A DNA stretch of 64,000 nucleotides, from NCBI RefSeq assembly GCF_014696615.1, contig NZ_JACJQJ010000007.1, positions 62,001-126,000 on the forward strand, given 5' to 3'. Shown here one piece after another: positions 1 to 64,000 of this stretch. The translations under genes were made by a program, and so were the position numbers. Below the pieces are notes generated by a model, which saw only the letters and a list, made by a program, of their open reading frames with translations, was not told the origin of the DNA and searched no databases. Position 1 is the stretch's first letter, and every line of letters begins with the position of its first letter. Origin of the DNA: Nostoc linckia FACHB-104 (GTDB taxonomy: Bacteria > Cyanobacteriota > Cyanobacteriia > Cyanobacteriales > Nostocaceae).

Positions 1-130
1 AATTCAAAATTAAGAAACTTCTACAGAATCTAGGTTTTGGGTGTTGAATCTGTTGCCCTCTCTTGGCGAATATGGATTAGATGTAGTTGTGGGTATTGCT
101 GGTTGTTGGTTGGTGATGGGATGCGATCGC

Positions 131-670
131 CTAATGTACAGGACAAGTGATAATACATCCTTGGGGCCATATCGATAGCAAGTCTTCTCTCACCCAACCA
201 CTCGCATTATTTGGGAACTTGACACGATACCAACGATATTCACCTGCATTTTGGTAGGAATCTTCAACTGTCACCAAATCACCTGACAGCGCACTATGCA
301 GCACTTTGCTGTTTAAGTTATGAGAGGAACGCACGTTAATTTTATATCCACGCTCCCCAGCTATAGTTGCATAACGCTTCTTGCTTGGCTGAAACTTCAC
401 TAAATCTCCTCGTATCCAACCGTTTGCTGTCCCTTCGACTGTTGGCTGCACATAGTACCAATAATCGCCATCATCGCCAAAAGTAATATTTAAAACCTCT
501 ACATTACTGCCCAATGGTAAGACTTCTTCTACGGAAGCTGTTAAAGATGCACTAGTTCGCAAATTGCTATCAGTAGTCAAGGTTGCCGGACGAGCCATTG
601 CAGGTAATACTGTATTCATCAATGCACCAACAGTTAAAAGTCCCACCGTTAGCTTTTTGATTAAACTCAT
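131..670 (-). CDS. secreted SH3 (SH3b) repeat protein
   Basis: A 179-residue protein with an N-terminal signal peptide (Lys-Lys at 5-6, hydrophobic core to about 20, likely AMA cleavage site near residue 26). The mature part holds two bacterial SH3-like units, about 32-95 and 105-170. Each has an 'LRTSAS' or 'NVRSS' strand start, a WYYV/WYRVKF strand and a 'GWIRGDL' or 'GWVREDL' end, the usual SH3b signature. Such domains bind peptidoglycan or act as protein-binding modules in the periplasm. No enzymatic domain is attached, so it is probably an adaptor or wall-binding protein. Two cysteines lie at the extreme C terminus. Function is inferred from the fold only. Confidence 0.75.
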   Translation of the reverse strand: MSLIKKLTVGLLTVGALMNTVLPAMARPATLTTDSNLRTSASLTASVEEVLPLGSNVEVLNITFGDDGDYWYYVQPTVEGTANGWIRGDLVKFQPSKKRYATIAGERGYKINVRSSHNLNSKVLHSALSGDLVTVEDSYQNAGEYRWYRVKFPNNASGWVREDLLSIWPQGCIITCPVH

Positions 671-936
671 AAATTCTCCACAAGATATTCGATAACCAAA
701 GAATAAAATCGAACTCGCAAGCCAAGTTCACTAAATATAAATACAGAGAAAATCAGAACTTTTCCGAAAAAGCGAGTCCTTGTGAAGAGGTGTTTATCCT
801 GGTTAATCAATCATCAAAAAATCTTGTTTAGAGAATAATGAGTTTCTTCCTTTGATAGGGAAAAAGGGAAAAGGGAAACAATTTTTCACCCTTCCCCATT
901 CCCCCTTCTCCCTTCCCCAGTACCTAGTCCCCAACC

Positions 937-2796
937 CTAACCAGGCCGCTGTTCAGTCAAAACCTGATAAGCATAATTAAAATCATCAGTAGTGATTCTG
1001 ATATCAGCCGGTACTGTCTGCCCTTGGGAACGGAAACGGCGAATTGCTTCTACAGCCGCTTGATTACACAGCAATGTTAAGTCTGCACCATTCCAGCCTT
1101 TGGTCATCTCTGCCCAATATTCCAAATCCACATCTTGTAGAGGTCGGCCTTGGCTATGAACTTTCAAGATTGACAGACGGCTGCTGAGATCTGGTAGATC
1201 TACTTTCATTTGTAAATCTAAGCGTCCAGCACGTAATAAAGCTGGATCTAGAGCATCAGGTCTATTGGTGGCACCAATTACTAAGATGGTAGTTCCCACT
1301 TGTAAACCATCTAATTCAGTGAGTAATTGACCAACTACGCGATCGCTTACTCCAGAATCACCATTGTAACTGCCTCGGGCTGGGGCTAATGTATCAATTT
1401 CATCAATAAATACTACGCAGGGGTCTGCTTGTCTGGCTTTAGCAAATAGTTCTCTTACTGCTTGTTCGCTGGCTCCCACCCAACGGCTAAGTAATTCTGG
1501 GCCGTTGACACCAATAAAGTTGGCTCTGGCTTGGGAAGCTACAGCTTTGGCTAATAAGGTTTTACCAGTTCCCGGAGGCCCCCACAGTAATATGCCTTTG
1601 GGCGCTAGGGCTTTAGTTTGCAGATACAGTTCTGGATACAGTAACGCCCCTTCTACTGATTCACGCAGGGTTTGTTTAATTGATTCCAAACCACCGATAT
1701 CTTCCCAAGCTATATGAGGAACTTCAACTTCGACACTCCGCAGTACCGCAGGTTTGATTTCTTTGAGGGCTTGTAAAAAGTCTGACTGGTTAACAGTCAT
1801 ATTGTCTGGAACTTTTTCCTCAATCGAAGGAACATGACGGCGCAACGCAGTATAAGCTGCTTTTTGACAAACAGCTTTCAAATCAGCCCCTACAAATCCC
1901 ACTGCTCTTTCAGCAATGAAATCCAGGTCAACTGTCCCATCTAAGGGCATAGCGCGGGTGAGAATTTGCAAAATCTCTTTGCGGCCGTTGCAGTCGGGGA
2001 TGCGGAACTGAACTTCCCTATCAAATCTTCCTGGGCGGCGCAAAGCTGGATCAAGATGGTCGGGGCGATTTGTCGCCGCTAGGACAATTACACCTTGGCT
2101 GTGGGAGAAACCATCCATTAAACTCAATAGTTGCGCTACCAGGCGTTTTTCAACTTCCCCTTCTACAGCGCTACGGTCTGGAGCTAAACTATCAATTTCA
2201 TCAATAAAGATAATACAGGGAGCATTTTTAGCAGCTTTCTCAAAAATTCCCCGTAGTCTTTGCTCGGCTTCACCGTAATATTTACTGATGACTTCCGGCC
2301 CAACGAGGGCGATATAGTTAACGCCGAGTTCTTCAGCTAAAGCGCGGGCGGTGAGAGTTTTACCTGTCCCAGGAGGCCCAACTAACAATACACCTCTGGT
2401 AGGTTCTAGCCCCAGCTTTGCTAATAGGTCAGGACGTTTTAGGGGAATGGCAATCAGTTCTTTGAGTTCTTTAAGAACTTCACTCAATCCCCCAACATCT
2501 TTGAGGCTATAACCCGAAGGTGCATCAGGTGGGATTACAGATTCAGAACCTCCGCCATTACTGCTACCGCCATTGCCACCACCGCCAGAATTAGCCGGAG
2601 GTTGAGTGCGGAAGCGACTAGTACCAACATCATTCGCCATATTATTGGGACGTGGTACATTCCCATAACGAGGAATACTGCTCATCGGACGGGAATTAAT
2701 TTGCACATCTGTTTTAATCTCGCCCTTTTCCACTTTTTCTTCTAGAGTTTTTACTAGCTCTAAGAATTGCTCAAATCCCTTAAATAACTCACTCAT
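937..2796 (-). CDS. CDC48-like double AAA+ ATPase of the gas vesicle locus
   Basis: A 619-residue tandem AAA+ protein. The first Walker A, GPPGTGKT, is at residues 140-147 with Walker B IIFIDEIDSLAP. A second complete AAA module follows, with GPPGTGKT and VVFIDEIDTLAP. Both have the 'ATNRPD.LDPALRRPGRFD'-type arginine region; in the second it reads LLRAGRLD. In place of the Cdc48 N domain there is a short coiled-coil-like helix (about 1-28) and a Gly/Ser-rich linker (71-84), so the adaptor-binding region differs from VCP/p97. It lies about 50 bp downstream of the ArsA-like gene, in the same direction as gvpW. Cdc48-type enzymes unfold or extract proteins; a role in gas vesicle assembly or turnover is inferred from context only. 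Confidence 0.85.
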   Translation of the reverse strand: MSELFKGFEQFLELVKTLEEKVEKGEIKTDVQINSRPMSSIPRYGNVPRPNNMANDVGTSRFRTQPPANSGGGGNGGSSNGGGSESVIPPDAPSGYSLKDVGGLSEVLKELKELIAIPLKRPDLLAKLGLEPTRGVLLVGPPGTGKTLTARALAEELGVNYIALVGPEVISKYYGEAEQRLRGIFEKAAKNAPCIIFIDEIDSLAPDRSAVEGEVEKRLVAQLLSLMDGFSHSQGVIVLAATNRPDHLDPALRRPGRFDREVQFRIPDCNGRKEILQILTRAMPLDGTVDLDFIAERAVGFVGADLKAVCQKAAYTALRRHVPSIEEKVPDNMTVNQSDFLQALKEIKPAVLRSVEVEVPHIAWEDIGGLESIKQTLRESVEGALLYPELYLQTKALAPKGILLWGPPGTGKTLLAKAVASQARANFIGVNGPELLSRWVGASEQAVRELFAKARQADPCVVFIDEIDTLAPARGSYNGDSGVSDRVVGQLLTELDGLQVGTTILVIGATNRPDALDPALLRAGRLDLQMKVDLPDLSSRLSILKVHSQGRPLQDVDLEYWAEMTKGWNGADLTLLCNQAAVEAIRRFRSQGQTVPADIRITTDDFNYAYQVLTEQRPG

Positions 2797-2843
2797 AAAA
2801 TACCTCAGATAGTTGACTTTAAAAATCCCAATTCTTCTAGCAA

Positions 2844-4751
2844 TTAGCTGTTATTGGCAATTAATTCTTCAAATTCAAATAACAGATGTGCTGCACATTG
2901 AATTCTTGCTAGCGGCTCTACAGAACGTGGTAACTTAGGTAAGTGAATAATTGTTTGTTCTGGAAATAAACTGCTATCAACTTCAGCTTCTGGACTGTAG
3001 CGATTTTGCACCACATAAGGTTGATTAACTCCCATCTTTTTCAAAGATTGTGTTAATCTTATGTGTTCAGCAATAATTGCCGATTCCGCCTGAATTACAC
3101 CAACAAACTGCGTATCATGGGGATTTTTTAACTTCTTTTGTGCCTGCACAACTTGTTGCCGTAAACCCCGCAAGCGCCCAATTACATCCACATGACCCAA
3201 AACATTTTGATATTTCATCCACAGCTTAAATATCCAGGTTAACCAATCTCCTAAAGCCGATGGCATTTCCAGAAAGCGCAGGAGATGTCCTGTAGGTGCT
3301 GTATCTAAAATAATTAAATCTTGTTGGTTACTATCTAATAAATCCATCACAGTGACAAGAGATAATATCTCATCAATGCCTGGCAAAGCTTGAGACATAA
3401 TTTGTCGCCAAGCTTCTGGTAAGTAAGCAACATTTACTTGAGAATCTGTTTGCGAGTCTTCGCCACTAATCATATCTGCTAATTCCCACAGATAATCTGA
3501 GCGGAATTTGTCTAAAACTTTAGTTTCATCAACTTCTTGTCCGCTTAAATTAGCAGTTAGCATTACAGGCTCATGCCCTAAAGTTTGCCCAAAAGCATCT
3601 CCTAAGGAATGAGCCGGATCTATAGAAATTACCCGAATTTTTTTATGGGGATAATGCTGGGCGCAAGCCCAAGCTATGGACGCTGCTACTGTTGTTTTAC
3701 CTACACCTCCTTTACCACCCACAATAATTAATTGACATCCTTGAGCTAAAAAATCACCAAAACTAGGCAAGATTTTATTTGGCCATTGAATTATTGGTGG
3801 TGGTGCAATTTCAACATGATCGATTGTTTGAATTTGGGCAGCTAAACTATCTAACAACAAACCACCTAAAGGAGGTGTTTGTTGTTGCGGTACAATGAAT
3901 ACAGGTTTTTCAGGTGCTATCTGTAAGTATTTGTTGAGCAAATTTTGCTGTTCAGCATAACGGTCTGTTTCTAGTTCATCATCTGCCAAGCAGCGATTGA
4001 CGAATAATCCCGCATAGGGAACTTCTAAATCTTTTAAACTAGCTAAAAAGCGCTCAGTTTCTAACAAACACATCGGTTCCGAAACGGCGACTACTAAACA
4101 GCCAGTAAATTTTTCATCTTGCAGTAAGCGTCTGCCTTCTGCTAATTGAAATTTCATCTCAACCAAGAAGCGATCAACATCATCTTCTGTATAATTACCC
4201 GTGAAACTTTTGGTAATTACACGATGCTTTTCTTGGAATAATTCAAAGGAATTTAAAATAACATCTAAAAAATCTTTTAATCGTAATAAATTTAATGTAT
4301 GCCCAGAGGGAGCCATATCGAGAACTACCCGATCCACCTGCTTTTCTGAAAGTAGGCGTTGGATTTCTAGCAAACCCATGAGTTCGTTTAAACCCGGCCA
4401 ATTTAAATCCCAAACTGGCGCTAAGTCTTCACCGTCTGCTAAACTACCTCTTTCAACTAGTAATTCTAAGAAGCGGCTATATTTTGCTTTAAATTCCAAC
4501 AGCAGTTTTTGGGCATCTAATGCCTGCACACTCAAGTTAGGCAAGTCGGCTAAGGGTGAAGCTGTATCTTTTACTTCTGAAAGTAAAACATCGCCTAAAG
4601 AATGTGCAGGATCTGTAGAAAGCAATAATATTCTTTCTTGAGGAAACTTTTTAGCCCAATAACGCGCAAAACTGCAAGAGATGGTGGTTTTACCAACCCC
4701 ACCTTTTCCGCTAAACATGACTAAATTAAGTAAGTCGTAATGGTTCATCAT
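2844..4751 (-). CDS. two-domain ArsA/GET3-type ATPase of the gas vesicle locus
   Basis: A 635-residue pseudo-dimer with two deviant Walker A motifs, GKGGVGKT (15-22) and GGKGGVGKT (345-353). Each is followed by the switch motif DPAHSLGD, and by DMAPSGHTL or DTAPTGHLL. The two-half layout matches E. coli ArsA, whereas GET3/TRC40 is a single-domain homodimer. No arsenite permease or ArsR lies nearby, so arsenic export is unlikely. It sits between gvpW and the AAA+ ATPase on the same strand. GET3 relatives chaperone hydrophobic helices, and GvpA is a very hydrophobic aggregation-prone shell protein, so a chaperone role is plausible but inferred. Start is ATG at 4751 or the adjacent Met. Confidence 0.85.
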   Translation of the reverse strand: MMNHYDLLNLVMFSGKGGVGKTTISCSFARYWAKKFPQERILLLSTDPAHSLGDVLLSEVKDTASPLADLPNLSVQALDAQKLLLEFKAKYSRFLELLVERGSLADGEDLAPVWDLNWPGLNELMGLLEIQRLLSEKQVDRVVLDMAPSGHTLNLLRLKDFLDVILNSFELFQEKHRVITKSFTGNYTEDDVDRFLVEMKFQLAEGRRLLQDEKFTGCLVVAVSEPMCLLETERFLASLKDLEVPYAGLFVNRCLADDELETDRYAEQQNLLNKYLQIAPEKPVFIVPQQQTPPLGGLLLDSLAAQIQTIDHVEIAPPPIIQWPNKILPSFGDFLAQGCQLIIVGGKGGVGKTTVAASIAWACAQHYPHKKIRVISIDPAHSLGDAFGQTLGHEPVMLTANLSGQEVDETKVLDKFRSDYLWELADMISGEDSQTDSQVNVAYLPEAWRQIMSQALPGIDEILSLVTVMDLLDSNQQDLIILDTAPTGHLLRFLEMPSALGDWLTWIFKLWMKYQNVLGHVDVIGRLRGLRQQVVQAQKKLKNPHDTQFVGVIQAESAIIAEHIRLTQSLKKMGVNQPYVVQNRYSPEAEVDSSLFPEQTIIHLPKLPRSVEPLARIQCAAHLLFEFEELIANNS

Positions 4752-4788
4752 AAACCTAGGAATTTATAGCAAAGCTGGTAAATAATAG

Positions 4789-5526
4789 TTAAACAAAGTG
4801 ATAAGGAGGTAATCCTTCTCCTAAGAAGAAATCCCAACGAGGGCAAGCTTCTTGCCAAGTTAAAAACTGTTCTAAAAATAAAGGTTTATCTTCATGGTTG
4901 ACTAAAAAGTAAACCCGAATTTCTTCGGCTTTCTCTTGGACAATAACGGCAGATTGATAAATTTCTGTGATGAGGTTAATCAGACTGGATTTTTCTTCAG
5001 CCTGTGCAATCATGTAAGCTTTTTGATTTTCAAAATGCTGTTTTTTGGCTAAAAAATAATCTCTGCCTCCGCCTAAATGGGATTTTACAGGTTCCTGAAA
5101 AATCCGATGCACGAGTTTTAAATTATATTCAGTTTTCCCTTGAATATAATCTAATTTCTCACGATACTCTGCACCGTGAGATTCTATATGCTGGAGTAAT
5201 GTAGCTGGAGAAGCAAAAGAAGTACCAAAACGTAAAGGTAAAATTGTGGTTTGTTGAAATAGCTCACGAATAATGCGATCGTGAGCTAAAACCATTTTGA
5301 TTACTAGTTCATCATTATTTTGCACTGATTCTAAAGATATTCCTGGCTCGACAACGGCGGAAATCCCAGAGCCATGAATTAAGAATAAATGACCAGCATT
5401 ACCCTCTGGTAAATTTAAAGGAATATCCGGGGTATTAAAAAAAGCATAAGTGTAGAGATTTAATGATTCCATACTGGCAAGCAAATCGAAATGAGTGAGA
5501 TTTTTGTTTGTTTTTAGTGCATTCAT
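4789..5526 (-). CDS. gvpW: GvpF/GvpL-family gas vesicle protein (gvpW position)
   Basis: Member of the GvpF/L family, shown by 'LNLYTYAFF', the 'VLAHDRIIRELF....ILPLRFGTSF' core and a C-terminal 'W.FFLGEGLPPYHFV' tail. It resembles GvpF at 6448-7182 but is clearly divergent. GvpF/L proteins contact GvpA and are needed for nucleation. Position after gvpG-gvpV matches gvpW of Anabaena clusters. The start is uncertain: the frame opens at 5598, with Met at 5526 (245 aa, used here) and Met at 5472, which aligns best with the GvpF start. None has a clear Shine-Dalgarno. It is transcribed divergently from gvpV. Confidence 0.8.
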   Translation of the reverse strand: MNALKTNKNLTHFDLLASMESLNLYTYAFFNTPDIPLNLPEGNAGHLFLIHGSGISAVVEPGISLESVQNNDELVIKMVLAHDRIIRELFQQTTILPLRFGTSFASPATLLQHIESHGAEYREKLDYIQGKTEYNLKLVHRIFQEPVKSHLGGGRDYFLAKKQHFENQKAYMIAQAEEKSSLINLITEIYQSAVIVQEKAEEIRVYFLVNHEDKPLFLEQFLTWQEACPRWDFFLGEGLPPYHFV

Positions 5527-5619
5527 ACTGACACAAAATAAAAAAATATTAAATATATTTTTATCCTTTACAATCTGATTTTCTTGGTTATAATACAATC
5601 AATTGTTCAGGTAAATTAA

Positions 5620-5937
5620 ATGAAAATTCTTCGCAATCGCGGCACAATTAGACCTAAAGTAACTACTATGCCTCGTAGTAAGTCTGAAGCTTCTAGCCAA
5701 TTAGAACTCTACAAATTAGTAACAGAACAGCAAAGAATTAAGCAGGAGTTACATTTTATAGAGCAGCGCACAGCCATTTTAAAACAGCGTTTGAATTCTC
5801 TAAAAGACCAGATAGCAGATACCGAACAAAATATTAATAAATTACGCCAATCTGATTCTAGACATCCTAATCTACCCAAGCGTCCTAATATCTTTTTTGA
5901 AGCCAAAAATTACCAAGCTTTTGAAATTGAATACTAA
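5620..5937 (+). CDS. gvpV: gas vesicle protein GvpV
   Basis: A 105-residue, strongly charged protein with a long predicted coiled coil (about residues 27-80, Gln/Glu/Lys/Arg/Leu rich) and a basic start. Size, coiled-coil character and position between gvpG and gvpW match GvpV of Anabaena gas vesicle clusters, a small accessory protein of unclear mechanism. It is the only gvp gene on the plus strand, divergent from gvpW and convergent with gvpG. A hairpin terminator at 5992-6012 closes it. A second Met at residue 17 (5668) could be the true start. Confidence 0.7.
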   Translation: MKILRNRGTIRPKVTTMPRSKSEASSQLELYKLVTEQQRIKQELHFIEQRTAILKQRLNSLKDQIADTEQNINKLRQSDSRHPNLPKRPNIFFEAKNYQAFEIEY

Positions 5938-5991
5938 GTTTCAAATTTTTCAGTAATTAGCTAATATTAGAACAATTAACATTAAATTATT

Positions 5992-6012
5992 AACCCGCAG
6001 TTGCGGGTTTTT
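5992..6012 (+). terminator. hairpin terminator between gvpV and gvpG
   Basis: Perfect stem AACCCGC/GCGGGTT with an AGTT loop, followed by a short T-run on the plus strand. It lies 54 bp after gvpV. It is also downstream of gvpG, which ends at 6050 on the other strand, where the trailing sequence is AT-rich, so it may end both convergent transcripts. Confidence 0.7.
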
Positions 6013-6049
6013 AATTTAATATAATTATCAAGGTAATTAGCTGAGTAAT

Positions 6050-6433
6050 TTAGGGAGATAAAACTAGATTTTCATTATCTTCATATTTTTTAGTACCTCG
6101 AAATGCCTCTACAAGTACTTTATCTTCCTCAACTTCAGCTATGAAGTAAGTTTGCTCTACTTCATCCTCTTCATCTTCTGCTGATTCAGCTTCTAAACGG
6201 GCTTTTTCTTCTTCTAAAGCTTGAATTCTCAGCAGGAGTTCTTCTTCTTGCTCCTCAAATTCTTCTTCAGAAAGTTCGCCAATATCAAAGGAAAGTTGCA
6301 GACTGAGTAATTGTTTATGCAAATTTTCTTGTGCGTCAAATTCTGTATCAGTACGCTCTTGAATTTGTTCTCCAATCCACATCAGCCCACTAATGGGCCC
6401 CATCACTGGAAATAGTAAAATCTTGCCAAGCAT
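6050..6433 (-). CDS. gvpG: gas vesicle protein GvpG
   Basis: A 127-residue protein with a short hydrophobic N terminus ('LLFPVMGPISGLMWIGEQI') followed by a very acidic coiled coil (about 35-90, Glu-rich). This is the usual GvpG layout. GvpG is an essential minor assembly factor in cyanobacterial and haloarchaeal clusters that interacts with GvpF/L. It lies 14 bp downstream of gvpF. Start ATG at 6433 is preceded on its strand by AGGTG. Confidence 0.9.
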   Translation of the reverse strand: MLGKILLFPVMGPISGLMWIGEQIQERTDTEFDAQENLHKQLLSLQLSFDIGELSEEEFEEQEEELLLRIQALEEEKARLEAESAEDEEDEVEQTYFIAEVEEDKVLVEAFRGTKKYEDNENLVLSP

Positions 6434-6447
6434 ATAATCACCTCCAA

Positions 6448-7182
6448 CTAAGAAATTTGAGCAAATGTATAAGGTGCAGTAAAATTGTTGTAGCGAATAC
6501 GTAAGCGATCGCCAAATTGTTTGTCTATAGCTTCTACACGTTGGCTAAATAAAGCTTCCTGATCCCAAGGAATGAGAAAAGCAGCGTTGTAGATCATTTC
6601 TTCCATCATCGGTTCGCTTTCTACAACTTCTTCTGCTAAAGGTTTAAGTTCATCAAAGAAAGTTTTAATCACAGCTTCTTTTCGCTGCTGTAAATTACTT
6701 TCAATCAACTGCCCAATTTCAATCACTTCCTCCATACTCAAATTTTTGCCTTCCATCTGGTCGCGCTTTTGCTTCAATTCGGGATGAGATTGCATCATTG
6801 CTTGTAATTCCGCTTTGGTATCCCACAAAATTTTGACGCTGACTTCTCGTTTACCCGCCAATTTTTGAAACAAATCTCGCAGTTGTCGCTCACATGGTTG
6901 GATTAGTTGTGAAATTACTGTTTCCCAATTTTTCACAACTAATCCAAACCGCAGAGGTAGCAGCGTCCGAAAGCCTTCCTGCATTGCTTGTTCTAAAACT
7001 TTTTCATGGCTGATTAAATTCCGCCGCGAAGCTAAATATTTTTCTTGTTTCGCATCTGAGTATAAAAAGGTAAAACCTTCAATTACTTGGCTATAAACAG
7101 GTTGAGAATCCAATCCTTTTAGGCTATCTGTTGAGGGAATTGGATCGGAAAAAATACCATACAAATAAAGACCAGCATCCAT
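6448..7182 (-). CDS. gvpF: gas vesicle protein GvpF
   Basis: A 244-residue GvpF/L protein: N-terminal 'GLYLYGIF' strand, central 'LPLRFGLVV' motif, helical middle (about 120-175) and C-terminal 'RIRYNNFTAPYTFAQ' segment. GvpF binds GvpA and sits at the gas-facing side in studied systems. It is 7 bp downstream of gvpK, consistent with one transcript gvpN-J-K-F-G. A divergent paralogue lies at 4789-5526. Confidence 0.93.
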   Translation of the reverse strand: MDAGLYLYGIFSDPIPSTDSLKGLDSQPVYSQVIEGFTFLYSDAKQEKYLASRRNLISHEKVLEQAMQEGFRTLLPLRFGLVVKNWETVISQLIQPCERQLRDLFQKLAGKREVSVKILWDTKAELQAMMQSHPELKQKRDQMEGKNLSMEEVIEIGQLIESNLQQRKEAVIKTFFDELKPLAEEVVESEPMMEEMIYNAAFLIPWDQEALFSQRVEAIDKQFGDRLRIRYNNFTAPYTFAQIS

Positions 7183-7189
7183 AACAAAA

Positions 7190-7672
7190 TTACTTTGTAT
7201 TTAAAGGTTTTGAGGTTAAAACTAACCGCAATTTAGCGTGAATTAAATTAAGTTGAGCAACACCTAAATCTAGTTCTCCGTCTACAACAACTCCGGTGTT
7301 TAACAGCCGGTCTAACAGTTCTAATACAGACGGAGTATTTCCAGTTTCACCAGGATAATAAGATCCAGCAGCAGGTAAAAGGCTACCAAGCTCTCCTAAA
7401 TGGATATTTAAGTCTGCTGGATCAATCTCAAAAATCTGACATAAATTTAAAATTTGTTCCTCTAACTTTTGCAAACTTTCTGCAGCTCGCTCTAAGTCAG
7501 ATTCACTAAGGCACTCCTCTTCCATACGCCGGATTACTTGAGCTTCCATCAGCTGACGGATTAGTTCCACTACAGTTAAGAGTAAAGGAACTAAGCCAGC
7601 TTGGTTATTAGCTTTAGAATTGGTAGCTAGCAAATCGTTGGAATTTTCAGATGGAGTGCAAACCATTGCCAT
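7190..7672 (-). CDS. gvpK: gas vesicle protein GvpK
   Basis: A 160-residue GvpK homologue, recognised by 'GLVPLLLTVVELIRQLMEAQVIRRME', 'LT/SESDLERAAESLQKLEEQI' and 'FEIDPADLNIHLGELGSLLP' segments (about 27-115). Its C-terminal part ('LLDRLLNTGVVVDGELDLGVAQLNLIHAKLRLVL') resembles the GvpA/J core, showing common ancestry with the shell protein. It is an essential accessory assembly factor. It lies between gvpJ and gvpF with short gaps. Confidence 0.93.
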   Translation of the reverse strand: MAMVCTPSENSNDLLATNSKANNQAGLVPLLLTVVELIRQLMEAQVIRRMEEECLSESDLERAAESLQKLEEQILNLCQIFEIDPADLNIHLGELGSLLPAAGSYYPGETGNTPSVLELLDRLLNTGVVVDGELDLGVAQLNLIHAKLRLVLTSKPLNTK

Positions 7673-7734
7673 GATGCCACCTTTTGTTAATTGTTTTGCA
7701 GCGCTTAAATTGTTGGGATGTCAGTAAAATTAGC

Positions 7735-8181
7735 CTAGTCATTAGGCTGATAATTTATTGGCAATGGAACATTTTCTTCATCGCTTTTGAGATCATCTTC
7801 AGCATTGACAGGGAATAACTCTGGATTGTTGATTTTAGCCGCAGTCAATGAACGTAACTGTGCTTCTAAACTTTCCAGCCGTTGCTGAAGTTGTTGGTTT
7901 TCCTCAACTAAACGTTGAGATTTGCTACTGAGGTAAGGGTCATTTTCCCACCAATTAATGCCCAGTTCTTTGGCTTTATCAACGGAGGAAATCAATAAGC
8001 GAATGCGGATATGCAGCAGTTCAGTAGAGGCGATAGATACAGAAATATCACCAGCAATCACAATTCCCTTATCTAAAACTCGCTCGAGAATATCTGCCAA
8101 GGTAGAACCTTGAGTAGATGTAGTAATAGCTCGGCTGGAGTTAGATTGAGAACGTGTTGGCAGGATGGGTGTAGTAGTCAC
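7735..8181 (-). CDS. gvpJ: gas vesicle protein GvpJ
   Basis: A 148-residue GvpA-related minor protein. Residues about 25-70 match the GvpA fold ('TLADILERVLDKGIVIAGDISVSI', 'ELLHIRIRLLISSV'). The GvpA-like core is followed by a 'LGINWWENDPYLS' segment and a C-terminal coiled coil (about 95-120). GvpJ is thought to form the conical tips or nucleate assembly. It lies between gvpN and gvpK in one direction. Confidence 0.93.
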   Translation of the reverse strand: MTTTPILPTRSQSNSSRAITTSTQGSTLADILERVLDKGIVIAGDISVSIASTELLHIRIRLLISSVDKAKELGINWWENDPYLSSKSQRLVEENQQLQQRLESLEAQLRSLTAAKINNPELFPVNAEDDLKSDEENVPLPINYQPND

Positions 8182-8251
8182 GATGAATTAAACTCTTGAA
8201 TGAAATTAACCACAGTCTTGATTGATTACTAAGCTTTATTTGAGGAAAACA

Positions 8252-9298
8252 TTAGTTGGGTTGATCGCTTAATAAGCTGTCGTCTAGTGTCACAGGTTCT
8301 GCGATCGCATCTGTTTGTGGTTCTGCTTCACCAACTATTTCGGCCTCTGCCACATCATATGGATCGCTATCATCAACTGGCTCTACTGGTTTTACTTGTA
8401 CGTGGTTGAGCAATTGCAGAAACAGCGTTGTAGCATCGCTGGCAGATAAATTGGTGCGATTAAATAAAACATCTGCACAAATTTCTCTAAAATCGGAATT
8501 TTCAGGTGTGACTAAAATTTCATGTTCTGCACACACTTTTGCAACCATCAAACAAGACCGCAATCCAGAAGTTTTTTCAGCACCAGTCGCCGCACGGAAT
8601 GCTTTCACTAAGCGTGTAATTAACTGTGCATCTTCGCGATGAATACCTGTTTTATGAGTTAAGATTTCAATCTGAGTTTGCTCATCAGGTTCTGGCATAT
8701 TAATGGTTACCAACCGATCCATTAAAGCATCCTGAGTTGAGTGAACCCCACAGTATTCTTCTGGATTGGAGGTGAAAATAGCCCGGAATTTGGGGTGAAC
8801 GTGTAAATATTCTGGCTGATTACTGCTAGGAGGAAGGGTAAGAATTTTTTCTTCTAAGGCAGACAGTAAAACGTTATTTACTTCTGGACGTGAACGGTTA
8901 AACTCGTCGTAGACTAAGGTTAAACCTTCCCGACAAGCTAAAGTTAAGCGAGAATCAACCCAATTTTGTTTAAGTTCGTCTTCAACTTTAAGAACGTTGT
9001 GAATGTAATTGTCTAATAATTTTTTATGTGTATAACCAGATTCGCTGCCGATTAAATCAGAACTTTTAAATTCGTCATCTCCGAAAATCAACATGATTGG
9101 TCTATCGAGACAATTAGCTAGATGCATAGCTAAGGTTGTTTTACCTGTACCAGCTGGCCCGCGTAAATGAATAGCAAATCCTGATGTGAGATAACGCAAC
9201 GCCCGAATTGCTACTTTTTCAATAGCTGGTGTGACTACAAACTGACCAGGACGGACACGAAGAACAGCTCTTTTTTTATGATTTTCGGTATTAGTCAT
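8252..9298 (-). CDS. gvpN: gas vesicle AAA+ ATPase GvpN
   Basis: A 348-residue MoxR-type AAA+ ATPase. Walker A GPAGTGKT is at 47-54; Walker B appears as '[26 protein letters not shown]', and sensor-1 as '[15 protein letters not shown]'. GvpN promotes gas vesicle growth from bicones to cylinders. The last 50 residues are an acidic Pro/Val/Ala-rich tail beyond the AAA core. It lies between gvpC and gvpJ; a 364 bp gap with a large hairpin separates it from gvpC. Confidence 0.95.
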
Positions 9299-9559
9299 AA
9301 GTTAATGATGGTGGGAAGAGAACTTTGCAAAAAAAACACAACATTCGATGCGAAAATGACATCAATGTGGTAGAATGGTAATAGAAGCTATAAATAAAGC
9401 TCTATCGATTGTTGATACGATCAATATTCGTTAGAGTTATTTGTTGTTCACTGGTGTGAAACGAGATACGGGTTACCAGTTTTTTTACTGAAGCCTTGTA
9501 ATCAGTGGCAATATATGTTATTTAAGTTTCGTGCTAAAACTCATTGTTGAATTTGACTA

Positions 9560-9599
9560 CCCCCTGGTCTTACCAGTTTTTACCTGTAAGATTAGGGGG
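9560..9599. other. large inverted repeat in the gvpC-gvpN spacer
   Basis: Two-part inverted repeat: CCCCCT at 9560-9565 pairs with AGGGGG at 9594-9599, and TCTTAC at 9568-9573 with GTAAGA at 9586-9591, with a 12-base loop. In the gvp transcript (minus strand) it forms a hairpin between gvpC and gvpN with no U-run after it, so it fits an mRNA-stabilising or attenuating element more than a terminator. The rest of the 9299-9662 spacer shows nothing else clear. Confidence 0.55.
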
Positions 9600-9662
9600 T
9601 TTTACTATTTAGCCCCGTTCTTCAACAGATAAAATCTATTTGTTGGGAGCATTAATGAACTA

Positions 9663-10151
9663 CTAAAATGTACCAAAAATGCTAGCAAACAAATCCTGAC
9701 GGAATTGATGTAGCTGTTGTCTTTGTTCTTGAGCTTGCGCCTTTCTTTCTTTAGCTGTGTCGGCTAAAAATTCGTTGGTTGTTTGCTCAAGGTTTTGATG
9801 AAACTCGTGCAGTTGTCGCGCTTGCTCTTGAGCTTGCGCCATTCTTTCTTTAGCAGTCTCTGACAAAAACTCTTGGGTGTTTTCTGCCATTTCCTTATGG
9901 AATTGGTACAGATTTTCAGCCTGTTGTTTTGCTTGTTCCATTCTTTCTTTAGCAGTTTTTGCTAAAAATTCCTCGGTATTTTGCTCAAGGTTTTGATGGA
10001 ACTCATGCAGATTTTCTGCTTGTTCTTTCGCTTGCGCTTTTCTTTGCGCTGTAGTCACAGACAAGAATTCTTGAGTATCTTTAAATAGTTGAGTTACTTC
10101 CTCAGCTATTCCTCGATGTTCTTGCCGGATTCTGATCATTAAAGGAGTCAT
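9663..10151 (-). CDS. gvpC: gas vesicle outer protein GvpC
   Basis: A 162-residue protein of 33-residue repeats at about 28-60, 61-93, 94-126 and a partial fourth at 127-162. Repeats start 'EFL' and contain '[23 protein letters not shown]'. The N terminus '[12 protein letters not shown]' and the end '[11 protein letters not shown]' match GvpC termini. GvpC coats the GvpA ribs and stiffens the vesicle. Start chosen at 10151, where GGAG lies 6 bases upstream. The frame continues to 10232, but that extension lies in an inverted repeat and does not resemble GvpC. It has fewer repeats than the five full ones known from Anabaena flos-aquae. Confidence 0.93.
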
Positions 10152-10190
10152 GATTTTCTCCGCAATCATACTAAAATCATTGTGAATCAA

Positions 10191-10227
10191 CCACATTTGT
10201 TGGATAGTTGATATCCAGCAAATGTGG
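10191..10227. other. 16-bp-arm inverted repeat between gvpA and gvpC
   Basis: Arms 10191-10206 and 10212-10227 (CCACATTTG.TGGATA and its complement) with one mismatch and a 5-base loop. In the gvp transcript it forms a stable hairpin about 40 bases before the gvpC start, without a U-run. It could limit read-through from the highly expressed gvpA genes or protect the upstream mRNA end. Confidence 0.6.
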
Positions 10228-10312
10228 CTCAAGCAATATCTGCATTTTTCTTGTTATCCTGGGATAAATCTTGCTGCAAGCATCTTTTGGATAATTAGAG
10301 AAAAGCAGTATA

Positions 10313-10347
10313 AATATCAGAACTGCTGAGTTAGCAATTCTGATATT
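10313..10347. terminator. hairpin downstream of second gvpA copy
   Basis: Arms 10313-10327 and 10333-10347 (AATATCAGAA.TGCT and complement, one mismatch, 5-base loop), starting 19 bp after the stop of the downstream gvpA copy. No strong U-run follows on the minus strand, so it may be a 3'-end stabiliser or partial terminator. Confidence 0.5.
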
Positions 10348-10365
10348 ATGGACTCTGCCTAATGA

Positions 10366-10581
10366 TTAAGCAGGTACTGCGGCTGACTGAGTTAGACCAA
10401 CAGCTTCTGCATACTTCAAGTATGTTTCAACGGAAGCGATAACGATCCGAGCTTCAATAGCAAGTAGTTCAATACCAACTAAAGAAACACGTACCCAAGC
10501 ATCTACAACGATACCTTTGTCTAAAATGCGGTCGATAACTTCTGCCAAGCTAGAGGAGGAATTAGTCTTTTCAACTGCCAT
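10366..10581 (-). CDS. gvpA: gas vesicle shell protein GvpA, copy 2
   Basis: 71-residue major rib protein: '[54 protein letters not shown]'. GvpA polymerises into the gas-permeable, water-excluding wall. The protein is identical to that of the copy at 10686-10901, although the genes differ at several synonymous positions. It lies 105 bp downstream of the first copy, with a hairpin in between and another after it. Confidence 0.98.
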
Positions 10582-10634
10582 ATGATTGCACCTTAACCTA
10601 TTATTGTTTGTTGAGATTATTTGGACGACTTGTT

Positions 10635-10668
10635 AACATGAGAATTAGTCAGCGCTAATTCTCATGTT
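10635..10668. terminator. hairpin between the two gvpA copies
   Basis: Perfect 14-bp arms AACATGAGAATTAG (10635-10648) and its complement (10655-10668) with a TCAGCG loop, 18 bp after the stop of the first gvpA. The minus-strand continuation lacks a U-run. Such hairpins after gvpA probably stabilise the abundant gvpA message or partly terminate it. Confidence 0.55.
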
Positions 10669-10685
10669 TTCTATTTACTTAATAA

Positions 10686-10901
10686 TTAAGCAGGTACTGC
10701 GGCTGACTGAGTTAGACCAACAGCTTCTGCATATTTCAAATATGTTTCAACAGAAGCGATAACGATCCGAGCTTCAATAGCAAGTAGTTCAATACCAACT
10801 AGAGATACACGTACCCAAGCATCTACAACGATACCTTTGTCTAAGATACGATCAATAACTTCTGCCAAGCTTGAAGAGGAATTAGTTTTTTCAACTGCCA
10901 T
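10686..10901 (-). CDS. gvpA: gas vesicle shell protein GvpA, copy 1
   Basis: 71-residue GvpA, the first gene of the cluster and identical in protein sequence to the copy at 10366-10581. The family core '[31 protein letters not shown]' forms the amphipathic helices and beta-hairpin of the rib. Two tandem shell genes raise dosage of the main structural protein. The upstream 10902-11297 spacer should hold the promoter. Confidence 0.98.
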
Positions 10902-11297
10902 ATATTTGAACCTTAACTCATTGTTGTTGTTTTTCGGATTGATTTCTCAATCACTAAAACAATACTATTAACACCCGATTGAAATGTAAATAGAAATACA
11001 ACCTAAATACTGTAAACAAATATAACAACGTTTAAGAAGATACAACATAACTACTTACAGATGTTTAATTTGTATACCGTTAAAACATTTATGATATTTG
11101 ATTTGTGTGTCTTAAATTCCATTTTGTTTGTTTTGTATTAGTTAGTCTTGTTACAAAACTCAGAATGGAAATCTATGGGTAAAAAAGAACCCCTGTTATG
11201 GAGCGCAATTACGTATTAATTTCGGTAAAACTACGGATACAAAATAGTCAGTTACATGAAATAGGATGATTGCAACAATTATCGTTGTCTAGAAACC
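10902..11297. other. divergent spacer between gvpA and an 88-aa gene
   Basis: AT-rich 396 bp region between divergent genes. It should contain the gvpA promoter (minus) and that of the small plus-strand gene. I could not single out a convincing -35/-10 pair or operator by eye. Confidence 0.4.
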
Positions 11298-11564
11298 ATG
11301 TATAAGGAAGCAAATACAGATCCAGTCCGTCAAGAAGCTTTAGCAGGTTTAATCGCTCATTTGGTGCAACAAGGGCATCAACCTCAATATGCTCAATTGA
11401 TGGCGACTTCAATTATTTTTCAGACAGATCTAGATTTAAGAAATGCTCAGATTGCTAGCCTTTTGACTTGGCTGCAACAAGAACATAATGATATCTATTC
11501 TGCTGCTGTTGACGTAGTTGAATCAACTCGTGAACAATTTGAACAGCGTGTTCAACGTGGTTAA
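11298..11564 (+). CDS. small conserved-looking protein of unknown function
   Basis: An 88-residue soluble, mostly helical protein starting MYKEANTDPVRQEAL. It is acidic and Gln-rich with no cysteine motif or membrane segment. AAGGA-type bases are not clearly placed before the ATG, but codon use looks normal and a strong terminator follows at 11794-11829. It lies divergent from the gvp operon. I do not recognise the family; a link to gas vesicles is only positional. Confidence 0.55.
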   Translation: MYKEANTDPVRQEALAGLIAHLVQQGHQPQYAQLMATSIIFQTDLDLRNAQIASLLTWLQQEHNDIYSAAVDVVESTREQFEQRVQRG

Positions 11565-11793
11565 ATTGTTCAATTTGAGATTCTAGATTTTGAATTTTGG
11601 ATTGATATTCAGGGTTAATGAATTGAATCTTTGATGTTTAGAATATGCAATTCAAAATTACAATCTATCTCAATATGTTCAATTTATGTACTGGGATCAA
11701 CGTTGACGTGATTTCTCCACGAATTGTTCATAATTGGAGATGAAACTAAGAAGTTTATAGTTATTTTCCATTGTGTGGAACATATATCATTGG

Positions 11794-11829
11794 TAGGGGG
11801 GCAAACAATGTTGTCCCCCTATAATTTTT
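11794..11829 (+). terminator. intrinsic terminator
   Basis: An 11-bp stem TAGGGGGGCAA/TTGTCCCCCTA (one G-T pair) with a 6-base loop, followed by TAATTTTTT on the plus strand. It lies 230 bp after the 88-aa gene and before proA. The surrounding spacer 11565-11988 otherwise holds short direct repeats (CTAGTCT) and AT-rich filler. Confidence 0.7.
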
Positions 11830-11988
11830 TGCAGGATTAAACTTAAAACTGTTCTGCTCTAGTCTCTAGTCTCTAGAAATAAAAATTGCAAATCATAATT
11901 CAAAATTGTTGGCTCAAAACATGAACTAAGGTTGGTAGGATAAGGAAAAGACAAAGATTTTGGCCGTACTGGAAAGTAGTTGTTTGCT

Positions 11989-13296
11989 ATGACTATTCTT
12001 GACATTGCTTCTCCCCTGATGGGAATTGCTCAAAAAACCCGTTCCGCTGCCAGTAGATTGGCTGTTCTCTCTACAGAGGCGAAGAATCAAGCCATTGAAG
12101 TGATCGCCCAAGCTTTAGAATCAGCAAGAGACGAAATCTTGCAAGCCAATATCGCTGATTGTGAAGCCGCCACTGCTGATGGGATTGCCAAACCACTTTA
12201 TAAGCGCTTGCAGTTGGATGAACATAAATTGAGAGATGCGATCGCGGGAGTCAGAGATGTCGGTAAACTAGCCGATCCAGTCGGCAAAGTGCAAATTCAC
12301 CGCGAAATTGACACAGGCTTAATTCTCAAGCGCATTACTTGTCCTTTAGGGGTTTTGGGCATTATTTTTGAAGCACGTCCCGAAGCCGCAATTCAAATTG
12401 TCTCTTTAGCGATCAAATCAGGTAATGGCGTAATCCTCAAAGGTGGTAAAGAAGCAATCCGTTCTTGCGAGGCGATAGTCAAAGCCATTAAGCAAGGCTT
12501 ATCTCACACTGCTGTGAACCCCGATGTAGTGCAACTATTGACAACGAGAGAACAAACTATTGAACTTTTGCAGTTAGATAAATATGTAGATTTAATTATT
12601 CCCCGAGGTTCTAATTCCTTTGTGCGGTTTGTGCAGGACAATACTCGCATTCCTGTACTTGGTCATGCAGATGGTATTTGTCATCTATATATAGATGTAG
12701 CCGCTGATATTGCCAAAGCTGTTACCATTGCTGTTGATGCCAAAACCCAATATCCCGCAGCTTGTAATGCTATTGAAACCTTGCTGGTTCATGCCAGCAT
12801 TGCTGCAGATTATCTACCACAGCTAGCCGCAGCTATGCAAGCCAATCATGTGGAATTAAGAGGTGATGAACGCACCGCCAAAATTTTGCATCATATCACC
12901 ACTGCTACAGCACAAGACTGGGAAACAGAATACAGCGATTTAATTTTGGCAATTAAAATTGTTGATTCCATAGAAGATGCGATCGCCCATATTAATGAAT
13001 ATGGTTCTCGTCATACAGAAGCGATCGTCACCGAAGATGTAGCAGCAGCAGAAACTTTCTTAGGATTAGTGAATGCAGCCGGAGTTTATCACAACTGTTC
13101 AACCCGCTTTGCTGATGGTTTCCGCTACGGCTTTGGTGCGGAAGTAGGTATTAGTACTCAACAAATGCCCCCAAGAGGCCCTGTTGGCTTAGAAGGGTTA
13201 GTCACCTACAAATATCAAATGATAGGTGACGGTCATATTGTATCGAGCTACACTGGCGCAAATGCTCAGTCATTTACCCATCGGGATTTAATTTAA
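11989..13296 (+). CDS. proA: gamma-glutamyl phosphate reductase
   Basis: About 435 residues, full length. ProA reduces gamma-glutamyl phosphate to glutamate 5-semialdehyde with NADPH, the second step of proline synthesis, in the cytoplasm. Diagnostic stretches are '[16 protein letters not shown]', '[13 protein letters not shown]', '[13 protein letters not shown]', '[14 protein letters not shown]' (catalytic Cys) and '[17 protein letters not shown]'. Start chosen at ATG 11989, giving MTILDIASP; the frame also has TTG at 11980. It stands alone, and proB is not next to it. Confidence 0.97.
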
Positions 13297-13298
13297 AG

Positions 13299-13330
13299 TC
13301 AAGGGTCAAGGGTCAAGGGTCAAGGGTCAA
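13299..13330 (+). repeat. heptanucleotide tandem repeat (GTCAAGG)n
   Basis: About four tandem GTCAAGG units directly after proA. Short tandemly repeated heptamers of this kind are typical of heterocystous cyanobacterial spacers. Confidence 0.8.
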
Positions 13331-13429
13331 AGGGAAAAGGCAATAGCGAACAGGGAACAGGACTATTATTATTTTTCTCCTCATCTTCCCTCATCTATCT
13401 TTACCTATTCCCCATTCCCCATTCCCCAA

Positions 13430-13999
13430 TCACTTCTTATACAACGTATCTTCTGCACCAGTGTAACCAGTTGCTACCCAAAGAATAGCTCTAGCTCCAT
13501 CGCGTAAAGATTTTTCTAGTGGTTCTGGTGATGTTTTGGAAGGAACTGGTATTGTTTTAAACTCTATACCGCGACTACCTAAAACAATCTCGCCAATGAC
13601 ACTGGCGCGACGCATATGGAAATCAGAGGTAATCAAATAAACGCTCTTGATACCTTGCGCTTGCAAATCATCAACCAGCGTAGTAAAATTAGTAACTGTA
13701 TCTACTGCCTCGTAATCCAAGTGTAAGCGTTCAGGATCTACTCCTGCCTTGGAAAAGACCTTTTGTGTCGATCTAGGTGGACTGCCACCAGTAATCCAAA
13801 TTGGTAAATTTGGATGCTTCTTAGCAAAATCTGCTGTAAACTTTTCTCGCTCTAGATTTTTTGTTGAACCGCCTAACACTAAGACTGCTTGCGGTTCCAC
13901 CATTTGGCTTTTGACTTCTTTATATCCCAACCACATTAATAGCGGGAGGGTGAACGCCATAAACCGAAAAGATTTACCTGTAAACAATAGCTTATTCAA
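13430..13999 (-). CDS. YdcF/SanA-family (DUF218) membrane-anchored protein
   Basis: 189 residues with one N-terminal membrane helix (about 12-25) and a DUF218 domain: 'AVLVLGGSTKNLEREKFTADFA', 'PIWITGGSPP', 'DTVTNFTTLVDDL' and 'VYLITSDFHMRRA'. The family includes SanA (vancomycin sensitivity, envelope) and YdcF. The DUF218 fold is Rossmann-like and probably acts on envelope intermediates, but the substrate is unknown. It is convergent with proA across a repeat-rich spacer. Confidence 0.8.
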   Translation of the reverse strand: MNKLLFTGKSFRFMAFTLPLLMWLGYKEVKSQMVEPQAVLVLGGSTKNLEREKFTADFAKKHPNLPIWITGGSPPRSTQKVFSKAGVDPERLHLDYEAVDTVTNFTTLVDDLQAQGIKSVYLITSDFHMRRASVIGEIVLGSRGIEFKTIPVPSKTSPEPLEKSLRDGARAILWVATGYTGAEDTLYKK

Positions 14000-14305
14000 G
14001 GCTCTATTACTTCGTTTACTGATTCCAATTTTTCTTTAAATAAAAGAAAAACAATAATTATCTAAGTGAGTAGAGTTACAAAAAAATCTTTCCAAATAAA
14101 AATTTGGGGATTTTTCCCTGAAAACTCATGGAATGTGATTTAACCTCTCGAGTGCAAAAGTAGAAGCTAAAAACCCTGATTTCTACCTTACTCCTCTCTC
14201 GGCTCCTAGTCTAGGGAGACTAAGGGAGAAAGTTTACTAAACTTATTTGTTTATAAAGGGGTTTTAACACTTTCATTTTTAATTGTCGATGTATTATCCT
14301 ACCCC

Positions 14306-14341
14306 GTAGCGGCAGTTTCTCCATGAACTGCCGCTACTTTT
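14306..14341 (+). terminator. intrinsic terminator of an unassigned plus-strand transcript
   Basis: Perfect 12-bp stem GTAGCGGCAGTT/AACTGCCGCTAC with an 8-base loop and TTTT on the plus strand. No plus-strand gene ends just upstream, which suggests a small RNA from about 14100 (see findings). Confidence 0.65.
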
Positions 14342-14466
14342 ATACATTTTTATTTTTTGCCAGCACAGAGGATTTGTTTCTGAGCATAGCCAAAACTACC
14401 GTAGATTTTAACGTATTAATTAGCATTAATGAGTAAGTGATTTCGGTTATGATTTTTGCCCGTTGA

Positions 14467-14585
14467 ATAAGTTCGTAGTCAGGACTGGAGCCCCAGATTT
14501 TAAAGCACTAGAGTGCTTACTCGTTGGTTTTGTTAGTCGTTCATAGGTAAACCTTAAAGACCGCGCTAACTCACTACGAACTTAT
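14467..14585. mobile_element. MITE-like element with 13-bp terminal inverted repeats
   Basis: Ends ATAAGTTCGTAGT (14467-14479) and its exact complement (14573-14585) enclose 119 bp with internal small hairpins such as AAGCACT.AGTGCTT. There is no coding capacity. Size and structure match miniature inverted-repeat elements common in Nostocales. It occupies the spacer between the YdcF-like and DUF4330 genes. Confidence 0.65.
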
Positions 14586-14646
14586 CCAAATTTTGGCAAT
14601 AGACCGCGACAACAAGTCTATTGTTATACTTCCTTTTGTGCAAAGT

Positions 14647-15180
14647 TTATTTATCTTTCAATCTTAAATCGATGACAGTGGCGTTGAAGTTGTAGTTGAA
14701 ACCTTCTAGCTCAAAAGGCATACCAATTTTCACTTTGCTGTTACCTAAAACTGGCCCATTTGGAGTGATTTTTGCTTGACCTTCTAAAGTCAACAACATA
14801 TCTGTACTAAAATTGTTGGCTTTTGGATCTGGTAACTCTTTGATAGAACCATCAGGTTGGGGAACATTGATTGTTCTTGGTAATTGTTGCATAGATTTAA
14901 TCGCAATTTCACCGTGAGGTTGATTGCGGATAATCACGTTAGTCTTACCGCCTGCTTTCAGTCCTTTGTCATATAACTGCTGAGGGTTGCGGACATTTAA
15001 GCCACGAACTACTAGATCTACTTCTATTGGTACGGTTTTAACACCGACTTGGGCCACAGAACCGGAAGTACCCGGAAAGAAAAATATGCCAAAGATAACC
15101 AGCACTATAACTAGTAAAGCTCCTAAATCGAGGAGGTTGATTTTACCGAACAAGCGGCCTTTGGTATCTAAAATAGCCAT
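14647..15180 (-). CDS. DUF4330 domain protein
   Basis: 177 residues: one N-terminal membrane helix (about 16-37, 'LLDLGALLVIVLVIFGIFFFPG') and a beta-rich extracytoplasmic domain. Start 'MAILDTKGRLFGKINLLDLG' is characteristic of DUF4330 proteins, widespread in cyanobacteria and firmicutes and of unknown function. No catalytic motif is seen. It is monocistronic, with a 466 bp AT-rich upstream gap. Confidence 0.75.
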   Translation of the reverse strand: MAILDTKGRLFGKINLLDLGALLVIVLVIFGIFFFPGTSGSVAQVGVKTVPIEVDLVVRGLNVRNPQQLYDKGLKAGGKTNVIIRNQPHGEIAIKSMQQLPRTINVPQPDGSIKELPDPKANNFSTDMLLTLEGQAKITPNGPVLGNSKVKIGMPFELEGFNYNFNATVIDLRLKDK

Positions 15181-15609
15181 AACAAGTTTTCCAGATGTGA
15201 GCGGAGTAATTGAGTTGAGCAGCAGGATTAACTAGAGTAATGGCAATCTTCCCTAGTTAGTAAACACTAAAAGCGGCTGGGCGCTATAGTCATGCGACAG
15301 TGTATCACGACTTCTGAAATTACGGGACTAGGCAATCAAGTTCCGGAATTATTGTTGTTTTAACCTACTGATATGAGGAAACAATTGGTTCTCTGTTGGC
15401 TCCTTAAAAAACTTCACGCACAAGGGGATGACTGTTTAGCCAACGAATAATTTTCTATTGTGTAGCTGTCCCTTCCAGGAGAATTACCAAAACCGATTGT
15501 AGTGATACGGGCAATTACGATTTCGTTTTTAAGTTGAAAATGCAACATAGAAAGACTTAAATGCGTCCTCTATTTTGTGTTCTTCCACGATTTTCCCAAA
15601 GACCGGATT
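15181..15609. other. spacer without recognised feature
   Basis: Divergent spacer between the DUF4330 gene and the M48 protease. It must contain both promoters, but I see no clear operator, RNA or repeat. Confidence 0.4.
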
Positions 15610-16461
15610 ATGTTTGCTTGGAAAGCCTTTTTGACAAATTACCGTTTGTGGCGGCGGCGCTGGTTTTATCCGTTAATTTCTGTGGTAGTCGCCGTGAGTG
15701 TGTCCCTAAGTACACCCCTTCCAGGAAGGGCACTTGATTTACTACCACTTCTGTTCCAAGGAGTCCAGATACTTCAGCTATCGAATATATCCGATCGCCA
15801 AGAAGTTGATTTGGGCAAGCAGATGAATCAGGAATTGCAGAGTGAGTTTCGGCTTTACCGTAATGCTGCCGTGACTCGCTATGTGGAACAAATTGGTCAG
15901 CGTTTGGCTGCTAATAGCGATCGCCCCAATCTTCCCTATACCTTCCAAGTCGTTGACGATAAGGCGATCAATGCTTTTGCTACTGCGGGAGGCTATGTTT
16001 ATATCCACACTGGGTTGCTGCAAGCTGCAGAAAATGAAGCCGAATTAGCAAGTGTAATTGCCCATGAAATTGGCCACATTGGCGGTAAACATTTAGTCAA
16101 ACAGATGAGACAAAGGGCGCTGGCTAGTGGTGTAGCCACAGCCGCAGGTTTGGATCGCAATACAGCGGTGGGAATTGGTGTGGAATTAGCACTCAACCGT
16201 CCACGCAGCCGTCAAGATGAATTTGATGCCGATCAACGAGGATTAAGAACCTTGGCTCGTAGTGGTTATGCTCAGTCTGGGATGGTTTCTTTTATGCAAA
16301 AGCTTCTAGGAAGAGGTTCTACACCTTCATTTTTGAGTACTCACCCAGCAACAAGCGATCGCATTAATGCTCTCAAAAAAGCTATTAATGCTCAACCTAC
16401 TAATGGGCGTTATGGATTGGATAATGCTGCTTACAAAGCTAATATTCGCGCATTATTGTAA
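15610..16461 (+). CDS. M48-family metalloprotease, exported or membrane-anchored
   Basis: 283 residues. A signal anchor (about 20-35 after an Arg-rich stretch, 'LWRRRWFYPL') precedes an M48 domain with the zinc motif HEIGH at about 152-156 and a downstream 'RQDEFDADQRG' carrying the third ligand (Glu). The C-terminal 'LSTHPATSDRINAL' segment is typical of the BepA/LoiP/Oma1-like branch. These peptidases do periplasmic or outer-membrane protein quality control. Start chosen at ATG 15610; the frame opens with GTG at 15577. Confidence 0.9.
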   Translation: MFAWKAFLTNYRLWRRRWFYPLISVVVAVSVSLSTPLPGRALDLLPLLFQGVQILQLSNISDRQEVDLGKQMNQELQSEFRLYRNAAVTRYVEQIGQRLAANSDRPNLPYTFQVVDDKAINAFATAGGYVYIHTGLLQAAENEAELASVIAHEIGHIGGKHLVKQMRQRALASGVATAAGLDRNTAVGIGVELALNRPRSRQDEFDADQRGLRTLARSGYAQSGMVSFMQKLLGRGSTPSFLSTHPATSDRINALKKAINAQPTNGRYGLDNAAYKANIRALL

Positions 16462-16668
16462 GTAGGTCGGCGAAATTAAAGATAACTGACTGAGGCTGTC
16501 ATTTGTCCTTGGTCATTTGTCAGTGGTAATAATTTTAAGCCTATTTATGTTTCTTAACATAGTTTGGTTTATTTCCACCGACTTTCTTAATCTTCACAAT
16601 CCTGTGCAGACAGAATGCAGTACAAGCTAAATCACCATTGTGAAATCAAGCTATAAGCTATATCCAAA

Positions 16669-17433
16669 TTATGCTCGCTGCTTGTTGTGGCGAGCGCCTT
16701 TAATTTCCGCTGGATCAATGGTAACTGCTGCTTCTGCTAAAGGTAGACTGCGGACACGCTTTCTAAATACGTTAGCTTGATAAACCAAGTTATTTGTCAC
16801 ATCTAACGCTGTCAACCAACCGCTGCGGGGATGATACGCGCCTGTATCTATATCCAGCCAACCTCGTCCTTGTGCCAGTTGACCGGGATTAACCCCTGGT
16901 AAAGTAAAGGTAATTGTGTGACCAATAATAACTAACTTATCAGGGAAGTAGGGTTTTTCTATGCTGTGAAATTCTTCTCTGATCCAACAAAATTGCTCGG
17001 CAGTTTGTTTGGCTAAAGGCATTAAAGGATCAAGACCAGCATGGGTTAGCCAAACATCGCCTAAGTCAATATATGTCGGTAATGCTTGAAACCAATCGAT
17101 ATGTTCTTGGGGAATTGTCGCTTCTTGGTAACTGGCTATAGTTGCTTGTCCTCCACTATATAACCATGCTTGCATCGCTGGAGTGGAATTGGCTCCACCC
17201 TTGGTCAGCACATTTAATAACATTTGCTCATGATTTCCCAACAGGCAGGGATAGTTATTGTCTTTAACAAAATTAACTACTTGTGCGCTCTGAGGGCCAC
17301 GATCGATTAAATCTCCCAAAAAATATAGTTGATCGTTGGATGATGGAGCAATTGCTTTCAACAAAGTCATTAATCCTTCGTAATGACCATGTACATCCCC
17401 AATTACAATTCGACGTTGGTTATTTTGGCTCAT
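16669..17433 (-). CDS. PPP-family metallophosphoesterase
   Basis: 254 residues with the PPP signature motifs GDVHGHYEGL, 'LGDLIDRGPQS', 'LLGNHEQML', a late 'VIIGHTIT' and 'DIDTGAYHPRSGWLT'. It binds two metal ions. Relatives are bacterial Ser/Thr phosphatases (PrpA/PrpE) and diadenosine tetraphosphatase ApaH; substrate cannot be decided here. It stands alone. Confidence 0.85.
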   Translation of the reverse strand: MSQNNQRRIVIGDVHGHYEGLMTLLKAIAPSSNDQLYFLGDLIDRGPQSAQVVNFVKDNNYPCLLGNHEQMLLNVLTKGGANSTPAMQAWLYSGGQATIASYQEATIPQEHIDWFQALPTYIDLGDVWLTHAGLDPLMPLAKQTAEQFCWIREEFHSIEKPYFPDKLVIIGHTITFTLPGVNPGQLAQGRGWLDIDTGAYHPRSGWLTALDVTNNLVYQANVFRKRVRSLPLAEAAVTIDPAEIKGARHNKQRA

Positions 17434-17673
17434 TTGCTCTTAAGTTGAATAATATTAGTTATTACTTCTACTACAGTTTCAGGTGTGGAAATTTTACAGA
17501 AGAAAATTTAAAAAACTGAAAAAATTTATTTGATTATATCTTAAATTTATGGTATAAAAATAGCTTTTATTAAGGGGATTGGGTAATGGGTAATTGGTAA
17601 TTGGTAACTAGGAAAAAACTCAACACCTAATGCCAAAAACCCCATTTATTGTAAAAAAGACAATTAATGCTGC

Positions 17674-18495
17674 TTACATATAACTAATCCAATCGCTCCA
17701 ACTGCCAGCATAAAGTTTTCCTTGATCAATACCAGCTATTTCTAAAGAAAGTAGATTTACACAAGCAGTTACACCAGAACCACAATAAACCAATATCTCG
17801 TTAGCTGTTTCTAGCTTTTGCCAACGAAGGCGTTGTTCTGCTGGGGAAAGCAGATAACCTGATGGATCTGTAACTTCTTGCCAAGGATAGTTCACAGCAC
17901 CAGGAATATGACCAGCAATTTTATCAATTGGCTCTCGTTCACCTCTATAGCGATCGCTTTCTCGGGAATCTACTAATACGACATCTGGTAAATCTTTTTT
18001 ATTTTTGACGCTTTCAATATCTACTACTTTATCTATTTTTACTTGGGGGATAAAGGTAGCTGTTTGAGATTGAGGAATAATATTTGTGACGGGATAACCA
18101 GCTGTTTGCCATGCAGCAAAGCCACCATCTAATACGGCTACTCGTTCATGTCCTAAATAACGCAATAGCCACCATAAACGAGACGCAAAGGCAAAACGAG
18201 AATCATCGTAGGTAACAACTAAACTTTTTTGGTAATTTACGCCTATTTGTGATAGCTTTTGCGCTAAATCAGTGGGGTTAGGTAAAGGATGTCTTCCACC
18301 ATGTTCTCCAACAGGACTAGATAGATCCTCGTTTAAATCTAGATAGTATGACCCCTGGATATGGCTAACTTGGTACTGCTGTCGGCCTAGTTGTGGATCT
18401 GCTAAAGAAAAGCGACAATCTACAATCACCACTTGCGGATCGTCGAGATGTGCAAACAACCATGCTGGTGAAACAACTAAGTGGTCATTGGTCAT
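17674..18495 (-). CDS. two-domain sulfurtransferase (rhodanese/MST type)
   Basis: 273 residues, two rhodanese domains (about 5-125 and 150-270). The catalytic loop of the second is CGSGVTAC (first Cys at about 242), close to the CGSGVTA loop of 3-mercaptopyruvate sulfurtransferases. 'DCRFSLADP', 'GHIPGAVNYPW' and 'VVTYDD' are also present. It transfers sulfane sulfur to cyanide or thiol acceptors in the cytoplasm. Divergent from the MnmC-like gene with a 52 bp gap. Confidence 0.92.
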   Translation of the reverse strand: MTNDHLVVSPAWLFAHLDDPQVVIVDCRFSLADPQLGRQQYQVSHIQGSYYLDLNEDLSSPVGEHGGRHPLPNPTDLAQKLSQIGVNYQKSLVVTYDDSRFAFASRLWWLLRYLGHERVAVLDGGFAAWQTAGYPVTNIIPQSQTATFIPQVKIDKVVDIESVKNKKDLPDVVLVDSRESDRYRGEREPIDKIAGHIPGAVNYPWQEVTDPSGYLLSPAEQRLRWQKLETANEILVYCGSGVTACVNLLSLEIAGIDQGKLYAGSWSDWISYM

Positions 18496-18547
18496 TAGTC
18501 ATTATTAAATTAATTAGCAAATATTTATTATCAGTTTTCTTGAGAAA

Positions 18548-19477
18548 ATGCCAGACTTTGAGAAATTTATCCCACAACTAACGGCAGATGGTTCCTTTAC
18601 TTTTACCTCCCAAGAATTTGGTGAAGACTTTCACAGTCATTATGGAGCAAAGCAAGAGAGTTTTCTCAAGTTTGCTGCACCTACCCAACTAGCTGTACGC
18701 GCCCAAAAACCAGCCTTGCGACTATTAGACATTTGTTATGGTCTAGGATACAACACAGCAGCAGCTTTGCAGACTATTTGGGAGGCAAATCCTAATTGTC
18801 ATGTGGAAGTTATGGCTTTAGAGCTGAATCCATCTGTACCCCAAGCGGCGATCGCTCATCACCTATTTGATCACTGGGACTACAAGTATAACGAAATCTT
18901 AAGGCAGCTAGCCTATAAGTATCAGGTGCAACAAGATAATTTACAGGCTGAACTTTTAATTGGTGATGCCAGAAACTCAATTAAATTAATCCAGCAGTCA
19001 GGGTTTCAGGCTGATGCGATTTTTCTCGATCCTTTTTCACCGCCTCAGTGTCCTCAGTTATGGACTGTCGAGTTTATGCAGCAAATATCATCGTGTTTAG
19101 ACGCTGAGGGAATTGTCGCCACATATTCCTGTGCTGCTGCTGTCCGCGCAGCATTTTTGAATGCTGGCTTAAAAATAGGTTCGACTCCACCAGTAGGTAG
19201 GCGATCGCCTGGTACAGTAGCAGTTCATTGTGAAAGTGCAAACGCAAAAGATAATCGCATACTTCCGCCTCTTTCTCAAGAAGAACAAGAACATTTGCTG
19301 ACTCGTGCGGCGATTCCTTATCGCGATCCGCAATTGCATGATGCTGCTGATGTAATTATTTTGCGGCGACAACAAGAGCAACAAACTTGCACCCTAGAAC
19401 CTACCTCTCATTGGCGGAAAAGGTGGCTGTTAAAAAATGCAGGTACAGAATCAGTGGCTAGAGCCGAGAGAAAATAA
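18548..19477 (+). CDS. MnmC-like SAM-dependent methyltransferase (DUF752)
   Basis: 309 residues. It resembles the methyltransferase half of MnmC: N-terminal 'DGSFTFTSQEFGEDFHSHYGAKQESF', SAM-binding 'LLDICYGLGYNT', 'VEVMALELNP' and the catalytic-region 'DAIFLDPFSPPQCPQLWTVEFM'. MnmC methylates the wobble uridine side chain (nm5s2U to mnm5s2U) in tRNA. The FAD oxidoreductase half is absent, as in other stand-alone family members. Confidence 0.88.
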   Translation: MPDFEKFIPQLTADGSFTFTSQEFGEDFHSHYGAKQESFLKFAAPTQLAVRAQKPALRLLDICYGLGYNTAAALQTIWEANPNCHVEVMALELNPSVPQAAIAHHLFDHWDYKYNEILRQLAYKYQVQQDNLQAELLIGDARNSIKLIQQSGFQADAIFLDPFSPPQCPQLWTVEFMQQISSCLDAEGIVATYSCAAAVRAAFLNAGLKIGSTPPVGRRSPGTVAVHCESANAKDNRILPPLSQEEQEHLLTRAAIPYRDPQLHDAADVIILRRQQEQQTCTLEPTSHWRKRWLLKNAGTESVARAERK

Positions 19478-19960
19478 GTTTTTCCAGATCTTGTTGTTGT
19501 CTTGATCGCATGACCTTATAGCTTGATTTTAGGTAATAAGGATCATTAATTTTTGTGTTCTAAATCACTCAAGCTTCATCTGTATTTAGTAGATAATGCT
19601 TTACAGGCAGCAGGAAAAAACACTTAATAATACTATATAAAAATTAAAATTTTCACTTCAAAACTAAGCTGCTCAATGAATATTTAGAAAAGCCAAACTT
19701 TGCTGCCCTGCTATTTTAGCCAATCTTCAGTAAAACACCTGATTTAATATTTGTGTATAATCCTCAGAATCTCACGAAAGAATAGTGAGACATTTGAACA
19801 TTATTTAAGCGTGTTAGTAAAATAAATCAAAAAATATATTATAAATGATGCAGCTATCTTTTGAAGATTTGAGGTCTGCCGAATGTATTCAATCAAAAAC
19901 TAAAGTGAAATTTTGGCTTACTGAAACCTTAAATTTTATTTAACAAACTGGAGTAACTTT
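19478..19960. other. spacer with a small hairpin only
   Basis: 483 bp, AT-rich. A short stem TCTCAC/GTGAGA (19770-19790) is the only structure noticed. It should include the promoter of the HD-GYP gene. Confidence 0.4.
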
Positions 19961-21187
19961 GTGATGCAATGGGAACTCAAGCATACAAACCCTATAGACA
20001 AGCTTGGTAGTGGGTCTAACCCCCTCAACAAATTGGCTAATGTCAGTGCAAAAGATTCATTAAAATTACAAAATGTAGAGGGTAATTCAATGAGTTTATC
20101 TCCAGGAGAGTTGATGCTTGAAAAACCTGCATCATTACCTTCTTTAAAGGAAAAAGAAAATTTTAATTCGGATGATTCATTAGACTCAAAAACCCTAAAA
20201 AACCAAGAGTCACAAGGAAATAACCCTGTTTTAGATCTGCCAAAAATTTTAGTAGTTGACGACCATGCAGCTAGTCGCATGACAGCTGTAGCACTGTTGG
20301 CAATGGAAGGGTACGAAGTAATAGAAGCCGACAGTGGTGCAATGGCAGTGGATATAGTAAAAGAAAAGCAACCAGACCTGATTTTGCTGGATGTAATGAT
20401 GCCTGGAATGGATGGTTTTGAAGTATGCCAAATCCTTAAACAAAATGAGCATACCAGACTGATTCCAGTGATTTTTATTACAGCTTTAAATGATAGGCGA
20501 TCGCGGATTCGCGGGATTGAAGTTGGCGCAGATGATTTCCTCACCAAACCTTTTGACCGTGTAGAACTAATAGCGCGTGTTAAATCTTTAGTAAGGCAGA
20601 AGCGTCTCAATGAAGACCTAGATCATGCCGAACAAGTGCTATTTTCTGTAGCTATGGCTATTGAAAGCCGCGATCCAAATACTGGTGATCACTGCGAACG
20701 GTTACAAAAACTAGGACAAGCTTTTGGTGAATACCTGAACCTTACACGCAACCAAATTAAAGATTTGATGTGGGGTGGCTATCTTCATGATATTGGCAAA
20801 GTAGGCATTCCTGATGCAGTGCTACTGAAAAAAGGTAAACTCACCGCCGAAGAGTGGGAAATTATGAGACAGCACGTTGTGATTGGCGAAAAAATCTGCC
20901 AGCCATTACGCAGTATGCGAGGCGTAATTCCCATTATTCGCCATCACCACGAACGTTGGGATGGTTCAGGCTACCCCGATGGACTCAAAGGCGAAGAAAT
21001 TCCCTACCTTGCACAAGTATTTCAAATTATCGATATTTATGATGCACTGACAAGCGAACGACCTTATAAAAGGAGTTTTACTTCCGAGGAAGCACTGACA
21101 GTCATGCTAGAGGAAACTGATTTAGGCTGGCGCAATCCTCAATTGATGGAACAGTTTGCAGAGTTTATAAATGCACAAACTAACTAA
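19961..21187 (+). CDS. response regulator with HD-GYP output domain
   Basis: 408 residues. A disordered N-terminal stretch of about 90 residues precedes a receiver (acidic pocket 'VVDDH', phospho-acceptor in 'LILLDVMMPGMDG', 'FLTKPFD'). An HD-GYP domain follows with 'GYLHDIGKVGIPD' and 'HHERWDGSGYPDGL'. HD-GYP enzymes hydrolyse cyclic di-GMP. GGAG at 19950 sets the start at GTG 19961 or ATG 19964. The stop codon overlaps the left terminal repeat of the element at 21183-21281. No partner kinase is adjacent. Confidence 0.93.
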   Translation: MMQWELKHTNPIDKLGSGSNPLNKLANVSAKDSLKLQNVEGNSMSLSPGELMLEKPASLPSLKEKENFNSDDSLDSKTLKNQESQGNNPVLDLPKILVVDDHAASRMTAVALLAMEGYEVIEADSGAMAVDIVKEKQPDLILLDVMMPGMDGFEVCQILKQNEHTRLIPVIFITALNDRRSRIRGIEVGADDFLTKPFDRVELIARVKSLVRQKRLNEDLDHAEQVLFSVAMAIESRDPNTGDHCERLQKLGQAFGEYLNLTRNQIKDLMWGGYLHDIGKVGIPDAVLLKKGKLTAEEWEIMRQHVVIGEKICQPLRSMRGVIPIIRHHHERWDGSGYPDGLKGEEIPYLAQVFQIIDIYDALTSERPYKRSFTSEEALTVMLEETDLGWRNPQLMEQFAEFINAQTN

Positions 21188-21281
21188 TACCGCAAGGCGG
21201 AATTCAAAATTCAAAATTAAGACAGAGTAAGCTTTTTGTTGATTTTGAATGGTCTGTTTATTTCCGCCGACCTGTACTAGT
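21183..21281. mobile_element. MITE-like element, copy 1 (99 bp)
   Basis: Ends ACTAATAC (21183-21190) and GTACTAGT (21274-21281) with subterminal CGCAAGGCGG and CCGCC. A longer copy lies in reverse orientation at 34135-34323 and shares the interior (AAGACAGAGTAAGCTTTTTG, GGTCTGTTTATTT). The left end contributes the TAA stop of the HD-GYP gene. Confidence 0.7.
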
Positions 21282-21541
21282 GTGTTGAGCGGGTTCTCTG
21301 CGTTTTAGCAACTGGCGTTCAAAAGTCAAAAGTCAAAAGAATTATAAGCCTCATGCGAATAAGAAACGCTTCTTCATAAGCGAAAATCTAATTCCTAAAA
21401 CACAAGCAATTCTTTGAGGGTAGACACTGCGAGTTCTTTCGCTCAAACCTAGATGATGAGGAGTACCCACCCTACTGTTGACAATCCCTAATTTTTAATA
21501 TTTTTCCCCCTAGCTTGAAAGTGCTGAGTCAGGAGTTGCAG

Positions 21542-21561
21542 AGACGCGATTAATCGCGTCT
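21542..21561. repeat. 20-bp palindromic repeat, copy 1
   Basis: Perfect palindrome AGACGCGATTAATCGCGTCT followed by GTACAAG. Related copies lie at 55728 and 57953. The rest of the 21282-21887 spacer is AT-rich filler before glmU. Confidence 0.85.
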
Positions 21562-21887
21562 GTACAAGAGTGCTATTAATGTCAGCTTTTGGCACAAACC
21601 TTGCCATGAAAGTCTGTCTTTCCCATGCCCAAAGCCCCATGCCCATTTTCAAGCCAAATATGAGATTTTTCTACCCTTAAGGGATGAACTATCAACAAAA
21701 AAAATCTAAAATCGGCATGGTAAATTTATTGTTTTACATAGACAAAAGGCTTTTTTAGTCAAGGTATTGTGAATTACCCACAAGATTTGACATTTCAGTC
21801 TGTGATGATTAGCTGGTATTATTTGAAGCCTAAATCTTAAAAGGCCAAGCGCAATAGCGCAATTCATTTATAGCTGATAGCTAAATT

Positions 21888-23246
21888 ATGGTAGTTGTAG
21901 CAATTCTAGCGGCGGGACGCGGCACACGAATGAAATCACAGCTGCCCAAAGTTTTACATTCTTTGGGTGGGCGATCGCTAATTGAGAGAGTGCTGGAAAG
22001 TGTAGAACCACTTTCACCCTCAAGGCGGTTAGTGATTGTAGGGTATCAGGCTGAGGAAGTGAAAGCAGCCATGCAGTCTGTGCCTAATTTAGAGTTTGTC
22101 GAACAGACTGTACAACAGGGAACAGGTCATGCCATCCAGCAATTACTTCCGCACCTGGAGGGTTACAGTGGGGATTTACTGGTATTAAACGGTGATGTTC
22201 CATTGTTAAGCGCTCAAACTCTGCAAAATCTGTGGCAAACTCACCAAGAACATCAAAACGCCGCCACTATCCTCACCGCATACCTACCAGATCCTCGAGG
22301 TTATGGGCGTGTGTTTTGTGATAGTGAAAATATTGTGCAACATATTATTGAAGACAAAGATTGCACAACAGCCCAAAGACATAATCGCCGCATTAACGCT
22401 GGGGTTTATTGCTTCCGATGGCCAAATTTAGCTCAAGTGTTACCGCACCTCGAAGCAAATAATAATCAAAAAGAATACTATCTCACTGATGCTGTGACTC
22501 AGGTGGGGAAAGTGATGACCGTAGATGTAGAAGACTATCAAGAAATTCTCGGCATCAACGATCGCCTACAACTAGCTAAGGCATACGAGATTTTACAAAA
22601 GCAAATTAAGGAAAAATGGATGTTAGCGGGCGTGACCCTCATCGACCCTAACAGTATTACCATTGATGACACTGTAGAATTAGAGCCAGATGTAGTTATT
22701 GAACCGCAAACGCACCTGCGGGGTAACACAGTCATTAAAGCTGGAAGCCATATTGGCCCAGGAAGTTTAATTGAAAATAGCCATATAGCTGAAAATGTCA
22801 CGGTGCTATATTCTGTAGTCAAGGGTAGCACTGTGCAAGCTGGAACCCAACTAGGGCCCTACACTCATTTACGCGGACAAGTGCAAATCGGTGCTGGCTG
22901 TCGTGTAGGCAATTTTGTGGAATTAAAGAATACACAATTAGGCGATCGCACCAATGTGGCGCATCTATCATATTTGGGCGATACGACAGCAGGCACCAAA
23001 GTTAACATCGGTGCAGGTACAATTACCGCCAACTATGATGGTGTGAAAAAACATCGTACCAAAATAGGCGATCGCACTAAAACTGGTTCCAATAGCGTCT
23101 TAGTTGCACCAGTTACCTTAGGCAATGATGTTTACGTCGCCGCCGGTTCAACTGTTACAGAAGATGTCCCTGATGATTCGCTAGTTATTGCCCGTGCGCG
23201 CCAGGTAGTTAAACCTGGTTGGCGCAACAAGAGTGCTGAATCATGA
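21888..23246 (+). CDS. glmU: bifunctional GlcNAc-1-phosphate uridyltransferase / GlcN-1-P acetyltransferase
   Basis: 452 residues, full length. The N-terminal nucleotidyltransferase carries [11 protein letters not shown] (7-17) and '[10 protein letters not shown]'. The C-terminal left-handed beta-helix has hexapeptide repeats and 'NFVELKN', 'HLSYLGD', '[13 protein letters not shown]' for acetyl-CoA-dependent acetylation. It makes UDP-GlcNAc for peptidoglycan and lipopolysaccharide. Monocistronic, preceded by a 600 bp repeat-bearing spacer. Confidence 0.98.
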
Positions 23247-23304
23247 GTTATGAGTGCTGAGTTGGGGACTTCCAAGTAAAAAAATTCAATTAGTATTGTT
23301 AACT

Positions 23305-23338
23305 GTTGACAGTTGACAGTTGACTGTTAACTGTCAAC
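23305..23338. repeat. heptamer repeat forming a hairpin between glmU and the asparaginase gene
   Basis: Tandem TTGACAG units whose ends GTTGACAGTT (23305-23314) and AACTGTCAAC (23329-23338) are complementary. It lies between convergent genes and could serve as a two-way terminator, though U-runs are weak. A relative is at about 39199-39228. Confidence 0.6.
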
Positions 23339-23377
23339 AATTAATTATTTTTTGGAGTTCCCTTGAGAGTTAATAAC

Positions 23378-24364
23378 TTACTCAGCACTCACTACTGAGG
23401 ACTCGGGACTAACGATACAGCCAACATTAGTAGCAATTGGCAGTTCTAAGGTATCACCCATTCTGTGACCGTCGTGGTAAGCAGCGAGTAAGACTTGGCT
23501 GGTTTTACCCCAAGCGATCGCACCTGTGGCATCAAGTGCGATCGCACCCAAATCCCGCTGATTATTATGTGCTTCTGCAAATGAGCGTTGCATCGCTTCT
23601 TTGAGCGACATACCGTCAGTTACACGTACTACAATCTTGGCGGCTAAACACTCATCAATAATGTCTTCCCCTATCCCAGTGCAACTTACACCTGCTTGTG
23701 CTGTAGCATAATTACCCGCTGGCATCGCAGAATCACTGACTCTGCCAATGCGCTCAAAGCCCTTACCGCCTGTAGATGTGCCAGCAGCTATTCTGCCATA
23801 AGTATCTAAAGCGACAACACCTATAGTACCGCGTCCGGCATTACTACTTTCCACAAGTTCGGGTTCTGCTACCACCCCAGCCATTGTACTTTTAAAATTA
23901 TCCTGACGCTCCTGTATCCATTCCTGCAAGCGCAAATCCGTTAAAGCGTTGTAGCTAGGAATCTGCAACTCCCGCGCCAGTTCTGCGGAACCGTAATCTG
24001 AAAGTACTCGGTCGGGGGAGGTTTGTAAAAATTGTGCCAACTGAATTGGGTTCTTCACCCGTGAAATATTAATAACACCACTAAAGCGTCCTGATGTCCC
24101 ATCCATCAGAGAAGCACTCATACGGATTTGACCATCAGATTGCAGCACCGAACCAGTACCAGCATTAAAACGAGGGTTATCTTCCAATAATTGGCATCCT
24201 TGCACTACCGCTTCAGAAGCGCTGGCTCCAGAAATCAGGAGAGAATAGACTTCCTCCACCACTGTATACAGCGCTTGGCGCACCGCCTCCACTCCACCTT
24301 TACCGTGTAGTGAACTTCCAGCCCCTCCATGAATAATTAATTTTGGCTGCACCTGTAACTTCAT
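23378..24364 (-). CDS. isoaspartyl peptidase / L-asparaginase (Ntn hydrolase)
   Basis: 328 residues. Plant-type asparaginase: 'IHGGAGSS' start, 'NPRFNAGTGSVLQ', 'DGTSGRFSGV' and the autocleavage site with nucleophile Thr180 in GRGTIGVVALD, followed by 'GRIAAGTSTGG' and 'GNYATAQAGVSCTGIGE'. The precursor cleaves itself into alpha and beta chains. It hydrolyses beta-aspartyl dipeptides; in heterocystous cyanobacteria this enzyme class mobilises cyanophycin breakdown products. That role is inferred. Confidence 0.95.
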   Translation of the reverse strand: MKLQVQPKLIIHGGAGSSLHGKGGVEAVRQALYTVVEEVYSLLISGASASEAVVQGCQLLEDNPRFNAGTGSVLQSDGQIRMSASLMDGTSGRFSGVINISRVKNPIQLAQFLQTSPDRVLSDYGSAELARELQIPSYNALTDLRLQEWIQERQDNFKSTMAGVVAEPELVESSNAGRGTIGVVALDTYGRIAAGTSTGGKGFERIGRVSDSAMPAGNYATAQAGVSCTGIGEDIIDECLAAKIVVRVTDGMSLKEAMQRSFAEAHNNQRDLGAIALDATGAIAWGKTSQVLLAAYHDGHRMGDTLELPIATNVGCIVSPESSVVSAE

Positions 24365-24396
24365 ATATTATTTGCGCTATTTGCGTCTCAGTGGTT

Positions 24397-24567
24397 TTAG
24401 TTTGAGTCAGTTTCATTTTTAACGTTAGAACGCCGACGGCGGCAACGTTCCGAACAGTATTTCACTTCGTCCCAGCAATCTTGCCATTTCTTACGCCAGG
24501 TAAAGGGACGTTTGCATACCGGACAGATTTTTGTAGGCAGGTCAGATTTAGAACTTGTACGCCCCAT
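24397..24567 (-). CDS. DUF2256 zinc-ribbon protein
   Basis: 56-residue ORF starting [20 protein letters not shown]. It has CPVC then a later Cys and [10 protein letters not shown], giving a Cys4-type zinc ribbon, followed by a basic tail. This matches the small DUF2256 family, often found near cryptochrome/photolyase genes elsewhere; here it sits 32 bp upstream of the asparaginase gene on the same strand. Function unknown. Confidence 0.85.
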
Positions 24568-25061
24568 GTTAATACTGTGCAGATGATATGAAAATTGCGA
24601 GAGCGATGGAAAAATATTATAACCAAATTGTTACAACGGGGGGATACTTTTGGAGAACAAATGTGGGGTTAATCCCCCTATAGGGTTATTTATAGCCATC
24701 CTAGTGGGAGATTAAAGACAATTGGCAGATGTTGCGGCTCTTAATCAGCCTGTTAATGTCCCTCTAGAGTAAGATTTTGGCTACCTTACCAACTATACAG
24801 ACTGAGAAAAATACTGTGTGTACGGAGATTTGCTAATAGCAAAAAGTCTGCAAATTTATGGGTCATACCCCTCACAAATTTAGCCTAGAAGTTATGTAAT
24901 TCTAATAACTGAGTATTTAAGGTTAATTACTGTAGTAAAAAAATAACATTTATAGGTAGGGAGTTTGCAGCCTCATAGAGAGTGATGTCTGGCGACAAGA
25001 AGCATCCCCAATCCCCAATCCCCAATCCCCAGTCCCCAGTCACCAATCCCCAATCCCCACT
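24568..25061. repeat. spacer with CCCCAAT heptamer tandem repeat
   Basis: The 494 bp spacer ends with about eight degenerate CCCCAAT/CCCCAGT units at roughly 25004-25058, a tandem heptamer repeat. The rest is AT-rich without recognised features. Confidence 0.6.
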
Positions 25062-27944
25062 TCAATGAACCACTAAAGGCAACAATAACCGACTGACTAC
25101 TCGGCGATCGGGTAATTGATAAATATGCAACTCTCCTTGGAGTTGCTGCATGACATTTTGGCAGATGATGAGATGTAAACCAGGTGGTTTATCTAGGGAA
25201 GAAATAGCGAGCAGATCCTTGGGTATATGTTGATTAAGTTCTGCCAATAGCTGTGCTTCAATCTCGCCGTTATCTGTAATCGAAATATCTAAGGTGCGTT
25301 GATCTACACGGCGACACCAAATATCAATTCTGCCGCTAGATGCAGTACGGTTACAGGCTGCAACTAACAATTCATGCAGCACCATTTCTATTTTGGCAAT
25401 ATCACCAGCGATCGCCATTGCGGATAAATTTGCGGAATTTTGAGTACTATTAAAATCTCCAGAACTTTTAGTTGAATCCTGATTTGTCTCTGATTGTCCT
25501 AAACCATGTACGCCGATCCATAGCTTGTGTTGTTGGCGTAAATTCTCTACTCTTTCCATTGCCCGCTTTAACAAACTAGCTATGGGCATGGTTTCCCATT
25601 TAATCTGCAACTCCCATTGCTCAAGTTTTAGCAGTTCCGTGATTGAGGCTGTTGTCTGCTCAAACTGCCTGAGTATTGGCTTAGAGCGGATTTGCGTCAT
25701 TTCTTGAGCCGGAATGCCCAAATCATGTAATTGGGAAATTAACTGCGTTGCAGTCCTTTGAATTTCCTCTAGGCGACGATGCTTATACCAATTGAGTTGG
25801 TTTAAGTCTTGGTTTTTGGAGTCTAAAAGTTGACTGATGCGTTTTTGTCGATGGAACCAGGCTAATTGATAAACAAGAGTTTCCGCTGCACTGAGGCTTT
25901 GCTGTGACCAATAACGCTCGTGGTGGTCTGCTAATAAAACTACACTTGTAGGTTGATAAGCATCTGTAGTCCGCAAAACCATCACTAAGATTTGCCCAAT
26001 ATCAGGCCCCTTTAACCATTTTCTCGTTTGTGCAGGTAAATCATCTATGGTGATGCTGAGGTGAGCTGCTTGCGCCAAAGCCCATTGAATTACAGCTTCA
26101 CTTTGAAGGAATACAGGTGCATCCACAACAATCTCAAATCCTTCATTAATTACCCCAGGAATAATTTCTACTCGCTCCTTGCCAGCAGACCAAGATAGCA
26201 TGATTGCTAGAGGACAACCAAGAACAGATGCAATATGTTGCAGTGCTGTGCGTTCTAAATGATTTTCTTCTACTTCGGCTGTTTGACTTTGGTTTTGTGC
26301 CAAAATCAGCAAAGATTGCTGAAAGCTTTGTAAAATCGTTTTTTGCTGTTCGTTATTATCTTGTAACTGCCATTGACGGATAATTACACCAATTTGTTGA
26401 CTGATGCTCCAGAGTAGTTCTTTTTCTAAAGTTGTCCAAGTGCGATGGCTTTCATGAGCAATCACCACAATTGCTGTCGGTGAATTACCTTGAGCGCAGT
26501 TGCAAACTAACAGAGAATGTACGTCATTCTCGCTTAAGAAGGGTCGCCAATTAAAAAAGCGCAAATCTTCGTCTAGATTCTCAATTTCTACTGCTTCCGT
26601 TGCACGCTGTAAAAGTTGTCTATCTAAGTCTTTGAGGGCTTGCAGGGTAAATTTTAAAGGTCGGCGATTTTGCTGTTGGCTTTGGTGAACAATTTGATAA
26701 TGATTCTGGTCGGGGTCGTAGCGCAACAATAAAAAGCGGCTAGTAGCGAGTCTATCTAAAACTCTTTGAGCGCAAATGCGTAATGTTTCGTGAAGGTCAT
26801 GTTCGCTATAGATAGCTTGGGCAATTTGGCTAGTTAACTGAGCATCCTCTTGAATTTGTTTGATGGTGGTTTCCATACTTTCAGTCGGAGCCAATAGGGA
26901 AATTAACCCAGCAGCACCTTGGACAAAATTTTTGTCTGCATCTGTCCAAATCCGAGCTTGATTACCTTCTACTGCCAAAAACCCTAACAAATCTTTGTAG
27001 CAAATAATGGGAGCAGCCAAAAGCGATCGCACTCGCAGGCGTTGCAGTAGCTTGCCAGTAAAATGCGTATTTAAGGAACTACGTGATTCACCAATCCAGA
27101 CAATTTGGTTGACCGCTAAAGCATAATAAAATTCGCTCAAGTCTTGAATGGGAATTTTTACTGCTGGTTGTTGGGGAGAAAAATTGCGGCTACTGGGGGA
27201 AACCTGATTACTCATCCGACACCAAAAGTAGCGTCCTTCTCTCTCAAACCAGTAAATACTTGTGCGGGAAGGGGAAACAAATTCTTGTGTGGCTTCTACT
27301 ACTGCTTCTAACCTTTGTTCTAGGTTACTGAGGAGGCGTAAACTTTCCAGCAATTGCAATAAGGGCTTTTCAGCGTGTTTGGTTTGCTGTTGCTGCAAAT
27401 CCATCTCATATTGATAAAGTACTGCCCCTAGTTCGGCTAAAACAACTAATAGTCTGGCTTTGGCTTCTCCAGATAATAAGTAACCCCATTTTTTAGAACC
27501 TAGCAATACCACACCCATACAGCGATCGCGATAGCGTAGCGGTAAAATCACTGTGCCTTGAATGTGGAATTTTCTGGCTATTTCTTGCAATGTTTCCGAG
27601 CGATTTTCAGTCTGCAAGTCAGCTATACCTAATGGACGCTGCTCAATCACTACTTGCTCTAATAAATCTCCTGGGGTGAGAGCTAACTTTTGATATAAAA
27701 AATTACCATCTCTAGTAGGTATAATCCCGCCTTTGCCAAACAATATATGATTTAGGCGATCGTAAAGCGCAATCCAAACCACTTCGTAGGCAAACTGCTC
27801 TTTAATATAAGAAATAGTAATTTCAATCAGATTTTCAAGATTATTCCCGTCCCGGAGTTGTTGCAGGACTCGCCCCAAGGAAAAAATCTGTTTTTCAGCA
27901 GCTGTAGGTTTTTCTGGCGGCCCCATTTGATTATTGGTCAACAT
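25062..27944 (-). CDS. large multi-GAF sensor protein with degenerate kinase-like C terminus
   Basis: 960 residues. At least three GAF-type segments are visible (about 40-180, 205-350 and 380-530), plus a further degenerate one (about 560-690). 'MGVVLLGSKKWG' and 'LLGFLAVEGN.ARIWTDADKNFVQGAA' are typical GAF ends. The C-terminal 250 residues resemble a histidine-kinase ATPase fold ('ITDNGEIEAQLL', 'GLHLIICQNVMQQLQGEL'), but no standard H-box was found and the N-box is poor. It may be a light or ligand sensor lacking autokinase activity. Ligand unknown. Confidence 0.8.
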   Translation of the reverse strand: MLTNNQMGPPEKPTAAEKQIFSLGRVLQQLRDGNNLENLIEITISYIKEQFAYEVVWIALYDRLNHILFGKGGIIPTRDGNFLYQKLALTPGDLLEQVVIEQRPLGIADLQTENRSETLQEIARKFHIQGTVILPLRYRDRCMGVVLLGSKKWGYLLSGEAKARLLVVLAELGAVLYQYEMDLQQQQTKHAEKPLLQLLESLRLLSNLEQRLEAVVEATQEFVSPSRTSIYWFEREGRYFWCRMSNQVSPSSRNFSPQQPAVKIPIQDLSEFYYALAVNQIVWIGESRSSLNTHFTGKLLQRLRVRSLLAAPIICYKDLLGFLAVEGNQARIWTDADKNFVQGAAGLISLLAPTESMETTIKQIQEDAQLTSQIAQAIYSEHDLHETLRICAQRVLDRLATSRFLLLRYDPDQNHYQIVHQSQQQNRRPLKFTLQALKDLDRQLLQRATEAVEIENLDEDLRFFNWRPFLSENDVHSLLVCNCAQGNSPTAIVVIAHESHRTWTTLEKELLWSISQQIGVIIRQWQLQDNNEQQKTILQSFQQSLLILAQNQSQTAEVEENHLERTALQHIASVLGCPLAIMLSWSAGKERVEIIPGVINEGFEIVVDAPVFLQSEAVIQWALAQAAHLSITIDDLPAQTRKWLKGPDIGQILVMVLRTTDAYQPTSVVLLADHHERYWSQQSLSAAETLVYQLAWFHRQKRISQLLDSKNQDLNQLNWYKHRRLEEIQRTATQLISQLHDLGIPAQEMTQIRSKPILRQFEQTTASITELLKLEQWELQIKWETMPIASLLKRAMERVENLRQQHKLWIGVHGLGQSETNQDSTKSSGDFNSTQNSANLSAMAIAGDIAKIEMVLHELLVAACNRTASSGRIDIWCRRVDQRTLDISITDNGEIEAQLLAELNQHIPKDLLAISSLDKPPGLHLIICQNVMQQLQGELHIYQLPDRRVVSRLLLPLVVH

Positions 27945-28082
27945 TGCTTTAATATATAAAATGCCCAGAAAAGCACCCTGAAACTCAGTTGCGTTTAAAA
28001 ATAGCAGCTACAAATAGATAGGAGAATGCGGAAAGTTATTTTCTGTTGAAATCTCAAATCCTATTTTTCCTCGCAACCCTGA

Positions 28083-29225
28083 ATGGATATTTATCAACTA
28101 GCAATTCGTCCACTCTTGTTCAATCTGCTGAAGACAGATCCGGAGTGGTTACATGAACAGGCTGTTCACTCTCTCGACTGGCTTTCTCAAACCAACGATC
28201 GCCAACCCGGTAAATTGCTGAATAGCGTTCTGACGCAGTCATTGTGCTTACAAAATCCACGTTTAGAACAAACTCTATTTGGCCTCAACTTTCCCAACCC
28301 TCTGGGTTTAGCAGCAGGGTTTGATAAGAATGGCATAGCTGCCAATATTTGGTCAAGTTTTGGCTTTGGTTTTGCAGAATTGGGAACTGTAACATTTGTT
28401 CCCCAACCTGGAAATCCTCGTCCCCGCTTGTTTCGCTTACCCTCAGACAAAGCTGTTCTTAACCGGATGGGCTTTAATAATGATGGTGCAGCAGCAATGG
28501 CAACAAGGCTAGCACAAGGGCAACAAGAACTTAACTTGCATATCCCCATCGGTATTAATTTAGGCAAGTCCAAGGTAACACCCTTAGAAGCATCTGCCAA
28601 CGATTACCTTAATAGTTTTCGTTTACTCAAAGACTTGGGAGACTACTTTGTAGTCAACGTATCTTCTCCAAATACCCCTGGTTTGCGATCGCTCCAAGAT
28701 GCAACCATGCTCGGTGCAATCTTGGATTTATTACAACAAGAGAATAAATCACAGAAGCCGATATTTGTCAAGATAGCGCCAGATTTAGAATGGGAAGCGA
28801 TCGCCGATATTATTGCCTTAGCCAATACCTACCAATTGGCAGGGTTAATTGCCACTAACACCACCATTCGCCGTGATGGATTGAAAACTCAGATAGTGGA
28901 AAAAACTGGCAAACCTGTAGCCGAAGAAGCAGGTGGAATTAGTGGCGCACCATTATGCGATCGCTCCACTGAAGTTATTCGTTTTATTTGGCAGCACACC
29001 CAAGGAAAATTACCCATTATTGGCGTTGGTGGCATCTTTACCCCTGAAGATGCTTGGGAAAAAATTACTGCTGGTGCCAGCCTGATTCAAGTTTATACAG
29101 GCTGGATTTATGAAGGGCCATTGATGGTACGCCGCATTCTTCAAGGATTACTTTCTAAACTAGAACAAAGCGGATTAACGTCCATCAGTGCAGCTATAGG
29201 TTTAGAAGCAAAAGTGAAAAATTAA
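28083..29225 (+). CDS. pyrD: dihydroorotate dehydrogenase (quinone), class 2
   Basis: 380 residues. Converts dihydroorotate to orotate in pyrimidine synthesis, with FMN and a membrane quinone. Motifs: '[13 protein letters not shown]', '[23 protein letters not shown]', 'NRMGFNN', '[12 protein letters not shown]' (catalytic Ser), 'GLIATNTTI' and '[27 protein letters not shown]'. The N-terminal helical extension marks class 2. Divergent from the GAF sensor. Confidence 0.97.
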
Positions 29226-29411
29226 CCACAGTTATTTTTGAATCAGTTCTCAAAGTTTGAGTTGGGATTAAGACCTCAACTCAAACTTAAGATTTGCAGA
29301 AATGAGGGTATTTGACTAACAAATGCAAAAATCCTCAATGTTCACTGTTGACTGATTGTTGATAATTTTGTCTAGGCAAAAGCCCGGCAAAATAGGAGGA
29401 AGTTTTTAGCT

Positions 29412-30149
29412 TTAAGCCTTATCTTCCAATGGGAAAAACTCTTTGGTTTTTCGGGAAAATGACCAGGCAATACCATCAGGATCGCGGTTGCGGCTCCATT
29501 CTGGAAAATCAGGATCATTTCTCCGTTTATATACCGTACTGGAATAAACATTGAGACGTTTAGCTAGTTCTGATTGAATCAGAGAACCAAACACTAATTG
29601 TTTTTCCAATGGTATTGTTGGCTCTTCATGGGTTGCTGGTGGCAATAATTCATCCTCTGTTTCTTCCTCCTGCTGCTCTACTACTGGTGGTTCCAGTAAC
29701 ATCTGAGCAGTTTGGACAATTGGTTGTGGAGGAAGTTCTTTGACAGGCGGTTCACTACTTTCGAGTATGCTTCCCAAGATGGTGGCATTAATAAAGTAAT
29801 AAACCGGACTTTCATCTTCAGAATTCAGAATACTGGCACCAAATTCGTTAGCTTTAGTATCAAGGTAGCGTTTGGCTTGGGAGCCAGAAAAATTACCCTT
29901 GATTGCCAAGTCCATTGGTGTGACTTTACCCTGAGTTTCCAGAACCAGGCGATTGAAAATTGGATTAACTTGCTGACACCATTTTTGCCATTGAATGCGC
30001 TGCCAAGTATTGAAAGCAAGAATCACTAGCATGAAAGCCAGCAAAATTTTCCAGGTGGAAACCAGGAAAATAATCAGAAACGAAATCGGCAAAAGCAGAA
30101 CGAGAAAAGCCTTCCCGCTGCCTTCTAATGTGTTTTCACTCATGCTCAT
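29412..30149 (-). CDS. membrane-anchored protein with C-terminal HTH-like domain
   Basis: About 245 residues. Two hydrophobic segments near the N terminus ('FLVLLLPISFLIIFLVSTW' and 'LLAFMLVILAFNTW') are followed by a linker rich in Pro/Glu (about 130-185). The C-terminal domain 'SELAKRLNVYSSTVYKRRNDPDFPEW' looks like a winged or MerR-like helix-turn-helix plus 'PDGIAWSFS'. I do not recognise a named family. A membrane-tethered regulator is possible. Start taken at Met 30149; the frame opens at 30173. Confidence 0.55.
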   Translation of the reverse strand: MSMSENTLEGSGKAFLVLLLPISFLIIFLVSTWKILLAFMLVILAFNTWQRIQWQKWCQQVNPIFNRLVLETQGKVTPMDLAIKGNFSGSQAKRYLDTKANEFGASILNSEDESPVYYFINATILGSILESSEPPVKELPPQPIVQTAQMLLEPPVVEQQEEETEDELLPPATHEEPTIPLEKQLVFGSLIQSELAKRLNVYSSTVYKRRNDPDFPEWSRNRDPDGIAWSFSRKTKEFFPLEDKA

Positions 30150-30541
30150 GGCCGCCAAGTGAATTGTTAGCAAAGAAATAATTATTATCTTGGCAAAAAT
30201 TGTGACATTTTTTTGTATCTTTTGGCAAATTTGTTGGAAAAATATAACATCAGTGATTCTTATACACTGTAAAGCCCATAAAAAATTAGCAAAAATTTGA
30301 GCTTGAATTGTGCTTATTTACAAGCTTTTGCCAGGAAAAACCTGTTTTTGCCAACGCTTCAGCACAGGCAAATTTTATTGAATACAGTATCAATTAATAC
30401 TAATATAAGCGGGTGCGCTTTATTCTATCACTTGCAGCGGCAAAGCAGAGGGTGCAACGAGAGTAGCGATCGCTCATCGCCAAACTTTCTGTTTCTTGTT
30501 CCCTCTGCCAAACACCAAATTCTAGTTCTCAAAATAAACAC

Positions 30542-30570
30542 TTGACATCTTGTATTACACATACTACATT
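30542..30570 (+). promoter_or_regulatory. candidate sigma70 promoter of the tRNA-like/Y RNA array
   Basis: TTGACA (30542-30547), 17 bases, then TACATT (30565-30570; four of six -10 matches). The expected start at about 30577 is some 36 bases before the first tRNA-like RNA. It is the only strong -35 match noticed ahead of the array. Confidence 0.5.
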
Positions 30571-30612
30571 GAGAATACAAGGCGATGTTCCAAAAGGAGT
30601 AAGCTTTCAACC

Positions 30613-30743
30613 GTAGTGGATAGCTCAAATACCAGAGCGCCCAACTTGCCCGCAAGGGCCGACATATCGAGGGTTACCGCAAATAACAAAAAATATCCTT
30701 GATTGCAATTCTGGAGGTGCAGGTGAAAATCCTGCTCCGCTAC
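30613..30743 (+). ncRNA. tRNA-like Y RNA 1 (YrlA-type)
   Basis: Acceptor stem TAGTGGA (30614-30620)/TCCGCTA (30736-30742), with an eighth pair G30613-C30743. A D arm (GCTC/GAGC) and T arm (GCAGG/CCTGC) are present; the T loop TGAAAAT departs from consensus. Between the arms is a Ro-binding module: hairpin GCCC-GCAA-GGGC, then CCGA with the same bulged-C layout as animal Y RNAs, and GGGTTACC. Unlike the other copies, the strand complementary to ATCGAGG lies 3' (CCTTGAT, about 30697-30703). Probably not a functional tRNA. Confidence 0.8.
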
Positions 30744-30825
30744 ACAAAAATTAGTACTGAGTAATAAGTGCTGAGTTTTGAATTTTTCACTCGAGACTCA
30801 GAACTCACAACTCATAACTTTTCAT

Positions 30826-30950
30826 GTGGTGGGTGGCTCAGTGGTAGAGCGCTAAACATCCTTTTTCACCCCTTGCCTGCAAAGGCCGACGAATGAGGGT
30901 TATCGATTGGGTTCGAGAGGTCGCAGGTTCGATTCCTGCCCCGCCACCCA
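30826..30950 (+). ncRNA. tRNA-like Y RNA 2 with encoded CCA
   Basis: Acceptor TGGTGGG (30827-30833)/CCCGCCA (30940-30946), extra G-1/C73 pair as in tRNA-His, and CCA encoded at 30948-30950. The D arm is GCTC/GAGC and the T arm GCAGG-TTCGATT-CCTGC. The anticodon region is interrupted by the Y module: CCTTTTTC (30860-30867) pairs with GAATGAGG (30891-30898; seven of eight), enclosing TTGCCT-GCAA-AGGCCGA. GGTTATC follows, and then a Pro-like TTGGGT loop. Confidence 0.85.
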
Positions 30951-31021
30951 AAATTAGTACTGAGTTCTAAATTTTAACTTTTTTACTCATAACTCATAAT
31001 TCACAACTTATAACTGTTCAT

Positions 31022-31159
31022 GTGGCAGATGGCGAAATTGGAAAACGCGCTTGACACAAAAACCTTAATTCATCACCTTGCCCGAAAGGGCCGAAGAGTT
31101 GAGGGTTATCGTAATCTAGCAACCGTAAGGTTTTGCAGGTTCAAATCCTGCTCCGCCAC
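31022..31159 (+). ncRNA. tRNA-like Y RNA 3, class II (Leu-like) body
   Basis: Body resembles tRNA-Leu: GGCGAAATTGG D region, a long variable arm AACC-GTAA-GGTT and T arm GCAGG-TTCAAAT-CCTGC. Acceptor TGGCAGA (31023-31029)/TCCGCCA has one A-C mismatch. The Y module sits in the anticodon loop after CACAAAA: CCTTAATTC (31063-31071) pairs with GAGTTGAGG (31096-31104) in all nine positions, enclosing TTGCCC-GAAA-GGGCCGA. GGTTATCG follows. No CCA is encoded. Confidence 0.85.
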
Positions 31160-31194
31160 ACCTAAACTTAATTTTGGATTTTGAATTTTTATAT

Positions 31195-31335
31195 GGGTGG
31201 GTAGCTCAATTGGTAGAGCAATGAACGGGTTAATTACCCATAGTCCTTGGTTCACAACCTTGCCTGAAAAGGCCGACGAGTCGAGGGTTATCGTCAATTC
31301 ATCGGTTGTAGGTTCAAGTCCTACCTCACCCGCCA
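31195..31335 (+). ncRNA. tRNA-like Y RNA 4 with G73 and encoded CCA (Trp-like body)
   Basis: Acceptor GGGTGGG (31195-31201)/CTCACCC (31325-31331), G73 and CCA at 31333-31335. The D arm is GCTC/GAGC, the T arm GTAGG-TTCAAGT-CCTAC, and the variable loop CGGTT. An anticodon stem ATGAA/TTCAT survives; its loop is replaced by a small GGGT/ACCC hairpin and the Y module. CCTTGGTTC (31245-31253) pairs with GAGTCGAGG (31278-31286) in all nine positions, enclosing TTGCCT-GAAA-AGGCCGA. The closest of the six to a normal tRNA. Confidence 0.85.
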
Positions 31336-31357
31336 AAATCTAATTTTGAATTTTTAT

Positions 31358-31482
31358 GTGGCAGGTAGCTCAGTGGTAGAGCGCCTAAAACATCCTTGTT
31401 CACCCCTTGCCTGCAAAGGCCGAAGAATGAGGGTTATCGCCTTCCAAGCGGGATGTCGCAGGTTCGAGTCCTGCCCTGCCAC
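31358..31482 (+). ncRNA. tRNA-like Y RNA 5 (Gly-like anticodon arm)
   Basis: Acceptor TGGCAGG (31359-31365)/CCTGCCA (31475-31481) pairs perfectly, plus G-1/C73. The D arm is GCTC/GAGC and the T arm GCAGG-TTCGAGT-CCTGC. The Y module lies between D arm and anticodon arm: CCTTGTTC (31394-31401) pairs with GAATGAGG (31425-31432), enclosing TTGCCT-GCAA-AGGCCGA. It is followed by TCGC-CTTCCAA-GCGG, a tRNA-Gly(UCC)-like anticodon hairpin. No CCA is encoded. The rsr start codon lies 38 bp on. Confidence 0.85.
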
Positions 31483-31491
31483 CTTTCATTT

Positions 31492-31511
31492 TTGCCCGTA
31501 AGGGCCGGGAG
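31492..31511 (+). promoter_or_regulatory. rsr leader hairpin mimicking the Ro-binding helix
   Basis: TTGCCC-GTAA-GGGCCGGGAG repeats the core of the neighbouring Y RNAs, including the stem, GNRA loop and bulged C. Its 3' side is also the Shine-Dalgarno (GGGAG, 31507-31511), 8 bases before the rsr ATG at 31520. Ro binding here would mask the ribosome site. Structure is seen; regulation is inferred. Confidence 0.6.
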
Positions 31512-31519
31512 ATGAATTT

Positions 31520-33124
31520 ATGAATTATAATTTTTTCACTAAAAAGAAAGCAAATACGCCACAAACTCAGCCTATCCCCGGACGGGAAGCAGAGATGGTT
31601 AAGGGACGTTCCGGCGGGTATATGTTTGAGGCTGGTATTTGGAAAATGCTGCGCCGTTGTCTATTGATTGGTACAGCAAAAAGCACTTACTATGCTGGCA
31701 AACAGGAACTAACAGAAGATTTTGTAAATGTTGTTAAGCAAGCTGTAGCAGAAAATCCTGGGCGGGTTGCAGAGGAAATTCTTTATGCTAGCGATGGCCG
31801 CGCCATCAACAACAGTGCGCCTATCTTGGCTTTAGTGTTGCTATCGATGGGTGAAACACCAGAAGCGAAGAAAGCATTTGGTGACATCTTTGGGCAAGTT
31901 GTCCGTACTGGTAGCCACTTTTATGAATGGCTGAACTACACGAAATCGCTGCGGGGATTTGGTAAGGTGGTGCGCGAAGCTGGTAAAACTTGGCTATCGC
32001 GTGAAGATGTTAAAGGTTTGGCTTATCAACTGTTGAAATATCAACAGCGTCAAGGCTTCTCGCACCGAGATGCATTACGATTGTTCCATATTAAACCACC
32101 TACAGAAATTCACCGAGAGCTATTTGAGTGGGTAGTGAAAGGTTGGGAAGAATTGCCAGCAGACATCCCTTCAGAAGCCTTAGCGCAGATTTGGTGGTAT
32201 GAGTGGTTAAAACGCAACCCTAGCGAAACCCACACTGCGATCGCACAAGGTCGTCTCACCCACGAAATGGCTGCACCTGTCGGTAAAATGGATAAACAAG
32301 CTTGGCAGCTACTTTTCCAAGAAATGCCCATCGGTGCAATGCTGCGTAACCTTGGTTCTTTGACAGAACTAGGCGTGCTACGAGCTGATGAAAGTGCCAA
32401 TCTTCAGCGAGTAGAAGCAGTTCTCAATCATCAAGAACATCTGCGTAAAGGTCGCATACATCCGATTGATGTTTTGAAAGCTCTCAAAACCTATCAATCT
32501 GGTGGTAGATTAGGGCGCAGCCAGAAAACTTGGGAACCAGTTCCACGAATTGTAGACATCTTAGAAAAAGCACTGGAACTATCTTTTGATGTCGTACAAC
32601 CTACAGGCAAAGTTTTCATGCACGCTGTGGATATTTCTGGCTCTATGTCTTGGGGTGTGGTGGATTCAGTGGGTTTAAGCTGCTGTGAAATAGCTACTAC
32701 AATGGCGCTAGTAACAGCAAAAGCTGAGAAAAATTACATGATTCGTGGCTTTGCAACCGAATTTAGAGAACTAGGTATCACCGCTAAAGATACTTTTAGT
32801 TCTGCACTTCGCAAAGCTAGCAATCAAAACTTTGGTGGTACAGATGCTTCTGTGGCCTACGAATGGATGATTAAGAACAAGTTCAAAGCAGATGTAGTTT
32901 GCTTTTGGACTGACAATGAGTCATGGGCTGGTCATAAACATCCCAGTCAAGCCTTGGCGCAGTACCGCCAGAAGGTGAACCCTAATGCTAAGGCAGTGTA
33001 TGTCACCCTTGCACCTTACAACATTACCTTAGTAGATCCTCAAGATCCTCTTTCTTGGGATTTAGCAGGTTTCGACCCTGGAACACCTCGCATCATCCAG
33101 ATGCTAGCTACAGGTGAACTTTAA
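31520..33124 (+). CDS. rsr: Ro60 orthologue, TROVE domain protein
   Basis: 534 residues. A TROVE (HEAT-repeat ring) domain spans about 20-355, e.g. 'GTAKSTYYAGKQELTED' and 'KSLRGFGKVVREAGKTWL'. A von Willebrand A domain follows, with MIDAS residues D371-S373-S375 (DISGSMSWG), T441 and D465. Ro60/Rsr binds Y RNAs on its outer surface and misfolded RNA ends in the ring, and can tether the exonuclease PNPase in bacteria. Genetic context is decisive: Y-RNA-like genes lie immediately up- and downstream. SD GGGAG with 8-base spacing supports this start; an out-of-frame ATG at 31512 stops at once. Confidence 0.95.
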   Translation: MNYNFFTKKKANTPQTQPIPGREAEMVKGRSGGYMFEAGIWKMLRRCLLIGTAKSTYYAGKQELTEDFVNVVKQAVAENPGRVAEEILYASDGRAINNSAPILALVLLSMGETPEAKKAFGDIFGQVVRTGSHFYEWLNYTKSLRGFGKVVREAGKTWLSREDVKGLAYQLLKYQQRQGFSHRDALRLFHIKPPTEIHRELFEWVVKGWEELPADIPSEALAQIWWYEWLKRNPSETHTAIAQGRLTHEMAAPVGKMDKQAWQLLFQEMPIGAMLRNLGSLTELGVLRADESANLQRVEAVLNHQEHLRKGRIHPIDVLKALKTYQSGGRLGRSQKTWEPVPRIVDILEKALELSFDVVQPTGKVFMHAVDISGSMSWGVVDSVGLSCCEIATTMALVTAKAEKNYMIRGFATEFRELGITAKDTFSSALRKASNQNFGGTDASVAYEWMIKNKFKADVVCFWTDNESWAGHKHPSQALAQYRQKVNPNAKAVYVTLAPYNITLVDPQDPLSWDLAGFDPGTPRIIQMLATGEL

Positions 33125-33131
33125 AAAGGCT

Positions 33132-33164
33132 GTTCGCGTAGCGTCTCCGATAGGAGAAGGATAA
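33132..33164. repeat. small dispersed repeat between rsr and Y RNA 6
   Basis: GTTCGCGTAGCGTCTCC.ATAGGAGAAG with a short inverted repeat (TCTCC/GGAGA). It resembles the 25-30 bp dispersed repeats of Nostoc genomes, several of which occur in this window. Confidence 0.5.
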
Positions 33165-33216
33165 AGGCTGAAATCCAAAAATTTTCATCCTTTATTCTTC
33201 AACCTTCATACTTCAT

Positions 33217-33328
33217 GGCGGGTTATCCTGGTTCGCAACTTGCCTTTCGAGGCCGAAGAACTTAGGGTTATCGGTTGTATCTCCACCATTCTGGGGATAG
33301 CGGGTTCAATTCCCGCACCCGCCTTTTT
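33217..33328 (+). ncRNA. tRNA-like Y RNA 6, downstream of rsr, D arm missing
   Basis: Acceptor GGCGGGT (33217-33223)/ACCCGCC (33317-33323) is perfect and is followed by TTTTT, so termination is built in. The T arm is GCGGG-TTCAATT-CCCGC. There is no D arm. The Y module has a UUCG-loop hairpin (GCCT-TTCG-AGGC), CCGA and GGGTTATCG; CCT.GGTTC pairs with GAACT.AGG. A 7-bp hairpin TATCTCC/GGGGATA precedes the T arm. It is the most reduced of the set. Confidence 0.78.
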
Positions 33329-33468
33329 GATTTTTTATCTCTTCATGAGCAGCTCTTTATTTTATGCATCCTGGCAGAAAGAACTCTCTTTTCTTGCCTA
33401 TGATGGCTAACACATAAATATTTTCGCAAGTTAAAGAAGCGTAATGTTGTGATAGCTTGTTGATAGAT

Positions 33469-33505
33469 TCTCCCGATACAGTTATGACATAACTGTATCG
33501 GGAGA
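33469..33505. promoter_or_regulatory. 37-bp near-perfect palindrome upstream of a receiver gene
   Basis: Arms of 18 bp (TCTCCCGATACAGTTATG and its exact complement) separated by one base, ending 45 bp before the ATG at 33551. No U-run follows. It could be an operator for a dimeric regulator or a hairpin in the leader. Confidence 0.55.
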
Positions 33506-33550
33506 GTTCCTCCGTAATTGATTAGGGCAACTAGGGAGGCACATCTAATC

Positions 33551-34000
33551 ATGACAAAAAATACAGAGGAAGCGCATCCTCAAAAAGACACAAAAAATTT
33601 TCCATCTTTAGATAACTTGCGAGTTTTATTAGTAGATGATAACGAAGATAGCCTTTTTCTCACTACGTTTATTTTAGAAAATCAAGGATTTCAAGTAACA
33701 ACAGCAACATCAGTTACACAAGCTCTAGAGACAATTGAAGAATCGAAATTTGATATCTTAATTTCTGATATTGCCATGCCAGACATTGATGGTTATTCTT
33801 TAATTCGTAAAATTAGAAATAGTACCCTGACCGAACAAAGAGAAATGCCAGCTATAGCGCTAACTGCCCTGAGTTCTGATGAAAGTCGCAGTATGGCTCT
33901 AGCATCAGGGTTTCAAAGCTATGTTAATAAACCTGTAGAACCTACTATATTAATATCAGAAATAAGACGTTTAATTAGCAATAATCAAACTACTATATAA
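33551..34000 (+). CDS. single-domain response regulator
   Basis: About 149 residues with a complete receiver: 'VLLVDDNEDS' acidic pocket, phospho-acceptor in 'ILISDIAMPDIDGYSLI', 'AIALTALSS' and 'GFQSYVNKPVEP'. There is no output domain, so it is a CheY/Spo0F-like phosphate carrier. Start at ATG 33551 after GGGAGG; the frame opens at TTG 33518. Its receiver is similar to the C-terminal receiver of the hybrid kinase at 34319-36493, which points to a functional pair. Confidence 0.88.
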   Translation: MTKNTEEAHPQKDTKNFPSLDNLRVLLVDDNEDSLFLTTFILENQGFQVTTATSVTQALETIEESKFDILISDIAMPDIDGYSLIRKIRNSTLTEQREMPAIALTALSSDESRSMALASGFQSYVNKPVEPTILISEIRRLISNNQTTI

Positions 34001-34134
34001 ATTTAATATATATACAACTGTATTAATTCTGAGATGGCGACAGCTTTTCCAGAATTGTTGATGTGTTAGACTTACGCCTAACACATCCTACATAATGCTG
34101 TATTCATTAAGAATTTTGAATTGGGCTTTGCGCT

Positions 34135-34323
34135 ACTAGTACAGTGCAGCGTAAATAAACAGACCATACCCTACGGGAAGCCGCTCCGCGTCTACAAAAT
34201 CAACAAAAAGCTTACTCTGTCTTAATTTTGAATTTTGCGAAAAGTTGCGTGCGGGGGTTCCCCCCGTTGAGCAAACTTTTCAAGACGAATTTTGAATTTT
34301 GAATTCCGCCTTGCGGTACTAGT
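34135..34323. mobile_element. MITE-like element, copy 2 (189 bp), with two nested insertions
   Basis: Ends ACTAGTAC (34135-34142) and GTACTAGT (34316-34323). In reverse complement it matches the 99 bp copy at 21183-21281 but carries a 27 bp dispersed repeat (34168-34194, CCCTACGGGAAGCCGC core) and about 50 bp with a GAAAAGTT/AACTTTTC hairpin (34239-34281). The right end supplies the TAG stop of the hybrid kinase gene. Confidence 0.7.
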
Positions 34324-36493
34324 CCCTATTTTCTATAAGTTTAATAATCCCTGCAACTAATTCTTCTGGGTTAATGGGTTTAGATAAATGCATTTGAAAT
34401 CCTGCTTGGAGTGCTTGCTGTTTATCTTGACTACTAGCAAAAGCAGTTAGTGCGATCGCCTTCGGCATAGCTTCTCTACGAGAGGCTGCGCCAACGCTTA
34501 CCGCAAGAATTTTTCCTCCTGCTTCTGCTGTTCTAGTTCTCAGTTGGCGCAACAGTGTATAACCATCCATCTCAGGCATTCCAATATCACTAATTAACAC
34601 ATCTGGCTGTGTCTGTTCGAGAACTTGCAATGCAGTTAGTGCAGAAGATACTGAAATGACTTCAGCCCCATCCTGTTGTAATACAAAAGCTAGAAAATCT
34701 CGTGAATCTGCATCATCATCTACAAGCAGAATTTGTACTCCAGATAGAGACAAAGAGTTACTAATTAATGACGAAGAGTTATTTTGTTCATTAAATAAGG
34801 CTAGGTTTTTGTCTTGGATTAGCGGTAAGCAAACAGTGAATGTCGCCCCTAGATCGTTACCAGGACTGGCTGCTGTGACTGTACCACCATGCATCTCGAC
34901 TATATTACGGACAATAGCTAGCCCTAAACCTAATCCACCAAATTTTCTGGTAGAACTGCTATCGGCTTGGCGAAAGTAATCAAAGGCATAGGGTAAAAAC
35001 TCTGCACTAATTCCTTTACCTGTATCGCTAACTATGATTTGAGCATAGCTATCTACTTGGTTTAATTGCACGTCTACCTTTCCCCCAGGGGGAGTAAATT
35101 TGACAGCGTTGGAAAGCAGATTCCAAAAAACTTGTTGTAAACGGGTAGAATCGCCCAAAACAGGCCCTACATTCGGTGCAAAAATAGTATTGACCTGAAT
35201 TGACTTCGTTTGAGCAGCTAAAGTGATAGTATCTATTGCAGATAAGACAATAGATTCTAAATGAAGACTTTGAGTTTGTAATGTGAGTTTACCCTGCAAA
35301 ATGCTCGAAACATCCAGTAAGTCTTCAATTAATTGCACCTGTAACTTAGCATTACGCTCTATTGTTTCTAAGGCTGGAGAGATTTTTTCTGGCGCTAATC
35401 TACCGCTTTGCAATAATCTAGACCAACCAAGAATGGTATTTATAGGAGTCCGTAATTCATGAGAAAGTATAGCTAAAAATTCATCTTTAATCCGATTAGC
35501 TGTTTCTGCTTTTGCTCTTGCTGCTTGTTCCAATTCCAACAACTGGGCACGTTCTTGTTGTATTTGTTTTTGTTCTTGAATGTCTGTACAAGTACCAAAC
35601 CATTTTACTACAATACCTTGTTCATCTTTGAGGGGTAGACCTCTAGCTAGTTGCCAGCGATAAGTACCATCAGATGCTCGTTTAAAGCGGTATTCATTTT
35701 CATATACTGTCCCAGTATTGACAGCATTTATCCACACGTAATATGCATTTTGTACGTCATCTGGATGTAATGCTGCCACCCAACCAGAACCTAAAGACTC
35801 TTCAAAAGTTAGCCCCGTATATTCAGACCATTTTTGATTAAAATAATCGCATTCACCTTGAGCATTAGTTGTCCAAACGAGTTGAGGAATGGCCTCAGCT
35901 AAGTAACGGTAACGCTCTTCACTTTGCCGTAAAACTTCTAAAATACGCTGGCGTTCAGCAATTTCTTGTTGTAATTGCTCGTTCGTTTTGGTAATCTCGT
36001 TCGTGCGAACAGCAACTAATTGCTCTAAATCATTCTGATATGTTCTTAATTGAGATTCAATGTTTAAGCGCTCTGTTATTTGTATTTGTAGTTCTTGATT
36101 TGCTTTTTCTAATTGATATGGGCTAGGAAGTGCTAATGCTTGTGGAACTAAAGGTACAAGTTGTAGGGCTGTAAATAAAGATATTGTGGCGGTTACAGCT
36201 TTAATTAATCCTGATAGCCAATAAGTTGGATGCCAAAGCGTCCAAATTTCCATCAGGTGAGTAGTGCCACAAGCTACGATAAATCCACTAAATAAGAGAA
36301 AAATCCAATGAAAAGGCAAATCCTCTCGTTTGCGGACAAAGTAGAAGAGTGTAGCAGGTATAGAGTAATAAGCTAGAGCGATGAGTGCGTCAGAAATTAT
36401 ATGTAGCAAAACTAAATTAGTTTGCCAGAGATAGCAGTGCCCATGTGGGATAAACGAGCCTGAAATAAAAAAATTGTTCCAAAATTCTGACAT
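34319..36493 (-). CDS. ethylene-receptor-like hybrid histidine kinase
   Basis: 724 residues from ATG 36493 (the frame opens at TTG 36517). Three membrane helices form an ethylene-binding-type domain. The residues matching ETR1 Asp25, Tyr32, Cys65 and His69 are all present here as D35, Y42, C75 and H79 ('ISDALIALAYYS', 'VACGTTHLMEIW'). Then come a coiled coil, a PAS/PAC domain (about 190-310), HisKA 'ILSHELRTPINTILGW', HATPase 'FWNLLSNAVKFTPPGG' and 'GLGLGLAIVRNIVEMHGG', and a receiver (about 590-720). The receiver has a 16-residue insertion, LAVSVGAASRREAMPK, from a dispersed repeat. Confidence 0.92.
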   Translation of the reverse strand: MSEFWNNFFISGSFIPHGHCYLWQTNLVLLHIISDALIALAYYSIPATLFYFVRKREDLPFHWIFLLFSGFIVACGTTHLMEIWTLWHPTYWLSGLIKAVTATISLFTALQLVPLVPQALALPSPYQLEKANQELQIQITERLNIESQLRTYQNDLEQLVAVRTNEITKTNEQLQQEIAERQRILEVLRQSEERYRYLAEAIPQLVWTTNAQGECDYFNQKWSEYTGLTFEESLGSGWVAALHPDDVQNAYYVWINAVNTGTVYENEYRFKRASDGTYRWQLARGLPLKDEQGIVVKWFGTCTDIQEQKQIQQERAQLLELEQAARAKAETANRIKDEFLAILSHELRTPINTILGWSRLLQSGRLAPEKISPALETIERNAKLQVQLIEDLLDVSSILQGKLTLQTQSLHLESIVLSAIDTITLAAQTKSIQVNTIFAPNVGPVLGDSTRLQQVFWNLLSNAVKFTPPGGKVDVQLNQVDSYAQIIVSDTGKGISAEFLPYAFDYFRQADSSSTRKFGGLGLGLAIVRNIVEMHGGTVTAASPGNDLGATFTVCLPLIQDKNLALFNEQNNSSSLISNSLSLSGVQILLVDDDADSRDFLAFVLQQDGAEVISVSSALTALQVLEQTQPDVLISDIGMPEMDGYTLLRQLRTRTAEAGGKILAVSVGAASRREAMPKAIALTAFASSQDKQQALQAGFQMHLSKPINPEELVAGIIKLIENRD
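34460..34507. repeat. small dispersed repeat inserted in frame in the receiver domain
   Basis: A 48-bp stretch with the GCTTCTCTACGAGAGGC inverted repeat typical of Nostocales dispersed repeats. Read in the kinase frame it adds 16 residues between 'GGKI' and 'AIALTA', which are normally separated by a single Pro. Confidence 0.65.
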
Positions 36494-37712
36494 AAACCTC
36501 GGATAATGAATTATCAATTAAAACTTAAAATATTAAATTTTAGAAGCAAAATATGTAAAACTATAATTATCTTATGTTTATGTTTGATTGCTCTTACTTC
36601 TTCAATTAATATTTTATTGTGCTCTATTCTGTATCCTTGATACCTGTAGCATTCGATTATTTAGTGATTTTATTGTTTTTAGCAAGCTGATCGAAAAAAA
36701 CATAAACAGTAAAAATTTATTAAGATATTTCATCAAGGAATATGATTTAATTATTAAAATTATTTAAGTAGGTAGAGATAGGTAAAAGCAAAAAAGGAAT
36801 AAATATTTACCAATAGCATTAATAATTCATTTGTACGTTCTTGTTTCCTGTTCTTTACCTGAACGAGTAATTTCCCAACTCATGCAGGGATTGTGATCGC
36901 GGCAAAAGTATCAAAGAGAAGTTTTAAGAACTGCCAGAAATTAAATTATTCAATCAGTAAGGGCGAAGATATTAAGCAAATTCTTTCTCTTCCTCAGCGC
37001 CTCTGTTTCCTCTGATTCTTCTGCTACCCTAACGATAGGATATTTTTTTAGTTGGAAGTTCTTAATAGTTTATTTGTCTACACAGATCATAATGCCTGTT
37101 GATTCTGAAAGGATAGGAAAAAAAACCACCAGATAGAAATATGGCAGGGCGATTCAGTCGAAAAAGATTAATATTTGCAAATTTATTTAGACATCTATAT
37201 AATTCGCAATATTTCTTGCCAATATTATATCTGAAGTTACCAATAAAACCAGGGTTTTGATGTTTTTTGCCTAAGCCTATAGGTGAATGTATCTCACTGA
37301 TGAAAAAAATATTTACAATTTTATTACGAAATATAAAGTTACCCTCTTAATGACAAACTATTGTTTTTAGTTGCGATCGCTAGCAAGCAACTCCTTTACA
37401 TAACTTCATAACAATTAGAGCAATCATAGCAATGATACCTGATATATGGATAGTTATTAAACAGCTAAGAATTATTGTATAATCTCAAGATTTTTCTTAA
37501 TCGCAAAGTCAATCATCTCCCGAATTCAGCCTTCTTATTACAAAGAAACATAACTGCGGGAAGAGGTGAATGGAAGTAATTTTTCAGTACTCTACGTATT
37601 AGTAAATATCTCTATTTAAATGCGTTCACCAAACTTATTAGATTGTGAGTGAGCGTAGAGTATTACTGCGTGGGGATCGCAAAAATTAACAATCTGAAAA
37701 GTTTTCAAAGAA
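36494..37712. other. 1.2 kb AT-rich spacer
   Basis: Divergent spacer between the hybrid kinase and the sugar porter. No ORF with coding character was found. It holds the MITE-like copy at 36925-37064 and must contain both promoters; nothing else is recognised. Confidence 0.5.
36925..37064. mobile_element. MITE-like element, family 2, copy B
   Basis: Ends TAAGAACT (36925) and AGTTCTTA (37064) are complementary. The inner sequence CAGAAATTAAATTATTC and TTTTTTTAGTTG is shared with copy A at 50284-50402. No coding capacity. Confidence 0.6.
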
Positions 37713-39125
37713 ATGGCTTTACAAGGCTCTACTATTAATCAGGGGAAAACAGTTTCCTATGTAATTTTGATTGCCAGTGCCGCAGCGCTGGGTGGTTTTT
37801 TGTTTGGTTATGATACTGCTGTCATTAACGGTGCTGTTACGGCTTTGTCAAAGGCCTATAATGCTAACAGCGTCATGACAGGCTTTGCAGTATCTTGTGC
37901 ATTGCTGGGATCTGCTTTAGGAGCTTTTGTAGCAGGGCCGATCGCAGATCGCTATGGTCGCTTAAAAACGATGCTGGTGGCATCTGTTTTCTTTACCTTA
38001 AGTGCGATCGGTTCGGGTATTGCATTTGGGATTTGGGACTTTATTTTCTGGCGGGCATTAGGTGGTATTGCAGTAGGGATGGCGAGTGTGATTGCACCTG
38101 CTTATATTGCAGAAGTTGCACCAGCCCATTTGCGCGGTAGACTTGGTTCATTGCAACAGTTAGCAATTGTAGTCGGGATTTTCGCAGCCTTAGTTTGTGA
38201 CTACTTCATAGCCTTAGGTGCAGGTGGATCGGCGGAAGGGCTATTTTGGTTTGGTATTCCCGCTTGGCGTTGGATGTTTTGGACAGAAGCCCCACCAGCA
38301 ATTATTTATGGATTCGCTGCACTAGTGATTCCTGAGTCGCCACGATACTTGGCAGCACAGGGACGATATACAGAAGCAACCCACGTTTTAGCAAAAGTTA
38401 TTGGTGGTAATGTCGAAGCAAAAATTGAAGAGATTCGCCAAACAGTTCTACGAGAACGTCGCCCCCAATTCTCTGACTTGCTAAGTCGTAGTGGTGGATT
38501 GCTGCCAATTGTGTGGATTGGTATAGGATTGTCTATCCTGCAACAATTTGTAGGCATCAATGTTATTTTCTACTACAGCAGCGTGTTGTGGCAGGCAGTA
38601 GGATTTTCTGAAAGAAATTCGCTATTAATTACAGTAATTACAGGAATCGTCAATATTGTCACAACTCTGATTGCGATCGCCTATGTTGACAAATTTGGTC
38701 GCAAACCATTACTCATGCTAGGTTCTATTGGCATGACTGTGACATTGGGTACTTTGACTGTGGTGTTTGCTAACGCAGCTATCGATCCAGCCACAGGTAA
38801 CCCCACGCTTCCAGGAACATCTGGAATTATGGCTCTTTTGGCAGCTAATCTATATGTGGTCTTCTTTGGCTTTTCTTGGGGGCCAATTGTTTGGGTGCTG
38901 TTAGGCGAAATATTTAATAATAAAATTCGCGCTGCTGCCCTATCTGTGGCTGCTGCGGTGCAATGGATGGCTAACTTCTTTATTTCTACCTCATTTCCGC
39001 CTTTACTGAAATACTTTGGTTTAGGTTCTGCCTATGGGCTGTATACAATTGCATCGGCAATTTCTATATTTTTCGTTGCCTTTTTTATCAGGGAAACCAA
39101 GGGCAAAGAATTAGAGGAAATGTAA
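37713..39125 (+). CDS. MFS sugar porter (GLUT/XylE family)
   Basis: 470 residues, 12 predicted membrane helices. Sugar porter signatures: 'GFLFGYDTAVINGA' in helix 1, 'GPIADRYGRLKTM' loop, 'APAHLRGRLGSLQQLAIVVGI', 'PESPRYLAAQGR', 'QQFVGINVIFYYSSVLW' (sugar-binding helix 7), 'DKFGRKPLL' and 'RETKGKELEEM'. It likely imports glucose or fructose with protons at the plasma membrane, relevant to mixotrophy. Substrate is inferred. Confidence 0.93.
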   Translation: MALQGSTINQGKTVSYVILIASAAALGGFLFGYDTAVINGAVTALSKAYNANSVMTGFAVSCALLGSALGAFVAGPIADRYGRLKTMLVASVFFTLSAIGSGIAFGIWDFIFWRALGGIAVGMASVIAPAYIAEVAPAHLRGRLGSLQQLAIVVGIFAALVCDYFIALGAGGSAEGLFWFGIPAWRWMFWTEAPPAIIYGFAALVIPESPRYLAAQGRYTEATHVLAKVIGGNVEAKIEEIRQTVLRERRPQFSDLLSRSGGLLPIVWIGIGLSILQQFVGINVIFYYSSVLWQAVGFSERNSLLITVITGIVNIVTTLIAIAYVDKFGRKPLLMLGSIGMTVTLGTLTVVFANAAIDPATGNPTLPGTSGIMALLAANLYVVFFGFSWGPIVWVLLGEIFNNKIRAAALSVAAAVQWMANFFISTSFPPLLKYFGLGSAYGLYTIASAISIFFVAFFIRETKGKELEEM

Positions 39126-39421
39126 TGTAAATCCCATAATTTACAGACTGTCAGTCGTAAGCTAATACATCTTGAAATTGCATAACTACTCGTAGTGATT
39201 GTTGACTGTTAACTGTTGACTGTCAACGGTCAATAGCCTAATCGAGTCAATGTGCAAATTAAATATGGAACAGCTTACTAATTTGAACAAAGAATGCAAC
39301 GTATCGTTAGGGGTGCAAGGCTGTGCGCCCCTACAAATTTATGTGTTGCAAACATGATTTTGAGATGAATAAGTTACGCCAAATTAGCTGAATATGTAAT
39401 TGCGATCGCCATTTTCCCAGA

Positions 39422-41755
39422 TCATCCTTCCCAAGGTGTAGTCGGAGCGTCTGGATCGTCAATTGCATCTGTAACATCTTTAATGGGGTTTTGTTCCGTT
39501 CTAAAATTCCGATTTGAAAACCCAGTCAACTGTTCTACCGCAACCAGTGCTTCTGATGCAGATTGATAACGCTGCTTGTAATCTTCCAACACCATTTTAC
39601 TGAGAATTGCAGCTAAGGCTGGGTTAACCACTGCATGTTCTCGCCATTGTAACTCTCCGTCAGCATCTCTTTCTAGTTCGTGGGGGGCGATACCAGTCAA
39701 AGCCCTAATACCAATCATCCCAACTGCATAGATGTCGCTACTGTATTGGGGACGGCCAAAACATTGCTCGTTTGGTGCATAACCCTTAGTCCCAATCCCA
39801 ATGGTAAACGGGGTTTGTTCTTGATTTTCTGTTTGCAGTGTAGAGACCTCTTTCACAGCACCAAAGTCAATTAGTACTAATTTCCAATCTGAATGTCGGC
39901 GGATAATGTTACTGGGTTTAATATCACGGTGAATTACACTGTTTTGATGCACAAATGCCAATGTTTGCAATAAATCTCGTAAAAGTTCGATAACTGATGT
40001 TTCTAAAAGCGATTGACCTGCAGGTAATTCTTTGCTTAAGGGATGACCAACTACAAATTCTTGAACTAAATAAAATTCTTCGTCTTGTTCAAAATAAGCC
40101 AATAGTTGGGGAATTTGGTGATGTTTCCCCAATCTTTCTAAGGTTTGCGCTTCGGAATTAAATAAACGTCTGGCGAGTTGCAATCCTGTGGTTTTGGTGT
40201 TAGCTGGTTTGAGTTGTTTAACTACACATTGCGGGTGACCTGGACGTTGCAGATCTTCTGCAATGTAGGTTTCGCTAAATCCTCCAGAACCAAGAACTTT
40301 GACAATTCTGTAGCGTCCACCGAGGATTTTGCCGGCTACAGCTAAATCTCGTTGTTGCAGTAAATCTTGCAAGTCTTGTTGTTGGCTGATGATTTCTTGC
40401 ACAACAGGCGAAGTTTTATATTTTTGAAAGATGTCTACTAGTTGCCGCTTTTTAATGCTTTCTCTCGCGATTTCAGTGCCGAGATAGGATAAGCCGATAA
40501 AGGCGATCGCTACCATTGGCACACTAGTGGGGTAGATTAATTGGTAATGTACGAATAATACGTAGCTGATGCCTCCCCAAATTGTGGCACAGCCAATGCT
40601 GACAATTAATCTACTGATACCACGCTTGCGTCTGGCACATACAATGCCGACACCGCCAACTAAACCCAGCACAAATACACCTTGCAAGGGTGAACTGTTA
40701 ATTCCTTGGGCGATCGCTTTATCTTCTATTAAAGTGGCGATCGCATTGGCATGAACTTCTACCCCTGACATGCGTTCTGGATATAGCCAGTTATTCCCCG
40801 CTACTACTGGATGATAATCGTTACCTAACTGTGCAGTAGCTCCAATCACTACAATTTTATTTTTGAAAACCTTTCCCTGCTGCAAATAATTTTTCCAATT
40901 TTGGGGGTCAAGAACATACCAAAAGGGAATTTGCTCAAATGTTCCCGCTGGCCCCCAAAAATGAATGCGATCGCCTTTTGGTCGCGAATATTTAATTCTG
41001 GCTGCCCTCAGCACTGCTTCGTCAAAGGAAGGCACTTTATCTATTAAGTTATCTTCTGCTAATGATTTGTTAAACTCACTTGCTAAGCGATGAATCTTCC
41101 CATCAACTTCTAGAGGGAAATTTACGGTACCTGTAGATACAGCACCAATGCGAAACATCGGTTGCGGTAATGTGAGCTTATTAAAAGTACCTTGATGGGA
41201 CTCAGAAGTTTCATATACCGACGCTAAAGTAACCTTACTGCCATATTTTTGCAAGACTGCTTGCAGTTGGCGATCGTCGGCGGCACCATAGGCACTCTCT
41301 GTATCAAAAATTACGTCTACTGCCACAGATTTCGCACCAGCCTGCATCAATTTTCTGATGACATCAGCATAAGCAGCACGTTTAAATGGAAAAGATTTCA
41401 GTGGTTCCAGGTAAGCATACTGTTGTGGATCTGTTTTATAGTACTGTTCAGGGACTGATATAGACTGATTGTCTATGGCCAAAATCACGATGTTTTCTGG
41501 AGGTGCAATCGGCCCGCGCAGTTGAAAAAACGTAGAAAGTGCCTGACTTTCCATCAACTGTACAATGCCCAAACCAGAACTACTCAGTAGTGCTGCCCCT
41601 ATTGCTGAAACACCAGTCAGCAGATGACCAAACCAAGACATTAGTTGGGTATGGTAGGTTAATGCGGTCGAAGTTGCTTTAGTTGGTTTGCCTAACTGGC
41701 TATTGGCAGCAGAGACATATTTTTTATTTGAGGTAGACGTAGGTTCTTCTGCCAT
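39422..41755 (-). CDS. CHASE2-domain serine/threonine protein kinase
   Basis: 777 residues. An N-terminal membrane helix (about 45-65) is followed by a CHASE2 sensor (about 85-350, 'PPENIVILAIDNQSI', 'AKSVAVDVIFD', 'KNKIVVIGATAQLGNDYH'). Three membrane helices (about 355-430), a short coiled coil and a Hanks-type kinase domain (about 480-750) complete it. The kinase has 'LGSGGFSETYIAED', catalytic HRDIKPSN and 'IDFGAVKEV'. The CHASE2 domain is extracytoplasmic, so this is a transmembrane receptor kinase. The ligand is unknown. No adjacent phosphatase. Confidence 0.93.
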   Translation of the reverse strand: MAEEPTSTSNKKYVSAANSQLGKPTKATSTALTYHTQLMSWFGHLLTGVSAIGAALLSSSGLGIVQLMESQALSTFFQLRGPIAPPENIVILAIDNQSISVPEQYYKTDPQQYAYLEPLKSFPFKRAAYADVIRKLMQAGAKSVAVDVIFDTESAYGAADDRQLQAVLQKYGSKVTLASVYETSESHQGTFNKLTLPQPMFRIGAVSTGTVNFPLEVDGKIHRLASEFNKSLAEDNLIDKVPSFDEAVLRAARIKYSRPKGDRIHFWGPAGTFEQIPFWYVLDPQNWKNYLQQGKVFKNKIVVIGATAQLGNDYHPVVAGNNWLYPERMSGVEVHANAIATLIEDKAIAQGINSSPLQGVFVLGLVGGVGIVCARRKRGISRLIVSIGCATIWGGISYVLFVHYQLIYPTSVPMVAIAFIGLSYLGTEIARESIKKRQLVDIFQKYKTSPVVQEIISQQQDLQDLLQQRDLAVAGKILGGRYRIVKVLGSGGFSETYIAEDLQRPGHPQCVVKQLKPANTKTTGLQLARRLFNSEAQTLERLGKHHQIPQLLAYFEQDEEFYLVQEFVVGHPLSKELPAGQSLLETSVIELLRDLLQTLAFVHQNSVIHRDIKPSNIIRRHSDWKLVLIDFGAVKEVSTLQTENQEQTPFTIGIGTKGYAPNEQCFGRPQYSSDIYAVGMIGIRALTGIAPHELERDADGELQWREHAVVNPALAAILSKMVLEDYKQRYQSASEALVAVEQLTGFSNRNFRTEQNPIKDVTDAIDDPDAPTTPWEG

Positions 41756-42479
41756 ATCGTGTTATTGATTGATTTAGGTACAACACTTTATATTTATTCA
41801 GACCCTATTTGAGCGAACCACATTAAATTAAGAGTTAAATGAAAAACTTATACATTTGTAAACTATCCTTTCTGCTGCAGCGTATTTTTATTGATGTGTC
41901 TTTACAGGGTCTTGCGATTAAAATACGGCCCAAATTATTCTCCATTAGAAGAGCAATCTGTAATTTTGCCACAGAACTAAGCTAGAGACGCTTTGTTTGT
42001 GGATTTGGTTTCGCGTAAGATATACCAAACCCAACAGTTATGCCGTCAGTAAAAGGTTTACCAGATTTTTGTTTTGGGCAACTTCTGTTAATGCTACAAC
42101 GCTGACATTGTGCAAAAATTGTGTCCTGTTGTTAATGGCAAAATCAAGAGATGGGCATTAGCCTACATTCTACCTGAGAAGCAATACCATACCTCTTTAG
42201 GAGTAAACTTGACTGTTATACAGTTAGCAATGGTGTTACACAGTCTATTTTATTGGTAGATTTTGAGCGCAGGCTAACTCTTACAGTGTCTGGGATTAAA
42301 AAGGTTCAGCATCCTGCATCTGCTCTATTATTTTCCCGATTTTTATGACTTAAAAGAGGTTAAGATAAAAGCTATACATGAAGATATACTTTATAGATAT
42401 TAGCAAATAAATCATTTGATAATTGCTATAATCTATTGTTCAATCTAAAATTCTTTTCTATTATTAGGTGTATTTTTCT
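41756..42479. other. spacer without recognised feature
   Basis: 724 bp divergent spacer between the CHASE2 kinase and the NYN gene. It is AT-rich with no repeat, RNA or ORF I could support. Confidence 0.4.
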
Positions 42480-43001
42480 ATGGGTTCTCCAATGAATCGT
42501 CTGTCTATTTTTGTAGACGGAAACAATATGTTCTATGCTCAACAAAAAAATGGCTGGTTTTTTGACCCACGAAGAGTTTTAGAATATTTTAAACACGAGC
42601 AATCAGAAACAACATTAATTAATGCATTCTGGTACACTGGCTTAAAAGACCCACAAGATCAAAGAGGTTTTCGAGATGCTCTCATTAGTTTAGGATATAC
42701 AGTAAGAACTAAAATTCTCAAAGAATATTATGATGATTCATCTGGTCGCTATTCACAAAAAGCTAATTTAGATATTGAAATTGTTGTCGATATGTTTAAT
42801 ACAGTCGACCAGTATGACAGAGTCGTATTATTTAGCGGCGATGGAGATTTTGAGAGAGCAATTGAGTTATTACGTTCAAAAAATACACATATTACAGTAG
42901 TATCTACAGAAGGAATGATCGCGAGAGAATTACGTAATGCTACTGATAGATATATAGATTTGAATGATATTAGAGACAGAATAGAAAAAACAGAAGCTTA
43001 A
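42480..43001 (+). CDS. LabA-like NYN domain protein
   Basis: 173 residues. NYN/PIN-like fold (LabA/DUF88): 'LSIFVDGNNMFYAQ', 'INAFWYTGLKDP', 'QKANLDIEIVVDMF' and 'VVLFSGDGDFERAIELL', with conserved acidic metal-binding residues. NYN proteins are predicted RNases; LabA of Synechococcus acts in low-amplitude circadian output. Start is uncertain among GTG 42468, ATG 42480 and ATG 42492. It lies about 95 bp before leuA. Confidence 0.85.
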   Translation: MGSPMNRLSIFVDGNNMFYAQQKNGWFFDPRRVLEYFKHEQSETTLINAFWYTGLKDPQDQRGFRDALISLGYTVRTKILKEYYDDSSGRYSQKANLDIEIVVDMFNTVDQYDRVVLFSGDGDFERAIELLRSKNTHITVVSTEGMIARELRNATDRYIDLNDIRDRIEKTEA

Positions 43002-43096
43002 TATGTTAATAATTATTTACAAATCTAAACAGTAAAAAACTTAAGATACAAGGTAGTTATAGCAAAAAGTCAACACTAAACACAAAAAACAGAACA

Positions 43097-44692
43097 ATGA
43101 CAACCCAACCAGAGCGAATCATTATTTTTGATACCACATTGCGAGATGGCGAACAATGTCCAGGAGCAACCCTGAATATAGACGAAAAGCTAGTGATAGC
43201 CAAGCAACTGGCGCGTCTGGGTGTGGATGTGATTGAGGCAGGATTTGCCTTTGCCAGTCCTGGAGATTTTGAAGCAGTTAATAAAATTGCCCAAATTGTC
43301 GGGACAGAAAATGGCCCTGTAATTTGTAGTTTGGCGAGAGCTAAACATGATGATATTAAAGCAGCAGCTGAGGCGATTAAACCAGCAGCAAAGGGCAGAA
43401 TTCACACATTTATTGCGACATCTGATATTCATCTGCAATATAAACTGAAAAAAACTAAATCAGAAGTTTTGGCGATCGCCGAGGAAATGGTTGCCTACGC
43501 CAAAACCTTTACTGATGATGTAGAATTTTCCCCAGAAGATGCTGGTCGCTCCGATCCAGAATTTCTCTACCAAGTATTAGAGAGAGCGATCGCAGCTGGA
43601 GCCACAACAGTTAATATTCCCGATACCGTAGGATATACAACCCCTAGCGAATTTGGAGCAATTATTAAGGGCATAAAAGAGAATGTCCCTAATATCGACA
43701 AAGCAATTATTTCCGTTCACGGACATAATGATTTAGGCTTGGCAGTTGCTAACTTCTTAGAAGCTGTGAAAAATGGTGCTAGACAATTAGAATGCACCAT
43801 TAATGGTATTGGTGAGCGTGCTGGTAATGCAGCTTTAGAAGAATTAGTAATGGCATTGCACGTGCGTCGCCAATATTTTAATCCCTTCTTAGGTAGACCA
43901 GTAAACTCAGAAGAATCATTAACTAATATCGACACTCGTCAAATTTATAAATCCTCGCGGTTGGTGTCTAATTTGACGGGGATGCTAGTACAACCAAATA
44001 AAGCTATAGTCGGGGCAAATGCCTTTGCTCACGAATCTGGAATCCACCAAGACGGTGTATTAAAAAACAAACTCACCTATGAAATTATGGATGCCCAATT
44101 GATTGGCTTAACAGACAATCAAATAGTTTTGGGCAAACATTCTGGTAGAAATGCTTTTCGGACTCGCTTGAAAGAATTAGGTTTTGAACTGTCAGAAACC
44201 GAATTAAATAAAGCATTCGTCAAATTTAAAGAAGTCGCTGACAAAAAGAAAGAAATTTCTGATTGGGATTTGGAAGCGATTGTCAATGATGAAATCCAAC
44301 AAGCACCAGATTTGTTCCGCGTCGAGTTAGTGCAAGTTTCCTGTGGTAGCAATGCCCAACCTACAGCCACAGTTACTCTGCGAACTCCAGATGGCGAAGA
44401 ATTAACCGATGCAGCCATTGGTACAGGGCCTGTAGATGCTGTTTATAAGGCAATTAATCGCGTAGTTAATGTACCCAACCAATTGATTGAGTTCTCTGTA
44501 CAGTCAGTTACAGCTGGAATTGATGCGATTGGCGAAGTAACTATTCGCTTACGCCACGAATCGCGCGTATTTTCTGGCCGTGCAGCAAACACAGATATCA
44601 TAGTTGCATCGGCTCAAGCCTACGTTAATGCACTGAATAGGCTGTATGCATCGTTGCAATCGAAGGAAAAAGAACTGAATCCAACGCAGTAG
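43097..44692 (+). CDS. leuA: 2-isopropylmalate synthase
   Basis: 531 residues. Condenses acetyl-CoA with 2-oxoisovalerate, the first committed step of leucine synthesis. '[19 protein letters not shown]' (metal-binding Asp), '[14 protein letters not shown]', '[19 protein letters not shown]' and '[16 protein letters not shown]' identify the catalytic barrel. The C-terminal LeuA regulatory domain (about 390-520) gives leucine feedback inhibition. It is long enough to include the regulatory domain, so it is not a homocitrate or citramalate synthase by length alone. Confidence 0.95.
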
Positions 44693-44784
44693 ACAATTGG
44701 GGCATGGGGCATAGGGTATTGGGAAATACTAATTTTCCTTGTCCCCTTGTCCCCTTGTCCCCTGATCCTCCTCTGCTTCCCCAA

Positions 44785-46518
44785 TCAACAAGTCGCTGCA
44801 ACTGCGGCAACTGAATCATTAGCAACTGCGGTTGTTAAAGGAATTTGAATTATAAACTCTGTACCTTTACCCAGAGTAGAAACACATTGCAAACTCCCGT
44901 TGTGGGTGTCGGTAATAATTTGATAACTGATAGCTAGTCCTAATCCTGTACCTTTTCCCTCTGGCTTAGTGGTGAAGAAGGCATTAAATAATTGTAGTCG
45001 CACGGCTTCTGGCATACCAGATCCATTATCGGCAATTTTGATAATTGCATAGCCATCTTCAGCACTAGTGGTAATTGTAATCATATTGGGATGCTGGAGA
45101 ATTTCTGCAAAAGTCTTACTATGATTAGACTCTTCTAAAGCATCAATTGCATTTGCTAGCAAATTCATAAACACTTGGTTCAATTGTCCGACATAGCACT
45201 CAATCTGCGGTAGGGTTCCATACTGCTTTACAATTTGGATCTCGGGACGGTTGGATTTAGCTTGCAGACGATGCTGCAAAATCATCAGGGTAGCCTCAAT
45301 TCCCTCATGAATATCAACTGTCTTTTTCGTAGTTCCATCGACACGTGAGAAATTTCGCAACGACTGCATGATTTCTTTAATGCGTTCTGTACCAAGTTTC
45401 ATAGAAGAAATCATTTTTGGCAAATCTGCAAGCAAGTATTCTAAATCTATAGCGGCAATTTCTTTTGCAATGTCATCGCCAGGCTGGGGAAACTTTTGGT
45501 TATAGAGGTTTAACAAGTTAATTAAGTCTTGAATGTACTGGTTAGCATAAGATAAATTACCAGAGATAAAGTTCACTGGATTGTTAACTTCATGGGCAAT
45601 CCCAGCTACTAGTTGTCCTAAAGAAGAAATTTTTTCAGTATGAAATAATTTAGCTTGAGTGTGTTGCAATTCTTGTAAAGCCTGTTCTAGTTTCTGTGCT
45701 TGTTCGCGTTGTAAACGCTGTTCTATCTGCTGGCGTTCGGCAATTTCACGTTCAAGATTGGCTAAGGCTACTGTTCTTTCGATAGCGGTTGTTTCTAAGG
45801 AAATTAGCAGTGCTAATCCTAAAATTGCAAACGTCACAATACCAATCGTTGTGGAAAGTACAGAAGAGTCGAGATTCATTACCGATCGCATCTCTGCCAT
45901 TTCTTCGGCATGAAAGCTAGTAGCTGCCATACCTGTGTAATGGACGATGGGGATGGCTGCACCCATAACGATCGCACTTAAAATCTTCTGCTGACGATGA
46001 GCGCTAGTACTGCGATCCGGTAAATGAAATGCCAACCACAAAGCTACTAAAGAAACGATAAACGCGATCGCAATTGAAACACCGACTAATAGATAGTTGT
46101 AGTGTATCTTAGCTGGCATTTGCATTGCAGCCATGCCAGTGTAATGCATAGTGATAATCCCTAGTCCCATCAGCAGACTACCACCCAGCAAATTGAAGAT
46201 GCCCATAACCTCTCGACTAACGAAAAATAGGGCACATCCTGATGCCAAAATTGCAGCCAGTATTGAGATTAAAACCTTGAGGATATCATATTTTACAGGG
46301 ATGGGCAGGCAAAAAGCCAGCATTCCCACAAAGTGCATTGACCAAATACCTGTTCCCATTGCGATCGCACCACCAAGCAACCAGCCAATGCGCGCATATC
46401 CAGAGGAGGTGCGGACTTGTCCAGCTAGATCCAAAGCAGTGTAAGCTGCAAGCATCGCGATCGCCACTGAAAGAACTAATAAACGAATGTCATAAGTACC
46501 AGCGATCGGTGTATTCAT
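44785..46518 (-). CDS. MHYT-domain sensor histidine kinase
   Basis: 577 residues. Seven membrane helices contain three MHYT-type motifs: 'MHFVGM', 'MHYTGM' and 'VHYTGM', proposed to bind copper and sense O2, CO or NO. A coiled coil (about 245-290) leads to the kinase core: H-box 'AGIAHEVNNPVNFI', N-box 'FMNLLANAIDAL' and G-box 'GKGTGLGLAISYQI'. No cognate regulator is adjacent. Divergent from the acetyltransferase region. Confidence 0.93.
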   Translation of the reverse strand: MNTPIAGTYDIRLLVLSVAIAMLAAYTALDLAGQVRTSSGYARIGWLLGGAIAMGTGIWSMHFVGMLAFCLPIPVKYDILKVLISILAAILASGCALFFVSREVMGIFNLLGGSLLMGLGIITMHYTGMAAMQMPAKIHYNYLLVGVSIAIAFIVSLVALWLAFHLPDRSTSAHRQQKILSAIVMGAAIPIVHYTGMAATSFHAEEMAEMRSVMNLDSSVLSTTIGIVTFAILGLALLISLETTAIERTVALANLEREIAERQQIEQRLQREQAQKLEQALQELQHTQAKLFHTEKISSLGQLVAGIAHEVNNPVNFISGNLSYANQYIQDLINLLNLYNQKFPQPGDDIAKEIAAIDLEYLLADLPKMISSMKLGTERIKEIMQSLRNFSRVDGTTKKTVDIHEGIEATLMILQHRLQAKSNRPEIQIVKQYGTLPQIECYVGQLNQVFMNLLANAIDALEESNHSKTFAEILQHPNMITITTSAEDGYAIIKIADNGSGMPEAVRLQLFNAFFTTKPEGKGTGLGLAISYQIITDTHNGSLQCVSTLGKGTEFIIQIPLTTAVANDSVAAVAATC

Positions 46519-46894
46519 AAAGTTGATTTATTATTCTCAGCCATCAAAATTGGCAATAATGTTTGTTTCCCAGTTTAGGAATAAAAAATAATGAAATTAT
46601 GAGGGTTAATCAAGATTGTTTATCAAAAAATGCCAGTTTGACAGGCATAGCAACTGTGCCTATTTGAAATTGTATTTAATAATATTAAAAAAACATTATT
46701 TCCAAAGTTTATAGTTCCCATTTAGGAAATAGGAATAACAAATAAATTATATTTATAATTGTGATCTTCATCACCGACCAATAGTTTATTAATGGTAAAA
46801 GTCCTCATATTTATCTGTGAAGCAATCAAAAATCTAAAATCCTAAAGCCTTGCGTTTCGCTATGAAGTCAATCCAAAATCCAAAATTGTTTGAC
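46519..46894. other. AT-rich spacer
   Basis: 376 bp upstream of the MHYT kinase and downstream of the acetyltransferase. No repeat, RNA or ORF noticed. Confidence 0.4.
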
Positions 46895-47338
46895 TTAATT
46901 TTGATGCTGATAAGCATTAGGATTAGAACGCATCATCAGTTTTTCTGGCGCTGTAGACTTTTTAAAGCCGTAACGCCGATAAAGCCCATGAGCATCTTTG
47001 GTACCTAACAACCATTTTTGGACATCTTGGAGTTCTGGATAATTCAGAATAAACTGGACAAACCAAGTTCCTAAACCTTGCCCGCGATAAGGCTCTAAAA
47101 TAAATACATCTTTTAAAAAAGCAGAAGTAGCGTAATCAGTAATTACCCTAGCAAAACCTACTTGTTGCTGCTCTTCATAAAGCCCAAAACATAAAGAATT
47201 GGCAATTGATTTTTCTAAAATTGCTAAGGGAATATTTTCTGCCCAATAAGAATTTCGCAAAAAATCGTGAATCATTGCAATATCCAGCTTGTATTTATCT
47301 GTGCTGATATAGAATCTGTGTTTTAACTCTTCCTTCAT
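46895..47338 (-). CDS. GNAT-family N-acetyltransferase
   Basis: 147 residues. Core GNAT motifs: 'QQVGFARVITDYATSAFLKDVFILEPYRGQGLGTWFVQFIL' segment with the acetyl-CoA loop RGQGLG, then 'GTKDAHGLYRRYGFKKS'. It is an acetyl transfer enzyme with unknown acceptor. It lies 122 bp from the divergent recQ. Confidence 0.88.
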   Translation of the reverse strand: MKEELKHRFYISTDKYKLDIAMIHDFLRNSYWAENIPLAILEKSIANSLCFGLYEEQQQVGFARVITDYATSAFLKDVFILEPYRGQGLGTWFVQFILNYPELQDVQKWLLGTKDAHGLYRRYGFKKSTAPEKLMMRSNPNAYQHQN

Positions 47339-47459
47339 TGGTTTAAATCCAGATTAATCGTATTGATGAAATTACTGAACCAGATGTTAAATTGCAGCAG
47401 CTATATTCAAAATTGCGGCTAGTTGAATTTACAAAACAGGGTTATATCTATTATTCATT

Positions 47460-48905
47460 ATGAATCAAGTAGGAACCACATCTTGGAACGAAGTCCTTGC
47501 TACTTTTAAAAAAATTTGGGGTTATGAAAATTTTCGTCCACCGCAGGGTGAAATTGTCAGTAGTTTGTTAGTACAAAAAGACGCATTAATTATCATGCCT
47601 ACAGGTGGAGGTAAGTCGATTTGTTTTCAACTTCCCGCACTGCTGCAAACAGGATTGACTTTGGTAGTTTCGCCGTTAGTAGCGTTGATGGAAAACCAAG
47701 TGCAAGAACTACGCCAGCTAAATCTGAGTGCAGCATTGCTACATAGCGAACTACCTTCATCACAACGTCGCTTAACTCTGCAAGCATTGGCACAAAACAA
47801 ACTCAGGTTATTATATTTATCACCAGAAACTTTACTAAGTGCGCCTGTTTGGGAAAAATTGTGTCAACCGCAATTGCAGATTAACGGCTTAATTTTGGAT
47901 GAAGCCCATTGTTTAGTGCAGTGGGGCGAAACCTTTCGACCAGCTTATCGCAGATTAGGGGCAGTGCGGGAAGCACTGCTGAAATCAAAACCACCTGGAA
48001 GCAAAATTAGTGTGGCAGCTTTTACGGCGACGGCTGACCCTTTAGCGCAAAAAATTATTACCTCAGTTTTACAATTACAACAACCAGATATTTATCGCCT
48101 CAATCCCTACCGTCCAAATCTGCATCTCAACGTCTGCATCGCATGGACTCCCAGAGGTAGAAAGGAAAAATTAGTCAAATTCATTCAACAGCGATCGCAA
48201 CAAGCTGGATTAGTCTATGTACGCACGCGAAGAGATAGCGAGAATTTAGCAGCCTGGTTAGCAGAGATGGGTTACGCCACAGCTAGTTATCACGCCGGAC
48301 TGAGTGCAGTAGAACGTCGCGCTGTAGAAGCTAGCTGGTTAGGTGGTAAAATACCATTTGTAGTGTGTACCTGTGCATTTGGCATGGGAATTAATAAGCC
48401 TGATGTGCGCTGGGTAATTCACTTTCACGCGCCGCTACTACTTTCCGAATATGTGCAAGAAATTGGCCGTGCTGGGAGAGACGGGAAACCCGCAGAAGCG
48501 CTGACATTGGTAAGTGAACCTACAGGCTGGTTAGATTCAGAAGATAAACAAAGACAGCAGTTTTTTGAACAACAAATGCGATCGCAACAACAAACAGCGC
48601 AGCAACTTGTGAAAAAACTGCCGCCACAGGGAGAAGTAAATGCAGTAGCGAGACAATTCCCCGATGGTGCAATGGCTTTGTCTTTACTCCACAGTAGTGG
48701 ACAATTAAACTGGCTTGACCCTTTCCATTACGTCATCAAGCCAGGGTTAGACAAGCAACCAGCAACTCAATTGCAAGCAGCCAAGCACATGAACCAGTAT
48801 TTGCATACACAACAGTGTCGCTGGCAGTTTTTGTTAACCGCCTTTGGTTTTGCCCAAGAAGCTGCTAACTGGCGTTGTGGACATTGCGATCGCTGTTTAA
48901 GATAA
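47460..48905 (+). CDS. recQ: RecQ-family ATP-dependent DNA helicase
   Basis: 481 residues. Helicase motifs: 'FRPPQGEIV', Walker A MPTGGGKS (46-53), 'LDEAHCLVQWG' (DEAH box), 'AAFTATAD', 'GLVYVRTRRDSENLA', 'FGMGINKPDVRWVIHF' and 'QEIGRAGRDG'. The C terminus ends in 'CRW....WRCGHCDRC', a zinc-binding remnant. It is shorter than E. coli RecQ (609), without HRDC and with a reduced RQC region. It unwinds DNA in recombination and fork repair. Confidence 0.93.
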   Translation: MNQVGTTSWNEVLATFKKIWGYENFRPPQGEIVSSLLVQKDALIIMPTGGGKSICFQLPALLQTGLTLVVSPLVALMENQVQELRQLNLSAALLHSELPSSQRRLTLQALAQNKLRLLYLSPETLLSAPVWEKLCQPQLQINGLILDEAHCLVQWGETFRPAYRRLGAVREALLKSKPPGSKISVAAFTATADPLAQKIITSVLQLQQPDIYRLNPYRPNLHLNVCIAWTPRGRKEKLVKFIQQRSQQAGLVYVRTRRDSENLAAWLAEMGYATASYHAGLSAVERRAVEASWLGGKIPFVVCTCAFGMGINKPDVRWVIHFHAPLLLSEYVQEIGRAGRDGKPAEALTLVSEPTGWLDSEDKQRQQFFEQQMRSQQQTAQQLVKKLPPQGEVNAVARQFPDGAMALSLLHSSGQLNWLDPFHYVIKPGLDKQPATQLQAAKHMNQYLHTQQCRWQFLLTAFGFAQEAANWRCGHCDRCLR

Positions 48906-49004
48906 TTATTAATTCGTAATTAAAGGCAACGAATTAGCAATTAGTAAAATAAACCGCTTATATAGTAAGTATTTTCACCTGTACAAGCGGTCTAATTACA
49001 TTAT

Positions 49005-49997
49005 TTAAAATTGCCGTAAAAAGCGCAAATCGCTGGCATATAAGCGGCGAATATCATCGATTTGATGTAGAACCATCGCAAAACGTTCAACACCGAAACC
49101 AGCTGCAAACCCAGTATAAATTTCTGGGTCATAACCTACAGATTTCATCACATTTGGATCGACCATACCGCAGCCCATAACTTCCAGCCAGCGACCATTC
49201 CATTGCAAATCCACTTCGGCTGAGGGTTCTGTAAAGGGGAAGTAGCTAGCGCGGAAGCGAATTGGCAAATCGCCAAACATTGCTTGTAAAAATACCTTAA
49301 TTACACCCTTGAGGTCTGTAAATGTCAGTCCCTCATCAATGGCTAACAGCTCGATTTGATGGAAAACTGCTGAGTGGGTAGCATCTACGTTATCTCGGCG
49401 ATAGACTCGCCCAGGGGCCACAACCCTGATGGGTGGTTCTTCAGATTCCATATAACGAATTTGCACTGAAGAGGTATGAGTACGCAGAAGATTACCATCT
49501 GGCAGGTAGAAGGTATCCTGCATATCACGGGCTGGATGGTCAGGCGGAGTATTCAGCGCTTCAAAATTGTAATAATCTGTTTCCATCTCTGGCCCTTGAG
49601 CCACTGTGTAGCCCATGCCGACAAAGATATCCAGCGCGCGGTCGATAATACCATTTAGAGGATGGATGCGGCCTTGGGGGCTGTGGATTCCCGGCATTGT
49701 AACATCCAGAGTTTCAGCCTCTAACTGGGCTTGAATTTGAGCAGTTTCTAGGGCAGTGCGCTGCTTGTCTAAACTATTTTGTAGGGATTCTTTCACTGTA
49801 TTGGCGATCGCCCCAATTTTGGGACGTTCCTCTGCACTCATCTGCCCCATACTTCGCAACAGTGCCCCAAGTTCCCCCTTCTTACCCAGATAACCTACTC
49901 TGAGTTCTTCTAGGCGTTCTAAGGTATCAGCGGCTGCGATCGCTTTTTCTCCTTCCTGCCGTAGTGCTAAAAGTTGAGCCTCTAAATTGCTAGTCAT
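49005..49997 (-). CDS. pheS: phenylalanyl-tRNA synthetase alpha subunit
   Basis: 330 residues. The N-terminal coiled coil (about 1-95) contacts tRNA-Phe. The class II catalytic core has '[19 protein letters not shown]', '[25 protein letters not shown]', '[14 protein letters not shown]', '[30 protein letters not shown]' and the motif 3 '[22 protein letters not shown]'. The beta subunit pheT is not in the window, as is common in cyanobacteria. Confidence 0.97.
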
Positions 49998-50283
49998 TAT
50001 TTATTAGTCATTAGTCATTTGTCATTGGTCATTAGTTCCAGAAGTTTGGTACAAATCACCAACCAGCTTAGTAATATGACCTTAACAGGCCAAAGGTATG
50101 GGTCAAAGGAAGGTTGAAGGCTAAAGTATAAAGTCTGAAATTATCCTACTCATTCCCAGAGGGGGTAGGAATATCAAAAATTTGATTTTTTACTGCACTT
50201 GCGGGTTAGGCAGATGCCTAGCAGCCATTACTTCATCCTTTATCCTTCACACTTCTTTAGTCCAAACCTCTGTTTACCAGTTT

Positions 50284-50402
50284 AAGGGACTTCCAGAAAT
50301 TAAATTATTCATTTTTCTGAGCGAAGATCATAATTGTATTCTTCCTCTCTGCTTCCTCTGCTTCCCAAAGCGATTGATTATTTTTTTAGTTGCAAGTCCC
50401 TA
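50284..50402. mobile_element. MITE-like element, family 2, copy A
   Basis: Ends AAGGGACTT and AAGTCCCTA are complementary. The inner CAGAAATTAAATTATTC and TTTTTTTAGTTG match copy B at 36925-37064, and a left-half copy starts at 62735. It lies in the 49998-50518 spacer before surE; the rest of that spacer holds short direct repeats (GTCATTGGTCATTAG, AACTAATGAC). Confidence 0.65.
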
Positions 50403-50518
50403 AAGGGGATTCAGTATGTGAGGATGTTTTTTGCCTGCTATTTGTGACGCTCGACATTGACAAATGTCAGATAACAAATAACTAATGACTAATGACCAAC
50501 GACTAATGACCAATAACG

Positions 50519-51316
50519 ATGAAATTACTCATTAGCAATGATGACGGAATTTCTGCCTTGGGTATTCGTACCCTGGCCAACTGCTTGGCAGAAGCAGGTC
50601 ATGAAGTGACTGTAGTATGCCCTGACCGAGAGCGATCGGCAACTGGACATGGATTAACTTTACACCAACCAATTCGCGCAGAAATTGTGGAGTCAATTTT
50701 TCATCCCGCAGTTAAGGCTTGGGCTTGTGATGGCACTCCTTCTGATTGCGTCAAATTAGCACTTTGGGCTTTGTTAGAGACACCCCCTGATTTGGTACTC
50801 TCTGGCATTAATCAAGGGGCAAATTTGGGCACGGAAATTCTTTATTCTGGGACTGTGTCTGCGGCTATGGAAGGAATGATTGAAGGGATTCCTAGCATTG
50901 CTTTCAGCCTTGCTAGTCATACTTCCAAAGAATTTCAAACTGCAGCTAACTTTGCCCAGCTGCTAGTAGCACAACTAGCCGCCAAACCTCTGCCAGAGTT
51001 AATGTTGCTCAATGTTAACGTTCCCCCAGTCAAATCGGAAGAAATTGCGGGAGTCACAATCACACGCCAGGGAGTCCGACGCTACGTTGATGTATTTGAC
51101 AAGCGAGTTGATCCACGTGGTAAAACCTACTACTGGTTAACGGGTGAAGTTCTAGAAGAAGTAGAACCACCAGAAGGCTTAAATTTGCCTCAACACATCC
51201 CTATAGATGTGCATGTTATCCGTAAAAACCACATTAGCATTACCCCATTACAATACAATCTTACTTACGCAACTGGATTACAACAATTATCAGAATGGGA
51301 ATTCAAATTTACGTAA
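50519..51316 (+). CDS. surE: 5'/3'-nucleotidase SurE
   Basis: 265 residues. '[11 protein letters not shown]' with the catalytic Asp pair, '[16 protein letters not shown]', '[15 protein letters not shown]', '[28 protein letters not shown]' and 'NVNVPP' are the SurE signature. It is a metal-dependent nucleotidase and polyphosphatase linked to stationary phase survival. Monocistronic; the MBL-fold gene follows 260 bp on. Confidence 0.96.
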
Positions 51317-51578
51317 AAACTTTGGTATTCGAGGAAAAATTTGTAACTTTCGGCAAGGAGTTAAAACAAGATCCACAAATTTAAGCTATAAAGTAGAAAC
51401 GCTGTTGATATCACTGCTAAATTTAAGCCCAAAGTACTTTAAGCTTTGGCTTTGTCATCTCTCACTCTGGTTGAAAAAACCTGCCGAAAAAAGGGTATGC
51501 TGTTTTACCAAGAAATTCCCCTCTGCCAAAATGGTAAGACCGCATAAACTTAACAAAAATAAGTAACAATTTGTTTTA

Positions 51579-52508
51579 TTGATCGCACGCTCAGTCCAGA
51601 AAGCAACACCCATGTCTAGGTTAGAAAACCAATTTACCGTGCAATTTTGGGGCGTTCGCGGCAGCATCCCCAGTCCAGGGCCACACACCGTGCGTTATGG
51701 CGGTAATACCCCTTGCGTAGAAATGCAAGTGGGCGGTAAACGCTTAATTTTCGATGGTGGAACAGGACTTCATGTTTTGGGGCAATCTTTGTTGCGCCAA
51801 ATGCCGTTAGAAGGTCATCTATTTTTTACCCATTCCCACTGGGATCATATGCAAGGATTTCCGTTCTTTGCACCAGGTTTTATCAAGGGAAACCATTTTA
51901 AGATTTATGGCGCAATTGCTCCCGATGGTTCCACTATCGAACAGCGCCTGAATGACCAAATGCTGCATCCAAATTTTCCTGTGCCTTTGCAAATTATGCA
52001 GGCAAATTTAAATTTTTGTGACATTACGGCAGGTCAACCAATACACATTAATGACATTACTGTAGAAACAGCACCATTAAATCACCCTGGTGAAGCCGTG
52101 GGATATCGAGTTAACTGGCGTGATGGCGCTGCTGCTTATATTACTGATACTGAACATTTTCCTGACAGACTGGACGAAAACGTCCTCTGGCTAGCGCGTA
52201 ATGCTGATATCTTAATATACGATTGTACTTATACCGATGAAGAATACCATTCACCAACATCGCCGAGAATTGGCTGGGGGCATTCCACCTGGCAAGAAGC
52301 GGTGAAAATAGCCAAGGCTGCTCATGTCAAAACCCTAGCAATTTTCCACCATGACCCCGCGCATAACGATGAATTTTTAGATAATGTGGGAAATCAAGCG
52401 GGTGAGGAATTTGCAGGTTCAGTGATGGCACGGGAAGGTATGGTACTTCATGTTCCTGTTTCTGCGGCAATATCAGAATCTTGCCCTGTCGGGAAGTTAT
52501 CTGCCTAA
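51579..52508 (+). CDS. MBL-fold metallo-hydrolase
   Basis: About 300 residues. 'VQFWGVRGSIPSPGPHTVRYGGNTPCVEM' is the start seen in the RNase Z-like phosphodiesterase branch. The metal motif is 'FTHSHWDHMQGFPFF' (HxHxDH with Ser at second position), with later 'APLNHPGEAVGYRV', 'ITDTEHFP', 'DCTYTDEEYH' and 'FHHDPAHND'. Probably a cyclic-nucleotide or phosphodiester hydrolase; substrate unknown. Start may be the internal ATG at 51612 (MSRLENQFTV). Confidence 0.88.
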   Translation: MIARSVQKATPMSRLENQFTVQFWGVRGSIPSPGPHTVRYGGNTPCVEMQVGGKRLIFDGGTGLHVLGQSLLRQMPLEGHLFFTHSHWDHMQGFPFFAPGFIKGNHFKIYGAIAPDGSTIEQRLNDQMLHPNFPVPLQIMQANLNFCDITAGQPIHINDITVETAPLNHPGEAVGYRVNWRDGAAAYITDTEHFPDRLDENVLWLARNADILIYDCTYTDEEYHSPTSPRIGWGHSTWQEAVKIAKAAHVKTLAIFHHDPAHNDEFLDNVGNQAGEEFAGSVMAREGMVLHVPVSAAISESCPVGKLSA

Positions 52509-52559
52509 AGTTTTTAGTTGAAGCGATCGCAAAATCTAAAATCTAAAATCCAAAATGGT

Positions 52560-52995
52560 ATTAGATTGGTGAAGAGAAGCTCTCAGCAGGAGAGGTTACT
52601 CTTGGGGTAAACTGCAAAAACTGGAGAACACGCTTTGCGAGCTAACCAGGGAAGCACAAATGCCCATAGACTAGCTGCCTCAAGGGACGAGCAGGTACAA
52701 TACTTGCTAAAACCCAAAAGTTTAGCTAAAGCCTCTTTAACTGTGGTGTAGGGTTCTCTGGACTCAGCAAAGATAAATCAAGCTGAGAGACAGCACAAAA
52801 CACCCTTATTAGCTGTTGCCTGTAGGGTATGCTTTGGCTATGAGCCAAAGGGTGGTAATAACGCCGTGGCTGCTCCCACAAGATGTTAAAGTCAGAGCGA
52901 AAACGCTCCAGATGAAAACTCTGTGGAGTCGCGGGATGTGCGTCAAGGGTGCCCTCCCAGGCAGTTACCCATAGGGGAACTTGTACCTATAGGGG
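52560..52995 (+). ncRNA. large structured RNA candidate of unknown class
   Basis: The region lacks an ORF and is less AT-rich than nearby spacers. Many helices are visible on the plus strand: AGCTA/TAGCT with inner GGG/CCC, GCTAAA/TTTAGC, CTTTGGCT-ATG-AGCCAAAG, GAGCG/CGCTC, long-range GAGAAC/GTTCTC, and a direct repeat ATAGGGGAACTTGTA near the end. It does not match tmRNA, RNase P RNA, SRP RNA or an FMN riboswitch that I can recall. An ORF-less HEARO/omega-RNA-like element is possible but unproven. Strand is inferred from G-U tolerant pairing and the flanking genes. Confidence 0.45.
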
Positions 52996-53040
52996 AACTT
53001 GTAGCTGATAGCTCAATAAACCTAAAATCCCAGAATCCAC

Positions 53041-54189
53041 GTGCTAAATTTGTCTCAAAATGGGTGTTCCGTGTGGGTTGGTTCTTCGAGTGAAAAACTG
53101 CTAACACCAACTGCTGTTGCGCTTGGCAAATTTGATGGTATGCACCTTGGTCATCAAAGAGTCATCCAGCCAGTTTTGCAGCGAGCAAAAAGAGCAGTTC
53201 CAGGGACTGCGTGCGATCAAAAGTTTGTGGAAGATGAGGGAAATTTACCAGAAAGCTCACTTCAAGATTTCACCACTCCTGCATCCCAACCAGGAAACCC
53301 CACAGCTACAACAAACGAGCATATATACTCTACTGTTGTCACATTTTATCCCCATCCACAGGAATTTTTCTCAGGTCAACCCCGTGCTTTATTAACTCCA
53401 CTTGATGAAAAAGTGGAACAATTGCGATCGCTAGGAATAGAACAGCTAGTACTATTGCCCTTTGATAAAGAATTATCAGCTTTGTCTCCAGAAGAGTTTG
53501 TAGAAAAAATTCTCGTGCAACAACTGCGATGTCAGCAACTTAGCGTGGGACAAGATTTTTGTTTTGGTAAACAGCGCGCTGGTACAGCTCAAGATTTACA
53601 AATACTCGCCGCTAAGTACAATATTCCTGTCACAATCGTTACTTTAGAAACTTATGTAGGTAGCGATAAATTGACAGCAGACAGTAATTGTCCTAGTAAT
53701 CCTCCTACCCAAGCGCCACCAATTAGTACTTCATTAATCCGCCAGACCCTAGAAAATGGCGATGTCAAAAGCGCTAATTTCCTTTTGGGAAGACCATACA
53801 CTCTTTTTGGTGTTGTAATTCAAGGTCAAAAACTGGGCAGAACGATTGGTTTTCCTACCGCTAACCTGCAACTACCAAAAGACAAGTTTTTACCTCGCCT
53901 AGGTGTTTATGCTGTCCGTGTGTTGATGATTGATGAGACCCCAGATACTAAAACATCAACAATATTAGGCGTAATGAATATAGGTAATCGCCCCACAGTT
54001 GATGGTACTCATACATCGGTGGAAGTCCATTTGTTTGATTGGTCTGGAGATTTGTACGGCAAAAAGCTGGCTGTACAGCTAGTGGAATTTTTACGACCTG
54101 AACAAAAATTTGACTCTCTAGAAGCCTTGAAAACACAAATTCAGCTCGATTGTAATGTAGCAAAAGAAGTTTTGCTCTCGGAATGTTGA
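53041..54189 (+). CDS. ribF: bifunctional riboflavin kinase / FAD synthetase
   Basis: 382 residues from GTG 53041. The N-terminal adenylyltransferase has 'VALGKFDGMHLGHQRVI', 'VVTFYPHPQEFF' and 'PISTSLIRQTLENGDV'. The C-terminal flavokinase has 'GRTIGFPTANLQLP' and 'GVMNIGNRPTVDGTHTSVEVHLFDW'. It converts riboflavin to FMN and FAD. An insertion of roughly 45 residues, Pro/Ser/Thr-rich, lies between the HLGH and YPHP motifs (about 50-95), making it longer than the usual 310-330. Confidence 0.95.
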   Translation: MLNLSQNGCSVWVGSSSEKLLTPTAVALGKFDGMHLGHQRVIQPVLQRAKRAVPGTACDQKFVEDEGNLPESSLQDFTTPASQPGNPTATTNEHIYSTVVTFYPHPQEFFSGQPRALLTPLDEKVEQLRSLGIEQLVLLPFDKELSALSPEEFVEKILVQQLRCQQLSVGQDFCFGKQRAGTAQDLQILAAKYNIPVTIVTLETYVGSDKLTADSNCPSNPPTQAPPISTSLIRQTLENGDVKSANFLLGRPYTLFGVVIQGQKLGRTIGFPTANLQLPKDKFLPRLGVYAVRVLMIDETPDTKTSTILGVMNIGNRPTVDGTHTSVEVHLFDWSGDLYGKKLAVQLVEFLRPEQKFDSLEALKTQIQLDCNVAKEVLLSEC

Positions 54190-54338
54190 GTTGTGATTGC
54201 TGGCTGGGAACACTAGGGACTGGAGATTAGGACTAGGGACTGGGAAGATCAAGAGAAAAATAACAACTAAGCGTGAATTAATCAATCCCCAGTACCTAAT
54301 CCCCAATACCCAATACCCAACCCCCAATCCCGTGGTGC

Positions 54339-55247
54339 ATGAGAGAAAAACTTGAGGCTTTAACACATAATCTGTCTCGTACCATCGTTGGTAAAACTGA
54401 AGCAATACGTTTGGTACTAGTCGCACTCCTAGGCGGTGGTCATGCTTTATTAGAAGATGTTCCTGGTGTTGGTAAGACCCTGCTAGCTAAATCATTAGCG
54501 CGATCGGTTGATGGTAAGTTTCAAAGGCTACAATGTACTCCCGATTTATTACCTACCGATATCACTGGTACAAATATTTGGAACCCAAAAAGCGGCGAAT
54601 TTAGCTTTCTGCCTGGGCCTATATTTGCCAATGTATTGCTAACTGACGAAATCAACCGCGCTACACCCCGGACTCAGTCAGCTTTGCTAGAAGTGATGGA
54701 AGAACAGCAGGTAACAGTTGATGGTGTTTCTCGTGCTGTTCCCACACCTTTCTTTGTGATTGCGACTCAGAACCCGGTGGAATATCAAGGGACTTTTCCT
54801 CTCCCAGAAGCGCAGATGGATAGGTTTATGCTGTCTTTGAGTTTGGGTTATCCTTCAGAAACAGAAGAACTCCAGATGTTGCAAAACCTCACAGATGGTA
54901 TTAAGGTAGCTGATTTGCAGCCTTGTATCACGTTGCCAGAAATAGCTCAATTACGCCAACTCTGCTCTCAGGTCAGAGTAGAAGCGCCTTTACAACAATA
55001 CATTCTGGACTTGGTGAGGGCGACAAGACAGGATGAAGAAATTTCTCTCGGTGTTAGCCCTCGCGGTACAGTGGCTTTACAAAAAGCTACCCAAGCCCTC
55101 GCTTTTATTTTAGGACGTGATTACGCCATTCCCGATGATGTGAAATTTCTCGTGCCTCACGTTCTTTGCCATCGTCTCATCCCCAGGGGAGGACGTAGCG
55201 CCAGAACAGTTGTTGAGCGATTGTTGCGCTCTATTAATATTCCCTGA
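54339..55247 (+). CDS. MoxR-family AAA+ ATPase
   Basis: 302 residues. MoxR motifs: Walker A 'EDVPGVGKTLLAKSLA', 'LLPTDITGTNIWNPKSGEFSFLPGPIFANVLLTDEINRA' with Walker B, 'TQSALLEVMEEQQVTVDG' and sensor 'FFVIATQNPVEYQGTFPLPEAQMDRFM'. MoxR ATPases chaperone assembly of metal- or vWA-containing complexes, usually beside DUF58 and vWA genes; none is adjacent here. It is distantly related to GvpN in the gas vesicle cluster. Confidence 0.94.
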   Translation: MREKLEALTHNLSRTIVGKTEAIRLVLVALLGGGHALLEDVPGVGKTLLAKSLARSVDGKFQRLQCTPDLLPTDITGTNIWNPKSGEFSFLPGPIFANVLLTDEINRATPRTQSALLEVMEEQQVTVDGVSRAVPTPFFVIATQNPVEYQGTFPLPEAQMDRFMLSLSLGYPSETEELQMLQNLTDGIKVADLQPCITLPEIAQLRQLCSQVRVEAPLQQYILDLVRATRQDEEISLGVSPRGTVALQKATQALAFILGRDYAIPDDVKFLVPHVLCHRLIPRGGRSARTVVERLLRSINIP

Positions 55248-55325
55248 TGAGGAAGTGGGGAAGACAAGGGGACAAGGAGACATGGGGATATTATTATTAC
55301 CCATTTCCCATTCCCCTAAAAAACT

Positions 55326-55679
55326 TTAGCCAAAGGTTGAGCCATTCCAACCCCACATTGCACCTTTAGCATCTGCAAATTCTATATAAATCCGATTTTT
55401 TGATACGCCTAAAATTTGGTTAATCTGCTGACAGAAATCCTGACTCATCGTCGCAGTTTGGTCAGGTTTCATAGTGCCGATACTTTTAATTTCAATGTAA
55501 CAAACTGGGTCTGTTGTACCAGCAAAGGTCATAGGTACATCCGGCTCAAAAGCAGTCATAACATAAGATTCCGGTTTGCCTAAATGCTTGGCTAACTTAG
55601 CAGATAGGCTTTTCAGCAAGCTTTCAATTTCAGTTCTTTCAGGCGCAGCAACAGAAGTTTGTACTTTAATTAATGGCAT
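55326..55679 (-). CDS. tautomerase / MIF-family protein
   Basis: 117 residues from ATG 55679, which places the catalytic Pro right after Met (MPLIKVQTS). 'NRIYIEFADAKGAMWGWNGSTFG' is the family end. The fold is that of macrophage migration inhibitory factor with phenylpyruvate/dopachrome tautomerase activity. Biological role in cyanobacteria is unknown. The frame opens 5 codons upstream, but that would bury the active Pro. Confidence 0.92.
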   Translation of the reverse strand: MPLIKVQTSVAAPERTEIESLLKSLSAKLAKHLGKPESYVMTAFEPDVPMTFAGTTDPVCYIEIKSIGTMKPDQTATMSQDFCQQINQILGVSKNRIYIEFADAKGAMWGWNGSTFG

Positions 55680-55727
55680 AGTCAAAAATTCCAAATTGAA
55701 AATTAGTCAAAGCTCAAAGAGACGGAG

Positions 55728-55747
55728 AGACGCGATTCATCGCGTCT
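55728..55747. repeat. 20-bp palindromic repeat, copy 2
   Basis: AGACGCGATTCATCGCGTCT, one centre base different from the copy at 21542, and again followed by GTACAAGAG. Confidence 0.8.
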
Positions 55748-55883
55748 GTACAAGAGTCAAAAAAAGTTGGCAATTTCCAGATTAATTTTACCGAAGCGTA
55801 GGGAAGGAAGATAAGGCGGATGAGGAGGATGAGGGAGATATTCCATTACCAATGCCCAATGCCCCATGCCCCATGCCCAATAG

Positions 55884-56693
55884 CTATTGATGCGACGAGC
55901 GAAATATATGATTATGTTCAGGATGATATAGACGCGATCGCGCTGTTGCTTGTAAGAGTGCTGGACTAATTACATACAGTGTGGTACGAATCAACTGTTC
56001 TTTCTGAGTACAGTCAGCCATTTCAGTGAGGGGAACAACCCGAATTTTCTCATCTGGCCAGCCGATGCGAAAGCAAATCGCTACTGGGGTGTCGGCTGGA
56101 TAGTGTTCTAATAGTTTGGCTTGGGCTGTTTCTACATGGCGCGCACTCAAATATAAGCAAAGACTAGCTTGATGTGCTGCTAGGGTTGCTAGTTCTTCGG
56201 TGGCGGGTACTTCTGTACGTCCACTAATGCGCGTCAAAATGATAGTTTGCACTAAGTTGGGAACAGTTAATTCTACTTGCAGTTTGGCGGCTGCGGCTTG
56301 AAAGGCGCTGACACCTGGGATGACTTCAAAGGGGATTTCTGCTGCTTTTAACTGCTGCATTTGCTCTTGAGTAGCGCTGTAGAGGCTGGGATCGCCAGAA
56401 TGGAGACGAACGACAGATTTGTGCGATCGCACTCTTTCTATCATCAGCGGTACAATCTCTTCTAAAGTTTTACTGGCAGTGCGAATAATTTCTGCCTCTG
56501 GGCGACAAAGATTTAAAATTTCTTCAGGCACTAAAGAATCGGCAAATAAAATTACATCTGCCATAGCTAGCAGTTTTTGTGCTTTAACCGTTAATAAATC
56601 AGGATCTCCGGGGCCTGCCCCCACAATGTAAACCTTTGGTTCTACAGGGTATAACAATTTTTTGTCACATAATTCTTCTGTATATTCACTCAT
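55884..56693 (-). CDS. cobM: precorrin-4 C11-methyltransferase
   Basis: 269 residues. SAM-dependent tetrapyrrole methylase: 'VYIVGAGPGDPDLLTVKAQKLL', 'LFADSLVPEEIL', 'RLHSGDPSLYSATQEQMQQL', 'EVIPGVSAFQAAAA' and 'TIILTRISGRTEVP', the last typical of CobM/CbiF. It methylates C-11 of the corrin ring in cobalamin synthesis. No other cob gene is adjacent. Confidence 0.95.
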   Translation of the reverse strand: MSEYTEELCDKKLLYPVEPKVYIVGAGPGDPDLLTVKAQKLLAMADVILFADSLVPEEILNLCRPEAEIIRTASKTLEEIVPLMIERVRSHKSVVRLHSGDPSLYSATQEQMQQLKAAEIPFEVIPGVSAFQAAAAKLQVELTVPNLVQTIILTRISGRTEVPATEELATLAAHQASLCLYLSARHVETAQAKLLEHYPADTPVAICFRIGWPDEKIRVVPLTEMADCTQKEQLIRTTLYVISPALLQATARSRLYHPEHNHIFRSSHQ

Positions 56694-56802
56694 TGCAGCA
56701 CAAAAAATAATTTATTAAAAAAAATTTTGGTAATTTTTCCGTGTCTTTCCGGATAACCTCTATTTCCCTAGTAGAGAGTAATGGTAGATGCACCCTGGTT
56801 AA

Positions 56803-56832
56803 GCCCTGGAGATACTCTCTGGGGCATTTTTT
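56803..56832 (+). terminator. intrinsic terminator of an orphan plus-strand transcript
   Basis: A 9-bp stem (56803-56811 with 56817-56825, two G-T pairs) and 5-base loop, followed by ATTTTTTATTTTT on the plus strand. Both flanking genes are on the minus strand. A second hairpin CTCTA/TAGAG (about 56757-56775) lies upstream, so a small RNA is possible. Confidence 0.6.
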
Positions 56833-56889
56833 ATTTTTGGGTAAATGATATTTCTCCCCTGCTCCCTCATCCCCCCAATCCCCAGTCCC

Positions 56890-57765
56890 TCACCTTTCTA
56901 TCGCTCCATTACCCTTCGGAGTGGAAATAACATCTGGTAAAGGGCGTTTAGCTATGTAAAGCCAAGCTAATCCAGCTAATCCTAAAATAATTCCGATTAA
57001 GCTCACAACTTGAGCCATTCTGAGGGGCCCTAGCATTAGGCTATCAGTACGAAAACCTTCTATCCATAAGCGTCCCAGGCTGTAGGCTGCTAAGTAAGTC
57101 AGAAATAGCGTACCTATCTTGAGACGTGGTTTACCTTGCAAACTACGTAAAAACAGCGTAATCAACAGGGCAAATACCATTAAATCCCAGAGAGATTCGT
57201 AGAGAAAAGTAGGATGAAAATACTCAAAATTAACTAACTCGGGCGGACGGCGATCGAGTGGAATATATAATTTCCAAGGTAAATTGGTAGGATCCCCAAA
57301 AGCTTCTGAGTTAAAGAAATTACCCCAACGTCCGATCGCTTGCCCTAAAATCAGCGAAGGTGCTACTAAATCTGCTAGTTGCCAAAAAGAAACCTGCTTG
57401 AGTTTGGCAAAAATTAGCGCAGCTACCAGTCCACCTAAAATTGCTCCATGAATTGCAATTCCCCCTTGCCAAATCGCAATTATGCGGTCTGGGTGCTGGG
57501 CATACTCTGGCCATTGAAATAAAACGTAATATAGTCGGGCGGCAGGAATTGCGCCAATTACCAGCCAAATTGACAAATCGCTAAGTAAGTCTGGGTTAAC
57601 GTTACGGCGCTTGGCCAAATACTGAGAAAGGCTGACTCCTATTAAAACTGCTGTGGCGATTAATAAGCCATACCAACGGATTGTGATTGGCCCTATTCTC
57701 CACAGAATCGGGCCGGGAGAAGTAAATTGAAATGCCAAAGGCAAAGTGGAAATATCCAGCGCCAT
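56890..57765 (-). CDS. lgt: prolipoprotein diacylglyceryl transferase
   Basis: 291 residues, seven membrane helices. Signature '[18 protein letters not shown]' and '[12 protein letters not shown]', plus '[12 protein letters not shown]' and '[11 protein letters not shown]'. Lgt attaches diacylglycerol to the lipobox cysteine of prelipoproteins at the plasma membrane. The putative lipoprotein at 61935 would be a client. Confidence 0.97.
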
Positions 57766-57952
57766 GCAAAAGTACCTAAATAACTTAATTATTAATTAGC
57801 ATTAGCAGCTCCCAATCATAGGACAAGAACCTTAAGGCTAGGAGTATATAAACAATTAGAGCAGGTTTTGTTTTGTGGGGATTGGGTAATGGGGACTGGG
57901 CAACTAGGGAATAGGAGGGCAAGAGAAATAAATGGCTTTTGACTTTTGATTC

Positions 57953-57984
57953 TTGTACAGACGCGATTAATCGCGTCTGTACAA
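57953..57984. repeat. 32-bp perfect palindrome, copy 3 of the family
   Basis: The 20-bp palindrome core AGACGCGATTAATCGCGTCT is extended by TTGTAC on the left and GTACAA on the right, giving perfect 32-bp symmetry. It lies between lgt and the Tab2 gene. Confidence 0.85.
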
Positions 57985-58079
57985 CTTTTGTTTTAACTTC
58001 TTGATGTCTGTTGCTGCCCCAAGACTCGTATGATCAGAATATCAGGAACATAATAACAGCCAGATTTTTACCGGAAAAC

Positions 58080-58943
58080 ATGGGCAGTATTTGGGAAATT
58101 GATTTTTACTCCCGTCCAATTTTGGACGACAATCAGAAAAAAGTTTGGGAAGTATTAGTTTGCGAAAGTCCCTTAGATGTCCGCGCAAAAACAGATTCTC
58201 TGTTTCGTTATGCTAAGTACTGTCCCAGTACGCAGGTAAATTCGGGTTGGTTGCGGACGGCGTTGCAAGAGGCTATTGCCGAAGCTGGAGAAGCACCAAT
58301 GAAAATCCGCTTTTTCCGCCGCCAAATGAATAATATGATTACCAAAGCCTGCGAGGATGTAAGTATTCCAGCTCAAGCTAGCCGTCGGACTTTGATGCTT
58401 AACCAATGGCTAAAACAGCGAATCGAGGAGGTGTATCCTAACGAACCAGGCTATCAAGGGGGAACTAATCCCTCGGTGCGTTTGGAAAGTCCTTTACCCC
58501 AACGGTTACCTGATGCATTGGAAGGTAAGCAATGGGTATTTGTGTCTTTAGAAGCTGCTGATTTAATGGAGATGCCAGATTGGGACATTGGTTTTGGTGA
58601 AGCTTTTCCTCTAGAGTTAGCGCAAGTATCACCTCAAACCCGTATTCCTGGGATTTTGATTTTCTCGCCCAGGGCCTTGCCGATCGCAGGCTGGATGTCT
58701 GGTTTAGATTTAGCTTATTTAAGATTTGACACGAGTGTCGGCACAAGATTACTGTTAGAAACTGGTGTGACAGAAAGCTGGATTTTGGCTAACATCAAAA
58801 ATCCTCAAACATTGGCAGAAGCCAAAGGATTTGAAGAAGCCAAGCAAAAAGCCAATGGAGTGCATTTTATCGGTGTACAGTCAGATCCTCAAGCACAATC
58901 TTTTGCCGGATTTTGGCTGTTGCAAGAGGTCAATCTGCCGTAA
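58080..58943 (+). CDS. Tab2/Atab2-family RNA-binding protein
   Basis: 287 residues from ATG 58080 (MGSIWEIDFYSRPIL, the conserved family start; the frame opens at TTG 58011). Tab2 in Chlamydomonas and ATAB2 in Arabidopsis bind the psaB mRNA leader and activate photosystem I translation. Family segments include 'VWEVLVCESP', 'FFRRQMNNMITKACED', 'RRTLMLNQWLKQR' and 'FAGFWLLQEVNLP'. The cyanobacterial role is likely related but inferred. Confidence 0.9.
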   Translation: MGSIWEIDFYSRPILDDNQKKVWEVLVCESPLDVRAKTDSLFRYAKYCPSTQVNSGWLRTALQEAIAEAGEAPMKIRFFRRQMNNMITKACEDVSIPAQASRRTLMLNQWLKQRIEEVYPNEPGYQGGTNPSVRLESPLPQRLPDALEGKQWVFVSLEAADLMEMPDWDIGFGEAFPLELAQVSPQTRIPGILIFSPRALPIAGWMSGLDLAYLRFDTSVGTRLLLETGVTESWILANIKNPQTLAEAKGFEEAKQKANGVHFIGVQSDPQAQSFAGFWLLQEVNLP

Positions 58944-59236
58944 ATTAATGGCATATTCATGAGGGGAATCGGTATGAGGATCAAAGGAAAAAGCCATAAG
59001 ACTTTTGACGAATGATTATTAATCACCGAGCTAATCATCAATGAATCACCCAAAAGGGCAACGGCTGATACATATCGATGATTTGGGATAATGATCTGCG
59101 CGGCAGTAGCTTCTCCCTGGGCGCTAGCCTCTCCCTTTGGGAGTAGTGGAGACGTTAGGCAATAAGTCTGGCGACCGAATGCACTGCCTTATCCATCCGC
59201 GGTTCAAAATCCACAATCCATAATTTACCAAGGGTC

Positions 59237-60550
59237 ATGGGTTCTGAAAATTTGTCACAAGATACGCTAGCAGAACATCTGCTGGAACTAGCGATTAAGT
59301 CTGGAGCAGAAGCAGCTGAAGTGTATCAGTCGCGATCGCTTTCTCGACCAGTGTTTTTTGAGGCTAATCGCCTAAAGCAACTCGAAACTAGTCAATCTGA
59401 AGGGACAGCGTTGCGGCTATGGCGCAATGGCCGTCCGGGGCTGACTGTGGCTTACGGCACTGTGGAACCGCAAGCGATGGTGGAACGCTCTCTAGCGTTG
59501 AGTAAACTCAATCAACCAGAACCAGTAGAGTTAGGACGCAACTTTAAGCCATCTTACCCGGACTTAGGGAAAAGCGTGCCTATTGAGGTTTTGGTTAACT
59601 GGGGTAAAGAAGCGATCGCCTTGATTCGAGATGCATATCCCGATGTACTTTGCCATAGTGACTGGGAATGTGATGTGGAAAATACTAGACTTGTCAACAC
59701 CGAAGGTCTAGATTGCTACTATACAGACACAACACTTAGCTGTTATATGTCGGCTGAATGGGTCAGAGGCGACGATTTTTTAAGTGTTTCCGACGGACAA
59801 ACCCAACGTGATGAACTCGACCCGGAGAAACTCGCTTACCAAATTTTACAAAGGTTAATGTGGGCAAGAGAAAATGTCTCACCCCCTAGTGGTCGCGTAC
59901 CTGTTTTATTTACCTCGAAAGCTGCTGATATGCTTTGGGGTACAGTACAAGCTGCATTAAACGGCAAACGCGTGCTTGAAAAAGCTTCTCCTTGGGCAGA
60001 TCGTTTAGGCAAACCAGTCATTGCACCCAGTCTCACCCTCTATCAAGAACCGCAAGCTGGGCCTTACAGTTGTCCTTTTGATGATGAAGGCTGCCCTACC
60101 AATACGATTGTCTTTATTCAAAATGGAATCCTACAGCATTTTTATAGCGATCGCACTACTGCACGACAATTAGGTATGAGTAGTACAGGTAATGGTTTTC
60201 GCCCTAGTTTAGGTAGCTATCCTACCCCTGGATTATTTAATTTCTTAGTTCAGCCCAGTTCTCTATCCCTACAAGATTTGATTCAACAAGTAGATGATGG
60301 TTTGATTGTTGATCAAATGCTGGGTGGTGGTGGCAGTATTTCTGGCGATTTTTCCATCAATATAGAATTGGGCTACCGCGTGCAAAATGGGGAAGTAATT
60401 GGGCGTGTTAAAGATACAATGGTTGCCGGCAATATCTACACAGCCTTGAGACAATTAGTAACCCTAGGTGGTGATGCTGATTGGAACGGCTCATGTTATA
60501 CACCCTCACTCATAGTTGACGGACTATCAACTACAGGTAGGAATAATTAA
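59237..60550 (+). CDS. TldD/PmbA-family protein (PmbA-like)
   Basis: 437 residues. Start 'LLELAIKSGAEAAEVYQSRS', 'PVFFEANRLKQLETSQSEG', 'GRVPVLFTSKAADMLWG', 'DDEGCPTNTIVFIQNGILQHFYSDRTTARQLG' and 'GGGGSISGDFSINIELGYRVQNGEV' match PmbA/TldE. The TldD zinc motif HExxxH is absent, as expected for the PmbA subunit, which pairs with TldD in a heterodimeric peptidase. tldD is not adjacent. Confidence 0.9.
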   Translation: MGSENLSQDTLAEHLLELAIKSGAEAAEVYQSRSLSRPVFFEANRLKQLETSQSEGTALRLWRNGRPGLTVAYGTVEPQAMVERSLALSKLNQPEPVELGRNFKPSYPDLGKSVPIEVLVNWGKEAIALIRDAYPDVLCHSDWECDVENTRLVNTEGLDCYYTDTTLSCYMSAEWVRGDDFLSVSDGQTQRDELDPEKLAYQILQRLMWARENVSPPSGRVPVLFTSKAADMLWGTVQAALNGKRVLEKASPWADRLGKPVIAPSLTLYQEPQAGPYSCPFDDEGCPTNTIVFIQNGILQHFYSDRTTARQLGMSSTGNGFRPSLGSYPTPGLFNFLVQPSSLSLQDLIQQVDDGLIVDQMLGGGGSISGDFSINIELGYRVQNGEVIGRVKDTMVAGNIYTALRQLVTLGGDADWNGSCYTPSLIVDGLSTTGRNN

Positions 60551-60753
60551 AAATTCTCCTAAATATTTTTGAGTATTTGTAGGATGCGTTAGGCGGAAAG
60601 CTGTAACGCATCTCTATTTGAATAACTATAGTGTGTTATGTCAAGCTTGGTTAATTGTTGACGCTCTAGGGCATTTAGTTTTTCCTATTACCAATTACCA
60701 ATTACCCATTACCAGCCTACACTACAGTATAAATGTTTCAGCGAACATAAAAT

Positions 60754-61344
60754 TTATTTTTTGTTATTCTCTTGAGCAGCTTTCTTACCTGCTGAAACAA
60801 ACTGTACCAAAAGATATCCGCTCAGGTCTAACAATTGATCTAATAAACTGCCTATCACACCAATATAAATGATTGCCTGAATAATATAATTGATGTTGCC
60901 AGCTTTATAAGCATCCCAAGCCAGTGAGCCTAAACCCTTGGTGCCTACCAACATTTCTACCGCAATAACTGTAAACCATGCGACCCAAATGCTAACTTTT
61001 AAAGCATGAAATGTATGGAAAATAGCGGCACGGAAGTGATTATACTGCCTGTAAAAATGTCGCATCCCAATAGCAGTATTCACAATCATTGTCCACAGGG
61101 TAGCAGTGAAAATTATTATTGCGGTTGCAGCTTCACTTTCTTGAAAGATAATGAGCGCAATAGGTAGCAATGCTATAGGAGGGACACTATGGGGTATCTG
61201 AAATATCCGCCTGCATATCTGATAAATGGTGCCATTGATACCAATTAAGTAGCCTATGAAACCACCTAAAATAGCGGCTGGAATATAGCCTACAAATAAT
61301 CTTTGTAGGCTAGATAAAACATCTAAAAATATATTGTGTTCCAT
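60754..61344 (-). CDS. short ABC transporter permease (nitrate/taurine type)
   Basis: 196 residues with about five membrane helices and a BPD_transp_1 core ('RLFVGYIPAAILGGFIGYLIG', 'PIALLPIALIIF'). An 'EAA'-loop-like region near 'AAIFHTFHALKVS' and 'GLGSLAWDAYKAGNINYIIQAIIYIGVIG' are seen. NrtB/SsuC-type permeases are usually 250-280 residues; the first helix region is missing here. No ATPase or binding protein gene is adjacent, so it is an orphan or shortened permease. Confidence 0.7.
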   Translation of the reverse strand: MEHNIFLDVLSSLQRLFVGYIPAAILGGFIGYLIGINGTIYQICRRIFQIPHSVPPIALLPIALIIFQESEAATAIIIFTATLWTMIVNTAIGMRHFYRQYNHFRAAIFHTFHALKVSIWVAWFTVIAVEMLVGTKGLGSLAWDAYKAGNINYIIQAIIYIGVIGSLLDQLLDLSGYLLVQFVSAGKKAAQENNKK

Positions 61345-61934
61345 GCCTCAGCGATCATTTGGCAAGTCTAGGGAATACTGCGGCAATTGCAAAAAATATT
61401 GAATATACGAAAATGGAAAGATGTGAAATGATGATGAATTTTATTATAACAAAAACTGCAAGCAAAGTTAATAAATTAAATACAATTTAAATGATTGATG
61501 TTTTAGTATTAAATGTACCAAATTTAAGCAGTGAGTTATGGATAAAAGCTAATTTATGACGCAAATTTATGCATTAACAGCACCGTAACACACCCTACAA
61601 AATTTGATTTTTACTAAAAAATTTAATGTTTACTTTATACCTAACCTAAGAGAGGGTTGAAAAAAAGAATGCGAAAAATATTGAATCTAAAGCGCAAAGC
61701 TTGTTGACGCTACAAATGATTGATCGTTGAACTACATTACTGCGATCGCCTCTGTCTTGTACTATCCCATTAGGTAGAAGCTAAATTATATCCTAATAAC
61801 TTAATCTAAACATATTCAGGTAATACTACCTTTTTTTCTCCAGCTAAAAGGTGCGGCATGAGATGTTCATAAGTCTCAAATGCTAAATACTTTCATGGCT
61901 AAATAAACTCAATATTAACCATATCAATAGTCAA
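61345..61934. other. spacer without recognised feature
   Basis: 590 bp, AT-rich, divergent between the permease and lipoprotein genes. A few weak short repeats only. Confidence 0.4.
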
Positions 61935-62552
61935 ATGCATAAACAAAATTACAGTTTCAGCAAGATACAAAGTCATGGTAATCTGGTCAGTAGAAATTCA
62001 TGGCTGAGTAAAGCAACACTTTTCACACTGCTAGTAACTGGGATTACGGCTTGTGCTACTGAGCCCAAGCAACCTGATGTTGTTGTTGTTCCTACACCAC
62101 AAGCAACGGTTACCGTCACCGCTACACCACAAGTAACAACTACTGTTGTTGTCACTCCTACTCCACAAACAACCACTATTGTTCAGACAGAACCAATCAC
62201 AGACGTACTAGTAATTACCAACGCTAATAAACAGACACTTGTAAATAGACCTGTACAGTTTACAAATGTGAATGTTCAAAGTGTAGTGGGCGATCGCACT
62301 TTCTGGGTTGGTTCCAGTAATACTCAACGAGTATTTGTGGTTTTGGCTCCCAATCTAGATGCGGGAACTGCTGAAAATAAAGTTGTTGTGAAACCAGGAC
62401 AAACCATAGATTTAGCAGGTTTGCTCAAACCAGTACCCAGTGTAAAACAAGCACAGCAGCAGTGGAAGGGTTTAACGGCTACTGAAGCTCAAGGATTAAG
62501 AAACCAAGTAATTTATCTAGAAGCGAATCAAATTAGGTTTAAGCCCAGCTAA
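61935..62552 (+). CDS. putative lipoprotein with Thr/Pro/Val-rich linker
   Basis: 205 residues. Signal sequence with a lipobox-like 'VTGITAC' (Cys at about 40) suggests lipidation. A low-complexity segment (about 50-85, TPQ/TVT units) forms a linker, then a small beta-rich domain ('DVLVITNANKQTLVNRPVQFTNVNVQSVVGDRTFWVG') with a hydrophobic end. I do not recognise a named family; the fold may be OB-like. Confidence 0.65.
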   Translation: MHKQNYSFSKIQSHGNLVSRNSWLSKATLFTLLVTGITACATEPKQPDVVVVPTPQATVTVTATPQVTTTVVVTPTPQTTTIVQTEPITDVLVITNANKQTLVNRPVQFTNVNVQSVVGDRTFWVGSSNTQRVFVVLAPNLDAGTAENKVVVKPGQTIDLAGLLKPVPSVKQAQQQWKGLTATEAQGLRNQVIYLEANQIRFKPS

Positions 62553-62848
62553 TAATTTAGATATGTCAAAAGTGCTGTGAGGTAAATTTTTAAGGGATGC
62601 AAGACTTTGCACCCCCTAATACCAATTCACAAGAATTCTGATACATATAAATTTTTGGTAGGGGTTTAACTGCTAAACCCTTACAAGCGTTGATGATGCG
62701 TTACGGACTTCGTAACGCATCCTAAAAATATTGGTTTAGGGACTTCCAGATCCAGAAAATAAATTATCCAATTTACTCAGATCATATTTTTATTTCTCTC
62801 CTGACCCCTTGCCTACACAAAAGTGGGAGATTTGTTGCTATAAATTGC

Positions 62849-63424
62849 TTATTTCCCCATCTGACGTTTCAATTTTTCCAACTCATCTTGAGTTTCCCAG
62901 CGGCGAAACTTTTCTTCTAAGTCATCAAAACTACTGGAATAACTACTAGTTGAATTTGACCAACCATTAGTTTCTAAACGCTGTTGGGATTGTGCTTTAG
63001 CGCGTACTGTCTGTGCTTCGGTTGCCTTAGCTTGTACTTCTTGCCTTCGCACCTGTATTTTTTGTAATAGTTCCTTAGATTGGTTAATGCGTTCTTTTAA
63101 CCCTTGCATATGTCCCCAGCGCTGGTTACCTTCGCGCAATAAAGCGGCTTCTCTCTCTTGCGCCGCCGCCGCTAAATCTTCTCTACCAGCAGATTTCGCC
63201 TTTTGCACACGGATATGCCAACGCTGGATTTCTTGAGCAGTAGCTAAAATTTCCTCTTGCGATCGCTTCTCTTGTAATTGTAAATCTGCAACTAGCTTTA
63301 AAGTATCTTCTTCTTGCTCGCGTAACTGTTCTAACAGCGCTTCTAATTCCAAATGAGGATTATTACGCAAGAATTCTTCTAAACGGTTTTCCAGAAACCG
63401 ACTTAAATCATCAAATAAGCCCAC
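62849..63424 (-). CDS. TIGR04376-family coiled-coil protein
   Basis: 191 residues from GTG 63424, which has GGAG 8 bases upstream; the frame has GTG and TTG codons further out but no ATG. 'GLFDDLSRFLENRLEEFLRNNPHLELEALLEQLREQE' is the TIGR04376 start. Residues about 25-150 are a long coiled coil, then a Ser-rich stretch and 'DDLEEKFRRWETQDELEKLKRQMGK'. It is cyanobacteria-specific and of unknown function. Confidence 0.88.
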   Translation of the reverse strand: MGLFDDLSRFLENRLEEFLRNNPHLELEALLEQLREQEEDTLKLVADLQLQEKRSQEEILATAQEIQRWHIRVQKAKSAGREDLAAAAQEREAALLREGNQRWGHMQGLKERINQSKELLQKIQVRRQEVQAKATEAQTVRAKAQSQQRLETNGWSNSTSSYSSSFDDLEEKFRRWETQDELEKLKRQMGK

Positions 63425-63571
63425 GGCCAACACTCCAGAGTCAGGTGTGTGACTTTATTGTAGTAATTATTCACGTAGAGGGAAAGGAAATGAGTGCCGA
63501 GTGCTGAGTTACCTGATGTTGTGTCAATATTGGTGAGCGATCGCGGGTGTTTTCACGCTATAAAAAGAATA

Positions 63572-64000
63572 ATGAAGACTCAAAAGAACCGAAACACTCT
63601 GCGGCAATCACTGGCAGTTTTCCGTTATAGCGGACGAGCTATTGGCTTGGTTTGGACTACTAGCCGTGCTTTGACGATTATTCTTGCTACTTTAACTTTA
63701 GTAGCTGGTCTTTTACCAGCTGCGATCGCTTACATTGGTAAGTTAATTGTGGATGCAGTGGTATTATCTGCCCAAGCTGGAGCAGATGGCGATATTTCTC
63801 GTCCTCTATTGTCTGTAGGATTAGAAGCGATCGCAGTCATTGTATTAGCTGGTAGTCAACGGGGTTTGACTATTTGTCAATCACTGTTGCGGGCACTACT
63901 AGGTCAGCGAGTAAATTTACTGATTTTAGAAAAGTCCCTCACTCTCGATTTAAAGTATTTTGAAGACTCGGAATTTTATGACAAGCTGCTGAATGCGCGG
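63572..64000 (+). CDS. ABC exporter, N-terminal part (runs off the window)
   Basis: 143 residues from ATG 63572 to the window edge. 'LRQSLAVFRYSGRAIGLVWTTSRALTIILATLTLVAGLLPAAIAYIGKLIVDAVV' marks the first transmembrane helices of a type I ABC exporter; 'QRVNLLILEKSLTLDLKYFEDSEFYDKLLNAR' is the coupling-helix region. The ATPase domain lies beyond the edge. Substrate cannot be inferred. Divergent from the TIGR04376 gene. Confidence 0.85.
   Translation, partial: MKTQKNRNTLRQSLAVFRYSGRAIGLVWTTSRALTIILATLTLVAGLLPAAIAYIGKLIVDAVVLSAQAGADGDISRPLLSVGLEAIAVIVLAGSQRGLTICQSLLRALLGQRVNLLILEKSLTLDLKYFEDSEFYDKLLNAR

Follow-up and report, generated by a model that had tools for sequence, protein, structure and literature searches.

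A tandem array of tRNA-like units around the Ro60 gene of Nostoc linckia FACHB-104: probably a rearranged version of a bacterial Y RNA

Six tRNA-like units surround rsr, the gene for a Ro60 orthologue, in the window (the whole 64,000-nucleotide stretch of the Nostoc linckia FACHB-104 genome analysed here). The units lie at 30613-33323, five on the 5' side of rsr (31520-33124) and one on the 3' side, and this observation of an earlier sequence-only reading is confirmed. The array units are a rearranged version of a known bacterial Y RNA and recur in many related genomes. We interpret them, with a probability of about 0.78, as noncoding RNAs that bind Rsr (Ro60) and that are circularly permuted YrlA-type Y RNAs; their transcription and their binding to Rsr are inferred. 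Their anatomy, covariation and permutation, their co-occurrence with rsr, and the helix in the rsr leader are established at the level of sequence.

Units, promoter and leader of the array

The features are as follows.

30542-30570, + strand: putative sigma-70 promoter of the array (TTGACA-17-TACATT), from a scan and its recurrence across species
30613-30743, + strand: U1, type B (the Ro helix forms a hairpin, and the strand that closes the following helix 2 lies downstream), GG missing from the D loop, T loop TGAAAAT; 37.8 bits with family model R1
30826-30947, + strand: U2, type A, 8-bp acceptor, D and T arms; 113.3 bits
30948-30950, + strand: encoded CCA of U2
31022-31159, + strand: U3, type A, body resembling tRNA-Leu (D arm of the Leu kind and a hairpin like a variable arm), boundaries assigned manually; 97.1 bits
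31194-31332, + strand: U4, type A, additionally with a small hairpin and with ATGAA/TTCAT resembling an anticodon stem; 105.2 bits
31333-31335, + strand: encoded CCA of U4
31358-31482, + strand: U5, type A, 8-bp acceptor; 118.8 bits
31492-31508, + strand: rsr leader hairpin UUGCC-CGUAAG-GGC-C-GG, which repeats the Ro-site helix directly next to GGGAG, from a leader pattern search
31520-33124, + strand: rsr, Ro60 orthologue, 534 aa, Pfam vWA_Ro60 and TROVE
33217-33323, + strand: U6, minimal (acceptor, module, variable-arm hairpin, T arm); 53.3 bits

All six units combine an acceptor stem and a T arm with a bulged-C helix of the Y RNA type at the anticodon position; a D arm is present in five, U6 being the one without it. 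The module described in the sequence-only reading, namely UUGCC, a tetraloop, GGC-C-GA, 10-11 bases, and then UUAUC or UUACC, was found in 6/6 units. That the tetraloop is always GNRA or UUCG holds for all six window units but not for the relatives, where at least 228 of 293 parsed units conform. Spacers of 25-82 nt divide neighbouring units. In U1, the UUAYC strand pairs with a downstream strand, whereas in the other units it pairs with an upstream strand, so that U1 represents a second, non-circular permutation with a different connectivity. This connectivity, like the circular permutation relative to YrlA and the leader helix, goes beyond what the sequence-only reading had described.

The pattern TTGYCN6GRCCGA has 12 matches in the 9.39-Mb genome, six of which are the window units; reversing the pattern as a control gave 4. 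With the family model, whose training set included U2-U5, these four units scored 97-119 bits over the genome, compared with 48.8 bits for the best non-unit match, which was of tRNA length; U6 (53 bits) and U1 (38 bits) scored below them. Single-sequence folding, a weak test, gave only moderately low energies (z from -0.56 to -3.47).

The rsr product matches Deinococcus radiodurans Rsr 2nvo (E 9e-80) and 1yvp (E 3.6e-72). The equivalents of K170, R174 and H187, which we take to be the Y-RNA-contacting residues of Xenopus Ro and which were located by counting, are identical in the window Rsr.

The promoter and terminator scan showed no excess over shuffles (4 against a chance expectation of 5.3) and carries no weight by itself. 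The promoter is credible only because of its conservation across species: among the 14 loci shown, 13 have CTTGACA and TA(C/T)TACATT 5' of their type B unit, L050 being the exception. Of 80 relatives, 73 have such a leader helix, whose end lies 7-12 nt 5' of the start codon, where 0.012 would be expected per leader; the pattern was composed after inspecting leaders, and the seven relatives outside it have hairpin variants. Autoregulation of rsr through this helix at the ribosome-binding site is inferred.

Recurrence and covariation among relatives

Among 291 genomes of the window's order, units occur in 68/68 with a close rsr (counted when whole or in large part) and in 1/223 without; the unit in that single genome looks decayed. 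The array is not confined to this strain; the sequence-only reading had suggested looking for it in other Nostocales. The same reading considered six copies unusual, which does not stand, since the clade reaches about eleven: one locus (L073) has at least 11 unit matches 5' of rsr, and one genome (G044) has at least 10 on one contig. Two of 80 rsr loci (L032, L067) have no unit among the 300 matches listed, and L069, L070 and L081 have a single one among the matches listed despite 4 kb of upstream sequence. Many relatives have, among the matches listed, a U6-like match 3' of rsr at a similar position. In Picosynechococcus PCC 7002, three units and rsr are located on plasmid pAQ7, and Chlorogloeopsis fritschii PCC 6912 (L057) has both units and the leader helix. 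In the phylum sample, three genomes (G304, G314, G320) gave weak rsr matches of 27-28% identity.

In 148 distinct sequences, aligned by fitting to the family model, pairs changed on both sides number 8/8 in the acceptor stem, 3/4 in the D stem, 4/9 in helix 2, 2/5 in the Ro helix and 4/5 in the T stem, and none of five measures was reached by any shuffle. An alignment of 32 sequences that was not model-fitted has such changes at 18/31 pairs, with shuffles reaching the both-side changes in 11/500 trials and the number of pair types in 2/500; the type B alignment (19 sequences) has them at 11/31, with shuffles reaching the pair types in 75/500. The cells are paired in 95.0% (A1) and 97.3% (A4) of cases, against 38.6-52.1% when the partners are slid. 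The Ro-helix pairs vary little; the first alignment was chosen by a pattern that fixes most of them. The covariation of stems noted in the window extends to the relatives, where compensatory changes are found in every helix. The possibility that the units arose by chance was rejected by the shuffle, slid-partner and reversed-pattern controls.

The parsed units derive from 328 pattern matches, of which 35 below a score cut-off were dropped; some of these are clearly units with T-loop repeats, and others are chance matches. An 8-bp acceptor is present in 256/293 parsed units, although the scoring is slightly biased towards this length. CCA is encoded in 105 of 251 distinct units and absent from the other 146. 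The positions corresponding to U8, A14, U54, C56, A58 and C61 are invariant in the 32 aligned units, and the T loop has TTC in 186/198 units with a D-loop GG against 5/38 without it, an association confounded by relatedness. U1-type units have lost the elbow residues from the T and D loops. The bodies resemble more than one isotype (Leu in U3, other D-stem classes in relatives); in the window, isotype assignment failed for all units but U3 because the D arms are too similar.

Relation to known RNA families

The units share with tRNAs of class I and Leu type the acceptor stem, the D and T arms, the elbow residues, and sometimes an encoded CCA, but they have a module of about 60 nt instead of the anticodon arm, and an eighth acceptor pair is common. 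They do not meet the definition of tRNA, which includes an anticodon arm with a 7-nt loop: ARAGORN reported 0 tRNA genes over the window, and Rfam tRNA (RF00005) was above its cut-off for only 2/6 units, skipping 62 and 71 nt.

In animal Y RNAs, GGC-C-GA stands opposite UUGCC and is followed by about ten bases and UUAUC; their free ends lie at the Ro helix, and they are not known to have a tRNA part. The units resemble these RNAs and nematode stem-bulge RNAs in this arrangement, and they agree with the animal motif in the bulged-C helix, the GA opposite UU, and the downstream UUAUC. However, their 5' and 3' ends are not paired in the Ro helix, which is closed by a tetraloop. The Y RNA model that the sequence-only reading had named as a check gave no support, as the Rfam Y RNA family matched nothing in the region up to an E value of 1. 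Two deeper relatives (L203, L204) have non-permuted Y-type hairpins beside rsr.

The closest relation is to YrlA (RF02553; PDB 6CU1). The units, like YrlA, adjoin rsr, and around the ring their elements (bulged Ro-site helix, second helix, T arm, acceptor stem, D arm) follow one another as they do in phage YrlA-like RNAs. YrlA ends in the Ro stem, whereas a unit ends in the acceptor stem and its Ro stem is capped by a tetraloop; in addition, the units form tandem arrays with diverse bodies. Cutting a unit at its tetraloop and joining it at its acceptor end gives a sequence that aligns over the full length with the phage RNAs, and a joint fold of five rotated units and three phage RNAs has 30 pairs, 20 of them compensatory. 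We compared all rotations of 60 units, sampled from 181, with three phage RNAs: the best rotation lay within 10 nt of the tetraloop for 53/60, 59/60 and 56/60 units, and the mean alignment score was 48-55 in natural order versus 78-83 when rotated. The best rotations of shuffled units averaged 59-65 with maxima of 75-78, near the rotated mean of real units, and for one phage RNA only 14/60 best rotations fell within 5 nt of the cut. A superposition of 6CU1 on tRNA with circular permutation is described in PMC11472068.

Of the features that define YrlA, two are present: the adjacent Ro60 orthologue, and a tRNA-like domain comprising acceptor stem, D arm (missing in U6) and T arm. The element order differs, the units being circularly permuted relative to the YrlA series of Ro stem, T arm, acceptor hairpin, D arm and again Ro stem. 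An Rfam YrlA search had also been suggested, and it does give matches; however, no window unit reaches the cut-off of 69 bits, and the best match (29.4 bits) spans two neighbouring units. YrlA membership as such was therefore rejected on element order and Rfam score, although the phage reference RNAs themselves reach at most 42.2 of the 69 bits. The earlier proposal of tRNA-Y RNA chimeras tied to rsr, in which the Ro60-site helix is kept with permuted strand order under a tetraloop cap, gains support from the covariation, the rotated alignments and the co-occurrence with rsr. No title or abstract on cyanobacterial Y RNAs was found among the matches listed in the open-licence literature; the founding YrlA papers were outside this scope, and an earlier description of the cyanobacterial form in them is not excluded.

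Proposed working, alternatives and meaning

Transcription, processing, Rsr binding, the partner, and autoregulation of the array are inferred. YrlA starts and ends in the Ro60-binding stem, with the tRNA-like part attached and the acceptor stem closed as a hairpin; a unit is the same ring opened at the acceptor stem, with the Ro60 stem closed by a tetraloop, and would therefore have RNA ends of the tRNA type. A single transcript from the promoter before U1 may be cut into units by RNase P and tRNA 3' enzymes, with CCA encoded or added. The module at the anticodon position is predicted to dock Rsr, and the tRNA-shaped end may act as the effector end, either as a gate or as a PNPase tether, as proposed for YrlA. 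Free Rsr might repress its own translation through the docking-helix copy in the leader until Y RNAs titrate it.

Alternatively, the units could be decoys that mimic tRNA while bound to Rsr and that, under stress, inhibit or titrate nucleases which cut tRNA, or other tRNA enzymes, rather than tethering an exonuclease. Bodies like several isotypes (Leu-like U3 and other D-stem classes) fit this idea, as do the proposal of Hughes et al. (PMC7790460) that YrlA is a competitive anticodon-nuclease inhibitor, and the dramatic rise of a TROVE-protein transcript with erythromycin in Chlorogloeopsis fritschii PCC 9212 (PMC6424891). This rise speaks for the main interpretation as well; units and leader helix are present in PCC 6912 of that species. 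However, the units have no cleavable anticodon loop, the elbow residues of U1 are lost, and no link between array and nuclease was found in this analysis; we regard decoys as unlikely.

Considerably less probable is a role as tmRNA-like adaptors, aminoacylated and bound by EF-Tu, with charging coupled to Rsr: the intact acceptor end, the CCA encoded in 105/251 units and the isotype-like bodies are compatible with it, but most acceptors have 8 bp, anticodon identity is missing, and the T loops of U1-type units are degenerate.

The array might also be cut in another register, within the Ro stems, so that an ordinary YrlA would be composed of two adjoining half units, a 3' half followed by the 5' half of its downstream neighbour. 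Full-length Rfam YrlA matches indeed occur only across neighbouring units, in the window (29.4 and 26.6 bits) as well as in PCC 7002 (31.0 bits) and L206 (31.7 bits). Against this, the acceptor strands covary within a unit at all eight pairs, as do some Ro-helix pairs (2/5), spacers separate the units, and there are loci with a single match among those listed, as well as U6 alone 3' of rsr; we give this register very little credence.

Short group I introns in cyanobacterial tRNA-Gly(TCC) and tRNA-Lys(CTT) were reported in a 2017 survey (PMC5733544). The motifs printed there (TTxxC, CTTGxCT, AAGxC, GAAGAAT, GG) match the module, and the stated starts at nucleotide 38-39 fit it by inference, without the gene sequences; the survey interprets them as introns. 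The five motifs occur in identical order in 25/251 units and in 0/63 predicted tRNAs, and units were probably mistaken earlier for intron-bearing tRNAs. Although the insert does lie in the anticodon region, intron-containing or decaying tRNA genes are ruled out, for practical purposes, by the covariation inside the insert, the linkage of the units to rsr, and the lack of an intron core, no group I intron family matching in the region at E up to 1.

On a bolder and less likely reading, a whole clade would have inverted its Y RNAs into molecules with tRNA ends and several kinds of tRNA body, which the tRNA machinery would mature and might also charge. Ro60 would in this way be coupled to translation stress and to the pool of tRNAs, its mRNA offering a competing docking site, and tandem arrays would be the bridge across which tRNA genes and YrlA turn into one another through a shift of the unit border. 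Since a tandem array holds both registers, it offers an evolutionary route to the tRNA mimicry of YrlA. The odd annotations of intron-containing cyanobacterial tRNAs would be explained. Provided that Rsr does bind the module, docking of Ro60 works in at least three strand connectivities, and what Ro60 recognises is separable from the way in which the RNA is strung. Picosynechococcus PCC 7002, a phototroph that is easy to work with, also makes Ro60-Y RNA function open to experiment.

Y RNA-like units around rsr

In the window, the gene rsr is flanked by six tRNA-like RNA genes with a Y RNA-type module (units), five upstream and one downstream, all on the forward strand:

30613-30743, +: U1, the type B kind of unit
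30826-30947, +: U2, type A unit
31022-31159, +: U3, type A unit
31194-31332, +: U4, type A unit
31358-31482, +: U5, type A unit
31492-31508: leader hairpin of rsr
31520-33124, +: rsr, Ro60 orthologue gene
33217-33323, +: U6, downstream unit

This arrangement, reported in the sequence-only reading, can be seen directly in the sequence. Each unit has an acceptor stem of 7-8 bp and a T arm, and the anticodon-arm position is taken by the module (UUGCC, a tetraloop, GGC-C-GA, 10-11 bases, and UUAUC or UUACC); a D arm is found in U1-U5. The protein, Rsr, matches Pfam vWA_Ro60 (6e-39) and TROVE (2e-18), and Deinococcus Rsr (2nvo) matches it at 9e-80.

ARAGORN called no tRNA in the window, and the Rfam tRNA model exceeded its cut-off only for U4 and U2, skipping 71 and 62 nt, respectively. 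The Rfam model of YrlA (bacterial Y RNA with one tRNA-like domain) stays below its cut-off: it scores 29.4 and 26.6 bits where 69 are required, and each match spans two adjacent units. A family model built from 32 type A units scored the six units at 118.8, 113.3, 105.2, 97.1, 53.3 and 37.8 bits; in the same genome, the top non-unit match reached 48.8 bits, and none of the other 59 matches exceeds 100 nt. Because it scores only 37.8 bits, U1 is known by its place and its own alignment rather than by this model.

In U4 (31194-31335), as in some relatives, an extra small hairpin (GGGTTAATTACCC) stands ahead of helix 2, the second helix of the module, and is flanked by pairing that resembles an anticodon stem.

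Structure and strand order of the module

Parsing gave 293 units: 247 of type A, 38 of type B and 8 unclear. The strand behind GGCCGA pairs with the strand ahead of UUGCC in type A, and with the strand behind UUAYC in type B. The bulged-C helix (Ro helix) and helix 2 are thus alike in both types, and it is the connection that has moved. This bears out the claim that strand order is permuted with respect to animal Y RNAs; there are two such permutations.

Covariation, previously inferred from the window alone, was analyzed across homologues in three unit alignments. A1 consists of 32 units picked for diversity via a pattern fixing UUG, C(C/U)GA and UUAYC; A2 of 19 type B units; and A4 of 150 matches to the model, 148 of them distinct, in an alignment fitted to that model. 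Paired cells amount to 95.0%, 98.8% and 97.3%, respectively, versus 38.6-51.5%, 39.0-48.5% and 38.9-52.1% in slid controls, and changes on both sides occur in 18, 11 and 21 of the 31 pairs (in A1: acceptor 8/8, D 2/4, helix 2 4/9, Ro helix 1/5, T 3/5). Against shuffles, the pair count of A1 was attained in 11/500 cases, its pair types in 2/500 and those of A2 in 75/500; the remaining measures of A1 and A2 were never attained, nor was any covariation measure of A4.

The positions that we take to be U8, A14, U54, C56, A58 and C61 in tRNA numbering are all invariant in A1. The T loop has TTC in 186 of 198 distinct units with GG in the D loop and in 5 of 38 without it; 22 units lacking a D arm, which were set apart, all have TTC. 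The parse behind this tally contains a few wrong units; such a pattern would be expected if one lineage (the U1 type) had lost the tRNA elbow. D stems, counted with duplicates among the 293 units, are GCTC/GAGC in 176, GCCA/AGGC in 20 and GCGA or GCGG/ACGC in 11, and the body of U3 is Leu-like. CCA is encoded directly behind the acceptor in 105 of 251 distinct units; most single tRNAs read in the window's genome end without it. In contrast to the latter, many members of two further long tRNA arrays of that genome (L150 and L151; G000:C97:90200-92700 and C59:240-2100) have an encoded CCA.

PMC5733544 describes cyanobacterial tRNAs with "group I introns" 22-49 nt long and prints motifs from two of them, tRNA-Gly(TCC) of Nostoc PCC 7107 and tRNA-Lys(CTT) of Gloeocapsa PCC 73106. 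These motifs recur in the same order in 25/251 units and in none of the 63 ARAGORN tRNAs of the window's genome, and across 723 kb of rsr loci the chain occurs 23 times; TCCTT, readable as anticodon TCC or CTT, occurs in 197/251 units. Judged by these motifs alone, the two genes are probably members of the unit family.

Occurrence with rsr and the rsr leader

A scan of genome contigs gave 166 relatives of the window's Rsr, of which the best 80, all cyanobacterial by title, were kept as loci. The model matched 313 times in these loci (E up to 1e-4), and among the 300 matches listed, at least one unit match falls in 78/80 loci. L032 has lost all but the 3' end of its last unit, and no unit was found in the 750 bp read of L067; Prochloron (L073) has at least 11 matches upstream of rsr among those listed.

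An rsr match was found in 72/291 genomes of the window's order: in full or large part in 68 (70-100% identity), as short fragments only in three (G094, G042, G160), and as a 32%-identical Rsr in G246. Units were called present, in a search run with strict filters, when the best model E was below 1e-9, a threshold set after the gap from 5.7e-11 to 1.5e-8 was seen. By this threshold they occur in 68/68 genomes of the first group, 0/3 with fragments, 0/1 with the 32% Rsr and 1/219 without an rsr match. The last, G084, comes from a genus that also includes two of the fragment carriers; it holds a single unit, at 65.6 bits, and, by eye, traces of another. Fisher's exact test (68/68 vs 1/223) gives 2e-66, which overstates the evidence because related genomes are not independent. 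The parser and model share training data with several counts.

In some relatives the T loop is split, with its stem intact, by a dispersed repeat of roughly 20-30 nt of the CCTACGGGAAGC... or TGCCTCCGGCACGC... type (L010:3704, L017:3717, L030:3868, L033:3863, L034:3717, L044:3683 and 3866, L057:3706). Plasmid pAQ7 of the model cyanobacterium PCC 7002 (NC_010474.1; L209:4541-5000) carries three units, together with a variant form of the leader hairpin (CCCGCGAGGGACGG); its gene table shows no RNA genes at the unit positions, but leaves out RNA genes.

Directly ahead of the rsr start codon, the window reads UUGCC-CGUAAG-GGC-C-GGGAG. This leader helix, ending 7-12 nt ahead of the start codon, is found in 73/80 rsr leaders, with C (49) or U (24) at the bulge position; the other 7 have hairpin variants. 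The pattern was written after the leaders had been seen; the chance expectation is 0.012 per leader, estimated from 92 matches across 266,698 bases lying downstream in these loci. Since the helix adjoins the ribosome-binding site, we infer that Rsr, if bound there, would block its own translation.

Relation to YrlA and proposed working

Phage records matching rsr number 348, and the RNAs read at two phage rsr loci follow a YrlA-like order (Ro stem, T arm, acceptor hairpin, D arm, Ro stem), with Rfam YrlA scores of 42.2 bits (Gordonia phage Cashline) and 28.8 bits (Mycobacterium phage ScoobyDoobyDoo), both below 69. A unit opened in the tetraloop and closed at the acceptor end aligns with the phage RNAs over the whole length (five of six rotated units given). 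When all rotations of 60 units sampled from 181 were compared with three phage RNAs, the best rotation fell 10 nt or less from the tetraloop in 53, 59 and 56 units, and 5 nt or less from it in 52, 14 and 51. In natural order, the units scored 54.5, 50.1 and 47.7 on average, and after rotation 81.1, 83.0 and 78.0; shuffled units at their best rotation averaged 64.6, 58.6 and 64.1 (single best 78.0, 75.0 and 76.0). Folding five rotated units together with three phage RNAs gave 30 pairs, of which 20 show compensatory changes. Judged by sequence, the units are circularly permuted YrlA-type RNAs. According to PMC11472068, YrlA (6CU1) itself superposes on tRNA with a circular permutation. In the cyanobacterial form, this permutation is undone.

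In a sample of the phylum, 35/339 genomes had an rsr match, and single cases indicate that RNA form goes with Rsr lineage. G310 and G421, from another order (Rsr identity 72-73%), have units, of types A and B by eye, and the leader hairpin or a variant. In G324 (38%; L205:100-3700), a long tRNA array encloses rsr and contains two model matches (57.2 and 49.1 bits), of which the former, at least, is a clear chimera. G322 and G306 (34-35%; L204:5380-5820, L203:3600-3740) have non-permuted, animal-like Y hairpins upstream of rsr, that of G322 reaching 37.4 of 38 bits with the Rfam nematode stem-bulge RNA family. The RNAs of G246, from the window's family (32%; L197:2800-10500), are YrlA-ordered by eye (26.4 bits) and lie beside tRNA genes. 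Since the divergent rsr genes at 38% and 32% have Y-like RNAs in or beside long tRNA arrays, these may be places where such arrays and Y RNAs came together.

As to expression, CTTGACA and TA(C/T)TACATT precede the type B unit in 13 of the 14 loci compared. PMC6424891 reports that erythromycin dramatically raises a TROVE-protein transcript in Chlorogloeopsis fritschii PCC 9212 "for unknown reasons". Units and the leader helix are present in another strain of this species, PCC 6912 (L057). That the induced gene is this rsr is a likely inference.

Anatomy and permutation are established at the sequence level. There is no RNA evidence for any unit, and function is inferred only by analogy, from the systems of Deinococcus and Salmonella described in PMC8394870: Rsr would sit on the basal stem, with the tRNA-like end facing PNPase, and structured RNA would be degraded under stress. 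The tRNA-type ends suggest that units may be matured by tRNA enzymes. Because bodies are diverse (Leu-like U3, several D-stem classes), there may be several effector ends, or else the bodies may have drifted, with conversion from tRNA genes.
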